From NCBI GenBank assembly GCA_015654945.1, contig JAATGB010000098.1, positions 1 through 46,233 of the forward strand: a stretch of DNA of 46,233 bases, in the 5' to 3' direction. Shown here one piece after another: positions 1 through 46,233 of the stretch; position 1 is the stretch's first letter, and every line of letters starts with the position of its first letter. A program made the translations under genes and the position numbers. The stretch comes from Lactobacillales bacterium (lineage in GTDB: Bacteria; Bacillota; Bacilli; Lactobacillales; Vagococcaceae). Under the pieces are notes generated by a model. It was not told where the DNA came from. It saw nothing but the letters and a program-made list of their open reading frames with translations, and did no database searches.

Positions 1-108
1 TATGTTGATCGCGACAATGAAGGGAAGGGTACGTTACAACGTTCGAAGAAAAAATCATTTGATTGGTACCAAAAAGTGATTGCTTCTAATGGACAAGATA
101 TTAATTAA
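1..108 (+). CDS. GH1 family 6-phospho-beta-glycosidase, C-terminal end only
   Basis: The first 35 codons read through to a TAA at 106-108. The peptide ends with a Lys-rich stretch, then SFDWYQKVIASNG, which is the usual C-terminal signature of glycoside hydrolase family 1 phospho-beta-glucosidases and phospho-beta-galactosidases of Firmicutes. These cytoplasmic enzymes hydrolyse PTS-imported phosphorylated disaccharides. The catalytic glutamates lie upstream of the window, so substrate cannot be judged. A strong terminator follows directly. Confidence 0.75.
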   Translation, partial: YVDRDNEGKGTLQRSKKKSFDWYQKVIASNGQDIN

Positions 109-113
109 ATTAC

Positions 114-162
114 AAGGAATGAATGAGAAGACTATTTTTTCTACTCATTTATTCCTTTTTGT
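114..162 (+). terminator. Intrinsic terminator after the GH1 gene
   Basis: A 14-bp stem (114-127 pairing with 144-157, one G-U pair) is followed by a T-rich run. It closes the upstream glycosidase transcript. Confidence 0.85.
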
Positions 163-263
163 ATTGTTCGGTATTGAAGAACAAAAACGTTCGGATATAG
201 CTATTATCCAGTCTGTTTTATCTATGTTAGGATAAACTTATATTAGTTTAAAGGAGGAATTAG

Positions 264-1655
264 ATGGAAACTATTTCGACTATTTTATTAGTAACTATTT
301 TTGTCGTAGGCGTGTATGTCTTTTTTTTATTGCAAAAAAAACATGTTGCTTTTTCGAAACGGGTACTGTGGGCGCTAGTAGTTGGAATTGTGTTTGGAAT
401 TATTATTCAAGTTATTTTTGGAACAGATAGTAGCACAACTACGACCGCAATCGACTGGATAAATATTGTTGGCGGAGGGTATGTCAGTCTGCTGCAAATG
501 TTAATTATGCCACTGGTGTTTATCTCTATTGTCCATGCCTTTATAAAGCTAGAGTTATCAAAGAAGTTAGCGAAAATTAGTTTTACGGTGATTGCGACAC
601 TGTTAGGAACGACAGCGATTGCCGCTTTAATTGGCGTGCTCAGTGTTTTGATCTTTGGCTTGCAAAACGCAACTTTTGCGAAGGGAACAGAAGAGGCAGC
701 TAGAATTTCAGAAATTACCACGACACAAGAAAGCGTGAAAGGTGTCACGCTACCGCAGCAAATTCTAAGCTTTTTTCCTAAAAATATTTTTTCTGATTTA
801 GCCGGAACACGCGCAACCAGTACGATTGCTGTTGTTATTTTTGCAGTTTTTGTCGGAGTAGCTTTTCTAGGAATCAAGAAAAAAGCAAAAAATGAAGCAC
901 TCTTTTTTGAGCAATTGATCGAAAGCTTTTACAAAATTATTATGCGGATCGTTACGCTGGTTTTACGGCTAACACCTTATGGAATCTTTGCACTAATGAC
1001 AAAAGTTATCGCGACAAGCGACGTTCTTGCAATAATTGATTTGGGTAAATTTCTTCTTGCTTCTTATGTTGCGTTGCTCGCAGTATTTGTTGTTCATCTG
1101 TTGATTTTGGTCAGTGTTAAAGTTCAACCGATTCAATATATAAAAAAAGCTTTCCCGGCATTAAGCTTTGCATTTACTTCTCGTTCTAGTGCGGGGACCT
1201 TGCCCTTGAATGTGGAAACGCAAGTAAAATCATTGGGGGTTGAAGAAACGATTGCTAATTTTTCCGCTAGTTTTGGTCTTTCGATTGGTCAAAATGGTTG
1301 TGCGGGGGTTTATCCTGCAATGTTAGCTGCAATTGTCGCACCGTCTCAAGGGATCGAGATATTCAGTGTCTCTTATATCCTTTTGATTGTCGCGGTGGTG
1401 ACGATTAGTTCACTTGGTGTTGCAGGAGTAGGTGGGGGCGCTACTTTTGCCTCATTGATTGTCCTAGGTACTTTAAATTTACCAGTCGCAATTGTGGGGT
1501 TAGTTATTTCCGTCGAACCGCTAATTGATATGATGCGCACAGCAGTGAATGTAAGTGACACCATGGTTGCGGGTATCGTTACAAGCAGAAGACTAGGTGA
1601 ATTAAACGAAGAAATTCTTTATGATAACCAAGCTTTGATCGAAGAAGGTATATAA
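264..1655 (+). CDS. tcyP: L-cystine / dicarboxylate-amino acid symporter family transporter (TcyP-like)
   Basis: 463-residue polytopic membrane protein of the dicarboxylate/amino acid:cation symporter (DAACS) family. It has a run of hydrophobic segments, the serine-rich re-entrant motif SRSSAGTLPL (306-315), GQNGCAGVYPAM (342-353) and the C-terminal DMMRTAVNV (422-430). The SRSSAGTLP and GQNGCAG versions are those of the TcyP/YhcL cystine importers rather than of glutamate or C4-dicarboxylate carriers, so cystine uptake is the likely role. A good ribosome site (aaaggagg, 249-256) sets the ATG at 264. It is monocistronic, closed by a terminator at 1699. The LysR gene downstream could control it, but nothing in the sequence shows this. 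Confidence 0.82.
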   Translation: METISTILLVTIFVVGVYVFFLLQKKHVAFSKRVLWALVVGIVFGIIIQVIFGTDSSTTTTAIDWINIVGGGYVSLLQMLIMPLVFISIVHAFIKLELSKKLAKISFTVIATLLGTTAIAALIGVLSVLIFGLQNATFAKGTEEAARISEITTTQESVKGVTLPQQILSFFPKNIFSDLAGTRATSTIAVVIFAVFVGVAFLGIKKKAKNEALFFEQLIESFYKIIMRIVTLVLRLTPYGIFALMTKVIATSDVLAIIDLGKFLLASYVALLAVFVVHLLILVSVKVQPIQYIKKAFPALSFAFTSRSSAGTLPLNVETQVKSLGVEETIANFSASFGLSIGQNGCAGVYPAMLAAIVAPSQGIEIFSVSYILLIVAVVTISSLGVAGVGGGATFASLIVLGTLNLPVAIVGLVISVEPLIDMMRTAVNVSDTMVAGIVTSRRLGELNEEILYDNQALIEEGI

Positions 1656-1698
1656 GAATAAGATTTATAGAAGAACATTAGCTGAAAAGAAAAATAAT

Positions 1699-1736
1699 TA
1701 TCTCTTAGTGAAGGGTGCTAAGAGATAGTTTTTTTA
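1699..1736 (+). terminator. Intrinsic terminator after the cystine transporter
   Basis: A perfect 10-bp stem, TATCTCTTAG / CTAAGAGATA (1699-1708 with 1718-1727), is followed by G and seven Ts. Confidence 0.9.
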
Positions 1737-1783
1737 TTTAATAACAGCTTTACTTTTCCATTGTTAAAATTTAAAAAGGTAAC

Positions 1784-1811
1784 TTGCTTGTATTTAAGGA
1801 TATTGTAAAGT
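1784..1811 (+). promoter_or_regulatory. Possible promoter of the LysR gene
   Basis: TTGCTT (1784-1789) and TAAAGT (1806-1811) are separated by 16 bp, 40 bp before the LysR start. The match is moderate. Confidence 0.4.
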
Positions 1812-1851
1812 AACATAAGAGGAAATAGGGATAATGGGAGAGCTTGGTTAA

Positions 1852-2778
1852 ATGAATATTCAACAATTAAAATATGTCGTCGAAGTTGAAAAGGAAAAAA
1901 CAATTCGAGGTGCATCCAAAAAATTATTTATCGCGCAATCTAGTTTATCAACGGCAATTAAAGATCTAGAAGAAGAAATCGGTATTTCAATATTTATTCG
2001 ATCTAAAAAAGGCGTGACAGTAACAAAAGAGGGTGCGGAGTTTATTGAATATGCCAAACAAGTCTTGGCGCAATTGAATGTAATTGAAGAAACGTATATC
2101 AAAAAAACACTTTCAGAGAAACGTTTTTCCGTATCTAGCCAGCATTATGATTTTGCTTCTGAGGCATTTTCTCGACTAATTAATGAAATTGAAGAACAAA
2201 ATCACGAAGCAAAGTTTACTTTCCGTTTATTAGAAACGGACACAAAAAAAGTCTTGCGAGATGTTTACACAAATATCAGTGAAATTGGGCTTATTTACAT
2301 TAGTGAATTTAATGAAAAAGTCTTATATCGATTAATCGAAAGCTATGGTCTAAAATTTGAAGCCTTATTTGAATTCCAACCAAAAGTTTTTTTAGGGAGA
2401 AATCATCCTTTAGCGGATAAAGACATAATAACCTATCAGGATTTAGCTGAATATCCAGCCTTAACTTTTGAGCAATCTGAAGATAATTCTTACCAATTTT
2501 CAGAAGAGCCACTTGAAATCCAAAATCATAATAAAAAAGTTTTGGTCAGCGATCGAACGACTGCGATTAACTTGTTGGTCGGCTCAAACTGTTACTTAAC
2601 AGGATCGGGAATTATGCGCAGTGAATTGACTCGGAATATGCTCGTTTCAATTCCCTTAAATAGCCAAACAAATCATGTGATCGGTCTGATTTCAACAAAC
2701 AAGAAAGAAATTTCAACTTTAGCGAAACATTATATTGAAATCATTCAAAGTGTTATAAAAGAACGTTCAGATATTTAA
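1852..2778 (+). CDS. LysR-family transcriptional regulator
   Basis: 308 residues. The N-terminal winged helix-turn-helix (about 1-60) has the LysR pattern: a helix around QSSLSTAIKDLEEEIG, then F-I-R-S-K-K-G-V and T-K-E-G. The remaining ~220 residues form the effector-binding domain. The ATG at 1852 follows a modest Shine-Dalgarno (gggagag). It stands alone between two other transcription units. Target and co-inducer cannot be read from the sequence; the nearest transporter gene (264-1655) is upstream on the same strand, not in the divergent arrangement usual for LysR targets. Confidence 0.9.
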   Translation: MNIQQLKYVVEVEKEKTIRGASKKLFIAQSSLSTAIKDLEEEIGISIFIRSKKGVTVTKEGAEFIEYAKQVLAQLNVIEETYIKKTLSEKRFSVSSQHYDFASEAFSRLINEIEEQNHEAKFTFRLLETDTKKVLRDVYTNISEIGLIYISEFNEKVLYRLIESYGLKFEALFEFQPKVFLGRNHPLADKDIITYQDLAEYPALTFEQSEDNSYQFSEEPLEIQNHNKKVLVSDRTTAINLLVGSNCYLTGSGIMRSELTRNMLVSIPLNSQTNHVIGLISTNKKEISTLAKHYIEIIQSVIKERSDI

Positions 2779-2845
2779 TTAATAAAAAAGAAACCTCTTT
2801 TTTTGCGTAAGCTATTAGTAGAAGCGACTAAAAGGAGGCGTTTTT

Positions 2846-3535
2846 TTGTGTGAAGCAGAACAAAATAAAGAATTGGCGAATGATAATTTTCCACGAGAGC
2901 GCTTAGAAAAGTACGGTGAAAAGGCGCTTTCTTATCAAGAGTTGCTTGCGATCATTTTGCGAACGGGCTATAAAGAAAAACATGTCATGGAACTCTCTTT
3001 GCATATCCTTTACTATTTTGATAGTTTATTTGATTTAAAAATGGCTCCTTTAGAAGAGCTGCAAAAAATCAAAGGAATTGGGCGGGTAAAAGCGATTGAG
3101 ATTAAGGCCGCTATTGAATTAGGCCTGAGATTGGCAAAAGCAACTCAAATTAAATATGGAAAAATAACTTCAAGCAAAGAAATTGGTGCGCTGATGCTAG
3201 AAGAATTAGGCGAATTAAAACAAGAACATTTAGTTGCGGTTTACTTGAATACGAAAAACGAAGTGCTAAAAAAAGAAACCATTTTTATTGGTTCGCTCAA
3301 TCAGTCCATCGCACATCCGCGAGAAATTTTTAAAGGTGCAGTCAAATATTCAGCAGCGAGAATTATTTTAGCGCATAATCACCCTTCAGGAAATCCAACA
3401 CCGTCGCGAAACGATAAGATTTTCACGAAAAGAATTATGGAGTGTGGTGATTTAATGGGGATTGATGTGTTGGATCATTTTGTGATTGGCGAGAATGAGT
3501 ATATCAGTTTACGAGAAGTCGGTGTTGTCTACTGA
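2846..3535 (+). CDS. radC: RadC/JAB-domain DNA repair-associated protein
   Basis: 229 residues. A helix-hairpin-helix region (KIKGIGRVKAIEI, about 74-86) precedes the JAMM metalloprotease-like fold with the RadC signature H177-N-H-P-S-G-N ... D190. The family was long linked to DNA repair but its reaction is not settled. The start is a TTG at 2846: a strong aaaggagg (2831-2838) lies 7 nt before it and no ATG occurs in frame nearby. Length is normal for the family. Confidence 0.9.
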   Translation: MCEAEQNKELANDNFPRERLEKYGEKALSYQELLAIILRTGYKEKHVMELSLHILYYFDSLFDLKMAPLEELQKIKGIGRVKAIEIKAAIELGLRLAKATQIKYGKITSSKEIGALMLEELGELKQEHLVAVYLNTKNEVLKKETIFIGSLNQSIAHPREIFKGAVKYSAARIILAHNHPSGNPTPSRNDKIFTKRIMECGDLMGIDVLDHFVIGENEYISLREVGVVY

Positions 3536-3550
3536 TTTTAATCTATTTAC

Positions 3551-3579
3551 TTGCAATTGTTTTATAAATGCGGTATCAT
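3551..3579 (+). promoter_or_regulatory. Promoter of the cold-shock gene
   Basis: TTGCAA (3551-3556) and TATCAT (3574-3579) are spaced by 17 bp. This implies a leader of about 120 nt before cspA. Confidence 0.65.
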
Positions 3580-3585
3580 AACATT

Positions 3586-3708
3586 GTAATTTTGTTTGGT
3601 AGATATTCATAGAAGTTGTTTTATAGGTATTGTTCCAAGACACCTCTATCGTACTATAAGCAAGTATTACAATAATTATGTGCTAAAGGCACGAGGAGGA
3701 AACGTAAC
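3586..3708 (+). other. Long 5' leader of cspA
   Basis: About 120 nt of untranslated RNA. A small hairpin (GTGC 3680-3683 with GCAC 3689-3692) sits immediately before the gaggagg ribosome site. Long structured leaders that act as RNA thermosensors are a known feature of cold-shock genes; that this one does so is inferred. Confidence 0.5.
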
Positions 3709-3909
3709 ATGGCTCAAGGAACAGTAAAATGGTTTAACGCAGAAAAAGGTTTTGGATTTATCCAACAAGAAGATGGCGCAGATGTATTTGTACATTTTTC
3801 AGCAATCCAAGGAGACGGTTTTAAATCTTTAGAAGAAGGTCAATCTGTGACTTTTGATATTGAAGAAAGCGACCGTGGCCCTCAAGCTGCTAACGTTGAA
3901 AAAAACTAA
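3709..3909 (+). CDS. cspA: Cold-shock protein (CspA family)
   Basis: 66 residues, a complete cold-shock domain. The RNA-binding motifs RNP1 (KGFGFI, 13-18) and RNP2 (VFVHF, 26-30) are intact. These small beta-barrel proteins bind single-stranded RNA and DNA and act as RNA chaperones. A strong ribosome site (gaggagg) precedes the ATG, and a hairpin terminator follows 20 nt after the stop, so it is transcribed alone. Confidence 0.97.
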
Positions 3910-3927
3910 TTTAAATAAAAACTAGTT

Positions 3928-3962
3928 AACCTCTTGATCTTTTAAGATCAAGAGGTTTTTTG
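3928..3962 (+). terminator. Intrinsic terminator of cspA
   Basis: The inverted repeat AACCTCTTGATCTT / AAGATCAAGAGGTT (3928-3941 with 3944-3957) ends in a T run. Confidence 0.92.
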
Positions 3963-3965
3963 GTT

Positions 3966-4008
3966 AAAAAAATAACTCTAAGATAAGAAAGCATCTTAGA
4001 GTTATTTT
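3966..4008 (-). terminator. Intrinsic terminator of rnjA
   Basis: A near-perfect inverted repeat (about 3966-3983 with 3992-4010) has A and T tails at both ends. It lies directly after the rnjA stop on the minus strand and could also back up the cspA terminator on the plus strand. Confidence 0.88.
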
Positions 4009-5682
4009 TTAATCAAGTTCCATAATCATTGGTAAAATCATTGGATGTCGTTCTGTTTTTTCAATTAAGAAAGGCTGTAGTGAGTCAACAATTGCAGTAT
4101 GTAAAGCTGCTTCGTCACAGTTAGGTTCCTTCAATGCTTTTCGAATGGCGTGAAAGAGGATCCGCTGTCCTTCATTAATTAGTTCGCCAGATTCACGCAT
4201 GTAGATAAATCCTCTTGATAGAATATCTGGACCAGCTAAAATTTCTTGTTTTTTATAATCAACAGTTGCAACCGCTAAGACAAGCCCTTCTTCGGATAAA
4301 ATGCGACGATCACGTAACACAATATTTCCGATATCGCCCACACCATTGCCATCGACATAAACATCACCTGCGTTAAAATGACCAGCAACACGTGCCGTTT
4401 CTGGAGTGAGGGCTAACATGTCACCATTACCCAAAATGAAGCAATCCTCCTTTGGAACACCGACCGCTTCCGCTAATTGTGAATGGATTTTCAGCATCCG
4501 ATATTCACCATGAACTGGGATAAAGAATTTCGGCTTCATTAAACGGAGCATCAATTTTTGTTCTTGTTGACCGCCGTGACCAGAAGTATGAATGTTATTA
4601 ATTTTACCATGGATAACATTAGCACCGGCTTCTGAAAGTAAGTTAATCAAATTATTGACACTTGCTGTGTTGCCAGGAATTGGTGAGCTTGAGAAGACAA
4701 CAGTATCTCCAGGTTGAATCGAAATTTGGCGATGGGTGCCGTTCGCAATTCGGCTAAGAGCAGCCATGGGTTCTCCTTGCGAACCAGTACAGAGGATCAT
4801 CGTTTCATTTGCTGGTAAATGGTTAATTTCTTTTGCTTCAACAAACGAATCCGCAGGAACTTTGATATAGCCTAATTTTTGGCCATTAACAACCGCATTT
4901 TCCATGCTACGTCCAAAAACGGCAATTTTGCGGCCAGTTTTGACAGCGGCTTCCGCCGTTTGCTGCAACCGAGAAATATTAGAAGCAAAAGTAGCAAAAA
5001 TAATCCTTCCTTCGACTTTTTCAAATATTTTTTGGATAGAATCTCCAATCAATGCTTCTGATTGTGTAAAGTTTGGAATTTCTGCATTTGTACTATCAGA
5101 TAGTAGACACAAAACACCTTCTTCTCCAATGCGAGCCATTCTATGCAGATTGGCTGGTTCACCAACTGGAGTAAAATCAAATTTAAAATCACCGGTACAA
5201 ACTATATTACCAGAAGGTGTTTTAATTACGACACCTAAAGCATCTGGAATACTATGCGTTGTACGGAAAAAAGTCACCGAGGTTTTTCTGAATTTAATAA
5301 CCGTATCTTCACCAATTTCATGAAGCTCAGCATCTCTTAGTAAACCATGTTCTTCTAATTTATTTGTAATTAGAGCCAATGCAAGTGGTCCAGCGTAAAT
5401 CGGGATATTTGCTTGACGTAGCAAATAAGGAATTCCGCCGATATGATCTTCATGCCCATGAGTGATGACAAGTGCTTTCACTTTATTTAGGTTTTGGACA
5501 ATATAGCTATAATCGGGAATCACATAATCAATTCCAAGTAAATCATCCTCCGGAAATTTAATACCCGCATCGACAATAATAATTTCGTCTTGAAATTGTA
5601 CCCCGTACGTATTTTTTCCAATTTCGCCTAAACCACCTAAAGCGAAAACACCTGTTTCGTTATTTTTAATTGAAGGTTTCAT
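4009..5682 (-). CDS. rnjA: Ribonuclease J1
   Basis: 557-residue metallo-beta-lactamase/beta-CASP nuclease. The zinc motif HGHEDH is at 75-80. The beta-CASP part contains [12 protein letters not shown], and later the conserved [11 protein letters not shown]. RNase J1 is a 5'-3' exo- and endonuclease central to mRNA decay and rRNA maturation in Firmicutes. It starts two bases after the stop of rpoY, the arrangement found widely in Bacilli, so the two are co-transcribed leftward. Confidence 0.97.
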
Positions 5683-5684
5683 AA

Positions 5685-5900
5685 CTAGTTGAACTCCGAT
5701 ATTTCAAAATTGACATGTTGTTTTTCATATTCAAGATGATTTCCATCTAATTCTTGAATAAATTCAATATTATACGGGGTATTGTCTTCGATTTTGATGC
5801 GCGCCGTTACTTCGTTTTCGGCTTCCAAATACAGACATTGTGTTTGCTCTCTTTTTGGATTTCTTACTTTTGTTTCTTGGTAATAGACTTTAAAAATCAT
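5685..5900 (-). CDS. rpoY: RNA polymerase epsilon subunit (RpoY/YkzG)
   Basis: 71 residues from the ATG at 5900, beginning MIFKVYYQ, the conserved start of the family. The ribosome site aaggag on the minus strand (5909-5915) lies 8 nt upstream. An in-frame ATG seven codons earlier (5921) has no such site and is rejected. RpoY is a small accessory subunit of Firmicutes RNA polymerase, and it always neighbours rnjA, as here. Confidence 0.93.
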
Positions 5901-5921
5901 ATATATTTCTCCTTTATGCAT

Positions 5922-6237
5922 AAATTATGCAGATTTATTTTATTTTAAACACAACAAAATTAGGTGCTTTACACCTGATTTTTTAAACCATCATAACTGG
6001 AACGTTAATGATGAAATGAAACCTCGTCTTTGTTTCATTTTGTCTGTATGTTTGCTCACATAATAAACCGTTTCTGCTTGCTGTGCTGTGTAACAATTAC
6101 AAATATTCTATCACAAGTTTGAAAATAAGTATAGAAAGTTAGTTTTTTCCTACTTAAATTTTTATAAACATATATAAAACGTATTTTACTTAAAAGCACG
6201 GATATGTTACATTAAATGGAGTGAAAGGGTGGTATAA
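5922..6237. other. 316-bp divergent intergenic region between rpoY and the ABC exporter
   Basis: No gene is seen. It should hold the divergent promoters, but no box pair is convincing. Two inverted repeats stand out: a 7-bp stem with a wobble plus six Ts (5960-5984), terminator-like on the plus strand, and AAATGAAAC / GTTTCATTT (6014-6040), a 9-bp stem with a 9-nt loop and no T run. The remainder is AT-rich. Confidence 0.5.
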
Positions 6238-7968
6238 ATGAAGTTAATGTGGCGCTATGTCATTCAACATAAGGTATTACTTCTTTGTAATTTTATTTGT
6301 GTGTTCGGTTTTATCATTATTGAATTGGGTTTGCCAACTTTACTCGCAAGTATGCTCGATGTCGGTGTAGCAAATCGTGATTTTGACTACGTAAAAAAAA
6401 TGGGCATATGGATGATTCTCATCACTATTTTTGGTGTAGTCTTGAATATTTTATTGACTTTTTTCGGTCAAAAAATTACGACAACCATTATTCGAGAAAT
6501 TCGCGATGATATGTTTGAAAATATTCAGACCTTTTCACATCAAGAATATGAAAAATTTGGAATTTCTTCTTTGATCACACGCACGACCAATGATGCTTAT
6601 CAAGTCATGATTTTTTTAGGAATGGTTCTAAGAACTGGGATTATGACTCCCATGATGTTTACAGTTAGTTTATACATGATTATGCGTACAAGTCCGTTTT
6701 TATCGATCTTTGTGTTTACGGCGATTCCATTATTATTACTCGGCGTTGTTTTCATTGGTAAAATTTCGGAACCACTCTCGCGTAAACAGCAAAAAAATCT
6801 AGATGGAATCAACATGATTTTACGTGAAAATTTATCAGGATTACGTGTGATCAGAGCGTTTGTCAATGAAAAATTTGAGGAGAAGCGTTTTGAAAAAGTG
6901 AATCAAGCGTATGCTGAAAGCTCGAAGAAACTATTTAAATTAACTGCAGTTGCACAGCCAGCCTTCTTTTTCTTATTTAATATTATTATGGTTTTCATTA
7001 TTTGGTTCGGATCGATCCAAATTGATACGGGGAGTCTGGCAATTGGTACTTTAATTGCGTTTATTGAATATATTTTTCATGCACTTTTTTCTTTCATGCT
7101 GTTTGCTTCGGTGTTCATGCTATATCCACGCGCAGCTGTTTCTGCACAACGAATTCAAGAAATTCTCGATGTGAAAACCGCAATTTCCGAAAACCTAGCC
7201 GGCGTAAAGAAAACTGCTACAAATGGCTATCTTGAATTTAACCAAGTAACCTTTGCCTATCCAGGACATGCAGAAAGCCCAGTGATTCGAGACGTTAGTT
7301 TTACTGCAAGTCCGGGTGAAACAGTTGCCTTTATTGGTAGCACTGGTAGCGGAAAATCAACGTTAGTTCAACTAATTCCTCGGTTTTATGATGTAACGAA
7401 AGGGACAATCACAGTTGATGGCGTAGATGTCAAAGACTATTCGTTGGCTGCTCTGCGTGAAAAAATTGGCTATATTCCACAAAAAGCGCTTTTGTTTACA
7501 GGAACCATTAAAGAAAATTTATTATATGGCAAGAAGGATGCCACGCAGGAAGAGTTAGAAGAAGCGATTGAAATTGCCCAAGCCAAAGAATTTGTTGAGC
7601 GAAAAGCCGATCAATACGATGAATTTTTATCTGAAGGCGGAGCTAATTTTTCTGGTGGTCAAAAGCAGCGTTTGTCAATTGCGCGCGCGATTATCCGAAA
7701 ACCCGCTGTTTATATTTTTGATGATAGCTTTTCTGCACTGGATTATCGAACGGATGCACAATTGCGCCAGCGTTTGAAAAAGGAAACAACACATTCAACC
7801 GTTTTAATTGTCGCGCAGCGAGTAGGAACGATTATGAATGCAGATAAGATTGTTGTTTTAGATGAAGGAAATGTAGTAGGAATAGGTACACATCGAGAGC
7901 TGTTGGCAAGTTGTTCAATCTACTATGACATTGCCCGTTCACAATTATCAGAGGAGGAGTTAAAATGA
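6238..7968 (+). CDS. Heterodimeric ABC multidrug-type exporter, subunit 1 (degenerate-site half)
   Basis: 576 residues: a six-helix transmembrane domain (about 1-310) followed by a nucleotide-binding domain. Walker A is GSTGSGKST (367-375) and the signature FSGGQ (471-475). The catalytic glutamate after Walker B is Asp (VYIFDD, D496) and the switch histidine is Gln (Q527). These two changes mark the non-hydrolysing site of heterodimeric exporters such as LmrCD, BmrCD and EfrAB. The gene overlaps the next by 4 bp (ATGA), as expected for paired subunits. Substrate is unknown; drug or lipid export is inferred from the family. Confidence 0.9.
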   Translation: MKLMWRYVIQHKVLLLCNFICVFGFIIIELGLPTLLASMLDVGVANRDFDYVKKMGIWMILITIFGVVLNILLTFFGQKITTTIIREIRDDMFENIQTFSHQEYEKFGISSLITRTTNDAYQVMIFLGMVLRTGIMTPMMFTVSLYMIMRTSPFLSIFVFTAIPLLLLGVVFIGKISEPLSRKQQKNLDGINMILRENLSGLRVIRAFVNEKFEEKRFEKVNQAYAESSKKLFKLTAVAQPAFFFLFNIIMVFIIWFGSIQIDTGSLAIGTLIAFIEYIFHALFSFMLFASVFMLYPRAAVSAQRIQEILDVKTAISENLAGVKKTATNGYLEFNQVTFAYPGHAESPVIRDVSFTASPGETVAFIGSTGSGKSTLVQLIPRFYDVTKGTITVDGVDVKDYSLAALREKIGYIPQKALLFTGTIKENLLYGKKDATQEELEEAIEIAQAKEFVERKADQYDEFLSEGGANFSGGQKQRLSIARAIIRKPAVYIFDDSFSALDYRTDAQLRQRLKKETTHSTVLIVAQRVGTIMNADKIVVLDEGNVVGIGTHRELLASCSIYYDIARSQLSEEELK

Positions 7969-9725
7969 AACAAAGTCTTTCTTCTCTCACACGACTAGGG
8001 GGCTATATCAAAAAATATCGCATTCTTTTTTATGCCTCTTTACTGTTTACTTTTTTAACCGTTGTATTTAACGCTCTATCTCCTTATGTAACGGGCCTGC
8101 CGATTACGGAGATTACGAAAAATATTACCCAGAAGGAAGCCGTGAATTTTCCTTATATTCAAAAAATGATAGGGTTGATTTTGCTTGTAGGCGTTGCTTA
8201 TTGTTGTACGCAATTTTTGTCTAACTATTTAATGACAAATGTGGTGCAAAATGCGATGAAAGATCTGCGTAAAGATATTGATGAAAAAATTAATCGACTC
8301 CCTGTTTCTTATTTCGATAAGCGACAACAAGGGGATGTACTGTCAAAAATGACGAATGATGTTGATGCAATCAGTAATGCACTCCAGCAGAGTTTTATTC
8401 CGATTATTAATGCGTTGCTCGGGATTGTGATGGCTTTAGCGATGATGTTTTACATCAATACGATTATGGCTTTATTATCGATCATCATGATTCCAGCGTC
8501 ACTCTTTATTTCTAGGAAAATTGTTAAGCTTTCACAAAAATATTTCAAAGGACAACAAGACGCTTTGGGAGAATTAAATGGTTATGTCCAAGAAAATATG
8601 ACTGGTTTTAGTATTTTGAAACTTTATGGGCGGGAAAAAGAAGCGCTCAAAGGGTTTAGTCAGGTAAGCTATCGTTTATCTGATTTTGGATTTAAGTCAG
8701 CAGTTATTTCGGGTTTGATGATGCCGCTTGTTCAATTAACAGCATATGGTACATATATTGGTATGTCTGTTATCGGCTGTTTTTATATCATCCAAGGAAC
8801 ACTTGTCATTGGGAATTTGCAAGCCTTTATTCAATATATTTGGCAAGTGAGTCAACCTATGGGACAAATCACGCAATTATCAGCGGTGTTACAAAGTGCT
8901 TCAGCTGCGATTGATCGTGTTTTTTCGCTACTAGATGAACCAGAAGAGAATATTGAAGCTGAAATTTCAGAATTACCAAGCACTATTGAAGGAAATGTCT
9001 CATTTGAGCATGTGGCATTTGCCTATAATTCAAAGAAACCGTTAATTAAAGATTTGAGTTTTGAAGTGAAAAAAGGACAAATGGTCGCGATTGTAGGACC
9101 AACTGGGGCAGGGAAAACGACATTGATTAATTTACTAATGCGTTTCTATGATGTAAATAGCGGCGCCATTCGGATTGATGGTGTGGATACCAAACAAGTA
9201 AAACGAAGTAAAGTTCGAGCGTTATTTGGGATGGTATTGCAAGATGCATGGGTGTATCATGATTCCATTGATGAAAATATTCGTTTTGGTAAGTTGGATG
9301 CCACAGAATATGAAGTAATTGATGCTGCAAAAACCGCGAATGTCGACCATTTTATTCGTACAATGTCTGATGGTTACGAAATGGAAATCAACGAAGAGGG
9401 TAGTAATATTTCACTTGGTCAAAAACAGCTTCTAACAATTGCACGTGCAATCATTTCTAATCCAAAGATCTTGATTTTGGATGAAGCAACAAGTTCAGTG
9501 GATACGCGTTTAGAAGCATTAATTCAAAAAGCAATGAAAACGGTCATGAAAGGCAGGACCAGTTTTGTGATTGCTCATCGTCTCTCAACGATTAGGGAAG
9601 CAGATCTAATTTTGGTTATGGATCAAGGGAATATTATTGAACAGGGTAACCATGAAAGCTTATTAGCGGAAAAAGGTTTTTATGAAAAGCTTTATCACAG
9701 TCAATTTACGGAAAACGAGAGCTAA
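7965..9725 (+). CDS. Heterodimeric ABC multidrug-type exporter, subunit 2 (catalytic half)
   Basis: 586 residues with the same architecture. Walker A is GPTGAGKTT (378-386), Walker B is ILILDE with the catalytic E507, and the switch histidine H538 is intact. The signature is ISLGQ (482-486) instead of LSGGQ. Since the signature of one half completes the ATP site of the other, this lesion and the D/Q changes in subunit 1 fall in the same degenerate site, leaving one active site. The ATG at 7965 follows gaggagg and is translationally coupled to subunit 1. An EfrAB/LmrCD-like pair fits; the exact orthologue is not certain. Confidence 0.9.
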   Translation: MKQSLSSLTRLGGYIKKYRILFYASLLFTFLTVVFNALSPYVTGLPITEITKNITQKEAVNFPYIQKMIGLILLVGVAYCCTQFLSNYLMTNVVQNAMKDLRKDIDEKINRLPVSYFDKRQQGDVLSKMTNDVDAISNALQQSFIPIINALLGIVMALAMMFYINTIMALLSIIMIPASLFISRKIVKLSQKYFKGQQDALGELNGYVQENMTGFSILKLYGREKEALKGFSQVSYRLSDFGFKSAVISGLMMPLVQLTAYGTYIGMSVIGCFYIIQGTLVIGNLQAFIQYIWQVSQPMGQITQLSAVLQSASAAIDRVFSLLDEPEENIEAEISELPSTIEGNVSFEHVAFAYNSKKPLIKDLSFEVKKGQMVAIVGPTGAGKTTLINLLMRFYDVNSGAIRIDGVDTKQVKRSKVRALFGMVLQDAWVYHDSIDENIRFGKLDATEYEVIDAAKTANVDHFIRTMSDGYEMEINEEGSNISLGQKQLLTIARAIISNPKILILDEATSSVDTRLEALIQKAMKTVMKGRTSFVIAHRLSTIREADLILVMDQGNIIEQGNHESLLAEKGFYEKLYHSQFTENES

Positions 9726-9731
9726 AATAAA

Positions 9732-9758
9732 GAAGGAAGAATAAAGAGTTCTTCCTTC
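9732..9758 (+). terminator. Hairpin after the ABC operon
   Basis: A perfect 10-bp stem GAAGGAAGAA / TTCTTCCTTC with a 7-nt loop. It lacks a clear T run, so termination is less certain than elsewhere. Confidence 0.5.
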
Positions 9759-9864
9759 CTCGTATCTAAAAAAATAAAAAGAGACCATATTATTTTTAGA
9801 GTAGATGGAAATGACTCATTTTTATATTTAAAACGATCTTTTTTTGAATAAGGAGGAACTGAAA

Positions 9865-10794
9865 ATGAAAAGAAGAACAAAAATTTTTTTGAGTATGCTG
9901 GTTATCTTGCTGCTTGCTGTTTTTGCAGTTGCAGGCTATGGCTTAAAAATCTATCTGGATGTGAAAGGAACAGCAAAAGAAATTTATGAAACGCCGACAA
10001 GAAAAAAATCAGCGAAGCGGGAGCAAGTGGTTGATTTGGAAAGTGGGGAACCTATTTCTGTGCTGTTATTAGGTGTAGATACTGGTGATCTTGGTCGAAC
10101 AGAAACAGGTCGTTCAGATACGATGTTAGTGACTACCATTAACCCAGAAAAAAAACAAACAACGATAGTGAGTCTTGAACGTGACATTTATACAGAAATA
10201 GTTGGAAAAGGCACCAAAGATAAACTAAACCACGCATATGCATTCGGTGGTGTTAATATGGCGATTGCAAGCGTTGAAAATTTAGTTGATATTCCGATTG
10301 ATCATTATGTTGTGATGAATATGAAAGGCTTTAAGCAATTAGTCGATGCGGTCAATGGGGTGGATGTTGAAAATACGTTAGATTTTACCTATGAAGGAAC
10401 GACTTTTAACAAAGGAACGGTTCATCTTGATGGCAGTGACGCGCTTCGCTATACACGGATGCGCTATGACGATCCCAATGGGGACTACGGTCGACAAGAA
10501 CGACAACGACAAGTCATTGCAGCAATTGTGAAAAAAGCTGTGAATGTATCGACCGTTACAAATTATAAAAATATTTTAGCAGCGATTGAAGCCAATACCA
10601 AAACAGATTTATCATGGGACAACTTTTTGAATTTAGAATCAAAATATCGATCTGCTCTTGCAAATATGACCTCTGATCATATCCAAGCTGTACCGGCTAG
10701 CCATAATAATGATGGAATTTCGTATCAAGATGTACCGAAAGAAGAACTGACACGCGTACAAAACCTACTGAAAACACAACTGAATATTCAGTGA
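9865..10794 (+). CDS. LytR-CpsA-Psr (LCP) family cell-wall glycopolymer ligase
   Basis: 309 residues with an N-terminal membrane anchor (about 5-25) and an extracellular LCP domain. Conserved features are VLLLGVDTGD, the arginine-rich GRSDTMLV, S-L-E-R-D, and later ALRYTRMRYDDPNGDYGRQ-E-R-Q. LCP enzymes transfer teichoic acid or polysaccharide chains from undecaprenyl lipid to peptidoglycan; which polymer is unknown. The ATG at 9865 is chosen because aaggagg (9850-9856) lies 8 nt upstream. An in-frame TTG at 9844 would place that site inside the gene. Confidence 0.92.
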   Translation: MKRRTKIFLSMLVILLLAVFAVAGYGLKIYLDVKGTAKEIYETPTRKKSAKREQVVDLESGEPISVLLLGVDTGDLGRTETGRSDTMLVTTINPEKKQTTIVSLERDIYTEIVGKGTKDKLNHAYAFGGVNMAIASVENLVDIPIDHYVVMNMKGFKQLVDAVNGVDVENTLDFTYEGTTFNKGTVHLDGSDALRYTRMRYDDPNGDYGRQERQRQVIAAIVKKAVNVSTVTNYKNILAAIEANTKTDLSWDNFLNLESKYRSALANMTSDHIQAVPASHNNDGISYQDVPKEELTRVQNLLKTQLNIQ

Positions 10795-10896
10795 GAGTCA
10801 AATTCCTTTGTTATTTTTTTGAAATTTTGCATATTATTTGTATAAAATTATGATATAACATACAATGTTTTCAAAGGAAAGTGAGGGAGTTTAAAA

Positions 10897-12537
10897 ATGA
10901 AAAGGGTTAGTAAGTTTTTTTTATTCGTAATGTTAGGACTTATAATAGCAGGATGCAGTACAACAAAAGATGAGAGCAAACAAACAGATTCAACTAATAA
11001 AGAAGTAGCCCAAAAAATTAAAGTGACCTCTGTTGGAACGATCACCACTTTAGATAGTGCTTTATATGACGATGTCTATAGCTCTGACAACATTGGTCAG
11101 ATTATTGAAGGACTGTATCGTATTGACAAGAATAACGAACCTGAATTAGGAATTGCCGCAGCTGAACCTAAAGTCAGCAAAGATGGCAAAGTGTACACAT
11201 TCAAGCTAAGAGATACTAAATGGAGTAATGGCGATCCTGTTACAGCTGATGATTTTGTTTACGCTTTCCAAAATGTAGTAGATCCGACATACGGATCACA
11301 AAATGCTGATAGTATGGCAGTGATTAAAAATGGCGAAAGCATTGCGGCTGGTAATGCTGCAGTTGACACATTGGGAGTTAAAGCAATTGATGATCAAACA
11401 TTAGAAATTACCTTAGAGCAGCCAGTTGCATACTTTAAAAAACTCTTGACGGGTACACGTTTTTTACCAAAAGATTCAAAATTTGCGAAGGAAAAGAAAA
11501 AAGAGTATGGAACAAGTGCAGAAAATGTAGTTGCAAATGGACCGTTCGTACTTAGTGGCTGGGACGGTACCAACGAAACGTGGGTCTTGAAAAAGAACAA
11601 AAATTATTGGGATGCTAAAAATGTGAAACTAGATGAAGTCCAAGTGGATGTCATTAAGGAAACTTCAACGGGAGTAAACTTATTTGATACAGATGCAACA
11701 GATTTTACTGTTTTAACAGATGAATATGCGAAACAAAAGCAAAGTTCAAAAGAATATCATTCTGTTTCGAAAGCCTTGGTGGGATATATTGGCTTTAATA
11801 CGCAACGAGAAATGACAGGAAATCTTCACGTACGGAAGGCAATCGCGCAAGCTTTTAATAAAAAAGCCTTTACGGAAAATGTACTTGCCGATGGTTCCAC
11901 TGAATTAGATGGCTTAGTCGCAAATAATTTTGCCAAAGATCCAGATGGCAAAGAAGAATTCCGTGATGAAAATGGCAAACTGCTTACATATGATTTAGAT
12001 GCTGCCAAGGAAGAATGGAAAAAAGCCAAAGAAGAATTGGGAAAAGATACGATTTCATTGGAATTGCTTTCAGCAGATACATCATCAGCCAAGAAAACGG
12101 TTGAGTTTTTACAAGGAGAACTGGAAGAAAATCTGGATGGTCTAAAAATCACAACGAAATCTGTACCGATTGGACAACGTCTGACTTTGAATCGATCGGG
12201 TGAGTTTGATCTTTTCTTTGGAACCTGGACACCAGATTATGCCGATCCAATTGATTTTTTACAACCATATATGACAAATGGTGGAATTAATTTTGGTAAG
12301 TATAGTAACACAGCTTATGATGAAAGTATTAATAATGTGCTGACAACGTTAGCCAACGATCCTGAAAAACGGTGGGAAGAGCTACTGAAAGCAGAAAAAA
12401 TATTAATTAAGCAAGATGTTGCAATTGCACCTGTTTATCAAGGCTCGATTGCTTACTTAGAAGCAGCAAATGTGAAAGGCATCCAAACGTTACCATTTGG
12501 GCGCTCAGTTTCTTACCGATTAGCTTATGTAAAATAA
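10897..12537 (+). CDS. Oligopeptide ABC transporter substrate-binding lipoprotein (OppA-like)
   Basis: 546 residues with a lipoprotein signal peptide: two basic residues, a hydrophobic core and lipobox IAGC with Cys20. The mature part is a family-5 extracellular solute-binding protein (DTKWSNGDPVTADDFVYAF near the N-terminus, NGPFVLSGW in the middle). It would capture peptides outside the membrane for an Opp permease. No permease or ATPase gene adjoins, so it must work with components encoded elsewhere, as orphan OppA paralogues in enterococci do. It is closed by its own terminator. Confidence 0.9.
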   Translation: MKRVSKFFLFVMLGLIIAGCSTTKDESKQTDSTNKEVAQKIKVTSVGTITTLDSALYDDVYSSDNIGQIIEGLYRIDKNNEPELGIAAAEPKVSKDGKVYTFKLRDTKWSNGDPVTADDFVYAFQNVVDPTYGSQNADSMAVIKNGESIAAGNAAVDTLGVKAIDDQTLEITLEQPVAYFKKLLTGTRFLPKDSKFAKEKKKEYGTSAENVVANGPFVLSGWDGTNETWVLKKNKNYWDAKNVKLDEVQVDVIKETSTGVNLFDTDATDFTVLTDEYAKQKQSSKEYHSVSKALVGYIGFNTQREMTGNLHVRKAIAQAFNKKAFTENVLADGSTELDGLVANNFAKDPDGKEEFRDENGKLLTYDLDAAKEEWKKAKEELGKDTISLELLSADTSSAKKTVEFLQGELEENLDGLKITTKSVPIGQRLTLNRSGEFDLFFGTWTPDYADPIDFLQPYMTNGGINFGKYSNTAYDESINNVLTTLANDPEKRWEELLKAEKILIKQDVAIAPVYQGSIAYLEAANVKGIQTLPFGRSVSYRLAYVK

Positions 12538-12544
12538 AAATAAG

Positions 12545-12579
12545 AAAGAAAACGGTTCGTATAACTGTTTTCTTTTTTT
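12545..12579 (+). terminator. Intrinsic terminator after the peptide-binding protein
   Basis: Stem GAAAACGGTT / AACTGTTTTC (12548-12557 with 12563-12572, one G-U pair), a 5-nt loop, then seven Ts. Confidence 0.92.
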
Positions 12580-12590
12580 GTAATTATATA

Positions 12591-12620
12591 TTGACAAATG
12601 AACACTTATTCATATATAAT
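12591..12620 (+). promoter_or_regulatory. Metal-responsive promoter with ArsR/SmtB-type operator in its spacer
   Basis: Consensus TTGACA (12591-12596) and TATAAT (12615-12620) are 18 bp apart. The spacer holds the inverted repeat ATGAA-N6-TTCAT (12598-12613), which resembles operators of ArsR/SmtB repressors such as SmtB, CzrA and CadC. A repressor bound there would block RNA polymerase directly. No ArsR-family gene is in the window, so the regulator would act from elsewhere. Confidence 0.75.
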
Positions 12621-12663
12621 GAAGTTATCAAATAAACAAGTAAAAAATTTGGAGGGAAAAATT

Positions 12664-12885
12664 ATGAAAAAGACATTTAAATTAGACGGACTGGATTGTG
12701 CAAATTGTGCAATGAAAATCGAAAATGCAATGAAAAAGATCGAAGGAGTCGAAGATGCTTCTGTCAATTTCATGACAACCAAATTAAAAATTTCAGCTGA
12801 AAAAGAGAAAATGCCAACAGTTGTTGACACAATGATAAAAACGATTAAACAATTAGAACCAGAAGTAACAGTTGTGAAAGCTTAG
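12664..12885 (+). CDS. Stand-alone heavy-metal-associated (HMA) domain protein
   Basis: 73 residues forming a single ferredoxin-like HMA domain. The metal-binding pair is Cys12 and Cys15 in LDCANCAMKIE. The ATG at 12664 is preceded by ggaggg; an earlier in-frame ATG at 12598 lies inside the promoter and is rejected. The gene is 9 bp from the P-type ATPase, which lacks its own N-terminal HMA domain. It probably delivers metal to the pump or acts as its detached sensor domain. Known homologues are metallochaperones or the N-termini of CadA/ZntA pumps. Confidence 0.88.
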   Translation: MKKTFKLDGLDCANCAMKIENAMKKIEGVEDASVNFMTTKLKISAEKEKMPTVVDTMIKTIKQLEPEVTVVKA

Positions 12886-12894
12886 GTGAGAGAT

Positions 12895-14796
12895 ATGACA
12901 AAAAACCAAAAACGTTTAGGAAAAATTATCCTGACGGCGCTACTTTTGATCTTGTTAGTAGTTTTAGTTCCACAAAATTCATGGGTGAACTTAGCCAGCT
13001 ATCTGGTTGTTTACTTGTTAATTGGAGGGGACATCTTAAAAAAAGCTTTCACGAACATTCTACATAAAGAAGTATTTGATGAAAATTTTTTGATGAGTAT
13101 TGCGACAATTGGGGCTTTTTTTGTTGGTCAGTACATTGAAGGCGTCGCTGTTATGCTTTTTTATCAAGTTGGAGAACTATTTCAAAGTTATGCAGTGGAT
13201 CAATCAAGAAAATCCATTGGAAAATTAATGGACATCCGTCCGGATCACGCAAATTTAGAGATTGGCGGAACGATTGAAGTTGTTGATCCTGACGAAATTG
13301 AAATTGGTCAAAGGATTTTGGTTAAGCCAGGAGAAAGAATCCCATTAGATGGTGTAATTGTAGAAGGTCGTTCTTTAGTCGATACGTCTGCGTTAACGGG
13401 TGAGTCTGTACCACGAGAAGTGTCTGCAGGAGAAGAGGTTCTAAGTGGCTGTATTAATAGCTCTGCTGTCTTGCATATTGAAGTTACAAAAGAATTTGAG
13501 GATTCCACGGTTAATAAGATTCTCGACTTAGTAGAAAATGCTAGCAGTAAAAAATCAAAATCGGAAAATTATATTACTAAGTTTGCTCGTTATTATACAC
13601 CCATTGTCGTGGTGCTAGCGATTCTCTTGGCAGCTCTTCCACCATTATTTTCAGCACTTACTTTTCATGAATCTTTGTATCGTGCGTTGACCTTCTTGGT
13701 TATTTCTTGTCCTTGCGCATTAGTTATTTCCGTACCCTTAAGTTTCTTTGGCGGAATCGGTGGAGCTTCTAAGTTAGGAATTTTGATTAAGGGCAGTAAC
13801 TATTTAGAAGCCTTGGCACAAACGGAAACAGTTGTATTTGACAAAACTGGAACACTAACAAAGGGTGTTTTCAAAGTTCAAAACTGCTATGTGGAAAATG
13901 GTTCAAAAGCGGATCTTTTAAAATATGCTGCGTATGTTGAAAGTTTTTCGACCCATCCTATTTCACTTTCTTTACAGGAAGCCTATGGTGATTCGATTGA
14001 TCAAAATAAAATCAAAAATATCGAAGAAATTGCCGGGCACGGTGTGAAGGGAATTATCTTTGGAAAAGAAGTTCTTGCCGGAAATAGTAAATTAATGGCG
14101 ACGAATGATATTTCATATAAAATTCCAACTGAAGTCGGCACATATGTTCATGTAGCAATCAACGGTCAATACGTTGGTTGTATTGTAATCGCAGATGAAG
14201 TCAAAGCAGATGCGCAAGAGGCAATTTCCGCTTTAAAACGAGTGGGTGTGAAAGAAACGGTCATGTTAACAGGTGACAGTGATGCGGTTGGACAAGCAGT
14301 TGGGAAAAAATTAGGTTTAGATAAAATTTATACGCAGTTGTTACCAGAAGATAAGGTCAATCAATTAGAAGCATTATTACAAAAGAAGCAAAAAAATGAA
14401 AAATTAGCTTTTGTGGGGGATGGGATCAATGATGCGCCTGTCTTAGCCAGAGCAGATATAGGGATTGCAATGGGCGGATTAGGCTCGGATGCCGCAATTG
14501 AGGCAGCAGATATTGTGATTATGACCGATGAACCTTCTAAAATCGCAACAGCTGTTGAGCTTTCAAGAAGTACATTGAAAATTGTCAAACAGAATATTCT
14601 GTTTGCGATTGTGATTAAGATTTTGTTTTTAGTTCTTGGTTCAATTGGGCTTGCATCAATGGGTGCCGCAGTATTTGCGGATGTTGGTGTAACGGTTCTG
14701 GCAGTCTTAAATGCGATGCGTTGTTTGCGAATCAAAAAATTTAAAACAGCGAAAAATTCTAACTTAAATAAGTTAAAGCCAGTATATGAACAATAA
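12895..14796 (+). CDS. P1B-2-type heavy-metal ATPase (Zn/Cd/Pb exporter, CadA/ZntA-like)
   Basis: 633 residues from the ATG at 12895 (a GTG at 12886 is possible but has a poorer ribosome site). Visible features, numbered from 12895: TGES (168-171), the metal-site CPC in helix 6 (272-274), phosphorylation motif DKTGT (316-320), the HP pair (354-355), GDGINDAP, a lysine in helix 7 and the ADVGV aspartate in helix 8. CPC plus that Lys/Asp set is typical of the zinc, cadmium and lead class rather than copper pumps. The protein begins almost directly with transmembrane helices; its metal-binding domain is the preceding small gene. A terminator follows. Confidence 0.92.
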   Translation: MTKNQKRLGKIILTALLLILLVVLVPQNSWVNLASYLVVYLLIGGDILKKAFTNILHKEVFDENFLMSIATIGAFFVGQYIEGVAVMLFYQVGELFQSYAVDQSRKSIGKLMDIRPDHANLEIGGTIEVVDPDEIEIGQRILVKPGERIPLDGVIVEGRSLVDTSALTGESVPREVSAGEEVLSGCINSSAVLHIEVTKEFEDSTVNKILDLVENASSKKSKSENYITKFARYYTPIVVVLAILLAALPPLFSALTFHESLYRALTFLVISCPCALVISVPLSFFGGIGGASKLGILIKGSNYLEALAQTETVVFDKTGTLTKGVFKVQNCYVENGSKADLLKYAAYVESFSTHPISLSLQEAYGDSIDQNKIKNIEEIAGHGVKGIIFGKEVLAGNSKLMATNDISYKIPTEVGTYVHVAINGQYVGCIVIADEVKADAQEAISALKRVGVKETVMLTGDSDAVGQAVGKKLGLDKIYTQLLPEDKVNQLEALLQKKQKNEKLAFVGDGINDAPVLARADIGIAMGGLGSDAAIEAADIVIMTDEPSKIATAVELSRSTLKIVKQNILFAIVIKILFLVLGSIGLASMGAAVFADVGVTVLAVLNAMRCLRIKKFKTAKNSNLNKLKPVYEQ

Positions 14797-14807
14797 TAAT
14801 AGTAAGC

Positions 14808-14842
14808 AAAGATGATAGGAGATAAGGCTATCATCTTTTTTT
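14808..14842 (+). terminator. Intrinsic terminator after the P-type ATPase
   Basis: Stem AAAGATGATAG / CTATCATCTTT (14808-14818 with 14828-14838) leading into Ts. Confidence 0.93.
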
Positions 14843-14864
14843 GAGCAAAAGCCATCAGAAATAT

Positions 14865-14894
14865 TTGCACAATCTCCAAGGTCTATGCTACTCT
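14865..14894 (+). promoter_or_regulatory. Possible recX-mutY promoter
   Basis: TTGCAC (14865-14870) and TACTCT (14889-14894) with an 18-bp spacer. The -10 box is weak. Confidence 0.35.
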
Positions 14895-14905
14895 TTTTAA
14901 GAAGG

Positions 14906-14927
14906 AAAAAAGGTGGCCCTTTTTTTG
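14906..14927 (+). terminator. Terminator-like hairpin in the recX leader
   Basis: Stem AAAAAAGG / CCTTTTTT with a 4-nt loop and a T run, 48 bp before the recX start. It may be a second terminator for the upstream gene or an attenuator of recX. Confidence 0.45.
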
Positions 14928-14975
14928 CGTATCATAAAAATAAGAAAATAAATTTTTTAAAGAAGGGAAACAAAA

Positions 14976-15770
14976 GTGAAGAAAGTAGTAGCCATTACAC
15001 GACTAAAACAGCAATACAAAGTCACCCTCGATTCAGGTGATAAATTACTTGTTTCGGAAGATGTTCTTGTGCGTTTCCGTCTGTTAAAGGGAACTGAATT
15101 GAAAGATAGCGACATCGAAAAGATTAAGCGTGCTAGTTCATATGATGTGTATTATCAAAAGACGTTAAATTATTTAAGTTATCAGTTACGTTCGGAAAAA
15201 GAAATCGTGATGTATCTAAAAAAAGATGCTGTGGATCAAGCAACCATCCAAGCAATTATTAAAAAGTTAAAAGAATTAAAATTACTGGATGACCAAGTAT
15301 TTAGTGAAAGCTATGTCCGAACGATTATCAAAACATCTGACAAGGGTCCTTTTGTGTTGAAACAACAATTAATGAAAAAAGGAATTGCGGAAGAAACAAT
15401 CCTGAATGCATTGCTCCTTTACCCAATCGACGAACAAATCAAAATTGCCAAAAAGGTTGCAGAAAAATCACTAAAAAAATACGCGCAAAAAAGTCACAAG
15501 GATAGTTTGAATAAGATCCATCAATTACTCATGACCAAAGGCTTTTCAACGGAAGTCATTCAAGAAGTTTTTGCCATTATTGCAATTGAAAAAGACGAAG
15601 ACAAAGAATTAGAGCTCATTCAACAACAAGGGGATAAGCTATGGGAGCGTAATCGCAAGTTAATTGCAAGCAAAAGAAAGTCAAAAGTTATTCAAGCTCT
15701 TTTTCAAAAAGGATTTGATTATGATTTAATCAAACAATATATGAATAAGAAAGAGATAGAAGATGAGTGA
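14976..15770 (+). CDS. recX: RecX, regulator of RecA
   Basis: 264 residues, the long Firmicutes form of RecX. It is made of helical RecX repeats: the central segments carry SYQLRSEKEI and the LDDQ-x-F-x-ESYVRT motif. RecX binds RecA filaments and modulates strand exchange. The start is a GTG at 14976 with agaaggg upstream. The stop overlaps the mutY start by 8 bp, so the two are translationally coupled. Confidence 0.93.
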   Translation: MKKVVAITRLKQQYKVTLDSGDKLLVSEDVLVRFRLLKGTELKDSDIEKIKRASSYDVYYQKTLNYLSYQLRSEKEIVMYLKKDAVDQATIQAIIKKLKELKLLDDQVFSESYVRTIIKTSDKGPFVLKQQLMKKGIAEETILNALLLYPIDEQIKIAKKVAEKSLKKYAQKSHKDSLNKIHQLLMTKGFSTEVIQEVFAIIAIEKDEDKELELIQQQGDKLWERNRKLIASKRKSKVIQALFQKGFDYDLIKQYMNKKEIEDE

Positions 15771-16959
15771 ACAAAAAGCATGGGACAAAGAAAAAAAAGG
15801 AGCTTTTCAACAAGAATTTGTTCAATGGTATGAAGAAAATCAACGAATCTTACCTTGGCGCGCGACTCATGAACCCTATGCAATTTGGGTTTCAGAAATT
15901 ATGCTGCAGCAAACAAGAGTCGAAACCGTTATTCCTTATTTTAATCGTTTTATGGAATGGTTTCCTGAAATCAAAGATCTCGCAGCTGCGCCAGAAGACA
16001 AATTATTAAAAGCCTGGGAGGGTTTGGGTTACTACTCGAGAGTCCGAAACTTACAAAAAGCGGCACAGCAAATTATGGAAAATTTTGCTGGAGAAATGCC
16101 GCGTACTATTGAAGAAATTAGTTCCTTAAAAGGAATTGGCCCCTATACAGCTGGAGCGATTGCTAGTATTGCCTTTAATCAACCAGAACCCGCGATTGAT
16201 GGAAATGTGATGCGTGTTTTTAGTCGACTTTTTAGAATTTCTGCTGATATTGCCAAACCGAGTAGTCGCAAGATTTTTGATCAACGGGTGCGTGAAGTTA
16301 TTTCTCCAGATAAACCGAGTGAATTTAATCAAGCGATTATGGATTTAGGCGCGACAATTTGCACGCCGACTTCACCAAAATGTGAACGTTGCCCGATTCA
16401 GAATTATTGTCAAGCGTATCAGGAGGACAATGTCACGGCATATCCAGTGAAAGTCAAGAAGACAAAAGTAAAAAAAGTTTATTATGTTGCGTGTGCGATC
16501 CAAAACGAAAAACAAGAATTTTTATTGGAAAAACGTCCAGCAACAGGATTACTTTCGAACATGTGGACATTTCCGCTAATTGAAGTCACGGAACAAGCCT
16601 ATTTGGACTATCAAAAAGGCTGGCAAAGTTATACAGTAGATCGCAATCAACCGCAACAATTGTCCTTGGTGGCTGAGGAAGAGGACATGTACATGATCAA
16701 AACACTGGTAGAAGAATTAGAAGGAGCAGACCACTTTGAAAATTTGATTTGGCAAAAACAGCCAATTGGGGAAATTACCCATATTTTTAGTCATTTAAAA
16801 TGGTTTGTTTTGCTTGCTTATGGGCGTGAAACAGGAAATGGTCGACTTCTTTTGACGGAAAAACAAGCGTGGGTTCGTGCGGAAAATTTTGACCAGCTTG
16901 TCTTTCCAAAACCACAACAAAAATTGGTACAACAACTTCTTTCAAACAAATTATTCTAA
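15763..16959 (+). CDS. mutY: Adenine DNA glycosylase MutY
   Basis: 398 residues. Catalytic Glu45 lies in SEIMLQQT, the helix-hairpin-helix is LKGIGPYTAG (122-131) with catalytic Asp146 in IDGNVMR, and the 4Fe-4S cluster cysteines are C200-X6-C207-X2-C210-X5-C216. A NUDIX-like 8-oxoguanine recognition domain follows from about residue 235. MutY removes adenine mispaired with 8-oxoguanine and works with MutM, also in this window (27040). Confidence 0.96.
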   Translation: MSEQKAWDKEKKGAFQQEFVQWYEENQRILPWRATHEPYAIWVSEIMLQQTRVETVIPYFNRFMEWFPEIKDLAAAPEDKLLKAWEGLGYYSRVRNLQKAAQQIMENFAGEMPRTIEEISSLKGIGPYTAGAIASIAFNQPEPAIDGNVMRVFSRLFRISADIAKPSSRKIFDQRVREVISPDKPSEFNQAIMDLGATICTPTSPKCERCPIQNYCQAYQEDNVTAYPVKVKKTKVKKVYYVACAIQNEKQEFLLEKRPATGLLSNMWTFPLIEVTEQAYLDYQKGWQSYTVDRNQPQQLSLVAEEEDMYMIKTLVEELEGADHFENLIWQKQPIGEITHIFSHLKWFVLLAYGRETGNGRLLLTEKQAWVRAENFDQLVFPKPQQKLVQQLLSNKLF

Positions 16960-17006
16960 ACAAAAAGCAAAAATAAACAAATAATACTATACCTATGATT
17001 GTTTTA

Positions 17007-17015
17007 TGATATAAT
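17007..17015 (+). promoter_or_regulatory. Extended -10 promoter of the UPF0374 gene
   Basis: TGATATAAT is a perfect extended -10 element. No good -35 is seen, as is common for extended -10 promoters. Confidence 0.6.
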
Positions 17016-17086
17016 TATTTTGATATCGGTGTAATGAAACACCCAAACGAAAAACCAAATGTTTTTTGAGAGAAAGTTGGGTAGAA

Positions 17087-17620
17087 ATGCGTGTGCCTAA
17101 AGAGGGAGAATTTATCACGATTCAAAGTTATAAACACAATGGCAATTTACATCGAATTTGGCGCGATACCATGGTATTGAAGACAAGTGAGCATTCACTA
17201 ATTGGGCTAAATGATCATACATTAGTAACGGAGTCTGATGGTCGCAGGTGGGTGACACGAGAACCAGCAATAGTTTACTTTCATAAAAAATATTGGTTTA
17301 ACGTGATTGCGATGATCCGGGAAAAAGGGGTTTCTTATTATTGTAATCTAGCATCACCGTATGCTCTTGATGAAGAAGCACTAAAATATATAGACTATGA
17401 TCTAGATATTAAAGTCTTTCCAGATGGAGAAAAACGACTTTTAGATGTAGATGAATATGAGGAACATCGTCGCGAAATGAATTATTCCAAAGAAATTGAC
17501 TTTATTTTGAAAGAAAACGTGAAGGTTTTAGTTGATTGGATTAATAATAGTAAAGGTCCATTCTCTAAGGAGTACGTAGATATTTGGTATGAACGTTATC
17601 AACAATTATCGAAAAAATAA
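17087..17620 (+). CDS. Nucleoside tri-/diphosphate phosphatase (Ntdp, UPF0374/DUF402)
   Basis: 177 residues. Strong resemblance to B. subtilis YgaC and S. aureus Ntdp: PKEGE, SYKHNG-x-x-HR, TESDGR-x-W-x-TREPA, the YWFNVI core, and the acidic [15 protein letters not shown] strand. The family hydrolyses nucleoside di- and triphosphates with divalent metal. The ATG at 17087 gives the usual family length; an in-frame TTG at 17066 adds seven unconserved residues and is rejected. Confidence 0.87.
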
Positions 17621-17657
17621 GCCATTATGTGTTGTGGAAATTCTTGTAGACAAAATA

Positions 17658-17700
17658 AAAAACAGTCCCTTTGAACGTTTGTTCAGGGGGCTGTTTTTTT
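17658..17700. terminator. Bidirectional terminator between ntdp and argH
   Basis: A long stem (about 17658-17675 with 17680-17697) flanked by A and T runs on both sides. It serves the two convergent genes. Confidence 0.92.
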
Positions 17701-17716
17701 ATCTCAAAAATAAGAA

Positions 17717-19087
17717 CTAGAGATTTTTTTTGGCTTGATTAATCATTTGGCTGACTTGGGTAAAGGCGGTTCCACCAAAGGATGTTCTACGTTCAATCGC
17801 GGTTTTTGCCTCAAGAATTTCATAAATATCTGCTTGAATTTCGGGAGCTATTTTTTGATAGTCGCTTAAAGGAATATCTTGCAGGTAATGGTTGTTTTGA
17901 ATGCAGCTTAAAACTAATTTTCCCACAATTTCGTGCGCCTGTCTAAATGGAATGCCCTTATTTGCTAAGTAATCTGCTAATTCCGTAGCATTTGAAAAAT
18001 CTTTTGCGGTAGCATTTTGCATAACCGCTTCATTAATATGCATGGTATGAATCATTTCGGCTAAAATGGGCAAGCTTGCTAGTATGGTATCTGCTGTATC
18101 AAACATGCCTTCTTTGTCCTCTTGTAAGTCTTTATTGTAAGCAAGGGGTAGCCCTTTTAAGATTGTGAGCAAAGAGAAAAGATTGCCAAATACTCTGCCG
18201 GTTTTCCCTCGAATTAATTCGGCCATATCTGGATTTTTCTTTTGTGGCATAATCGAACTACCGGTTGAGAAGGAGTCTGTTAACTCGACAAATTGGAATT
18301 CATGACTGCACCATAAGATAATTTCTTCGCATAAACGCGATAAATGGACCATCATCATCGAACTGTTACTTAAAAACTCAAGAATAAAATCACGATCACT
18401 GACTCCGTCTATACTGTTTTCGTAAAGCGAAGCAAAGCCTAATAATTCTGCCGTATATTCGCGATCGATCGGAAAAGTGGTTCCGGCTAAGGCTGCCGAT
18501 CCAAGTGGTGAAAGATCAATGCGCTTCAGACTTTCTTCAAATCGTTGCTGATCACGTGTCAGCATCGAATAATACGCCATTAAATGATGGCCAAAGCTAA
18601 TTGGTTGTGCGTGCTGCATATGTGTATAACCCGGCATAATCGTTTCCACGTGTTTTTCAGCTTTATCAACCAATAGTTTGCGGAAGTGATGAATCTGCTG
18701 AATGACTTGGTTAACAGTATCTTTTAGGTAGAGATGCATATCTGTTGCGACTTGGTCATTCCGACTTCTACCAGTGTGAAGTTTTCCCGCGACAGGTCCA
18801 ATTTCAGCATGTAACATTTTTTCAATGTTGAGATGAATATCTTCGTTTTCAATTGTAAATACTAATTCACTATTTTCGAGTTTTTCATTTAAACGCGTCA
18901 AGCCAGCAATGATTTTTTGTGTATCCTCTGCGGGTACTATTTTGGTTTTTTGCAGCATTTTTACGTGTGCAAGGCTACCTTGAATATCATATTTTGCTAA
19001 ACGCTGATCGAAAGAGATAGATGCACCAAATGTTTCAATCCAAGACTCGCTTTCTCCTTGAAAACGACCTCCCCATAATTTTTCCAT
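17717..19087 (-). CDS. argH: Argininosuccinate lyase
   Basis: 456 residues beginning MEKLWGGRF, the standard start of ArgH, so the ATG at 19087 is preferred to one six codons upstream (19105) that has no ribosome site. The fumarase/aspartase signature [12 protein letters not shown] and the substrate motif TGRSRNDQ are present. It cleaves argininosuccinate to arginine and fumarate, the last step of arginine synthesis. It lies 29 bp after argG in one leftward operon. Confidence 0.97.
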
Positions 19088-19116
19088 ACTTTCACCTAAT
19101 TTCATAAAAAATCAAT

Positions 19117-20331
19117 TTATTTCGTTTTTTGTTTGGCAAGATTTGCTTGCACCTCTGAATGAACTTTTGTTGGCAGGCCCCAAAGCTTGATGAACCCAAC
19201 GGCTGCTGACTGATCAAAGGTATCGGCAGATGTGTAGGTCGCTAGCTCTTCATTATAAAGACTATTAGCAGACTTACGTCCTTCGACAATCGCATGGCCT
19301 TTAAATAGTTTAACCCTAACAACGCCATTTACATATTCTTGTGTTGTCTTTAAAAAGGCAATTAAGGCATCTGTCAGCGGATTAAACCAAAGTCCGTCGT
19401 AAATGACGTGGCTCAATTGTTTTTCAATAATCGGTTTAAAGTGTGCCAGCTCTTTTACAAAGGTCAAATCTTCTAACTCTTTGTGTGCAGTTAAGAGGGT
19501 GATTGCGCCAGGACATTCATAGACTTCTCTCGACTTAATCCCCACTAGCCGATTTTCAACATGGTCAATTCGACCAATTCCATGTTTGCCTGCTAGCTTA
19601 TTCAAAAAGAGAATCAATTCCGAAAGCATCATTTCTTTGCCATCGATCGCTGTGGGTACCCCTTTTTCAAAAGTGATTTCGATAATGTCTGCTTGATCAG
19701 GAGCTTCCTCTAAACTTGTTGTTAAGCCATACGCGCCTTCGGGTGGTGCCATCCAAGGATTTTCTAAGATGCCACATTCGTTTGCTCGTCCCCATAAGTT
19801 TTGGTCGATGGAATAAGGATTATCTAAGTCAATTGGAATGGGAATATTTTTTTCTTGCGCATAGGCAATTTCTTCTTCGCGGGACCAGTGCCATTCACGA
19901 ACAGGAGCAATTACCTTGATTTCAGGAGCTAAAGCAGCAATCGCAACTTCAAAACGAACCTGATCATTGCCTTTCCCTGTACAGCCATGTGCAATCGTGG
20001 AAGCACCCACTTCTTTCGCCAGTTCTACCAATTTTTTTGAAATCAAAGGACGCGACAAAGCGGAAACCAAAGGATATTTATTTTCATAGAAGGTATGAGC
20101 TTGTAGCGAGATTAGGGCATATTCTTGTGCAAATTCTTCTTTTGCATCAATTGTATAGGAAGCAACGGCGCCCACTTGCAGTGCCTTTTCTTTTACAAAG
20201 GTTAAGTCTTTTCCTTCACCAACATCTAAACAACAGGCAACTACATCATACTCTTTCTCTTTTAACCATTGGATTGCAACAGAAGTATCAAGTCCTCCAG
20301 AATAGGCTAATACTACTTTTTCTTTTGTCAT
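19117..20331 (-). CDS. argG: Argininosuccinate synthase
   Basis: 404 residues. The N-terminal ATP-pyrophosphatase loop AYSGGLDTS is intact, as is [13 protein letters not shown]. It joins citrulline and aspartate using ATP. The ATG at 20331 has gaggaggaa directly upstream; an in-frame ATG at 20349 would put that site inside the gene. The rest of the arginine pathway is not nearby, so citrulline probably comes from elsewhere (carbamoyltransferase or uptake). Confidence 0.97.
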
Positions 20332-20369
20332 AAAAAAATTCCTCCTCATTTATTGGAATAGATGAGGCT

Positions 20370-20398
20370 AGCATACCATTTTCTTAAATAATCCGCAA
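20370..20398 (-). promoter_or_regulatory. argGH promoter
   Basis: On the minus strand TTGCGG (20393-20398) and TATGCT (20370-20375) are spaced by exactly 17 bp, giving a leader of about 30 nt. The leader can fold so that part of the gaggagg ribosome site pairs with CCTCAT near its 5' end. Confidence 0.65.
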
Positions 20399-20405
20399 GA
20401 ATAAA

Positions 20406-20421
20406 ATGAATAAAAATACAT
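20406..20421 (-). promoter_or_regulatory. ArgR box upstream of argGH
   Basis: ATGAATAAAAATACAT closely fits the ARG box known from B. subtilis AhrC and other ArgR proteins (ATGAAT, A/T centre, then T/A-N-CA). It lies 7 bp upstream of the -35 box, suiting arginine-dependent control. The arginine repressor gene is not in the window. Confidence 0.75.
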
Positions 20422-20581
20422 AAAAATAGAATATAGTGTATATTTTAGCTAGTAAAATTTGTTTTATATTTTTTTTATTCGTTTTTGTTAATAGTGGCAG
20501 CAGCAGCAGCCGAAACTTTAATAGCTAATTGTTCTTTTACGCTCAAATTTGTGGTAAACTGAACGAAAGAATAGGAGGGGA

Positions 20582-21493
20582 ATGGTGAATATGACCGATT
20601 TTCCAAACAAAAGAAGACATTTCCGCTTTCCGGCTTTTGATGATAGTAATGGAGTAAAATTACCCAAAAAAAATCATCGAAACTTATTTCAAGAGGACGA
20701 GTCACTCAATAGACCTCACTATAAATCTTATGACGAAGAATATCAGGCAGTTTTTTCACACGGCGTGAAGGCACCTCAAAAAGCAGCGCAAACGACCGAA
20801 CCTGTGTCAGAAAGAAAAATGACTGCTACGCAAACAAAACAAACAAATTCTGTCAATAATGCTCCAATTGAATCAAACCGACTAGCAAAAATAAAAGGGG
20901 AACCGATAAAGAAAAGTATTCGTCCGATTCAAAAAAGAGAAGTGATAAAAAAACCGACTTCTTTAACTGAAAAAGCGCATTCGATTGCACGTCAAGAAGC
21001 GATGATCAGTAATTATCAAGGGCGTTCTTATTTTGTGCCTAAATATATTCCCGCTTCAACAATCAAAAAAGATGAAACACCAAAAATTTCACGAAATGAT
21101 GTACTTGCTTCTCTTGTTGATTCGAAAAAAAATTACCTGCTTTTTGAGCATACAGAAGAAGCTGCCTATCACCATAAAAAACAAGAAGCGGCGAGTGTTC
21201 GCAAATTTCAGCTCTATCAAGATCGACCAATTCCGGTAACAAGAAAGCAATTTAAACAAATTAAACATGATGCGAGTTCCTACTCGGATGAGGAACTGGA
21301 TCGGATGTTGCCCAAAACTCGTCGAGAGCTGCAACAAGCCAAACAACAAGCGAAAACTGCGACTGCATATGGAAAAAAACAATCAGCGCAAAAGCAAGAA
21401 GTTAAGCCAAAAAACCAACGATTAGAGCGATCTTTAGCTGGTTTAATTGATGATGAATCAGAAAAACGACCGAATAAATACTTTGACCAATAG
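20582..21493 (+). CDS. Hypothetical basic, mostly disordered protein upstream of murC
   Basis: 303 residues, not recognised. Very rich in Lys, Gln, Arg and Ser and poor in hydrophobic residues, so largely disordered; no signal peptide or membrane helix is seen. Possible helical stretches occur around 185-200 and 240-265, the latter Q/K/A-rich. The start is uncertain: aggagg (20573-20578) is 3 nt from ATG 20582, 6 nt from GTG 20585 and 12 nt from ATG 20591. It precedes murC by about 125 bp on the same strand, in a position where some Bacilli have an FtsK-type gene; a cell-envelope or division role is only a guess. Confidence 0.75.
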   Translation: MVNMTDFPNKRRHFRFPAFDDSNGVKLPKKNHRNLFQEDESLNRPHYKSYDEEYQAVFSHGVKAPQKAAQTTEPVSERKMTATQTKQTNSVNNAPIESNRLAKIKGEPIKKSIRPIQKREVIKKPTSLTEKAHSIARQEAMISNYQGRSYFVPKYIPASTIKKDETPKISRNDVLASLVDSKKNYLLFEHTEEAAYHHKKQEAASVRKFQLYQDRPIPVTRKQFKQIKHDASSYSDEELDRMLPKTRRELQQAKQQAKTATAYGKKQSAQKQEVKPKNQRLERSLAGLIDDESEKRPNKYFDQ

Positions 21494-21619
21494 AATGGTT
21501 AGTTTTTCATTAAAGAGCAAGATTTGCTATTGCTAAATGTGGATCATTGTAAGATAATATTCAACAGTGATTATTTTTAGGAAAAGTAGGAATTAACGAT
21601 AATGGGAAAGAGGATTTTC

Positions 21620-22957
21620 ATGCACAAAGAAAAAGATAAATTGTACCATTTTGTAGGAATTAAAGGTTCTGGAATGAGTTCTTTGGCGCTTGTTTTACAT
21701 GAAAAAGGGTATCAAGTGCAAGGATCAGATATTGAACAATACTGCTTTACACAAAGAGATTTAGAAAAGGCACAGATTCCAATGTTTCCTTTTGATGCAA
21801 ATAATATCAAAGCAGGCATGACGATTATTGCTGGTAATGCTTTTAGCGATGACCATGAAGAAATTCAGGCCGCTTTAAAAATGGGCTTGCCTGTCATTCG
21901 CTACCATAAATTCATTGGCGAATTTATTGAAAGTTATACTAGTATCGCGGTAACTGGCTCTCACGGTAAAACAAGCACAACCGGATTATTAGCACATGTG
22001 TTAGCAGGAATTGCACCAACTAGCTATCTTATTGGTGATGGAACCGGTCATGGCGATCCAGAGGCAACTTTTTTTGCGTTTGAAGCGTGTGAATATCGCC
22101 GTCATTTCCTAGCTTATGCACCAGACTATGCGATTATGACGAACATTGATTTTGATCACCCCGATTATTTTAAGAGTATTGAGGATGTGGCAGAAGCTTT
22201 TCAAACCTTGGCAAACCAAGTGAAAAAGGGGATTTTTGCTTTTGGTGATGATAAATATTTGCGTCAAGTAACAGCAAATGTTCCTATTTATTATTATGGT
22301 ATAAATGATGACGATGATTTCCAAGCAAAAAACATTAAACGAACGACCTCAGGATCTGAATTTGAAGTATATTATAAAGGAAAAGAAATTGGTCATTTTC
22401 TGTTGCCGGCTTTTGGTTTGCATAATATTTTTAATTCACTTAGCGTGATTGCTGCTTCTTATATAGAAGGGTTGGACATGGCGCTTGTAAGTGAAGAAAT
22501 GCAAACATTTCGTGGGGTTAAACGTCGTTTTAGCGAAAAAATTGTGGATGATATGATTGTGGTAGATGATTATGCTCATCATCCAGCAGAAATCAGTGCA
22601 ACGATTGATGGCGCAAGACAAAAATATCCGGATAAAGAAATCATTGCTGTTTTTCAACCTCATACATTTACACGAACCATTGCATTGCTAGATGAATTTG
22701 CCGCAACCTTGGATTTAGCTGATCAAGTTTATTTGTGTGATATTTTTGGCTCAGCCAGAGAATCTCAAGGAAATGTAAAAATTGAAGATTTAGGTGCAAA
22801 AATTAAAAAAGGTGGTACGGTGATTACCGAAGAAAATGTTTCGCCTTTGTTGGATTATCATAATGCGGTCATTATTTTCATGGGTGCTGGTGATGTCCAA
22901 AAATTTGAACGTTCCTATGAAACACTTCTAAGTAGTACGAGAAAAAATAGCATGTGA
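21620..22957 (+). CDS. murC: UDP-N-acetylmuramate-L-alanine ligase
   Basis: 445 residues. N-terminal [14 protein letters not shown] binds the UDP-sugar, GSHGKTSTT is the ATP P-loop, and [10 protein letters not shown] and [10 protein letters not shown] are typical Mur ligase motifs. It adds L-alanine to UDP-MurNAc in peptidoglycan precursor synthesis. The ATG at 21620 (aaagagg, 6-nt spacing) gives a start like that of enterococcal MurC; an in-frame ATG at 21602 is also possible. A terminator follows immediately. Confidence 0.96.
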
Positions 22958-22965
22958 GCAATCAG

Positions 22966-22989
22966 CCACTCTTTTTAGAGTGGTTTTTT
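22966..22989 (+). terminator. Intrinsic terminator of murC
   Basis: Perfect 7-bp stem CCACTCT / AGAGTGG, a TTTT loop and six Ts. Confidence 0.9.
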
Positions 22990-23068
22990 CAACCGTGACG
23001 ATAAACTTGCCTTTTTTACTAGATTTGGTACAATAAATATAGAAAAAGTGGAGGTGGCTGAATTTATT

Positions 23069-23548
23069 ATGATTGGAAAGCCGAGAAAAATAGGTAAAAC
23101 AATTGAGGAAATAGAAGAAGGCGAATCGTTAAGCTTAACAGAGTCGATTGAAGATAATGAGCTGCTTTTGTATTTAGGTCTGACCAACGATGCAAATCCG
23201 TTGTATATTCAACATGATTATGCAAAATTAACGGATTATGGAAAACCAATTGTTCCTTCGGTCATGTTGATGGGGATAATTACCAGTGCAATATCCAAGC
23301 ATTTACCAGGTCCAGGTTCTCATGTAGTAAACTTTTCGATCAATTTTATCGCACCAACCTATCACTATGAAACACTAACTTTCGAATTTGAAGTCATTAA
23401 AGTAGATAAGATGAAAGAAGTGATTACTATTTCTGTCTCGGCAGTGAATACTGCAGAAGAAAGAGTATTAGATGCAGTTGTGATTGTTCAACCGCCCAAA
23501 GTGACGGTGAACGAACTTGAAAATGAAGGAGACGAGATCGATGAATGA
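23069..23548 (+). CDS. MaoC-like hot-dog fold dehydratase/thioesterase-like protein
   Basis: 159 residues with a single MaoC-type hot-dog domain: the Y-L-G-L-T-N-D-A-N-P-L-Y segment followed by KPIVPSVMLMGIITSAISKHLPG, the hot-dog helix. MaoC proteins hydrate enoyl-CoA or bind acyl thioesters, but the canonical catalytic histidine is not clear here (DANPLYIQHDYA), so activity is open. GTG codons at 23048 and 23054 overlap the ribosome site (ggaggtgg) and are rejected; ATG 23069 is used. It overlaps the next gene by 8 bp. Confidence 0.8.
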   Translation: MIGKPRKIGKTIEEIEEGESLSLTESIEDNELLLYLGLTNDANPLYIQHDYAKLTDYGKPIVPSVMLMGIITSAISKHLPGPGSHVVNFSINFIAPTYHYETLTFEFEVIKVDKMKEVITISVSAVNTAEERVLDAVVIVQPPKVTVNELENEGDEIDE

Positions 23549-24248
23549 ACAAAATATAAATATGGATTCAACACAAAATACGGATAATTTGGCGGGATTT
23601 TTTGGCAAAGTATATGGCTTTTTAGGCTTAGGATTAGGTGTTAGTGCACTAACCTCGTTCCTATTGTTATCTGTATACGCTCAAGCATTTAATAATTTTA
23701 TGTTGACCTATCCTTACAGTTACACAATTTTGATTTTTGCTGAATTTGGACTTGTTTTAGCTCTTTCAGCTAAGGGCTACAAAAATGCCACTTTTTCAAC
23801 GGTGGGCTTTTTAGCGTATTCATTGCTAAATGGGATCACTCTCGGCGTGATATTGGCGATGTATGATATTGGAACTATTACGGCGGCCTTTGTAACCACT
23901 GGCGTGACTTTTGGTGCGATGGCAGTGATTGGTTCTGTTACGAAAAGAGATCTTAGTGGTATGGGTCATGCAATGCTAAGTGCGTTAATTGGTGTGATTA
24001 TTGCGACCTTGCTGAATATTTTCTTGCTTCACAGCTCAATGGTTGACTACTTTATTTCGATTTTACTTGTCGTTATTTTTTCTGGTTTAACAGCATATGA
24101 CCATCAAAAAATAAAAAGTATTTACCAACAGGTTGGAACTAATGGAAGTAGCACAACTGGAATTGCCGTCTATTGTGCTTTAACGCTTTATTTAGATTTT
24201 ATCAACCTATTTCTTGCTTTCTTAAGAATTTTTGGCAAAAAAAATTAA
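23541..24248 (+). CDS. Bax inhibitor-1 / YbhL family membrane protein
   Basis: 235 residues with about seven transmembrane segments and the C-terminal signature SGLTAYDHQKIK of the Bax inhibitor-1 (TMBIM/YccA) family. Bacterial members include the pH-sensitive calcium-leak protein YetJ of B. subtilis; its role here is inferred from family. ATG 23541 has aaggaga upstream and overlaps the stop of the hot-dog gene, so the two are coupled. Confidence 0.9.
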   Translation: MNEQNINMDSTQNTDNLAGFFGKVYGFLGLGLGVSALTSFLLLSVYAQAFNNFMLTYPYSYTILIFAEFGLVLALSAKGYKNATFSTVGFLAYSLLNGITLGVILAMYDIGTITAAFVTTGVTFGAMAVIGSVTKRDLSGMGHAMLSALIGVIIATLLNIFLLHSSMVDYFISILLVVIFSGLTAYDHQKIKSIYQQVGTNGSSTTGIAVYCALTLYLDFINLFLAFLRIFGKKN

Positions 24249-24267
24249 TTAATATTGGGAACAAACA

Positions 24268-24296
24268 AAGTCTAAGTTGACTACTTAGGCTTTTTT
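24268..24296 (+). terminator. Intrinsic terminator after the Bax inhibitor-like gene
   Basis: Stem AAGTCTAAG / CTTAGGCTT (one G-U pair), a 7-nt loop, then Ts. Confidence 0.88.
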
Positions 24297-24366
24297 CTTT
24301 TATTTTCGCATTGTCACCGATAATTTGTTAAAATAGAAAAGAAGAGAAGAGATCGGAGATAAGAAG

Positions 24367-27018
24367 ATGAAAAAAAGATTATTGCTAGTTGATGGAAATA
24401 GTGTGGCATTTCGTGCGTTTTTTGCGTTACATAATTCATTAGAACGTTTTAAAAACAAAAATGGTTTACATACAAATGCTGTATATGCTTTTAACAATAT
24501 GCTTGAAAATGTCATGATTAAGGAAAAGCCGACCCATGTCTTAGTGGCGTTTGATGCTGGAAAAACGACGTTTCGGCATGAATATTATACGGAATACAAA
24601 GCTGGACGTTCGAAGACGCCTGGTGAATTTAAAGAACAGATGCCGTATATTCGGGAGCTGATTAATGGTTTGGGGATTGAGCATTATGAATTGGCAAATT
24701 ACGAAGCAGATGATATTATAGGAACATTGGCAAAGCGTGTGGATCCGAAAGAATTTGATGTAATCGTCCTTTCTGGTGATAAGGATTTAACGCAATTGGC
24801 AGCTGCACATATCAAAGTCGATGTGACTGTTAAAGGAGTCAGCGAGATTGAAGCTTATACACCTGAACATATTGAAGAAAAATACGGTCTTAAGCCGGAG
24901 CAAATCATTGATATGAAAGGCTTAGCTGGAGATTCTTCCGACAATATTCCCGGTGTGACTAAAATTGGTGAAAAAACAGCGATTAAGTTATTGAAGGAAT
25001 ATGGTTCAGTTGAAGGAGTCTACGAACATATTGATGAGTTAAAAGCCAGTAAAATGAAAGAGAATCTGGTCAATGATCATGAGCAAGCCTTAATGAGCAA
25101 ACGGTTAGCGACAATTAATGTGGATTCTCCAATTGAGATTGAAATTGAGAACTTGGCTTACTCAGGTAAAAATTTGGATAAATTAATTCCATTTTATAAA
25201 GACATGGAATTTAAATCTTTTTTAAATAAATTAGATACACAAGCAGTTGCGGAGCAAGAAGAGCCTAAACAGGAAATTCAGTACCGGGTTGTTGACGCCA
25301 TCACGGAAAGCCTGTTTACAGAAGAAATGAGCCTATATATTGAAATGTTGGAAGACAATTATCATACAGCAGATATTGTCGGGGTTGCATGGGGGGATCA
25401 AGAAAATATCTATGTAACGAATGCAGATGCTGTCTTAGATGATCCCTTGTTTCATAGCTGGCTGCAGAATCAAACGCAAAAAAAATGGCTCTACGATGTA
25501 AAAAGAAGTATTGTTGCACTGAATCGTTATGGAAGTAAGTTAACCGGAAGTACGTTTGACGTCTTACTTGCCGCCTATTTATTAAATACGAATGACAATA
25601 GCGAGGATATTGCAGAGGTTGCCGAGCACTATGGCATTACAGAGGTGGATTCCGATGAGCGTGTCTATGGAAAAGGAGTCAAAAAAGGCTTGCCTATTGA
25701 CGAAAATCAGTTATTCGAGCATTTAGCGCGAAAAGTCAAAACCATTCAGCAGCTGGTACCGAAGCTAAGGAGCGAATTAACCGAAAAAAATCAGTTGGAC
25801 TTGTTCCAAGAGATGGAGCTACCACTTTCAATTGTACTTGCGGAAATGGAAATAGAGGGAATCAAGGTTGAAGCGCAAACCTTGCAAGAGATGAAGCAAG
25901 AATTTGCGATCAGACTTCAAAACATCGAAACGAAAATTTATCAAGCAGCAGGTGAAGAATTTAATCTTAATTCACCAAAACAATTAGGCGTGATTCTTTT
26001 TGAAAAAATGCAGTTGCCCGTCATAAAAAAAACGAAAACAGGCTATTCGACTGCAGTAGATGTCCTCGAACAATTACGTGAGCAGGCGCCGATTGTAGAA
26101 GATATCTTGCATTATCGTCAAATTATGAAGATTCAGTCGACCTATGTGGAAGGATTACTAAAAGTAATTCATCCAAGCGATGGGAAGATTCACACACGTT
26201 ATGTCCAAACTTTGACACAAACGGGTCGCTTAAGCTCAGTTGATCCAAATTTGCAAAATATTCCGATTCGACTAGAAGAAGGGCGGAAGATTCGAAAGGC
26301 TTTTGTGCCAAGAAAGTCAGGCTGGAAAATCTTTTCTTCCGATTATTCACAGATTGAATTACGTGTTTTGGCGCATATTTCAGATGATGAGCATCTAAAA
26401 AGTGCCTTCATTGAGGGCCAAGATATTCATGCAAGCACAGCAATGCGCGTCTTTGGGATTCAGACAGCGGAAGAAGTTACCCCGAATATGCGTCGCCAAG
26501 CGAAAGCTGTTAATTTTGGGATTGTTTATGGCATTAGTGATTATGGTTTATCACAGAATTTAGGAATTAGCCGCAAAGAAGCGCAACGTTTTATTGATAC
26601 GTACTTTGAAAAATATCCGAATGTCAAAGTCTACATGACTGAGGTTGTGCGAGAAGCGAAGGACAAAGGCTATGTGGAAACGTTGTATCATCGCCGACGC
26701 TATTTGCCAGACATTAATGCGCGCAACTTTAATCTACGCTCATTTGCCGAGAGAACAGCAATTAATACGCCAATCCAAGGAAGCGCCGCAGATATTTTAA
26801 AAATTGCAATGATCAAGATGGCGGAAACGCTAAAGGCCGAAAAGTTAGAAGCAACCATGCTGCTGCAAGTTCACGATGAACTTGTTTTTGAAGCGCCAGA
26901 AGCAGAAATCGAAAGACTGCAAGAAATTGTCACAGAAGTGATGGAACAAGCGGTTTCTTTGCATGTGCCTTTAAAAGTTGATTGTAGCTTTGGCGATACT
27001 TGGTATGATGCAAAATAA
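24367..27018 (+). CDS. polA: DNA polymerase I
   Basis: 883 residues in three parts. The 5'-3' exonuclease (1-~290) carries LLVDGNSVAFRAFFAL, VAFDAG and LSGDKDLTQL. The middle 3'-5' exonuclease-like domain (~310-480) is degenerate: where proofreading enzymes have an Asp-x-Glu it reads IEMLEDN, as is usual in Bacilli and lactic acid bacteria. The polymerase domain has motif A DYSQIELRVLAH, motif B RRQAKAVNFGIVYG and motif C QVHDELVFE. It fills gaps and removes RNA primers. It heads an operon with mutM and coaE (22 bp, then 0 bp spacing). Confidence 0.98.
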   Translation: MKKRLLLVDGNSVAFRAFFALHNSLERFKNKNGLHTNAVYAFNNMLENVMIKEKPTHVLVAFDAGKTTFRHEYYTEYKAGRSKTPGEFKEQMPYIRELINGLGIEHYELANYEADDIIGTLAKRVDPKEFDVIVLSGDKDLTQLAAAHIKVDVTVKGVSEIEAYTPEHIEEKYGLKPEQIIDMKGLAGDSSDNIPGVTKIGEKTAIKLLKEYGSVEGVYEHIDELKASKMKENLVNDHEQALMSKRLATINVDSPIEIEIENLAYSGKNLDKLIPFYKDMEFKSFLNKLDTQAVAEQEEPKQEIQYRVVDAITESLFTEEMSLYIEMLEDNYHTADIVGVAWGDQENIYVTNADAVLDDPLFHSWLQNQTQKKWLYDVKRSIVALNRYGSKLTGSTFDVLLAAYLLNTNDNSEDIAEVAEHYGITEVDSDERVYGKGVKKGLPIDENQLFEHLARKVKTIQQLVPKLRSELTEKNQLDLFQEMELPLSIVLAEMEIEGIKVEAQTLQEMKQEFAIRLQNIETKIYQAAGEEFNLNSPKQLGVILFEKMQLPVIKKTKTGYSTAVDVLEQLREQAPIVEDILHYRQIMKIQSTYVEGLLKVIHPSDGKIHTRYVQTLTQTGRLSSVDPNLQNIPIRLEEGRKIRKAFVPRKSGWKIFSSDYSQIELRVLAHISDDEHLKSAFIEGQDIHASTAMRVFGIQTAEEVTPNMRRQAKAVNFGIVYGISDYGLSQNLGISRKEAQRFIDTYFEKYPNVKVYMTEVVREAKDKGYVETLYHRRRYLPDINARNFNLRSFAERTAINTPIQGSAADILKIAMIKMAETLKAEKLEATMLLQVHDELVFEAPEAEIERLQEIVTEVMEQAVSLHVPLKVDCSFGDTWYDAK

Positions 27019-27039
27019 AATCGAGTTGGAGTGTGAAAA

Positions 27040-27888
27040 ATGCCGGAGTTACCTGAAGTAGAAGCCGTTAGAACGGGATTAAGTCAACTCGTTAGCGGGA
27101 AAAAAATAAAACAAGTTTTTGTAAAGTGGCCTCGAATTATTGAGAGTCCAGAGATTGAAGAATTTCAACGGTTGTTAATTGATGAAACCATTGAATCGGT
27201 GGATAGAAGAGGAAAATATCTTATTTTTAAATTAAGTAATTGGGATTTGGTTTCGCATTTACGAATGGAAGGCAAGTATGAAACTTGTCAAAAAGTAGAA
27301 CCTATAAAAAAACATACACATGTCATTTTTGAATTTGAAGATGGCCTTCAATTACGTTATTTGGATGTACGGAAATTTGGGCGGATGGCGTTACTTCCGA
27401 AAGACACCGCACTGACGAGCTATAAGGGAATTATGCGATTAGGCCCAGAGCCAAAGGCAGAAACATTTAAACTAACGGTATTTGCGCAAGAACTAAAAAA
27501 ACACAAAAAAGCGATCAAGCCTTTGCTACTCGATCAACGCTTGGTGACAGGTTTAGGGAATATCTATGTGGATGAAGCGCTTTTTCAGGCGAAAATCCAT
27601 CCAGAGCAAGTTGCACAAACGTTAACAAAAGCAGAAGTCAACGCATTGTATCTCGCCATTATTGATGTGTTAGATCGAGCGGTTAAAGCAGGCGGAACAA
27701 CTGTTCGTTCCTACTTGAATGCATTAGGCGAAGCAGGTAATTTTCAGGTGGAATTAAAAGTATACGGTCAAACAGGCAAGCCTTGTGCTCGTTGTGGGAC
27801 ACCGATTTCTAAAATAAAAGTTGCGCAAAGAGGCACACATTTTTGCTCAAAATGCCAAGTTTTACGGGAAAGCAAAGCCGGTGAATGA
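27040..27888 (+). CDS. mutM: Formamidopyrimidine-DNA glycosylase
   Basis: 282 residues starting PELPEVE after the initiator Met; Pro2 and Glu3 are the catalytic residues. A C-terminal zinc finger of two Cys-X2-Cys pairs (CARC ... CSKC) is present. It excises 8-oxoguanine and formamidopyrimidines and cleaves the abasic site, complementing MutY. The stop is directly followed by the coaE ATG. Confidence 0.97.
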   Translation: MPELPEVEAVRTGLSQLVSGKKIKQVFVKWPRIIESPEIEEFQRLLIDETIESVDRRGKYLIFKLSNWDLVSHLRMEGKYETCQKVEPIKKHTHVIFEFEDGLQLRYLDVRKFGRMALLPKDTALTSYKGIMRLGPEPKAETFKLTVFAQELKKHKKAIKPLLLDQRLVTGLGNIYVDEALFQAKIHPEQVAQTLTKAEVNALYLAIIDVLDRAVKAGGTTVRSYLNALGEAGNFQVELKVYGQTGKPCARCGTPISKIKVAQRGTHFCSKCQVLRESKAGE

Positions 27889-28482
27889 ATGACTATTGTC
27901 TTAGGTGTAACGGGCGGAATCGCAACAGGAAAATCTACAGTTACTGCGATCTTTCGTTCGTATGGGATTCCCGTTGTGGATGGTGATGAAGTCGCGCGTG
28001 AAGTGGTTCAACCACAAACGGAAGGGTTAAAAAGAATAACGACGCTTTTTGGGCGAGAAGTCTTAAAGCAAGATGGGACACTGAATCGAAAAAAATTAGG
28101 CAAATGGGTATTTTCAGACCCTGAAAAACGAAAGCAGCTTGATGAAGCACTTGACCAATTGATTCGAGCTGAAATCGAACGTCAAAGAGATGCCTATATT
28201 GCCCAAGAGCTTTCTTTGGTTGTTTTAGATATTCCTTTATTATTTGAATCTCATTATGAAAAAGAAGTCGACCAAGTAATGGTTGTCTATGTTCCAGAAG
28301 ATGTGCAATTGCAACGGCTGGTCGCACGAGATAAGCTAACGAAAGCCGAAGCCCAAAAAAGGATTAACAGCCAGCTTTCCATTGAATTAAAAAAAGAACG
28401 CGCGGATATTTTGGTGGAAAATAGTGGCTCAAAAGAGGAAACCGAAAAAATCATCAAAGAATGGCTGCAAGACGGTTTTTAG
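27889..28482 (+). CDS. coaE: Dephospho-CoA kinase
   Basis: 197 residues with P-loop GVTGGIATGKST at the N-terminus and the DGDEVAREVV and LDIPLLFE motifs of CoaE. It phosphorylates dephospho-CoA in the last step of coenzyme A synthesis. The polA-mutM-coaE order is conserved in Bacilli. It ends in an intrinsic terminator. Confidence 0.97.
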   Translation: MTIVLGVTGGIATGKSTVTAIFRSYGIPVVDGDEVAREVVQPQTEGLKRITTLFGREVLKQDGTLNRKKLGKWVFSDPEKRKQLDEALDQLIRAEIERQRDAYIAQELSLVVLDIPLLFESHYEKEVDQVMVVYVPEDVQLQRLVARDKLTKAEAQKRINSQLSIELKKERADILVENSGSKEETEKIIKEWLQDGF

Positions 28483-28500
28483 AGCGGAAGGAAATAGGGG

Positions 28501-28529
28501 AAAAAGTCTATGAAATATAGGCTTTTTTT
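28501..28529 (+). terminator. Intrinsic terminator of polA-mutM-coaE
   Basis: Stem AAAAAGTCTAT / ATAGGCTTTTT with a 5-nt loop and T run. Confidence 0.9.
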
Positions 28530-28586
28530 CTTTCTAAAAATAATTATGTAACTTCTTTCATATTCTGTGATTTTCCTTATTTTTCA

Positions 28587-28595
28587 TGCTATAAT
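28587..28595 (+). promoter_or_regulatory. Extended -10 promoter of nrdR-dnaB-dnaI
   Basis: TGCTATAAT is a perfect extended -10 box about 60 bp before nrdR; the -35 region is poor. Confidence 0.6.
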
Positions 28596-28656
28596 GAATT
28601 TAAAATTGAGATAATTATAACTTAAAATAGAGCGTAATAGTTGAGGAGGGACAGTC

Positions 28657-29142
28657 ATGCGTTGTCCAAAATGTCAGTACAATGGTTCGAAAGTTGTGGA
28701 TAGCAGACCCTCAGATGAAGGTCGTGCAATTAGAAGAAGAAGAGAATGTGAAAAATGTGGCTTTCGTTTTACGACTTTTGAAAGAATTGAAGCGTCCCCG
28801 TTACTCGTAATAAAGAAAAATGGCGATCGTGAAGAATTTAGTCGTGATAAAATTTTAAGAGGATTAATTCGTTCAGCAGAAAAACGTCCCGTTGCAATGG
28901 AGCAAATGGAACAAATCGTCGATCAAGTCGAAAACAAAGTACGAGATTTAGGTGAAAATGAAGTATCTACCACTTTAATTGGCGAATTCGTAATGGAAGA
29001 TTTGGTCAAACTAGATGAAATTGCCTATATTCGTTTTGCCAGCGTCTATCGTCAGTTTAAAGACATGAGCGTCTTTTTAAAAGAATTACAAGATATTGTA
29101 GAGAAAGATGATAAAACCACTGAATCAGATTCAAAAAAATAA
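28657..29142 (+). CDS. nrdR: Transcriptional repressor NrdR
   Basis: 161 residues. The zinc ribbon has Cys3, Cys6, Cys31 and Cys34, with [15 protein letters not shown]; an ATP-cone domain (~49-139) follows. NrdR senses ATP/dATP and represses ribonucleotide reductase genes. It heads the primosome operon nrdR-dnaB-dnaI as in other Bacilli. No reductase gene lies in the window. Confidence 0.97.
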
Positions 29143-29161
29143 TGAGAGAGGGGGATTATTT

Positions 29162-30586
29162 TTGGAAAGAGCTTTGAAACAAGTAAAAGCAAAGGACAGT
29201 TTTGTTGTGAGATTGTCAGCCCCTCTGAATAACACTGATTTTGAAGTCTTAAATTTTCTTTATCAACCAGTAATTGGTGCACATGCCTATGCTTTATGGA
29301 TGGCGTTAAAAGCGGAATTAGTAGAAACTCAATTCGAAAGTACTATCAGCTTACATGCCGAATTGTTTGAACGGATGGATAGTAGTATTCCTGATTTTTA
29401 TAATAGTCGGATCAAGTTAGAAGGAATTGGACTGTTGAAAACTTTTACCAAAGAAGTGGATTACGGACGCGATTTTGTCTATCTATTGTTGCCACCATCG
29501 ACGCCAGAAAAATTTTTCCAAGATGAGCTTTTGAGCTTGTTATTACTAGAAAAAGTAGGTGAAAAAAGGTTTAAACGTCTAATTCAACGCTTTGCTATCC
29601 CTAAGTTTAACGCTAATGAATACCATGAAATTACCAAAAAATTTCTGGATGTGTATGGTTTTCAGTCTGAAAGATTCCAAGCGCAATCAGAAGTTTTAGC
29701 GGAAGGGAAGAGCCATTTTTATTCGGCAGATGAACCGAAAAAAGCAACTGCTGTATCGGATTCGTTTGATTGGACTTATTTTAAAGGTTTGCTTAGTGGA
29801 CTTTATGTGGAAGCGAGTAGTATTGAAAATCTAAAAGAAACAATCTATACGTGGCACCATTTATACGGAATAAACGAATTGGAAATGCGTGATTTTTTGT
29901 CACAATCAGTCGATTATGTAACAAATGAAATTAATCAGAAAGAAGTAGAAAAGAATATTTATCAAGCCTTTCATCAAGAAAAACAGCAGGAAAGTGTTGT
30001 AAATCATTCTTCAGAAACGTCATTATCAGTAGAAGATAAACAAAAATATCGTTACAATAGCTTGCTGCTAAATGGATTTTCAGAAGGTGAAATCGGTGTG
30101 ATCGTTTCCAGTGAAAGTATTGCGCCAATGATTTTTTTGGAGGCAATTAAGAATCAAAAAGGCGGGTTTGTATCTAGATATGAAACGTGGGCAGTGGAAA
30201 GTATTAAGAAAAATGCCAATTTGCCAGATGCGGTCATCAATGTTCTGATTCATTACGTTTTAGTCGCGCAAGGAAATGCGACGTTTGATCAAAAATATGC
30301 GGAACGGATTGCCAATGATTGGGCGCAGAAGCAAATCAGTTCTCCTGAAATGGCGATGGAAAAAGTCAAAGAATTGTTGCAAGAAAAAAATGCGCGACAA
30401 GCAAAGCGTAACCAACCGCAAGCAGCCTATGCACGAAACAAAGCCGGCTCGAATCGAAAAGAATCGTTGCCAGATTGGGCAAACCATGAAGTCGTAGCAG
30501 AAACCCCCTTAACCAAAGAGGAAGAAGCTTACTTTGAACAACGAATGAAAAGATTGGAAACAAATAACAAAGGTGGTGAAAGATAA
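29162..30586 (+). CDS. dnaB: Replication initiation and membrane attachment protein DnaB
   Basis: 474 residues from a TTG at 29162, 7 nt after agggggg-like agggg (29149-29154). An ATG at 29108 inside nrdR lacks a ribosome site and is rejected. This is the Firmicutes DnaB (not the helicase), which helps load the replicative helicase with DnaD and DnaI; it has winged-helix and DnaD-like domains. Its C-terminal tail (RKESLPDWA ... ETPLT ... YFEQRMKRLE, 30455-30559) reappears in the prophage replisome organizer. The last base of its stop overlaps the dnaI ATG. Confidence 0.92.
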   Translation: MERALKQVKAKDSFVVRLSAPLNNTDFEVLNFLYQPVIGAHAYALWMALKAELVETQFESTISLHAELFERMDSSIPDFYNSRIKLEGIGLLKTFTKEVDYGRDFVYLLLPPSTPEKFFQDELLSLLLLEKVGEKRFKRLIQRFAIPKFNANEYHEITKKFLDVYGFQSERFQAQSEVLAEGKSHFYSADEPKKATAVSDSFDWTYFKGLLSGLYVEASSIENLKETIYTWHHLYGINELEMRDFLSQSVDYVTNEINQKEVEKNIYQAFHQEKQQESVVNHSSETSLSVEDKQKYRYNSLLLNGFSEGEIGVIVSSESIAPMIFLEAIKNQKGGFVSRYETWAVESIKKNANLPDAVINVLIHYVLVAQGNATFDQKYAERIANDWAQKQISSPEMAMEKVKELLQEKNARQAKRNQPQAAYARNKAGSNRKESLPDWANHEVVAETPLTKEEEAYFEQRMKRLETNNKGGER

Positions 30587-31515
30587 TGGAAGATGTAGGC
30601 AGAGAGATGTCAAAAGTTTTACAGTCCAGAGAACTGGATGAACGTTTTGATACCTTAATTCAAGCGGTTTTAAATGATGAAGATGTGCAAGCTTTTATTT
30701 TAGAAAACAGAGAACGGTTAACGGATGCAGATATTCAAAAGAGCTATGCAAAGCTCTATGAATTCGTTCAAGAAAAGAAAAAATTCCAATTGAAAGATCC
30801 GACCATGCTTGCGCCAGGCTATGAGCCCCAATTATTTTTGAATTTCCATTACATTGATGTTGCATACATTCCCACAAAAGATCTTTTACTTAAGCAACGT
30901 GAAGCCATGATTCGCAGTCGGGTTCGTGCGATGAATATGCCAAAGGACATTCGTGAAGCAAAGCTTGTTCAATTTACGCAAACGAAAGAACGCAGCCAAG
31001 CGCTGGATGCGGTGATGGATTTTCTTGATGCTTATGAACAGGATCCCAAAGGTTTTTATAAGGGATTGTATTTGCAAGGATCTTTTGGCGTTGGAAAAAG
31101 TTATTTGCTTGGAGCGCTAGCCAATGAATTAGCCGAAAAAGGCTTTGTGAGCACGCTTGTTCATTTCCCAACCTTTGCGGTAGAGATGAAGCAAGCAATT
31201 GGGAAAGATACCATGCTGGACAAGTTAGAGGCGATTAAGACCTCTCCAGTATTAATGCTCGATGATATTGGGGCTGATTCGATGAGCAGCTGGATTCGTG
31301 ACGATGTGTTGGGAATTATTTTACAATATCGAATGCAAGAACAGTTACCAACATTTTTCTCTTCTAATTTTGATATGAAGCAATTAGAAGAAGAGCATCT
31401 AAGAATTTCTCAACGTGGCGAAGATGAGCCTTTGAAAGCAAAGCGGATTATGGAGAGAATTCGTTATCTCGCAGATGAGATTCACATGGTGGGAATCAAT
31501 CGTAGAAATAAGTGA
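30586..31515 (+). CDS. dnaI: Primosomal helicase loader DnaI
   Basis: 309-residue AAA+ ATPase: Walker A GSFGVGKS (165-172), Walker B VLMLDDIG, and the sensor segment PTFFSSNFD. It loads the replicative helicase onto DNA. B. subtilis DnaI has a zinc site in its N-terminal domain with a C-x2-C motif; here the matching region (EKKKFQLKDPTML) has no cysteine, as I recall also for streptococcal DnaI. Start and stop overlap with dnaB (TAATG) shows coupling. Confidence 0.96.
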   Translation: MEDVGREMSKVLQSRELDERFDTLIQAVLNDEDVQAFILENRERLTDADIQKSYAKLYEFVQEKKKFQLKDPTMLAPGYEPQLFLNFHYIDVAYIPTKDLLLKQREAMIRSRVRAMNMPKDIREAKLVQFTQTKERSQALDAVMDFLDAYEQDPKGFYKGLYLQGSFGVGKSYLLGALANELAEKGFVSTLVHFPTFAVEMKQAIGKDTMLDKLEAIKTSPVLMLDDIGADSMSSWIRDDVLGIILQYRMQEQLPTFFSSNFDMKQLEEEHLRISQRGEDEPLKAKRIMERIRYLADEIHMVGINRRNK

Positions 31516-31527
31516 AAAATTATAAAG

Positions 31528-31573
31528 AAAAAAGAGTTCACTCAACTAGCAAAACTTGGGTGAACTCTTTTTT
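31528..31573. terminator. Bidirectional terminator between dnaI and the M29 peptidase
   Basis: A long stem (about 31528-31545 with 31556-31573) with A/T tails on both sides. Confidence 0.92.
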
Positions 31574-31599
31574 CTAAAGCAGATCCGACTGAAGCAACA

Positions 31600-32838
31600 T
31601 TATGCCCAATCACCATTCCGGAAAAGCGGCACAATCGTTCCATCCGAACGAAGACCGTCAATATTCATTTTTGCTGATCCAATCATGAAATCGACATGTG
31701 TTTGGCTTCGGTTTAATCCAGCAGCTTCTAATTCTTCCTCGCTCATTGTGGTCCCACCCTTAAGGCTAAAAGCATAGGCAGATCCAAGTGCTAAATGATT
31801 AGAGGCATTTTCATCAAACAAGGTATTATAAAAAGTAATTCCTGATTGCGAAATGGGTGAAGGATCAGGGACTAAAGCAACTTCTCCTAAGCTTTTTGCT
31901 CCTGCATCTGTTTCTAATAGTTTTTCTAGCACTTCTTGTCCTTGCTCGGCAGAAACGGCAACGACCTTGCCTTTTTCAAAAGTAAACTTCATACCTGTAA
32001 GAGTATTTCCTGCATAGCTTAAAGGTTTTGTGCTTGAAACAACACCATCAATTCTTCGGCGATCAGGAGCTGTAAAGACTTCCTCGGTTGGCATATTTGC
32101 CATGAATTTTTCGCCGCGGCTGTTAAAGCTGCCTGCCCCTTCCCATAGATGGTTTTTTGGTAATCCGATGGTAAGATCTGTCCCAGGTGCTGTATAGTGC
32201 AATGCATCAAATTGTTCTTGATTTAATTCAGCTGCTTTGGTTGCGAGTTTCGCATCGTGTGCTTGCCAAGCTGCAACGGGATCTGTTTCGTAAATTCGCG
32301 TTGTTTTAAAAATTTGATCCCAAAGTGCATCGACTTGTTCCTCTGGTGAAGCTAAATCGGGGAAGACTTTGGCAGCCCAGTTTGGACCAGCAGCAGCAAC
32401 GACAGTCCAACTCATTTTGTTTGCTTGCGTTGCCTGACGCAAAGCAAATAATGCTTTGCCAGATGCTTGTTGGTAAACGGCAACTCGGTGCGGATCAACG
32501 GTTGCTAATGCATCAGGATCTGAGCTGACAACGCTGATTCGGCTCGCTCCCTTTTCGACGAAAGAATTTACTTCCTCAACTTTGTAAGCAGGAATGGTGG
32601 TAAGAAATTTATCAGCTGCATGGCTAAGAAATTCTTTTTGAATAATATCATCCTGCCACTGAACGATGACTTCCGCTGCACCTAATTGATAAGCTTCTTG
32701 TACAATTAAGCGTGCAAGCTCTTGTTGTTCGACAGCTATATTTAAAACCACGCTGTGATTGTGCGAAACATTCACCCCGACTGCAGCAATTAATTTCGCA
32801 TATTTTTCTAAGTTTTCTTTGAATTTAGGTAAAGTCAC
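31600..32838 (-). CDS. M29-family metallo-aminopeptidase (PepS/AmpS-like)
   Basis: 412 residues, cytoplasmic. It has the M29 family layout: MTLPKFKENLEKYAKLI start, the GLPKNHLWEGAG segment, the metal-ligand region TEEVFTAPDR, and the later HVDFMIGS stretch. These enzymes release N-terminal residues from peptides with two metal ions; in lactic acid bacteria PepS serves peptide use. Monocistronic leftward, ending at a shared terminator. Confidence 0.92.
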   Translation of the reverse strand: MTLPKFKENLEKYAKLIAAVGVNVSHNHSVVLNIAVEQQELARLIVQEAYQLGAAEVIVQWQDDIIQKEFLSHAADKFLTTIPAYKVEEVNSFVEKGASRISVVSSDPDALATVDPHRVAVYQQASGKALFALRQATQANKMSWTVVAAAGPNWAAKVFPDLASPEEQVDALWDQIFKTTRIYETDPVAAWQAHDAKLATKAAELNQEQFDALHYTAPGTDLTIGLPKNHLWEGAGSFNSRGEKFMANMPTEEVFTAPDRRRIDGVVSSTKPLSYAGNTLTGMKFTFEKGKVVAVSAEQGQEVLEKLLETDAGAKSLGEVALVPDPSPISQSGITFYNTLFDENASNHLALGSAYAFSLKGGTTMSEEELEAAGLNRSQTHVDFMIGSAKMNIDGLRSDGTIVPLFRNGDWA

Positions 32839-33161
32839 ATTCCATCCTCCTATTCACTAATTCGCGATAATATACTTGATATCATAACATAAAAGGCATT
32901 TTTCATCAATTTATTGAACAAGGAATAAATAAGGTGCTGCGTGAGACATTTATAAGTAAAACTGTTGGTTTTATTTAGCCATTGCTTGAAATAGTACATT
33001 TAAAACAACATCCTTTTTTTTTCCTAAAGAACATGCTACAATAATTACAGAAACAAGGAGACACCTTAGTTTTATAGTAAAGGTGGCATGTATGAAAAGT
33101 GTTTATGTCTATTTAAGCTTGTTAACTTGGTAGGTACATAAAGAAGGAGAGGTAGAAGACT
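32839..33161. other. 323-bp intergenic region with the TetR gene leader
   Basis: No clear gene. An extended -10 box TGCTACAAT (33034-33042) points rightward to the TetR gene and implies a leader of about 110 nt. That leader has a CACCTT / AAGGTG hairpin (33062-33067 with 33080-33085) and a 13-codon ORF (33092-33133) with aaaggtgg before it. Whether the mini-ORF is translated is unknown. Confidence 0.45.
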
Positions 33162-33743
33162 ATGGCTAGAAAAAAAACTATAACTAAGGATCAAATTTTG
33201 AATGCCGCATATAACGTTGTCGCTACAGAAGGTTTCTCTCGTTTTACTGCCCGTAATATCGCTAGCAAAATGAAGTGTTCAACACAACCGATTTATCTAG
33301 AATTCAAAAATATGGATGATTTGAAAGCTGCTTTGTTTGAAAAAATTAGAAACTATTTAGAGAATGATCTTTTCTCTGTTGAAAAAACGGGGGATCACTT
33401 AATTGACTTGGTCTTAAATTATACGGAGTTTGCAGTAAAAGAAAAGGCCATGTATCGTGCATTGTATATTGAAAACTATTCTGGGAATGACGTCATGAAT
33501 AAATTCAGTCATGAGGTTTTTGACAAAACGATTGCCAAAGAAGCCCGGTTGAAAGATATTTCTCAAGAGAAAAAACAGTTATTGTTTGCTGGCACCTGGA
33601 TTGTTGCTACTGGATTAGCTTCATTGATGTCGAGTGGGTTGATCAATCTCAGTCAAAAAGAAATAATTTCGATTACTGAAAATACAGTTCAAAATATTTT
33701 ATCAAATGAAGAACCTCCTTTTAACTTAGAACATTCCTTTTAA
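33162..33743 (+). CDS. TetR/AcrR-family transcriptional regulator
   Basis: 193 residues. The N-terminal helix-turn-helix (about 8-55) has the TetR pattern I-L-N-A-A-Y-x-V-V-A-T-E-G and TARNIASKMKCSTQPIYLEFKNMDDL. The ligand domain is not diagnostic. The ATG follows ggagagg. No transporter or enzyme adjoins on either side, so the target is unknown; it may only control itself or act at a distance. Confidence 0.9.
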   Translation: MARKKTITKDQILNAAYNVVATEGFSRFTARNIASKMKCSTQPIYLEFKNMDDLKAALFEKIRNYLENDLFSVEKTGDHLIDLVLNYTEFAVKEKAMYRALYIENYSGNDVMNKFSHEVFDKTIAKEARLKDISQEKKQLLFAGTWIVATGLASLMSSGLINLSQKEIISITENTVQNILSNEEPPFNLEHSF

Positions 33744-33772
33744 AAACAATAAAATAGAATAAAGAAGCAAGC

Positions 33773-33816
33773 AGCCTCTGCTGGATCCTAAAGGGAATTC
33801 AGTAGAGACTTTTTTC
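33773..33816 (+). terminator. Intrinsic terminator of the TetR gene
   Basis: An imperfect stem of about 14 bp (CCTCTGCTGGATCC pairing with the GGAATTCAGTAGAG region, some G-U pairs) before six Ts. Confidence 0.8.
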
Positions 33817-33874
33817 ATGTAATGGAGAGTGAAGACTTTAATTTAGTAATTTAAACAGAAAGAGCAAGTTTTAA

Positions 33875-33903
33875 TTGTCATTAAATGCAATCTATAATAT
33901 GAT
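33875..33903 (+). promoter_or_regulatory. lepA promoter
   Basis: TTGTCA (33875-33880) and TATGAT (33898-33903) are separated by 17 bp. Confidence 0.65.
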
Positions 33904-33990
33904 AGAACAGTGACTGTGCGTGTATAGTTAGGGAAAGTATAAATAATCAAAATTAATTCGTAGTAACAGAGAAAGTAGGATATAAAAAGA

Positions 33991-35826
33991 ATGAATATAG
34001 CAGAAATGAAAAAAAGACAAAGTAAGATTCGTAATTTCTCTATTATTGCTCATATAGATCATGGTAAATCAACTCTTGCAGATCGAATTTTGGAAATGAC
34101 CCATACGGTTTCTAGTCGAGAAATGCAGGAGCAATTATTGGATTCTATGGATTTAGAACGCGAACGTGGGATTACGATCAAATTGAATGCTGTGGAGCTT
34201 AATTACACCGCACATGATGGAGAAACGTATATCTTTCATTTGATAGACACTCCCGGGCATGTGGATTTCACCTATGAAGTTTCTCGCAGCTTGGCAGCTT
34301 GTGAGGGAGCTGTCTTGGTGGTTGATGCTGCTCAGGGAATTGAAGCTCAGACATTAGCAAATGTTTATTTGGCTTTGGATAATGACTTAGAGATTTTACC
34401 GGTCATTAATAAAATTGATTTACCGGCTGCGGATCCAGAACGTGTCCGGGGCGAAATTGAAGATGTAATTGGCATTGACGCGAGCCAAGCTGTTTTGGCA
34501 AGTGCTAAATCTGGGATTGGCATTGAAGACATCTTGGAACAAATCGTCCAGGCTGTACCTGCGCCTACTGGACAAATAGAAGCACCTTTAAAAGCGCTAA
34601 TTTTTGATTCAATCTATGATAGTTATCGCGGTGTCGTCTTAAATGTGCGAATCTTTGATGGAATCGTCAAACCAGGTGACACAATTATGTTGATGAATAA
34701 TGGTAAAAAGTTTGAAGTAACGGAAGTGGGTGTATTTTCGCCGAAAGCAATTACTAGAGATTTTTTAATGGTCGGCGATGTTGGCTATATTACAGCGAGT
34801 ATTAAAACAGTTAAGGATACACATGTCGGTGATACTGTGACCTTGGCAGAAAATCCAGCTGAAGAGGCCTTAGCAGGCTATCGAAAGATGAACCCAATGG
34901 TCTATTGTGGACTTTATCCGATTGATACCTCGCGATACAATGAGTTACGGGAAGCCTTAGAAAAATTACAATTGAATGATGCGGCGCTTCAGTTTGAAGC
35001 GGAAACTTCTCAGGCACTTGGCTTTGGGTTTCGTTGTGGCTTCTTAGGACTATTGCATATGGACGTCGTACAAGAGCGACTAGAAAGAGAATTTAATCTA
35101 TCACTGATCACGACAGCTCCCTCGGTAATTTATCATGTGAACAAAACGGATGGCACACAGATCATAGTGGACAATCCTGCTGAGTTTCCAGATCCAGGTA
35201 CGATTTCATCCGTTGAAGAACCTTATGTGAAGGCATCTATTATGGTTCCAAATGAATATGTTGGGGCGGTTATGGAAATTTCACAGCGAAAACGTGGGGA
35301 CTTTTTAACTATGGACTACTTGGATGAATATCGTGTAAACGTGATTTATGAAATTCCTTTATCTGAAATTGTTTTCGATTTCTTTGATCGACTAAAATCC
35401 AGTACGAAGGGATACGCATCGCTCGATTATGAGCTTATTGGGTATCAAGAAAGCCGCTTAGTTAAGATGGATATCTTGTTAAATGCGGAAACTGTCGATG
35501 CATTGAGTTTTATTGTTCATCGTGATTTTGCCTATGAGCGTGGAAAAGGAATTGTAGAAAAATTAAAAAAACTGATTCCAAGACAGCAATTTGAAGTACC
35601 AATTCAAGCAGCGATTGGCCAAAAAATTGTGGCTCGTTCCGATATCAAAGCTTTACGCAAAAATGTTTTGGCAAAATGTTATGGCGGTGATGTTTCACGT
35701 AAACGTAAACTTCTGGAAAAACAAAAAGATGGTAAAAAACGTATGAAGCAAATTGGATCCGTTGAAGTGCCGCAGGAAGCCTTCATGGCAATTTTGAAGA
35801 TGGATGACGACGAACCGAAGAAATAG
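33991..35826 (+). CDS. lepA: Elongation factor 4 (LepA)
   Basis: 611-residue translational GTPase. G1 is AHIDHGKST, the switch region [10 protein letters not shown]3 is DTPGHVD and G4 is NKIDLP. The unique C-terminal domain ends with [18 protein letters not shown]. LepA acts on ribosomes during initiation and stress. Full length, so the prophage inserted next to it without breaking it. Confidence 0.98.
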
Positions 35827-35874
35827 CAAGGAATTACAAGATAAATAAATATTTTAACACGAAAAAATAATAGA

Positions 35875-35923
35875 TTTGCCTACCATTTGCCAACATCAGG
35901 GCTTACGGTAGGCAAACTTTTTT
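35875..35923 (+). terminator. lepA terminator and probable left prophage junction
   Basis: TTTGCCTACC (35875-35884) and GGTAGGCAAA (35907-35916) form a perfect 10-bp stem followed by C and seven Ts. The loop starts with a second ATTTGCC copy. The integrase stop lies at the edge, so attL should be within about 35830-35922; the core cannot be fixed without the right end. Confidence 0.7.
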
Positions 35924-37056
35924 TATTTAGAAATTCTTTCTTCGAAGATATCAACAGTTTCTTGTTGCATTTTTTTAGTTAAATGAGAGTAAGTATCTGT
36001 CGTAGTAGAAGCACGAGAATGTCCTAGCCTTTCTTGAATCGCTTTTATTTTTGCACCCGATTCCATGAGCAGCGTTGCGTGTGTGTGTCGCAACGAATGA
36101 AAATTAAAGTCAATGCCTAACTTCCTTTGGATGTTCGTGCAAGACCATTTTATTGAATTCGGAGTGACGAGCTTACCATTTTCTTTAGTGCAAACGAAAT
36201 TGCTATCCTGATATTCCGCTTGGTAGAACATCTTATGTTCTAATTGATGTTTTCTGTGAGTTTTCAACTCTCTATACAGAGTTTCACCAAAGGAAATCTC
36301 TCTATACGAAGATTGAGTTTTCGGTGTTCCAATTTGCCAACCGCCGTATGTGTTAATGATTGTTTTATTTACTTTGAGTGTTTTTTCTTCTAGATTAACG
36401 CAATCCCATGTCAATCCGCACACTTCTCCTCGGCGCATTCCGGTATGAAAGCCAAGGAGTAGGGGAATATAAAAAGAATTTTCAGGTCCAACGAACCCTA
36501 AAATCTTTTTGTAATCTTCAATTGTATTTACTTTTAGTTTTTCTTTTGTTTTTTTGTTATATTGATCATATTTGGGCATTTCAATGTACTGCATAGGATT
36601 GCTTTTAATAAGTTGCCAAGGATAAACAGCTTTTTTTAGCGCTCCTTTTAGCACTGTTACAATAATTTCTACAGTATGCTTTGCCAAGCCCATATCGGGT
36701 AATTCATTAACTAATTCTTGTAATTTTGCCGGACCAAGTGACTTCAATTTTAATTTTCCAATTTCAGGTTTGATATATTTTTTTATCACGTTTAGATAAT
36801 TAATTTGTGTGTTGTATTTAAGATTCTTTTTTACGTAATTTTCGTACCAGTAATCAAAATAATCAGAAACACTGATATTTGATAGATCAATACTTTCTCC
36901 GTTTTCGTAATCAGTTATAGCTTTTCTTAGCGCAGCCTCCGCCTCTGGTTTCGTCAACCCGCCTACACGTTCGATTCTTTGCCTTTTTCCATCAATTTTG
37001 GCAGCTTCAAACGAATAATACCATTTTTCGCCACGTTTCCTAACAGAACCTTCCAT
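35923..37056 (-). CDS. Prophage tyrosine integrase
   Basis: 377 residues. An N-terminal arm-binding domain (SVRKRGEKWYYSFE) and SAM-like core-binding domain (about 60-160) precede the catalytic domain. The catalytic set is visible: Arg in TGMRRGEVCGL (208/209), H320-x-x-R323 in HSLRHTH, H346 in LGHS and the nucleophile Y356 in TYSHL. It integrates and excises the phage. ATG 37056 is preferred to 37065, since aaagga overlaps the latter. It faces lepA, the usual arrangement at attL. Confidence 0.95.
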   Translation of the reverse strand: MEGSVRKRGEKWYYSFEAAKIDGKRQRIERVGGLTKPEAEAALRKAITDYENGESIDLSNISVSDYFDYWYENYVKKNLKYNTQINYLNVIKKYIKPEIGKLKLKSLGPAKLQELVNELPDMGLAKHTVEIIVTVLKGALKKAVYPWQLIKSNPMQYIEMPKYDQYNKKTKEKLKVNTIEDYKKILGFVGPENSFYIPLLLGFHTGMRRGEVCGLTWDCVNLEEKTLKVNKTIINTYGGWQIGTPKTQSSYREISFGETLYRELKTHRKHQLEHKMFYQAEYQDSNFVCTKENGKLVTPNSIKWSCTNIQRKLGIDFNFHSLRHTHATLLMESGAKIKAIQERLGHSRASTTTDTYSHLTKKMQQETVDIFEERISK

Positions 37057-37080
37057 ATTTGTCATTCCTTTCGTATTTTT

Positions 37081-37096
37081 TTCGTATAAATACGAA
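37081..37096. repeat. 16-bp palindrome upstream of integrase
   Basis: TTCGTATAAATACGAA is a perfect palindrome, with another TTCGTAT at 37070-37076 in direct orientation 11 bp away. A likely protein-binding site (repressor, excisionase or integrase arm). Confidence 0.6.
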
Positions 37097-37121
37097 TATA
37101 TGTTCTTCTTTAGTTGAAAAG

Positions 37122-37136
37122 AAAAGCCCGAAGGCT
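37122..37136 (-). terminator. Terminator of the prophage lipoprotein gene
   Basis: On the minus strand AGCC-TTCG-GGCT (a UUCG tetraloop in RNA) followed by TTTCTTTTC. Short but stable. Confidence 0.7.
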
Positions 37137-37146
37137 AGACTTCTTA

Positions 37147-37743
37147 TTATTGTATCGGAAAATCCGTTCTGCCAAATTCCGTACCTAAGCCATTTTCAGC
37201 GATGAGCGTGACAGGAGTTGTTGCATCAGTAAGTGTATACGCTACAGCCATTTGAACTGTACCACCCGGCTTAATTTCTTCCATTTGCGAATCTAAAAAT
37301 TTGCTGTCTGGTAAGGAAGCGACATTTAATTCATTGATTGCGTTTGGGTCGTTATCCTGAACAGCCTTAAAATTTGAAATCCAAGACGTGACAGGGTCTA
37401 TAGGCTGTGAGTTGTCGTAATCAGGAGCAACTAATGTATCGTACCAAAAAGCGATTACAGGGCTATCTCCATATTCATTTCCTGTTTCGCCCGGTTGAAT
37501 AATTTTGTGGTCAGTAATCTTTATTGTGTAAGTATTTCCTTTTAAAACTGTTCCATCAAAATTCGCATCTTTTGCGCTTTTAACAAAATCGCTACTTGTT
37601 TCTGATGTTTCTACAGCTGATTCTTTTACTACATCGGAACTTTCAACTTTTTTCGAATTGCTTGAAGAATTTTTTTCTGAACTACACGCTCCTAAAACCG
37701 CTAAGCTTAATACCAATAACCCTAATACTTTAACCTTTTTCAT
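37147..37743 (-). CDS. Prophage-encoded lipoprotein (DUF5067-like)
   Basis: 198 residues. A lipoprotein signal peptide with lipobox LGAC (Cys20), then a Ser/Lys/Glu-rich linker (about 21-55), then a beta-rich domain containing the YTIKITDHKII and KPGGTVQMAVAYTL strands, as in DUF5067 proteins. It would be anchored outside the cell membrane. Lying between repressor and integrase it would be expressed in the lysogen, the place where superinfection-exclusion or other lysogenic-conversion genes sit; that role is inferred. Its own hairpin terminator separates it from int. Confidence 0.8.
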   Translation of the reverse strand: MKKVKVLGLLVLSLAVLGACSSEKNSSSNSKKVESSDVVKESAVETSETSSDFVKSAKDANFDGTVLKGNTYTIKITDHKIIQPGETGNEYGDSPVIAFWYDTLVAPDYDNSQPIDPVTSWISNFKAVQDNDPNAINELNVASLPDSKFLDSQMEEIKPGGTVQMAVAYTLTDATTPVTLIAENGLGTEFGRTDFPIQ

Positions 37744-37765
37744 TTCTTTCTCTTCCTTCTATATT

Positions 37766-38434
37766 TTATCTACCTATAATAGCATATAAGTATTTGCCAA
37801 TAATTTTGACTTCAATATCCATATCGTTTGTATATTCAAATGCTTTATAATCAGGATTGTAACTATCAGGTTCAAATAAAATTCGATTTGGAGTCTTATA
37901 CATGTGTTTCAAAGTAGCCTCATATCCATTGATTATGACACCGCAAATATCTCCTTGCGAAACATCATCTGTTTTTAGCAAGATAGCTATTGCCCCATCT
38001 GGAATTACTCTATTCATGCTATCCCCATTGACTCTAAGAGCTATAAGATTTTCTTCACCGTATTTTTCAATTACTTCAGATTGGATTTCTATTTCTCCAT
38101 CGATTTCTTCTTCTGCGCCTTCGGGATTTGATGCTACAATTCTACCATAAATGGGGATCGTATTAGATTCAGATGTTGCACCAGATATAGGGATTTCAAA
38201 AGAACTTAGAAATTTGTTTACATATCCTTCTTTCCCATTTAATAAAAAATCAACTGGAACATTAAATAATGAACTTAATTTTGTCAATTCGTCAGTCTGA
38301 ACTTTTCTACTTCCGTTTTCTATCTTGTTCATCATAGACTTTTCTATTCCTAACCTTCGCGCAAGTTCGGCTTGACTCCAGTTCTTGGATTCTCTTAAAT
38401 TAATTATTCTAGAAATCATAGAATCATCTAACAT
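37766..38434 (-). CDS. CI-like prophage repressor (XRE HTH plus S24 peptidase)
   Basis: 222 residues. HTH at about 7-62 (WSQAELARRLGIEKSMMNKIENG), then a LexA/UmuD-type S24 domain with nucleophile Ser139 (NGDSMNRVIPDGA) and Lys176. Such repressors keep lysogeny and cut themselves when RecA is activated. The expected cleavage dipeptide, normally Ala-Gly, appears to be Ala101-Ser102 (GRIVASNPEG). The ATG at 38434 follows aaggag. It is divergent from the Cro-like gene. Confidence 0.93.
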   Translation of the reverse strand: MLDDSMISRIINLRESKNWSQAELARRLGIEKSMMNKIENGSRKVQTDELTKLSSLFNVPVDFLLNGKEGYVNKFLSSFEIPISGATSESNTIPIYGRIVASNPEGAEEEIDGEIEIQSEVIEKYGEENLIALRVNGDSMNRVIPDGAIAILLKTDDVSQGDICGVIINGYEATLKHMYKTPNRILFEPDSYNPDYKAFEYTNDMDIEVKIIGKYLYAIIGR

Positions 38435-38511
38435 TAGTCTTCTCCTTTCGTTGCTATTATGACAACAATTTTACCACTGATTTAAAATAATATATAAAAA
38501 AGTGCGAAAAA

Positions 38512-38577
38512 AGATACGAAAATACTTGACGTATCTATAATCGCAATGTATTATATAGATATAGGTTGCGATATCTA
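38512..38577. promoter_or_regulatory. Lysis-lysogeny operator region between cI and cro
   Basis: Three nested inverted repeats: AGATACG-N11-CGTATCT (38512-38536), ATCGCAA-N19-TTGCGAT (38540-38572) and TAGATAT-N8-ATATCTA (38556-38577). They cover the rightward promoter TTGACG (38526-38531) with TATTAT (38549-38554), spacer 17. They are candidate binding sites for CI and the Cro-like protein. Confidence 0.75.
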
Positions 38578-38597
38578 AAAAGAAGGAGGTGTTAATA

Positions 38598-38825
38598 TTG
38601 TATAAAGTGAATTTACAGCTTATTAAAGATTCGAGATTGGAAAAAGGATATTCTCTTCAAGAAATGGCTGATTTAATGGGATTTAACGACAAAGCAAAAT
38701 ATTTCCGTCGCGAAACTGGAGAGTATAATTTTAAGCCAGAAGAGATTCCACAAGCAGCAAAAATTTTAGGGATTCCGCTAAAAAATTTTTTTATCAAAAA
38801 AGTATCGAAAATCGAAATAAATTAA
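38598..38825 (+). CDS. Cro-like XRE-family regulator
   Basis: 75 residues with one helix-turn-helix (SLQEMADLMGFNDKAKYFRRE). The start is a TTG at 38598, 7 nt after a perfect aaggaggt (38583-38590); the in-frame GTG at 38589 overlaps that site. First gene of the rightward early operon, opposite the repressor, as expected for Cro. Confidence 0.85.
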   Translation: MYKVNLQLIKDSRLEKGYSLQEMADLMGFNDKAKYFRRETGEYNFKPEEIPQAAKILGIPLKNFFIKKVSKIEIN

Positions 38826-38911
38826 AAAGATTGTATATTTCTGTCACAAAACATTACAAATTTCGTATTTATAAGTGTAAGGCAAATAAAAAAGTTTAGA
38901 GAGGAGAAACT

Positions 38912-39670
38912 ATGAATCAAATCCAACTGTTTAATTTTAAAGATCAACCTGTTAGAACCGTGCTTATTGATAACGAACCTTGGTTTGTTGCAAAGGATGT
39001 TACGGAAATTTTAGAACTTAGCAACCCGACAGTGGTTATCAATCGTTTAGACGATGACGAACGGGCTAAGTTGAACTTAGGGCGTCAAGGTGAAACGAAC
39101 ATCGTTAATGAATATGGTCTTTATCAATTAGTCCTTGGTAGTAGAAAACCAGAAGCAAAAGAATTTAAGCGATGGATTACGCACGAAATTATTCCATCTA
39201 TTCGAAAAACTGGTTCGTACTCCATATACAAAGATGAACGTTTTAATATTCCGACGAATTTAATAGATGCTTTGAGGTTGTCGGCTGATTTGGAAGAAGA
39301 ACGGCAAGCGTTGCAAGTGCAAATCGAAACGGACGCTCCATATACATCATTTGGGAAAATTGTTTCTTACTCAAGCAGTGCAGTCAGTATCGGTGAGTTT
39401 TGCAAAATAGTTTATGACAAACATGGAATTTCCATTGGGCGCAATAAAATGTTCGATTGGCTTCGAAACCGCGGTTATCTGATTAAACACGGGAGAGAAC
39501 GAAATAATCCAAAACAACAATATGTTGAACAAGGGTTATTCGTTAGCAAACCGGCAATTATTTCTAGAAGTATCGGAAACGTACAAGAAGCGACAACGTT
39601 AATCACAGGAAAAGGACAAGTTAAAATATCAGATCAACTGCTTAAAGAATTTCAAATTAGTTTAGCATAA
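38912..39670 (+). CDS. Phage antirepressor (Bro-N and KilA-C type domains)
   Basis: 252 residues. The N-terminal Bro-N domain is clear (PWFVAKDVTEILELSN ... RLDDDERAK ... NEYGLYQLVLGSRKPEAKEFKRW-x-T-x-E-I-I-P-S-I-R-K-T-G). The C-terminal half has the antirepressor KilA-C pattern (SIGEFCKI ... IGRNKMFDWLRNRGYLI). Such proteins counteract repressors or control the early genes. ATG 38912 follows gagaggag. Confidence 0.92.
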   Translation: MNQIQLFNFKDQPVRTVLIDNEPWFVAKDVTEILELSNPTVVINRLDDDERAKLNLGRQGETNIVNEYGLYQLVLGSRKPEAKEFKRWITHEIIPSIRKTGSYSIYKDERFNIPTNLIDALRLSADLEEERQALQVQIETDAPYTSFGKIVSYSSSAVSIGEFCKIVYDKHGISIGRNKMFDWLRNRGYLIKHGRERNNPKQQYVEQGLFVSKPAIISRSIGNVQEATTLITGKGQVKISDQLLKEFQISLA

Positions 39671-39731
39671 CGTAATTGTACATCTATAAAACCAGTATCG
39701 CACATTAAAAAATACGAAAGGAGAGGAATAA

Positions 39732-40262
39732 ATGCCACGGACAGCAGTAATAGGAAAAGATTTAAGGGCTGTAATGGAAGAAGAAAACTTGCAACAGAAA
39801 TATATTGCTTACGATACCAACACGCCACTGACTACTCTTAACGGACATGTTAAAGGCGGTAGAGTCAACGCAGATAAAGCGGTCCAATATGCCGAATCAG
39901 TTAACAATAGCAACTTCTCGTTAGGACTAGCAAATAAGTTCTTCGGAACGCTAAAAAGTCTTGACGGTGACTTGCTTAACACAGATTCTCCAAATGATTT
40001 AGAAATCATTCAAGAATTTGAAGCCGAAGAACGAAAAGAGCACAAGCTAGAAGCTCAACGAATACTAGCGAAGCGAAAAAACAAAATTACCTTAGACGAT
40101 AAGCAAGTATTAATTGCTTATGCAAACGAATTTCTCGATGAGATCGCACTAGAAACGACAATCGTTGTTTCGATATTCAAAATTTGCGGTTTATCAATCA
40201 TGGCAGCAGTTAAAAAGCGCATGCCTTACTGGATTAAGAAAGGCTATATGAGAAAGGAGTGA
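39732..40262 (+). CDS. Phage early protein with probable N-terminal HTH
   Basis: 176 residues, not firmly recognised. The N-terminal part (KDLRAVMEEENLQQKYIAYDTNTPLTTLNGHVKG) looks like an XRE-type helix-turn-helix. The middle is charged (EFEAEERKEHKLEAQRILAKRKNK), and the C-terminal ~50 residues form a hydrophobic-basic helix. Homologous genes sit behind antirepressors in other Firmicutes phages. The ribosome site aaaggagagg is preceded by ATACGAA. Confidence 0.8.
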   Translation: MPRTAVIGKDLRAVMEEENLQQKYIAYDTNTPLTTLNGHVKGGRVNADKAVQYAESVNNSNFSLGLANKFFGTLKSLDGDLLNTDSPNDLEIIQEFEAEERKEHKLEAQRILAKRKNKITLDDKQVLIAYANEFLDEIALETTIVVSIFKICGLSIMAAVKKRMPYWIKKGYMRKE

Positions 40263-40267
40263 TAGAA

Positions 40268-40516
40268 ATGAATTACAAGGTCAAAGAAGCCGCGAAAGAG
40301 CTGAAGTGCGGTGAGAACGTTATCAGACATTTGATCGCAGATGGTCGAATAAAGACTATGAAATTGCCTACACAGGTTATCCCGGATTTCGAACTAGATC
40401 GTTTTAGAAAAGAAGCGTTGTCTACGCAAGAGGATTTAAGTAGATATGCTGACAAAGATTTTTTAAAAAAAATTAGATCAAACGAACAAAAACAAAAAAT
40501 TTATCAAATGAGGTGA
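40268..40516 (+). CDS. Excisionase-family DNA-binding protein
   Basis: 82 residues. The N-terminal winged HTH of MerR/excisionase type is visible: KVKEAAKELKCGENVIRHLIADGRIKTMKL, followed by DFELDRF. It could be the directionality factor for the integrase or an early regulator. ATG 40268 lies 8 nt after aaaggag; the in-frame GTG at 40259 overlaps that site and the previous gene. Confidence 0.82.
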   Translation: MNYKVKEAAKELKCGENVIRHLIADGRIKTMKLPTQVIPDFELDRFRKEALSTQEDLSRYADKDFLKKIRSNEQKQKIYQMR

Positions 40517-40521
40517 ACAGA

Positions 40522-40674
40522 ATGTCAACAAAATCAATAAAAGACCGAATGCCGGCATATGAATATAAGAACATCGAAATAGTAACAGTAGATGGAAGAC
40601 GTGTAGTGAAACGCGATGGTGTGATCGTAACGCCTAAAGAGGTGCATAAAACGAGAGGAGCGAGAAGAATATGA
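40522..40674 (+). CDS. Small phage early protein (50 aa)
   Basis: MSTKSIKDRMPAYEY... to ...TRGARRI, 50 residues, basic. ATG 40522 follows gaggtgaacaga, five bases after the previous stop, and its stop overlaps the next ATG (ATGA at 40671). Tight packing and coupling support it as a gene. Function unknown. Confidence 0.65.
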   Translation: MSTKSIKDRMPAYEYKNIEIVTVDGRRVVKRDGVIVTPKEVHKTRGARRI

Positions 40675-40871
40675 AACTTATTAATTTTATAGTCAATAAA
40701 TTTAAGTTGTACGGAATCACGTTATATAGTTTGCTTTTAGGATTGATTATCGGTTTAACAGTAGAAACAACAATCCAATTCTGGTGGATATTAGTTTATA
40801 TCATCTTGGGGCTATTAATGTTACTAGGGTACGCATATCTTGCATATATATTACGAAAAGAAGTGATATGA
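40671..40871 (+). CDS. Small phage membrane protein (66 aa)
   Basis: 66 residues with two predicted transmembrane helices (about 14-32 and 36-60) and basic ends. Upstream ribosome site gagaggag. Its stop (40869-40871) directly precedes the next small gene. Function unknown. Confidence 0.65.
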   Translation: MKLINFIVNKFKLYGITLYSLLLGLIIGLTVETTIQFWWILVYIILGLLMLLGYAYLAYILRKEVI

Positions 40872-41048
40872 ATGTTAAACACAGAGCAAACGCATTTACT
40901 TGAAAACTTAGTCAAAGAAAAGCTTGCAGATATTGAATCAATTAAACGATTTGAGAGTAAGAAAGAGATTAGAAATAACAAACTACTCAAAGACTTAGAT
41001 ATTGTAACAAATGAATATCTAGCGATTAAGGAGGAATTAAAACGATGA
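40872..41048 (+). CDS. Small helical phage early protein (58 aa)
   Basis: 58 residues, MLNTEQTHLLENLVKEK... to ...AIKEELKR, highly charged and helical, probably coiled coil. It fills exactly the gap between two genes, with its stop overlapping the next ATG (ATGA at 41045). Function unknown. Confidence 0.6.
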   Translation: MLNTEQTHLLENLVKEKLADIESIKRFESKKEIRNNKLLKDLDIVTNEYLAIKEELKR

Positions 41049-41341
41049 AGCTCAAAAAAATATTGATAGTTGCAATCTTGATTGTTTTAGCAATAGCATT
41101 GGTGGCACAAATCCACTACAGCTATAGCAAGATTAATTTCCTCGAAGACAAACTAGAGCAATCCAAAAAAACAAACACAATCGATAACGACTACGTGATA
41201 GTCAAGTTCAACAAAAGTAAAGACGCGGTAGGTTACTACACGATTACGCTAGTAAATAAAAACATGGATACGAAGTTGCAAACAGAATTTACTGAGGGAA
41301 ATGGGGCAGCAGTGGTTTATAACGAATCAAAAAAAGACTAA
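41045..41341 (+). CDS. Small single-pass membrane/secreted phage protein (98 aa)
   Basis: 98 residues. One N-terminal hydrophobic helix (about 5-23) after MKLKK, then a short coiled segment (SKINFLEDKLEQSKK) and a beta-type tail. It may be membrane anchored or exported. aaggaggaa precedes it inside the previous gene. Function unknown. Confidence 0.65.
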   Translation: MKLKKILIVAILIVLAIALVAQIHYSYSKINFLEDKLEQSKKTNTIDNDYVIVKFNKSKDAVGYYTITLVNKNMDTKLQTEFTEGNGAAVVYNESKKD

Positions 41342-41418
41342 CAAGGATTGCAGTCCAAGTTAGCCGTTTACAAATAATTTTTATGTGCTTAGTATATCAC
41401 GAAAAAGGAGAGAGGACA

Positions 41419-41634
41419 ATGAGCACTTACGACTCACTAGGAGCGCAGATAGAACCGATCGAGCGGAAGGTAGTTGCGTACGACTATCAAGGGCAAGAGA
41501 TTTACGCAGAAGACACCGTGATTGAAATGCCAGATGGAATCTATGTTTTCCTTGGCGATTTAAAAGAATATTTGAACGAACTCGACTACAAAGAATTACT
41601 TGAACTTGTCGAAGCAAAGGAGGTTACAGTGTGA
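41419..41634 (+). CDS. Hypothetical acidic phage protein before YqaJ
   Basis: 71 residues from ATG 41419 (aaaggagagagga upstream). Acidic; contains a strand-turn pattern, IYAEDTVIEMPDGIYVFLGDL, then an acidic helix. Its last bases overlap the GTG of the exonuclease gene (GTGA at 41631), so it is translated with the recombination module. Confidence 0.7.
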   Translation: MSTYDSLGAQIEPIERKVVAYDYQGQEIYAEDTVIEMPDGIYVFLGDLKEYLNELDYKELLELVEAKEVTV

Positions 41635-42575
41635 AACAGTCAACTTTAAAAATGACCCACGAAGAATGGCTTCTAGATAGAAGAAAAGGCTTAGGGGGGA
41701 GCGATATAGCGACTGTTCTAGGGCTGAACAAATGGAAGTCACCTTATCAATTATGGTTAGACAAAACGGGTCAGATTGACGTTAAGGAGCAAGAGCAAAG
41801 CGAACCTGCTTATTGGGGAAACGTTTTGGAAGAGGTGGTAGCTAAAGAGTTCCAAGAACGAACTGGCAAACGAGTAAGAAGGCGGAATCAAGTCTTTGAG
41901 CATCTGAATTATCCATTTTTAAGAGCGAATATCGATCGTGATGTAATTGGAGAAAATGCGATCCTTGAATGCAAAACAGCTAACGCCTTTCTTGGCAAAG
42001 AATGGGAAGGTGAAGAGGTCCCTTTGAGCTATCTTTGTCAAGTACAACACTACATGAATGTTTTAAATAAGGATTATGCGTATTTCGCGGTGCTTGTTGG
42101 AGGGCAAAAGTTTATATGGAAAAAAATTGAACGAGATCAAGAACTGATCGATGCCATCACTAAAAAATTAGTTGATTTTTGGGAAAACAACGTATTAAAA
42201 GGTATCGAACCACCGCTTGACGGATCAGAAGCAACGACAGAATTCGTTAGAAACGCAACACTTAAATTATCAGAAAAAGAAGTCGAGTTTTCTTCGAACG
42301 TTGACGAATTGTTAGATACGAAAGCAGATTTAGAGAAAACGGTCAAAGAATTAACGACTGAAATAAAAAAGATTGACAATCAAATTAAATTTTCTTTTAA
42401 AGAAAAAGATGCAAGTATCGCTATTACACCAAAACGAATTATTACGTATAAATTACAAAAACGAGTGCAATTAAATAAAAAAAAGGTTGAAGAAAAGTAT
42501 CCGGAAATTGTTAAAGACGAATCGTTCTACACAATATCAGAGTTCAGAATTTTAAGAGAAAAGGGGATCAGATAG
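41631..42575 (+). CDS. YqaJ-type phage recombination exonuclease
   Basis: 314 residues with the YqaJ viral recombinase fold. Motifs: the HEEWLLDRRKGLGGSDIATVLGLNKWKSPYQLW start, E in WGNVLEEVVAKEF, the catalytic D and E-x-K in NIDRDVIGENAILECKTA, and the Q-V-Q-H-Y helix. The C-terminal ~100 residues are coiled. It resects double-stranded ends to give substrate for RecT. The start is GTG 41631. Confidence 0.93.
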   Translation: MKQSTLKMTHEEWLLDRRKGLGGSDIATVLGLNKWKSPYQLWLDKTGQIDVKEQEQSEPAYWGNVLEEVVAKEFQERTGKRVRRRNQVFEHLNYPFLRANIDRDVIGENAILECKTANAFLGKEWEGEEVPLSYLCQVQHYMNVLNKDYAYFAVLVGGQKFIWKKIERDQELIDAITKKLVDFWENNVLKGIEPPLDGSEATTEFVRNATLKLSEKEVEFSSNVDELLDTKADLEKTVKELTTEIKKIDNQIKFSFKEKDASIAITPKRIITYKLQKRVQLNKKKVEEKYPEIVKDESFYTISEFRILREKGIR

Positions 42576-42577
42576 AA

Positions 42578-43492
42578 ATGGCGACAAATGAAAGTTTAAA
42601 GAACCAATTAACAGAAACAAAACAAGAAGTTAATGCTCAATCACTAGGCTTTAAATCATTGATGAATACACCGACAATGAAAAAGAAATTCCAGGACATA
42701 TTACACGACAAATCAGACTCATTTATGGGATCGCTTATGACGTTAGTAGGTGGGGACGACTATTTAGCTAAAGCGGAGCCGATGACGATCATTGCTGGAG
42801 CGTTAAAAGCTGCGACGATGGATTTACCTATTGATAAAAATTTAGGTTATGCCTACATCGTTCCGTTTAACCGGAGCGAAAAAGTTGGTAGCAAATGGAT
42901 TAAGCACAACGAAGCACAGTTCATTCTTGGGTACAAAGGATATATTCAACTGGCTCAACGATCAGGACAATACAAAGCGTTAAACGCATTAGAAATTTAT
43001 GAAGGTCAATTAGTCAGCTGGAATCCTCTAACGGAGGAGTTTGTTTTTGATTACGAAGCAAAACAATCGGATGAAGTCGTCGGGTATGTCGGATTTTTCG
43101 AATTATTAAACGGTTTTAAAAAGACTGTCTATTGGACCAAACAAGAAATTGAGAGCCATCGAATCAAAAATGCCAAAGGATATGAAAAAGAAAAATTAAG
43201 TGGTGCGTGGAAGGATAACTACGATGCAATGGCCACAAAAACGGTTTTAAGAAACCTTTTAAGCAAGTGGGGCATTTTATCAGTAGAAATGCAAACAGCC
43301 GTTATATCCGACGAGAAAGTATTCAGAGCAACGACAGAAGACGGTTCGTTGATTGAAGAGGTAGAAATTAAGCAAGCCGAACCTGCAACAGAGGAACCAG
43401 AAGAGAAATTAAATTTTCAACGTGATCAAGAGAATGAAGAAAGTCAAACAGCATTATTTGATGATAAGAAACCGCCATTAAGTGATGATTAA
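42578..43492 (+). CDS. recT: RecT single-strand annealing protein
   Basis: 304 residues of RecT family: the AKAEPMTIIAGALKAATMDLPIDKNLGYAYIVPF core, QFILGYKGYIQLAQRSGQY and KDNYDAMATKTVLRNLLSKWG. It anneals complementary strands. Two bases after YqaJ, forming a RecE/RecT-like pair. An acidic disordered tail (about 270-304) may bind SSB or other partners. Confidence 0.96.
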   Translation: MATNESLKNQLTETKQEVNAQSLGFKSLMNTPTMKKKFQDILHDKSDSFMGSLMTLVGGDDYLAKAEPMTIIAGALKAATMDLPIDKNLGYAYIVPFNRSEKVGSKWIKHNEAQFILGYKGYIQLAQRSGQYKALNALEIYEGQLVSWNPLTEEFVFDYEAKQSDEVVGYVGFFELLNGFKKTVYWTKQEIESHRIKNAKGYEKEKLSGAWKDNYDAMATKTVLRNLLSKWGILSVEMQTAVISDEKVFRATTEDGSLIEEVEIKQAEPATEEPEEKLNFQRDQENEESQTALFDDKKPPLSDD

Positions 43493-43511
43493 TTACCGTT
43501 TTAAATAACAA

Positions 43512-43530
43512 GAGAGGGTTTATCCCTCTC
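43512..43530 (+). terminator. Stable hairpin between recT and the replisome organizer
   Basis: Perfect GAGAGGG / CCCTCTC stem with TTTAT loop, followed by GGCTTTAT rather than a full T run. It may be a weak terminator, attenuator or RNA processing site. Confidence 0.5.
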
Positions 43531-43561
43531 GGCTTTATAAAAAAACAGGAGGTATGAGAAC

Positions 43562-44578
43562 GTGGCAATTTATCGACAGCTACACACCACTTTTTGGAAA
43601 GATGATTTTATAGGAAATTGCAGCCAAAAAGAAAAACTATTCTTCCTCTACCTGATTTCTAACGACAACACAACTCAAAGCGGTGTGTATGAATTTAACA
43701 AGCGATATGCCATATTTGAGTTAGGCGTCAGCCAATCGGAAATAGAGGAAATGATCAACAAATTTCATAAATATAAAAAAATCATATATGACAGAGAAAC
43801 AAATGAAATTCTTATTGTGAACTGGCTGAAATATAACAACGCCAATTCGCCAAAAGTGTCAACGGTAATCGACAAAGAATTAAGAGATATCAAATCGATT
43901 GAATTTAAAAAAGTGATCATCAAAAAATGCTCTGAATATAAGTATCCGATACGGACAAAAATAGAGAATATAGGCAATCCAAGTAAAAAATCTGAACAGA
44001 AAAGCTTGGATACGGTATCAATACCCTATCAATACCCTATCGATATAGTACCGATAGAGTATCCATATAGTACCGATACTGATCCACAACAGAACAGAAC
44101 AGAACAGAACAGCAATACAATACAACAGAACAGAACAGCAACAGAACAGAAGACCGATGCGGTTAATCAGGCCGACACGGATACTGATTCTAAGCTGACC
44201 CCTTACAAATTTTTTCAAGAGTGCTTTGGAACTCTTAATTCTGTCAACTCCGAAGATATCACATATTGGATTTCTGATCTAGGAGAAGACTTGGTCTGTG
44301 AAGCTATGAAAAGAGCGGCTCTTGACAATAAGAGTTATAGCTACGCAAAAGGAATCATGAAAAAGTGGGCAAAGAATAATATTACGACAATGGAACAGGT
44401 ACTTGCTGAAGATGTAAAGTTCGAAAATAACCGAGTGAAGAGCTACAACAGCAACCCGTCGCCTCGCAAAGAAACGCTGCCTGAATGGGCGACAGCTGAA
44501 CAGGCAGAAGAAACGCCGCTAACGGCAGAGGAAGAGGAATACTTCAAAGAGCGGATGAAAAAATTGAATAAGGGGTGA
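43562..44578 (+). CDS. Phage replisome organizer (DnaD-like, origin-binding)
   Basis: 338 residues. The N-terminal part (1-~105, MAIYRQLHTTFWKDDF start) is the winged-helix replisome organizer domain; a variable linker (~130-205) follows; then a DnaD-like domain (~212-285) with the DnaD family motif Y261-x3-I265-x3-W269. The final 35 residues match the C-terminal tail of host DnaB. Related phage proteins bind the phage origin and recruit host DnaI and helicase. The linker-coding DNA holds the 11-bp and 5-bp repeats described separately. The start follows acaggagg; GTG at 43562 initiates. Confidence 0.92.
   Translation: MAIYRQLHTTFWKDDFIGNCSQKEKLFFLYLISNDNTTQSGVYEFNKRYAIFELGVSQSEIEEMINKFHKYKKIIYDRETNEILIVNWLKYNNANSPKVSTVIDKELRDIKSIEFKKVIIKKCSEYKYPIRTKIENIGNPSKKSEQKSLDTVSIPYQYPIDIVPIEYPYSTDTDPQQNRTEQNSNTIQQNRTATEQKTDAVNQADTDTDSKLTPYKFFQECFGTLNSVNSEDITYWISDLGEDLVCEAMKRAALDNKSYSYAKGIMKKWAKNNITTMEQVLAEDVKFENNRVKSYNSNPSPRKETLPEWATAEQAEETPLTAEEEEYFKERMKKLNKG
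44016..44081. repeat. Six contiguous 11-bp iterons inside the replisome organizer gene (putative phage origin)
   Basis: Units at 44016, 44027, 44038, 44049, 44060 and 44071: TATCAATACCC twice, TATCGATATAG, TACCGATAGAG, TATCCATATAG and TACCGATACTG. Consensus TAYCNATANNS; seven positions are invariant or two-fold. The 11-bp unit shifts frame each time, so the regularity is of DNA, not protein. Confidence 0.8.
44088..44149. repeat. Ten copies of the 5-bp repeat AACAG next to the iterons
   Basis: AACAG x5 (44088-44112), an 11-bp interruption with two CAATA-like units, AACAG x3 (44124-44138), one C, AACAG x2 (44140-44149). The top strand is almost free of T. It encodes a Q/N/R/T/E linker. Confidence 0.85.
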
Positions 44579-44582
44579 ACAA

Positions 44583-45374
44583 GTGAAACGAATACTAAAC
44601 TATCCCGGCAGCAAATGGCGATTAGCAGAACAAATTATCGATTTGATTCCTGAACACACAACATATCTGGAGCCGTTTTTTGGATCGGGAGCAGTATTTT
44701 TCAGCAAGGATCCGTCAACGGTTGAGACAATCAATGATTTAGATCAGCGAGTTGTCAATTTTTTCCGAGTCTGCCGTGAACAACCAGAAAAATTGGTTTA
44801 TGCAGTAAATATGACGCCACACAGCAGATATGAGCAGCAGCATGCTAGAGAGATCGTACAAGACCCGCTCGAAATGGCTCGGCTTTTCTTGATCGACAGT
44901 TGGCAGTCGATTGGTGGTGTGCAAAGGCACCACACTGGTTGGCGATCGAATATTGATAAAATCGGTGGAAAGTTGCAAGAGTGGAATGAGATTGACGATC
45001 GAATTTGGGACGTGGCGGAGCGATTAAAACATGCCCAGATTGAGAACCAGGACGCACTTAAATTGTTACGGAGATACAACAGAAAAGATGTTTGTGCTTA
45101 TGTAGACCCGCCATATGTTTTAAACACGCGCAAAGGAAGGCTTTATCAGACGGAATTAGGCGACGAACGACAAGAAGAACTGCTTGCGATCTTAAATGAT
45201 TTTAAAGGCTCGGTCATATTGAGTGGCTACGAATCAGAATTATACAATCAAAAATTAGCTGAATGGCACAAGATTTACTTTGACGCAAACGCAGAAGCTG
45301 GTCAGAGTCGTAATGAAGTAATTTGGTGCAATTTTGAACCTAGCGGACAGACGAGTTTATTTGAACAGGGGTGA
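44583..45374 (+). CDS. D12-class DNA adenine methyltransferase (Dam-like)
   Basis: 263 residues. N-terminal YPGSKWRLA, SAM-binding motif LEPFFGSGAVFF, and catalytic motif DPPY in YVDPPYVLNTRKG identify the D12 (Dam, often GATC) family. Phage copies protect DNA from host restriction or time replication. GTG start at 44583 after aaggggtg, four bases after the organizer stop, hence co-translated with the replication module. Confidence 0.93.
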   Translation: MKRILNYPGSKWRLAEQIIDLIPEHTTYLEPFFGSGAVFFSKDPSTVETINDLDQRVVNFFRVCREQPEKLVYAVNMTPHSRYEQQHAREIVQDPLEMARLFLIDSWQSIGGVQRHHTGWRSNIDKIGGKLQEWNEIDDRIWDVAERLKHAQIENQDALKLLRRYNRKDVCAYVDPPYVLNTRKGRLYQTELGDERQEELLAILNDFKGSVILSGYESELYNQKLAEWHKIYFDANAEAGQSRNEVIWCNFEPSGQTSLFEQG

Positions 45375-45378
45375 GGGA

Positions 45379-45519
45379 ATGAAAATGGAAAATTTAATCG
45401 AAGAACTTGAAATGGAAAAAATACATTATGACAATTTAGAGCAAGTAGGATTTAATTGTGCTGTTGACATTGTGAAGAGCTATGCGGAACAGCTAACAGA
45501 AGAACAGGAAGAAGAGTAA
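45379..45519 (+). CDS. Small acidic phage protein (46 aa)
   Basis: 46 residues, MKMENLIEELEMEKIHYD... ending EEQEEE; helical and very acidic. ATG 45379 or 45385 fits the gtgaggga region. The stop overlaps the YopX ATG (TAATG at 45517-45521). Function unknown. Confidence 0.65.
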   Translation: MKMENLIEELEMEKIHYDNLEQVGFNCAVDIVKSYAEQLTEEQEEE

Positions 45520-45914
45520 TGAGAGAGGTAAAGTTTAGGGCGTGGGATAAGAAGAACAAAATGATTGTGACTGATGACGAGAATGACGAATCGCGATATT
45601 TAGACGGTATAATCGGAACGCCAGTGGGTATGGTTAATTATTGGTTGAATGACAAGTACACGCTAGATGACTATGTTTTTATGCAATACACTGGCTTTCT
45701 AAATCTATATGATAAAGACATTTGCGAAGATCGAAATGGTAATAGATTTATGATAATGTGGTCAGAATTGTTCCATGGTTGGTGTTACGTATACTATCTA
45801 GGAGATTGTAGAGAATACTTGCTATATAAGCTAATACAGCGTATAGGAGATTTTAAAGTTTTAGGCAACATCTACGAGAATCCAGAGCTGTTAGGAGGTA
45901 TTGAGGATGAATAA
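45519..45914 (+). CDS. YopX family phage protein
   Basis: 131 residues beginning REVKFRAWDKKNKMI, the YopX signature, with the later MQYTGFLNLYDKDICEDR and VLGNIYENPELL. Widespread in phages of Firmicutes; function unknown. The ribosome site is within the previous gene. Confidence 0.93.
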   Translation: MREVKFRAWDKKNKMIVTDDENDESRYLDGIIGTPVGMVNYWLNDKYTLDDYVFMQYTGFLNLYDKDICEDRNGNRFMIMWSELFHGWCYVYYLGDCREYLLYKLIQRIGDFKVLGNIYENPELLGGIEDE

Positions 45915-46137
45915 GTACCCAGACGTCTATATATTAGGCAGACAAGTAAACGGTGTGTACGTTGAGTATAAGCCATCAGGGATAAGAGAACTCAAAAATG
46001 CGCAAGATAAAGCCGAATGTCTAAACCAAGAATTGGCAAGACTTGCCATACCAAATTTTTCAATCGAAAAAGGCGAGTGGAAAGTTTTAAAATATGGCAC
46101 ACCTAAAACTGTGGAGGTAGATGATGAAAGTGACTAA
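45907..46137 (+). CDS. Hypothetical phage protein (76 aa)
   Basis: 76 residues, MNKYPDVYILGRQVNGVY...; not recognised. ATG 45907 is 7 nt after aggaggt (45893-45899), which rules out the in-frame TTG at 45901. It overlaps the YopX end by 8 bp. Confidence 0.72.
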   Translation: MNKYPDVYILGRQVNGVYVEYKPSGIRELKNAQDKAECLNQELARLAIPNFSIEKGEWKVLKYGTPKTVEVDDESD

Positions 46138-46233
46138 ATACGGAGTAGCTACTATTTGTTACGGTCGAGAAGTAGACCGGAATTGGTATTCTACGAAAGA
46201 AGAAGCTGAAAAGAGAACGAGGGGCGAAGTGAA
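46124..46233 (+). CDS. Partial small phage protein at the window edge
   Basis: Open from ATG 46124 to the edge (36 codons): MKVTKYGVATICYGREVD... Upstream ggaggt (46113-46118) lies 5 nt before it; the preceding ATG 46121 is also possible. It overlaps the previous gene. Function unknown. Confidence 0.55.
   Translation, partial: MKVTKYGVATICYGREVDRNWYSTKEEAEKRTRGEV

Follow-up and report, generated by a model that had tools for sequence, protein, structure and literature searches.

In the lactococcal phages TP901-1 and Tuc2009, the replisome organizers bind regions rich in direct repeats within their own genes, and these regions were determined as the phage origins (PMC8965321). The record of Tuc2009 orf16 (Rep2009) carries the remark 'contains origin of replication', and in this gene about eleven 5-bp units come immediately after 11-bp iterons; the repeats of TP901-1 (ORF13) are 15 bp long. 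In phage 80alpha, a putative rep_origin is annotated in gp20, where 15-bp iterons occur together with a TAATAAT tract. The pSK41 rep gene contains four 23-bp iterons between the regions for its N- and C-terminal domains, followed by a tract with a 15-bp step (TGATACTGATTTTAT). The central linker of pSK41 Rep, encoded by the origin, is dispensable as protein, and in the hybrid initiator of pPR9 a phage-type N-domain was exchanged together with its origin as one block (PMC5703833). Unwinding in phage lambda depends critically on an AT-rich tract next to the iterons (PMC7466680). At the bacterial oriC, DnaA boxes adjoin a short repeated motif, the DnaA-trio, and the initiator assembles into a filament on this motif (PMC6669920).

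The DNA analyzed here (the window, 46,233 nt) is one entire contig of a draft genome. Its left part, read from the open reading frames, is presumably chromosomal (polA, mutM, coaE, nrdR, dnaB, dnaI, lepA). The start of a prophage is marked by an integrase gene (35923-37065) immediately downstream of lepA, and the prophage is truncated by the contig end, because of which a second origin may lie elsewhere in it. The gene under study is preceded by RecT and YqaJ genes and followed by a D12-class adenine methyltransferase gene, all identified by domain matches; the RecT recombinase gene (42578-43492, + strand; PF03837, E 9e-45) is the upstream neighbor, in a replication/recombination module. An Rfam search of 36000-46233 returned no match.

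A replisome organizer (phage replication initiator) of 338 aa is encoded at 43562-44578 on the + strand, with a GTG start, and was identified by PHROGs, Pfam and TIGRFAM matches (phrog_6251, E 1.9e-52; phrog_186, E 8.9e-37; domains TIGR01446 DnaD_dom and PF07261 DnaD/DnaB_2). No AAA+ domain was found in the protein by profile searches against the same three collections. The N-terminal domain (43562-43990, + strand, residues 1-143; AlphaFold2 pLDDT 88) is a predicted winged-helix DNA-binding domain, an identity that, like the helical phasing of the iterons described below, is model-based. In Foldseek it matched viral replisome organizers well, the named matches reaching E 1.9e-7, and winged-helix MarR proteins and the RepA initiator N-domains 4pt7/5kbj only weakly; no PDB entry was matched by sequence when the N-domain profile was used as query. 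The C-terminal DnaD/DnaB_2 domain (44207-44407, + strand, residues 216-282; PF07261, E 9.6e-14) is presumed, from the role of its family, to be the helicase-loading part. In the full-length AlphaFold model the N-domain (residues 9-125) and the C-domain were confidently predicted and the linker between them (residues 148-208) was disordered (pLDDT < 50); this linker is exactly the segment encoded by the repeats. Judged by domain matches and structure models, the gene encodes a replisome organizer that has, like those of the Tuc2009/TP901-1 kind, a predicted N-terminal DNA-binding and a presumed C-terminal loading domain. The C-terminal tail (KETLPEWA...EEEEYFKERMKKL; 44474-44575, + strand) is common to the organizer and the host chromosomal DnaB helicase-loading protein, which is encoded 14 kb away (ORF 29108-30586); organizer residues 255-336 (44324-44575) and the C-terminal part of host DnaB (30287-30559) are 46% identical. 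KETLPxWA-like tails also end many other phage organizers, suggesting that this tail may mimic a host helicase-loading contact.

Two adjoining repeat arrays lie in the linker region. The iteron array (44016-44081, + strand; sequence, Tandem Repeats Finder and shuffle test) consists of six near-palindromic 11-bp units, TATCAATACCC TATCAATACCC TATCGATATAG TACCGATAGAG TATCCATATAG TACCGATACTG, and all six fit TAYCNATANNS, as an earlier note made from the sequence alone had stated. The array has the best period-11 score in the 46-kb window (32; runner-up 11), and the maximum across 5,000 synonymous-codon shuffles of the organizer gene was 22 (0/5,000). The ten AACAG units that the same note had placed just after the iterons were found within a somewhat longer short-step tract of twelve 5-bp units (44086-44151, + strand; 12.4 copies in Tandem Repeats Finder, with a start at 44086 or 44088), composed of ten exact AACAG and two AATAC units with two single-C insertions. 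Its score of 38 is the best period-5 score in the window (runner-up 13), and the shuffles reached at most 30 (0/5,000). Since none of the 5,000 shuffles reached either score, both arrays exceed what protein sequence and codon usage would lead one to expect. The coding strand of the tract is 59% A and 23% C (38% GC) and, as had been noted, poor in T (3%). The duplex is as stable as its gene: its dG per step is -1.29 compared with -1.28 for the gene, and it is more stable than 64% of gene stretches of equal length. The tract is therefore not weak DNA. Ease of melting is not enough to make it an opening site, and opening there would need active help; the earlier suggestion of an opening site is retained here as an inferred role.

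Compared with the described systems, the window resembles Tuc2009 and TP901-1 in having direct repeats within the organizer gene, and Tuc2009 also in combining 11-bp iterons with 5-bp units. It is unlike Tuc2009 in the repeats themselves and in the C-domain, since the Tuc2009 iterons are of the CAACCAAATGA type and not palindromic, the tract is AGGAT/AGGTT, and the C-domain is Rep_Org_C and not DnaD. With lambda O and ori-lambda it shares mid-gene iterons and a purine-rich tract adjoining them on the same side (PMC7466680), whereas the lambda iterons are about 20 bp long and the tract is AT-rich with weak periodicity; the N-domains showed no evident sequence relationship. The lambda-type pattern of an AT-rich or low-stability tract beside iterons was not found in the window tract. 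Like pSK41, which has a winged helix-turn-helix N-domain and a DnaD-like C-domain (PMC5703833), the window has iterons between the two domains and a periodic tract after them; pSK41 differs in its longer iterons, its 15-bp step and its N-domain family, to which the window N-domain has no sequence match and only the weak fold match to 4pt7/5kbj. The definition of the RepA_N group includes semi-palindromic direct repeats as iterons inside the initiator gene rep (PMC7145576, PMC5703833); the window has such iterons, but membership by sequence was not found: the only Pfam match is PF07261, and the N-domain profile has no PDB match beside that weak fold match. The DnaA-trio is comparable in placing short repeats beside double-strand sites, and the logic proposed below is analogous to it; it advances by 3 nt (consensus 3'-GAT-5'), whereas the phage tracts differ in sequence and have steps of 5, 6 or 7 bp, and the window tract (5 bp, AACAG) was accordingly not assigned to the DnaA-trios.

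Tandem repeats were compared among related phages in a census. About 390 loci were collected by N-domain similarity and, with earlier loci, reduced to 229 genes, which were scanned for tandem DNA periodicity at thresholds chosen by the analyst, with 573 flanking ORFs as control. Four N-domain families were distinguished: C (that of the window), A (PF09681 Phage_rep_org_N), B (PF14297 Lin1244_N) and T (Tuc2009 type). In this sample, drawn by N-domain similarity, a short-step tract was present in 104/114 genes of type C, 37/40 of type A, 24/26 of type B and 24/30 of type T, compared with 12/573 flanking ORFs; a few organizers had no recognizable tract anywhere in the collected DNA. Iterons were clearest in types C (period 11 in 86 of 96) and T (period 11 in 21 of 27) and were fewer and less regular in types A and B. 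The commonest layout, iterons and a 5-, 6- or 7-bp tract no more than 60 bp apart, occurred in 116/229 genes and in none of the 573 flanking ORFs. The iterons preceded the tract in 124 of 141 cases, at a median gap of 9 bp in type C and 1.5 bp in type T, and the coding strand of the tract was 79-88% purine, depending on the family. What these tracts have in common is strand asymmetry and a short step, not a weak duplex.

The step follows the N-domain family. It was 6 bp in 35 of 37 type A tracts and 5 bp in all 24 of type B and all 24 of type T; type C tracts had 6 bp in 94 genes, 7 bp in nine and 5 bp in one, that of the window. On a tree of 128 type C and T N-domains, tract step required 5 changes, against 31.8 for shuffled labels, and the window stands as a separate switch from 6 to 5. 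Among genes with the same DnaD C-domain the step differs by N-domain family, and the C-domain was rejected on this ground as the determinant of the tract in favor of the N-domain; the block exchange in pPR9 agrees with a step that goes with the N-domain and not with the C-domain. The consensus iteron of family C, TAT[CG]NATA[CG]N[CG], is nearly its own reverse complement (self score 6.79, reverse complement 6.57, other registers 2.53), and the window iterons are typical of this family. The supposition that the repeats are specific to this phage therefore held for the 5-bp step, which is unusual, and failed for the iteron, which is of a type common to phages across Bacilli and Clostridia. The nearest relative of the window on the tree (L131) has AACCAG units, so that at L131:2911-3040 a 6-bp unit stands where the 44016-44151 region has the 5-bp AACAG, every unit having changed length together; this joint change would imply array homogenization.

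Selection on the DNA of these arrays, argued earlier from unit lengths that are not multiples of three, is now shown more strongly by synonymous shuffles, codon phases, non-coding copies and the N-domain tree. All 100 synonymous shuffles were exceeded by 88% of type B and T tracts, 62% of type A and 53% of type C; a 6-bp step keeps the reading frame, and therefore part of the regularity of type C and A tracts may be at the protein level. A perfect AAAGT or AGGAT repeat places TAA or TAG in each third unit. In the 5-bp tracts of two other N-domain families, the cores AAA (92-100%) and AG (91-99%) were kept across all three codon phases, with T as the fifth base in 77-89% of units for two of the phases and in 0-3% for the phase in which it would create a stop. 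The genetic code is thus a veto on a DNA repeat and not its cause. The same elements occur outside coding sequence. In Clostridium rectalis (L108) the organizer gene has no tract, and about 60-160 bp past its stop codon come GGGGCTAT-type iterons and a 7-bp tract rich in stops, two elements that are intragenic in sister Clostridium genes. Four 22-bp iterons and eight AAAGT units fill a non-coding gap between an organizer gene and a gene for a DnaC-like loader in L467, and comparable non-coding sets lie near the organizers of L452 and L462 (the latter recognized by PHROGs). At two further loci, L461 (163-633) and L450 (minus strand), the organizer reading frame terminates within a perfect AAAGT tract; both organizers are of the Lin1244_N type and consist of the N-domain alone, and in L461 a DnaC-like loader follows.

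These observations bear on the idea that the repeats have no function as DNA and are slippage products tolerated in a disordered linker. Slippage does generate tandem repeats, and residues 148-208 are indeed disordered, polar and of low complexity. Unit sequence, however, is kept across widely diverged genes, iterons and tract are non-coding in L108, L467, L452 and L462 and end the frame in L450 and L461, the layout matches known origins, and in pSK41 the DNA of the Rep linker is the origin, although the linker peptide can be dispensed with (PMC5703833); slippage without a DNA function is considered very improbable. Nearly as improbable is an autoregulatory operator or incompatibility site of the organizer, with the true origin elsewhere. 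Iterons, including those of iteron plasmids, often double as regulators, but an operator would be unusual 450 nt into the gene, and the homologous Tuc2009 and TP901-1 arrays were determined as origins (PMC8965321).

Two further alternatives concern the tract. An iteron origin with an ordinary AT-rich unwinding element, in which the tract is thermodynamically weak and its short period incidental, has the lambda precedent (PMC7466680) and the averages of types A, B and C, whose tracts are less stable than most of their genes (median rank 0.04, 0.01 and 0.12). The window tract, at 38% GC and stabler than most equal-length gene stretches, was the ground on which an AT-rich melting element was rejected as a sufficient account of this locus; type T tracts, at 39% GC, compare with 36% in the remaining gene, and weakness predicts neither a family-specific step of 5, 6 or 7 bp nor cores conserved in three phases. 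This explanation is consequently judged unlikely. Slightly less so, and still doubtful, is a single-stranded loading site for the C-terminal DnaD domain, not read by the N-domain. At the B. subtilis oriC, the strand facing the DnaA-trios carries pairs of 5'-TnnT-3' to which DnaD binds (the DnaD recognition element, DRE; PMC10201434). The C-domain here is of DnaD type, the strand complementary to the T-poor strand of the window tract is rich in T, and TnnT is slightly enriched on it (0.391 per base vs 0.331 shuffled), as it is in type C overall (0.565 vs 0.468). TnnT is depleted, however, in types A (0.199 vs 0.309) and B (0.269 vs 0.412), so that it was not supported as a common account, and one and the same DnaD C-domain accompanies steps that differ by N-domain family.

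The arrays exist, are selected as DNA and match known origins; their layout and step are conserved along with the family of the N-domain. The host gene, the position in the linker and the precedents of Tuc2009, TP901-1, 80alpha and pSK41, whose experimentally supported or annotated origins show the same layout, uphold the earlier reading of an intragenic phage origin, and the mid-gene repeats are very probably the phage's own replication start site. In the mechanism preferred here, the organizer N-domain would bind the six iterons on roughly one face of the helix, and the bound organizers would form a nucleoprotein array ending beside the AACAG tract. The tract would be the second functional half, strand-asymmetric and read at a fixed short step by the N-domain or by the oligomerized initiator; there the strands may be opened, or one strand held, and the C-terminal DnaD domain would then load the helicase. 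The tract is most likely an element for stepwise initiator engagement and opening, and DnaA-trio-like logic with a longer step would be the most economical reading by analogy. The account as a whole, a prophage theta origin within the initiator gene, with iterons bound by the N-domain and a tract that opens DNA or holds a strand for helicase loading, is considered probable. A broader proposal is put forward tentatively, at somewhat less than even confidence: that Bacillota phage origins share a previously undescribed strand-asymmetric tract, its step (5, 6 or 7 bp) set by the N-domain family, which serves as a DnaA-trio-like register for stepwise binding of the initiator to one strand, and that the phage of the window switched from 6 to 5.

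To our knowledge, DNA opening by initiators without an AAA+ motor has been little studied in Gram-positive phages. The iteron-plus-tract layout seems common to hundreds of related phages and its second half apparently undescribed before; a short-step tract was not found described in the open-access literature, which leaves aside the primary lactococcal papers and does not prove absence. As the layout is recognizable from sequence and its step predictable from the N-domain, origins can be predicted to the base in hundreds of cases, and whether phage initiators step along a strand at fixed intervals, like DnaA on DnaA-trios, becomes directly testable. Odd low-complexity peptides in organizers (QNRTE, SKVKE, EIEIDIE, EKEKEK) are also explained, as side products of origins.

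Several minor observations were made on individual loci. An exact search of viral contigs for the 7-bp pattern matched unrelated repeats with no organizer nearby. Five consecutive AAAGT units lay near organizer genes in 5/19 cases compared with 0/10 for a reversed control pentamer, small numbers from which one of the five (L464), where the match overlaps an ORF resembling an HNH endonuclease, is discounted. Perfect AAAGT tracts without a recognized organizer in the vicinity were also seen, close to genes for head proteins, terminase or methyltransferase (L454, L456, L463), and in L456 TTACTCT repeats directly precede the tract. The DnaD organizer of phage BUCT702 (L043), listed with Stenotrophomonas as host, is typical of Bacillota in style and has a TAATAC tract; either the recorded host may be incorrect or the module may have moved. 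In Oenococcus phage Krappator27 (L048:1472-1531) the order is reversed, an AATGAC tract coming first and three ACGAATCGTGG iterons after it.

What the first reader, a model, noticed from the sequence alone, without database searches (positions are those of the whole stretch)
44465..44569. Prophage replisome organizer carries the host DnaB C-terminal tail
The last 35 residues before the end of the organizer align without gaps to host DnaB residues encoded at 30455-30559: 22 of 35 identical by my count, sharing RKE(S/T)LP(D/E)WA, EETPLT-like ETPLT, EEE-x-YF and RMK-x-L. The rest of the two proteins does not align obviously. Codons differ at many of the shared residues, so this is not recent gene conversion. 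The tail may be a docking peptide for the host helicase loader DnaI or the helicase, borrowed by the phage.
Basis: partly seen in the sequence, partly recalled or inferred. Interest (0 to 1): 0.7.

Follow-up and report, generated by a model that had tools for sequence, protein, structure and literature searches.

The report
Phages borrow host's helicase-loading tail
A hidden virus in this bacterium ends its replication-starter protein with a copy of the short tail that the host's own DnaB protein uses to call in the DNA-unwinding machinery, and many other viruses and plasmids do the same with host-matched tails, suggesting a common plug for taking over host DNA copying.

Summary
Confirmed and larger than reported. 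The prophage organizer (43562-44578) and host DnaB (29108-30586) share a C-terminal tail, 22 of 35 identical. The organizer is a mosaic: its PF07261 core resembles DnaD, its tail DnaB. The tail also ends unrelated initiators: Rep_3 plasmid Reps, Phg_2220_C and O-like organizers. Copies tend to match their own host's DnaB (38 tails, permutation p=2e-5). A second class of Reps and organizers instead ends in host DnaD's DnaB-binding motif (VPLYNWL). Initiators adjacent to a phage DnaC-like loader have neither tail (0 of 20), and 45 tail-bearing organizer loci have no such loader. Rep bodies 77% identical carry different tails. Best reading: interchangeable C-terminal plugs that enter the DnaD-DnaB-DnaI cascade at different steps. 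I found no such report in eight literature searches.

The parts
43562..44578 (+). Prophage replisome organizer, 338 aa
   Evidence: ORF list; Pfam PF07261; PHROGs replisome organizer / DnaD-like helicase loader
44207..44407 (+). PF07261 (DDBH2) domain of the organizer, DnaD-like
   Evidence: scores better against 20 host DnaDs (mean 75.5) than 56 DnaBs (mean 35.6)
44465..44575 (+). DnaB-type C-terminal tail of the organizer (R302-G338)
44525..44566 (+). Predicted C-terminal helix (residues 322-335) with F328, M332, L335; preceded by a low-confidence stretch 296-319
   Evidence: AlphaFold2, 3-sequence alignment, block pLDDT 77 then 63; same spacing as B. subtilis DnaB M459, M463, L466
29108..30586 (+). 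Host DnaB (helicase co-loader), 492 aa
   Evidence: match to PDB 29km, B. subtilis DnaB
30455..30583 (+). Host DnaB C-terminal tail (from residue 450); F476, M480, L483
30586..31515 (+). Host DnaI (helicase loader), proposed receptor of both tails
   Evidence: Pfam DnaI_N; matches 4m4w_J, 2w58_A and 5he8_A
30964..31026 (+). DnaI stretch L127-L147 holding L127, F130, L140, L147, the counterparts of B. subtilis F131, V134, F145, L152
   Evidence: alignment, residue numbers; the B. subtilis residues are from PMC13326638
41631..42575 (+). YqaJ-type recombinase gene upstream
42578..43492 (+). RecT gene upstream
35923..37065 (-). Phage integrase (marks the prophage)
37766..38434 (-). CI-like repressor (HTH + peptidase S24)
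38912..39670 (+). Antirepressor (Bro-N + KilAC)

Best explanation
The tail is a DnaI-docking element. A disordered spacer with an LP[DE]W motif is followed by a short amphipathic helix (F328-x3-M332-x2-L335) that binds the hydrophobic surface of the host DnaI AAA+ domain, as the DnaB tail does. The organizer binds the phage origin through its N-terminal part and uses its tail to bring in host DnaI:DnaC helicase directly, so it does the job of DnaD plus DnaB at the phage origin, and the phage needs no loader of its own. Shown here: tail identity, presence on initiators of unrelated folds, host matching, DnaD-like core, exclusion with phage loaders, hydrophobic DnaI surface kept. Shown elsewhere (B. 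subtilis DnaB): the tail binds DnaI and is essential. Inferred: that the phage tail binds DnaI, that the N-terminal part binds the origin, and that this replaces DnaB.
For: (1) B. subtilis DnaB tail residues K456, M459, M460, L466 are needed for binding the DnaI AAA+ domain (PMC13326638); the B. subtilis tail was checked residue by residue against PDB 29km. (2) The pattern Phi-x3-Phi-x2-Phi is in 56 of 56 DnaB tails and 40 of 41 mobile tails, against 12% of shuffled DnaB tails. (3) Window DnaI has L127, F130, L140, L147 at the four B. subtilis contact positions. (4) The same tail ends Rep_3 Reps, a Phg_2220_C organizer and O-like organizers. (5) Host matching: mean z 1.72 for the own host's DnaB against 0.08 when shuffled, p=2e-5; within-family shuffles p=5e-5; one tail per genus (14 genera) median p=0.001. 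(6) 0 of 20 initiators next to a DnaC-like loader carry a DnaB- or DnaD-type tail; 0 of 45 tail-bearing organizer loci have such a loader. By family: of 10 Phg_2220_C proteins in 80 genomes, 8 have a loader and no tail, 1 a tail and no loader, 1 neither. (7) Host DnaD lacks the tail: no DnaD-sized frame appears among the tail matches.
Against: No binding was measured or modelled for the phage tail with DnaI. The published DnaB-DnaI interface is called less conserved among pathogens, and B. subtilis K456 and M460 have no clear counterpart here. A previous two-hybrid study cited in PMC13326638 also saw DnaB CTD-CTT bind the helicase, so the helicase is not excluded. Nine rows (one a duplicate) have own-host ranks of 23-34 of 56 and do not follow their host. 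Many Rep_3 Reps (24 of 59 complete distinct C-termini) have neither tail and presumably still replicate. The contig ends 1.65 kb after the organizer, so a loader further downstream in this prophage cannot be excluded; the related contigs L009-L011 show none in their flanks.
Confidence: 0.84

Rival explanations
1. Common descent: organizer and DnaB both derive from one PF07261 protein and the tail is simply inherited, not borrowed.
For: Both proteins have PF07261 directly before the tail.
Against: The organizer's PF07261 core is closer to DnaD (mean 75.5, best 90) than to DnaB (mean 35.6, own 44), and DnaD lacks this tail; the same holds for 11 of 11 other organizers tested. The tail also sits on Rep_3, Phg_2220_C and O-like proteins and matches the host lineage. 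Reps 77% identical over 236 residues have different tails.
Confidence: 0.05
2. The tail docks on the replicative helicase DnaC (or DnaD, primase or another host factor) and not on DnaI.
For: A prior two-hybrid result cited in PMC13326638 reports DnaB CTD-CTT binding to helicase; RepA_N Rep of pSK41 binds DnaG (passages of PMC5703833).
Against: No single DnaB alanine variant lost helicase binding, while four tail residues lowered DnaI binding. Tails are absent where a phage brings its own loader that can replace DnaI.
Confidence: 0.1
3. The tail is a decoy that titrates DnaI and blocks host initiation, as phage 77 ORF104 does.
For: Phage 77 ORF104 binds the DnaI AAA+ domain and inhibits it (passages of PMC4887207).
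Against: Phage 77 pairs its inhibitor with its own loader; tail-bearing elements here lack one. Plasmids, which gain nothing obvious from stopping the host, carry the tail.
Confidence: 0.04
4. Convergent low-complexity acidic or basic C-termini with no specific function.
For: Tails are rich in E and K, and the single-chain model predicts the spacer disordered.
Against: Profile E-values to 1e-19 within single genomes, ordered LP[DE]W plus helix pattern, host matching not explained by composition (shuffled-residue control z 0.22, maximum 0.62, against 1.72).
Confidence: 0.01

Closest known systems
B. subtilis DnaB C-terminal tail (CTT) binding DnaI (PMC13326638)
   Same: Same C-terminal position, LPDW motif and hydrophobic helix spacing
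   Different: Known only for the host co-loader; the sections and passages I read do not discuss phage or plasmid initiators
DnaD-like phage helicase loaders / replisome organizers (PF07261; phrog_186, phrog_6251)
   Same: The organizer is a member by sequence
   Different: The equivalence of the C-terminal tail to the DnaB tail is not part of the family names or descriptions shown
Phage lambda P (recalled) / phage 77 ORF013 / DnaC-like phage loaders
   Same: Solve the same problem of bringing the host helicase to the phage origin
   Different: They encode a separate loader; here the host loader is recruited by a tail, and the two solutions exclude each other in the loci examined
RepA_N plasmid initiators with host-genus-specific C-terminal domain (pSK41; PMC5703833 passages)
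   Same: A host-specific C-terminal part that contacts the host replication machinery
   Different: Folded domain binding DnaG, not a transferable DnaB- or DnaD-type tail
Phage 77 ORF104 (PMC4887207 passages)
   Same: Phage protein that binds the DnaI AAA+ domain
   Different: Inhibitor, and paired with a phage loader

Membership tests
DnaB CTT (DnaI-docking tail) | C-terminal position after PF07261 domain and flexible linker | tested here: met
DnaB CTT (DnaI-docking tail) | LP[DE]W motif and Phi-x3-Phi-x2-Phi helix with the spacing of B. subtilis M459/M463/L466 | tested here: met
DnaB CTT (DnaI-docking tail) | Recognised by a profile of such tails, specifically | tested here: met
   E 1.6e-16 in own genome; no other match than DnaB at E<=0.01. 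The window tail itself is a row of that profile; the single-sequence search gives the same two places
DnaB CTT (DnaI-docking tail) | Physical binding to DnaI AAA+ domain | not testable with these tools
   no complex prediction offered; receptor surface kept hydrophobic
DnaB CTT (DnaI-docking tail) | Needed for replication | not testable with these tools
   needs a mutant
DnaB (host co-loader) | DnaB N-terminal and middle domains, about 470-500 aa | tested here: not met
   338 aa; BLASTP with DnaB finds significantly only the C-terminal part; core closer to DnaD
PF07261 phage organizer / DnaD-like helicase loader | PF07261 domain above cutoff | tested here: met
   51.3 bits, cutoff 22; PHROGs
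PF07261 phage organizer / DnaD-like helicase loader | Location in a phage replication module | tested here: met
   YqaJ and RecT upstream, integrase, repressor, antirepressor
DnaD-type tail class (DnaB-docking, [VI]P[LM]xNW) | Motif within 30 aa of the C-terminus | tested here: not met
   window organizer ends in the DnaB-type tail

The most novel reading that the evidence does not exclude
Mobile elements of Bacilli use a portable, host-matched set of C-terminal plugs to enter the helicase-loading cascade at a chosen step: a DnaD-type tail docks on DnaB, a DnaB-type tail docks on DnaI, and elements with their own DnaC-like loader carry neither (their initiators often end in short acidic tips such as DDLPF). 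The plugs move between unrelated initiator folds and are exchanged on otherwise similar Reps, so they may help set which hosts a phage or plasmid can replicate in.
Probability: 0.6. Interest if true: 0.88.

Novelty: new variant of a known kind. Interest (0 to 1): 0.82.

Why it matters
How Gram-positive phages and theta plasmids without their own loader bring in the host helicase is poorly defined. A tail copied from host DnaB or DnaD, and matched to the host lineage, gives a direct and testable answer. It turns the helicase-loading step of an unfamiliar replicon into something that can be read from its last 40 residues, provides natural tail variants for mapping the DnaB-DnaI and DnaD-DnaB interfaces, and offers a molecular reason for replicon host preference.

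Tried and rejected
Searching the tail alone in the phages collection gave no match, and B. subtilis DnaB's tail as a single query in 398 class genomes mostly found DnaB itself, with one organizer-sized frame (G511). The only genome-contig scan gave one named relative, Vagococcus sp. DIV0080. The short frames with a tail (42, 67, 83 aa) do not look like separate small proteins: two abut Rep_3 C-terminal remnants in another frame, and one has a tail like that of the L009 organizer (by eye).

A test whether DnaD-type tails follow the host at the variable fourth motif residue was not significant (7 of 20 against 1 of 11, Fisher p=0.20). Named elements that do not fit host matching: S. equorum Rep, phage phi575 and TP901-1 Rep do not best match the nearest host panel member (no Lactococcus DnaB was in the panel), and an E. 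faecalis plasmid has a Streptococcus-type tail. Common descent and low complexity were considered and rejected. Whether the tail binds DnaI could not be modelled: only single chains can be predicted.

Limits of sampling: the 80 genomes were chosen from families whose DnaB matches the tail profile, so 80 of 80 is partly by construction. Listings were truncated. Loader-positive and tail-positive loci were found by having a loader or a tail; the family-based counts are the fairer ones. Dropped before counts: two mobile tails without a host DnaB and one duplicate; in the loader count one hit (L233); in the Rep_3 count tandem copies and short fragments that I did not fetch.

Full report
Observation. 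The prophage organizer (43562-44578, 338 aa) and host DnaB (29108-30586, 492 aa) share a C-terminal tail, 22 of 35 residues identical without gaps. Half of the shared residues (11 of 22) use the same codon. In the 2.33 Mb assembly the organizer tail matches only itself and DnaB at E<=10. The element is a prophage: integrase, CI-like repressor, antirepressor, YqaJ and RecT lie on its left. DnaI is encoded directly after DnaB (30586-31515). The window ends 1.65 kb after the organizer.

What the tail is. The B. subtilis DnaB C-terminal tail (residues 412-472) was reported in 2026 to bind the DnaI AAA+ domain; K456, M459, M460 and L466 are needed, and DnaI F131, V134, F145 and L152 form the proposed surface (PMC13326638; outline, sections 27, 28, 31-34 and passages read). 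The B. subtilis tail sequence was verified in PDB 29km. Its hydrophobic residues M459, M463, L466 have the spacing of F476, M480, L483 in window DnaB and F328, M332, L335 in the organizer; this register match is my reading of the alignment. The spacing is in 56 of 56 DnaB tails and 40 of 41 mobile tails, against 12% of shuffles. Window DnaI has L127, F130, L140, L147 at the four contact positions. AlphaFold2 of the organizer (3 sequences, mean pLDDT 61.8) shows a disordered stretch 296-319 and a helix 322-335 with pLDDT about 77 then 63.

The organizer is a mosaic. Its PF07261 core scores 75.5 on average against 20 host DnaDs (best 90) and 35.6 against 56 DnaBs (own 44); its tail scores 21 against DnaD C-termini and 126 against its own DnaB. 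All 11 further organizers tested have a more DnaD-like core. So the tail was not inherited with the core from DnaB.

The tail is portable. A profile of such tails found DnaB in 29 of 29 genomes of the family plus 14 further matches, and in 80 chosen genomes DnaB in 80 of 80 plus about 60 other places at E<=0.0011; unrelated-looking frames, matched only in part, begin at E 0.003. The further matches that I read are replication initiators or remnants, with the tail 0 to 17 residues from the end in the set. A few of the 60 were not read (for example G061:C58). They belong to unrelated families: PF07261 organizers with several N-terminal domains, a Phg_2220_C organizer (L042), O-like organizers (L060 and L070 by PHROGs; L061-L064 and L072 resemble them by eye) and Rep_3 plasmid Reps (L047, L049 by Pfam). 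Named plasmids with it include those of Vagococcus fluvialis, Carnobacterium sp., Desemzia incerta and Jeotgalibaca dankookensis. Among 31 PF07261 organizers listed, 26 match the tail profile at E<=0.05 (G118:C5 only in part). Of the other five, three end in a DnaD-type tail, one (L137) has no tail and its own loader, and one (L140) has a divergent DnaB-like tail by eye. No DnaD-sized frame appears among the tail matches.

The tail follows the host. For 38 mobile tails with a known host DnaB tail, the own host has mean z 1.72 among 56 DnaBs, against 0.08 when hosts are shuffled (50,000 shuffles, p=2e-5); within families p=5e-5; one tail per genus (14 genera) median p=0.001; residue-shuffled tails give z 0.22. 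The best DnaB is in the same family for 30 of 38 (10.8 expected), and the own host is in the top five for 24 of 38 (3.4 expected). Nine rows, one a duplicate, have own-host ranks of 23-34 of 56 and do not follow. Outside the first lineage: a prophage organizer in G511 best matches that genome's own DnaB (score 118, next 87), and S. salivarius and S. gallolyticus plasmid Reps best match a Streptococcus-type DnaB.

A second class. Host DnaD ends in [VI]P[LM]xNW in 20 of 20 genomes read. In B. subtilis this end, including W229, binds DnaB and is essential (PMC10201431 passages; PMC13326638 section 31). Of 61 distinct Rep_3 C-termini from the hits that I read, 26 end in this motif, 9 in the DnaB-type tail, 24 in neither and 2 were masked (55 plus L047, L049, L068, L069, L077 and the second Rep of L073). 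The motif occurred near the end of 15 of 1096 ORFs from loci L001-L155, all 15 being Rep_3 or organizer ORFs. In G073 a prophage organizer ends in VSEDFIAAMDIWKD, like the different DnaD end VSDDFLKAMDLWKD of related genomes. Reps of G050 (DnaB-type tail) and Tetragenococcus halophilus pSKPB18 (DnaD-type tail) are 77% identical over 236 residues: the plug is exchanged on a conserved body.

Own loader instead of a plug. A DnaC-like loader (L137; phrog_50) has 21 matches in the 80 genomes. I set one aside (L233, whose upstream neighbour does not look like an initiator and which may be IS21). In the other 20, no upstream initiator has either tail. None of 45 loci with tail-bearing organizers (DnaB-type, DnaD-type or divergent) has a loader in its flanks, mostly 4 kb each side. 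Taken by family, 10 Phg_2220_C proteins split into 8 with loader and no tail, 1 with tail and no loader (L042), and 1 with neither (G009). Named phages agree: Javan197 and vB_SpsX-DS3 have a loader and no tail; Geobacillus E2 has no tail and an annotated helicase gene next door.

Mechanism. The cascade in B. subtilis is DnaA, DnaD, DnaB, DnaI, helicase. An element that binds its own origin can plug in at DnaB (DnaD-type tail), at DnaI (DnaB-type tail), or bring its own loader. Docking of the phage tail on DnaI, bypass of DnaB and any effect on host range are inferred, not shown.

Prior art. Eight searches of open-licence PubMed Central papers (listings, with passages of PMC5703833, PMC4887207, PMC5499656, PMC10201431 and sections of PMC13326638 read) did not show a report of phage or plasmid initiators sharing the DnaB or DnaD tail. 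Most subscription papers and all preprints were outside the library. The DnaB tail's role is known; its spread over mobile elements, host matching and exchange with the DnaD tail or a loader appear new.

Noticed in passing
L115, L118, L129, L130, L136, L138, L139, L179, L191, L255 (C-termini): Plasmid Reps and some organizers end in a host DnaD-like motif ([VI]P[LM]xNW or close), the element that docks DnaD on DnaB in B. subtilis.
   Followed up: yes
L220, L224, L226, L227, L228, L230, L231, L294 (C-termini): Initiators that sit next to their own DnaC-like loader often end in an acidic tip such as DDLPF, NLPF or DDFPF, similar to the tip of SSB; possibly a docking site for the phage loader.
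   Followed up: partly
L297:3034-3570: The DnaD-like protein of Streptococcus phage Javan583 seems to hold two successive tail-like segments (NVPAWALEE... and PVPEWAEKV...).
   Followed up: no
L049 (G050:C6): A Rep_3 plasmid of about 5.09 kb appears as tandem copies in one contig, some copies with broken Rep frames.
   Followed up: no
L244 (G009:C1:1246500-1256000): A satellite-like element with a Phg_2220_C organizer that has neither tail nor recognised loader; part of the stretch is masked.
   Followed up: partly
L289 against L281-L283: A Streptococcus-like prophage organizer copies the quite different Streptococcus-like DnaD end (VSxDFxxAMDxWKD).
   Followed up: partly
37147-37743 (-): A DUF5067 protein lies between integrase and repressor in the lysogeny region of the window's prophage; role unknown.
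   Followed up: no
L043, L075: Degraded remnants of Rep_3 genes still show a recognisable DnaB-type tail in another frame.
   Followed up: partly
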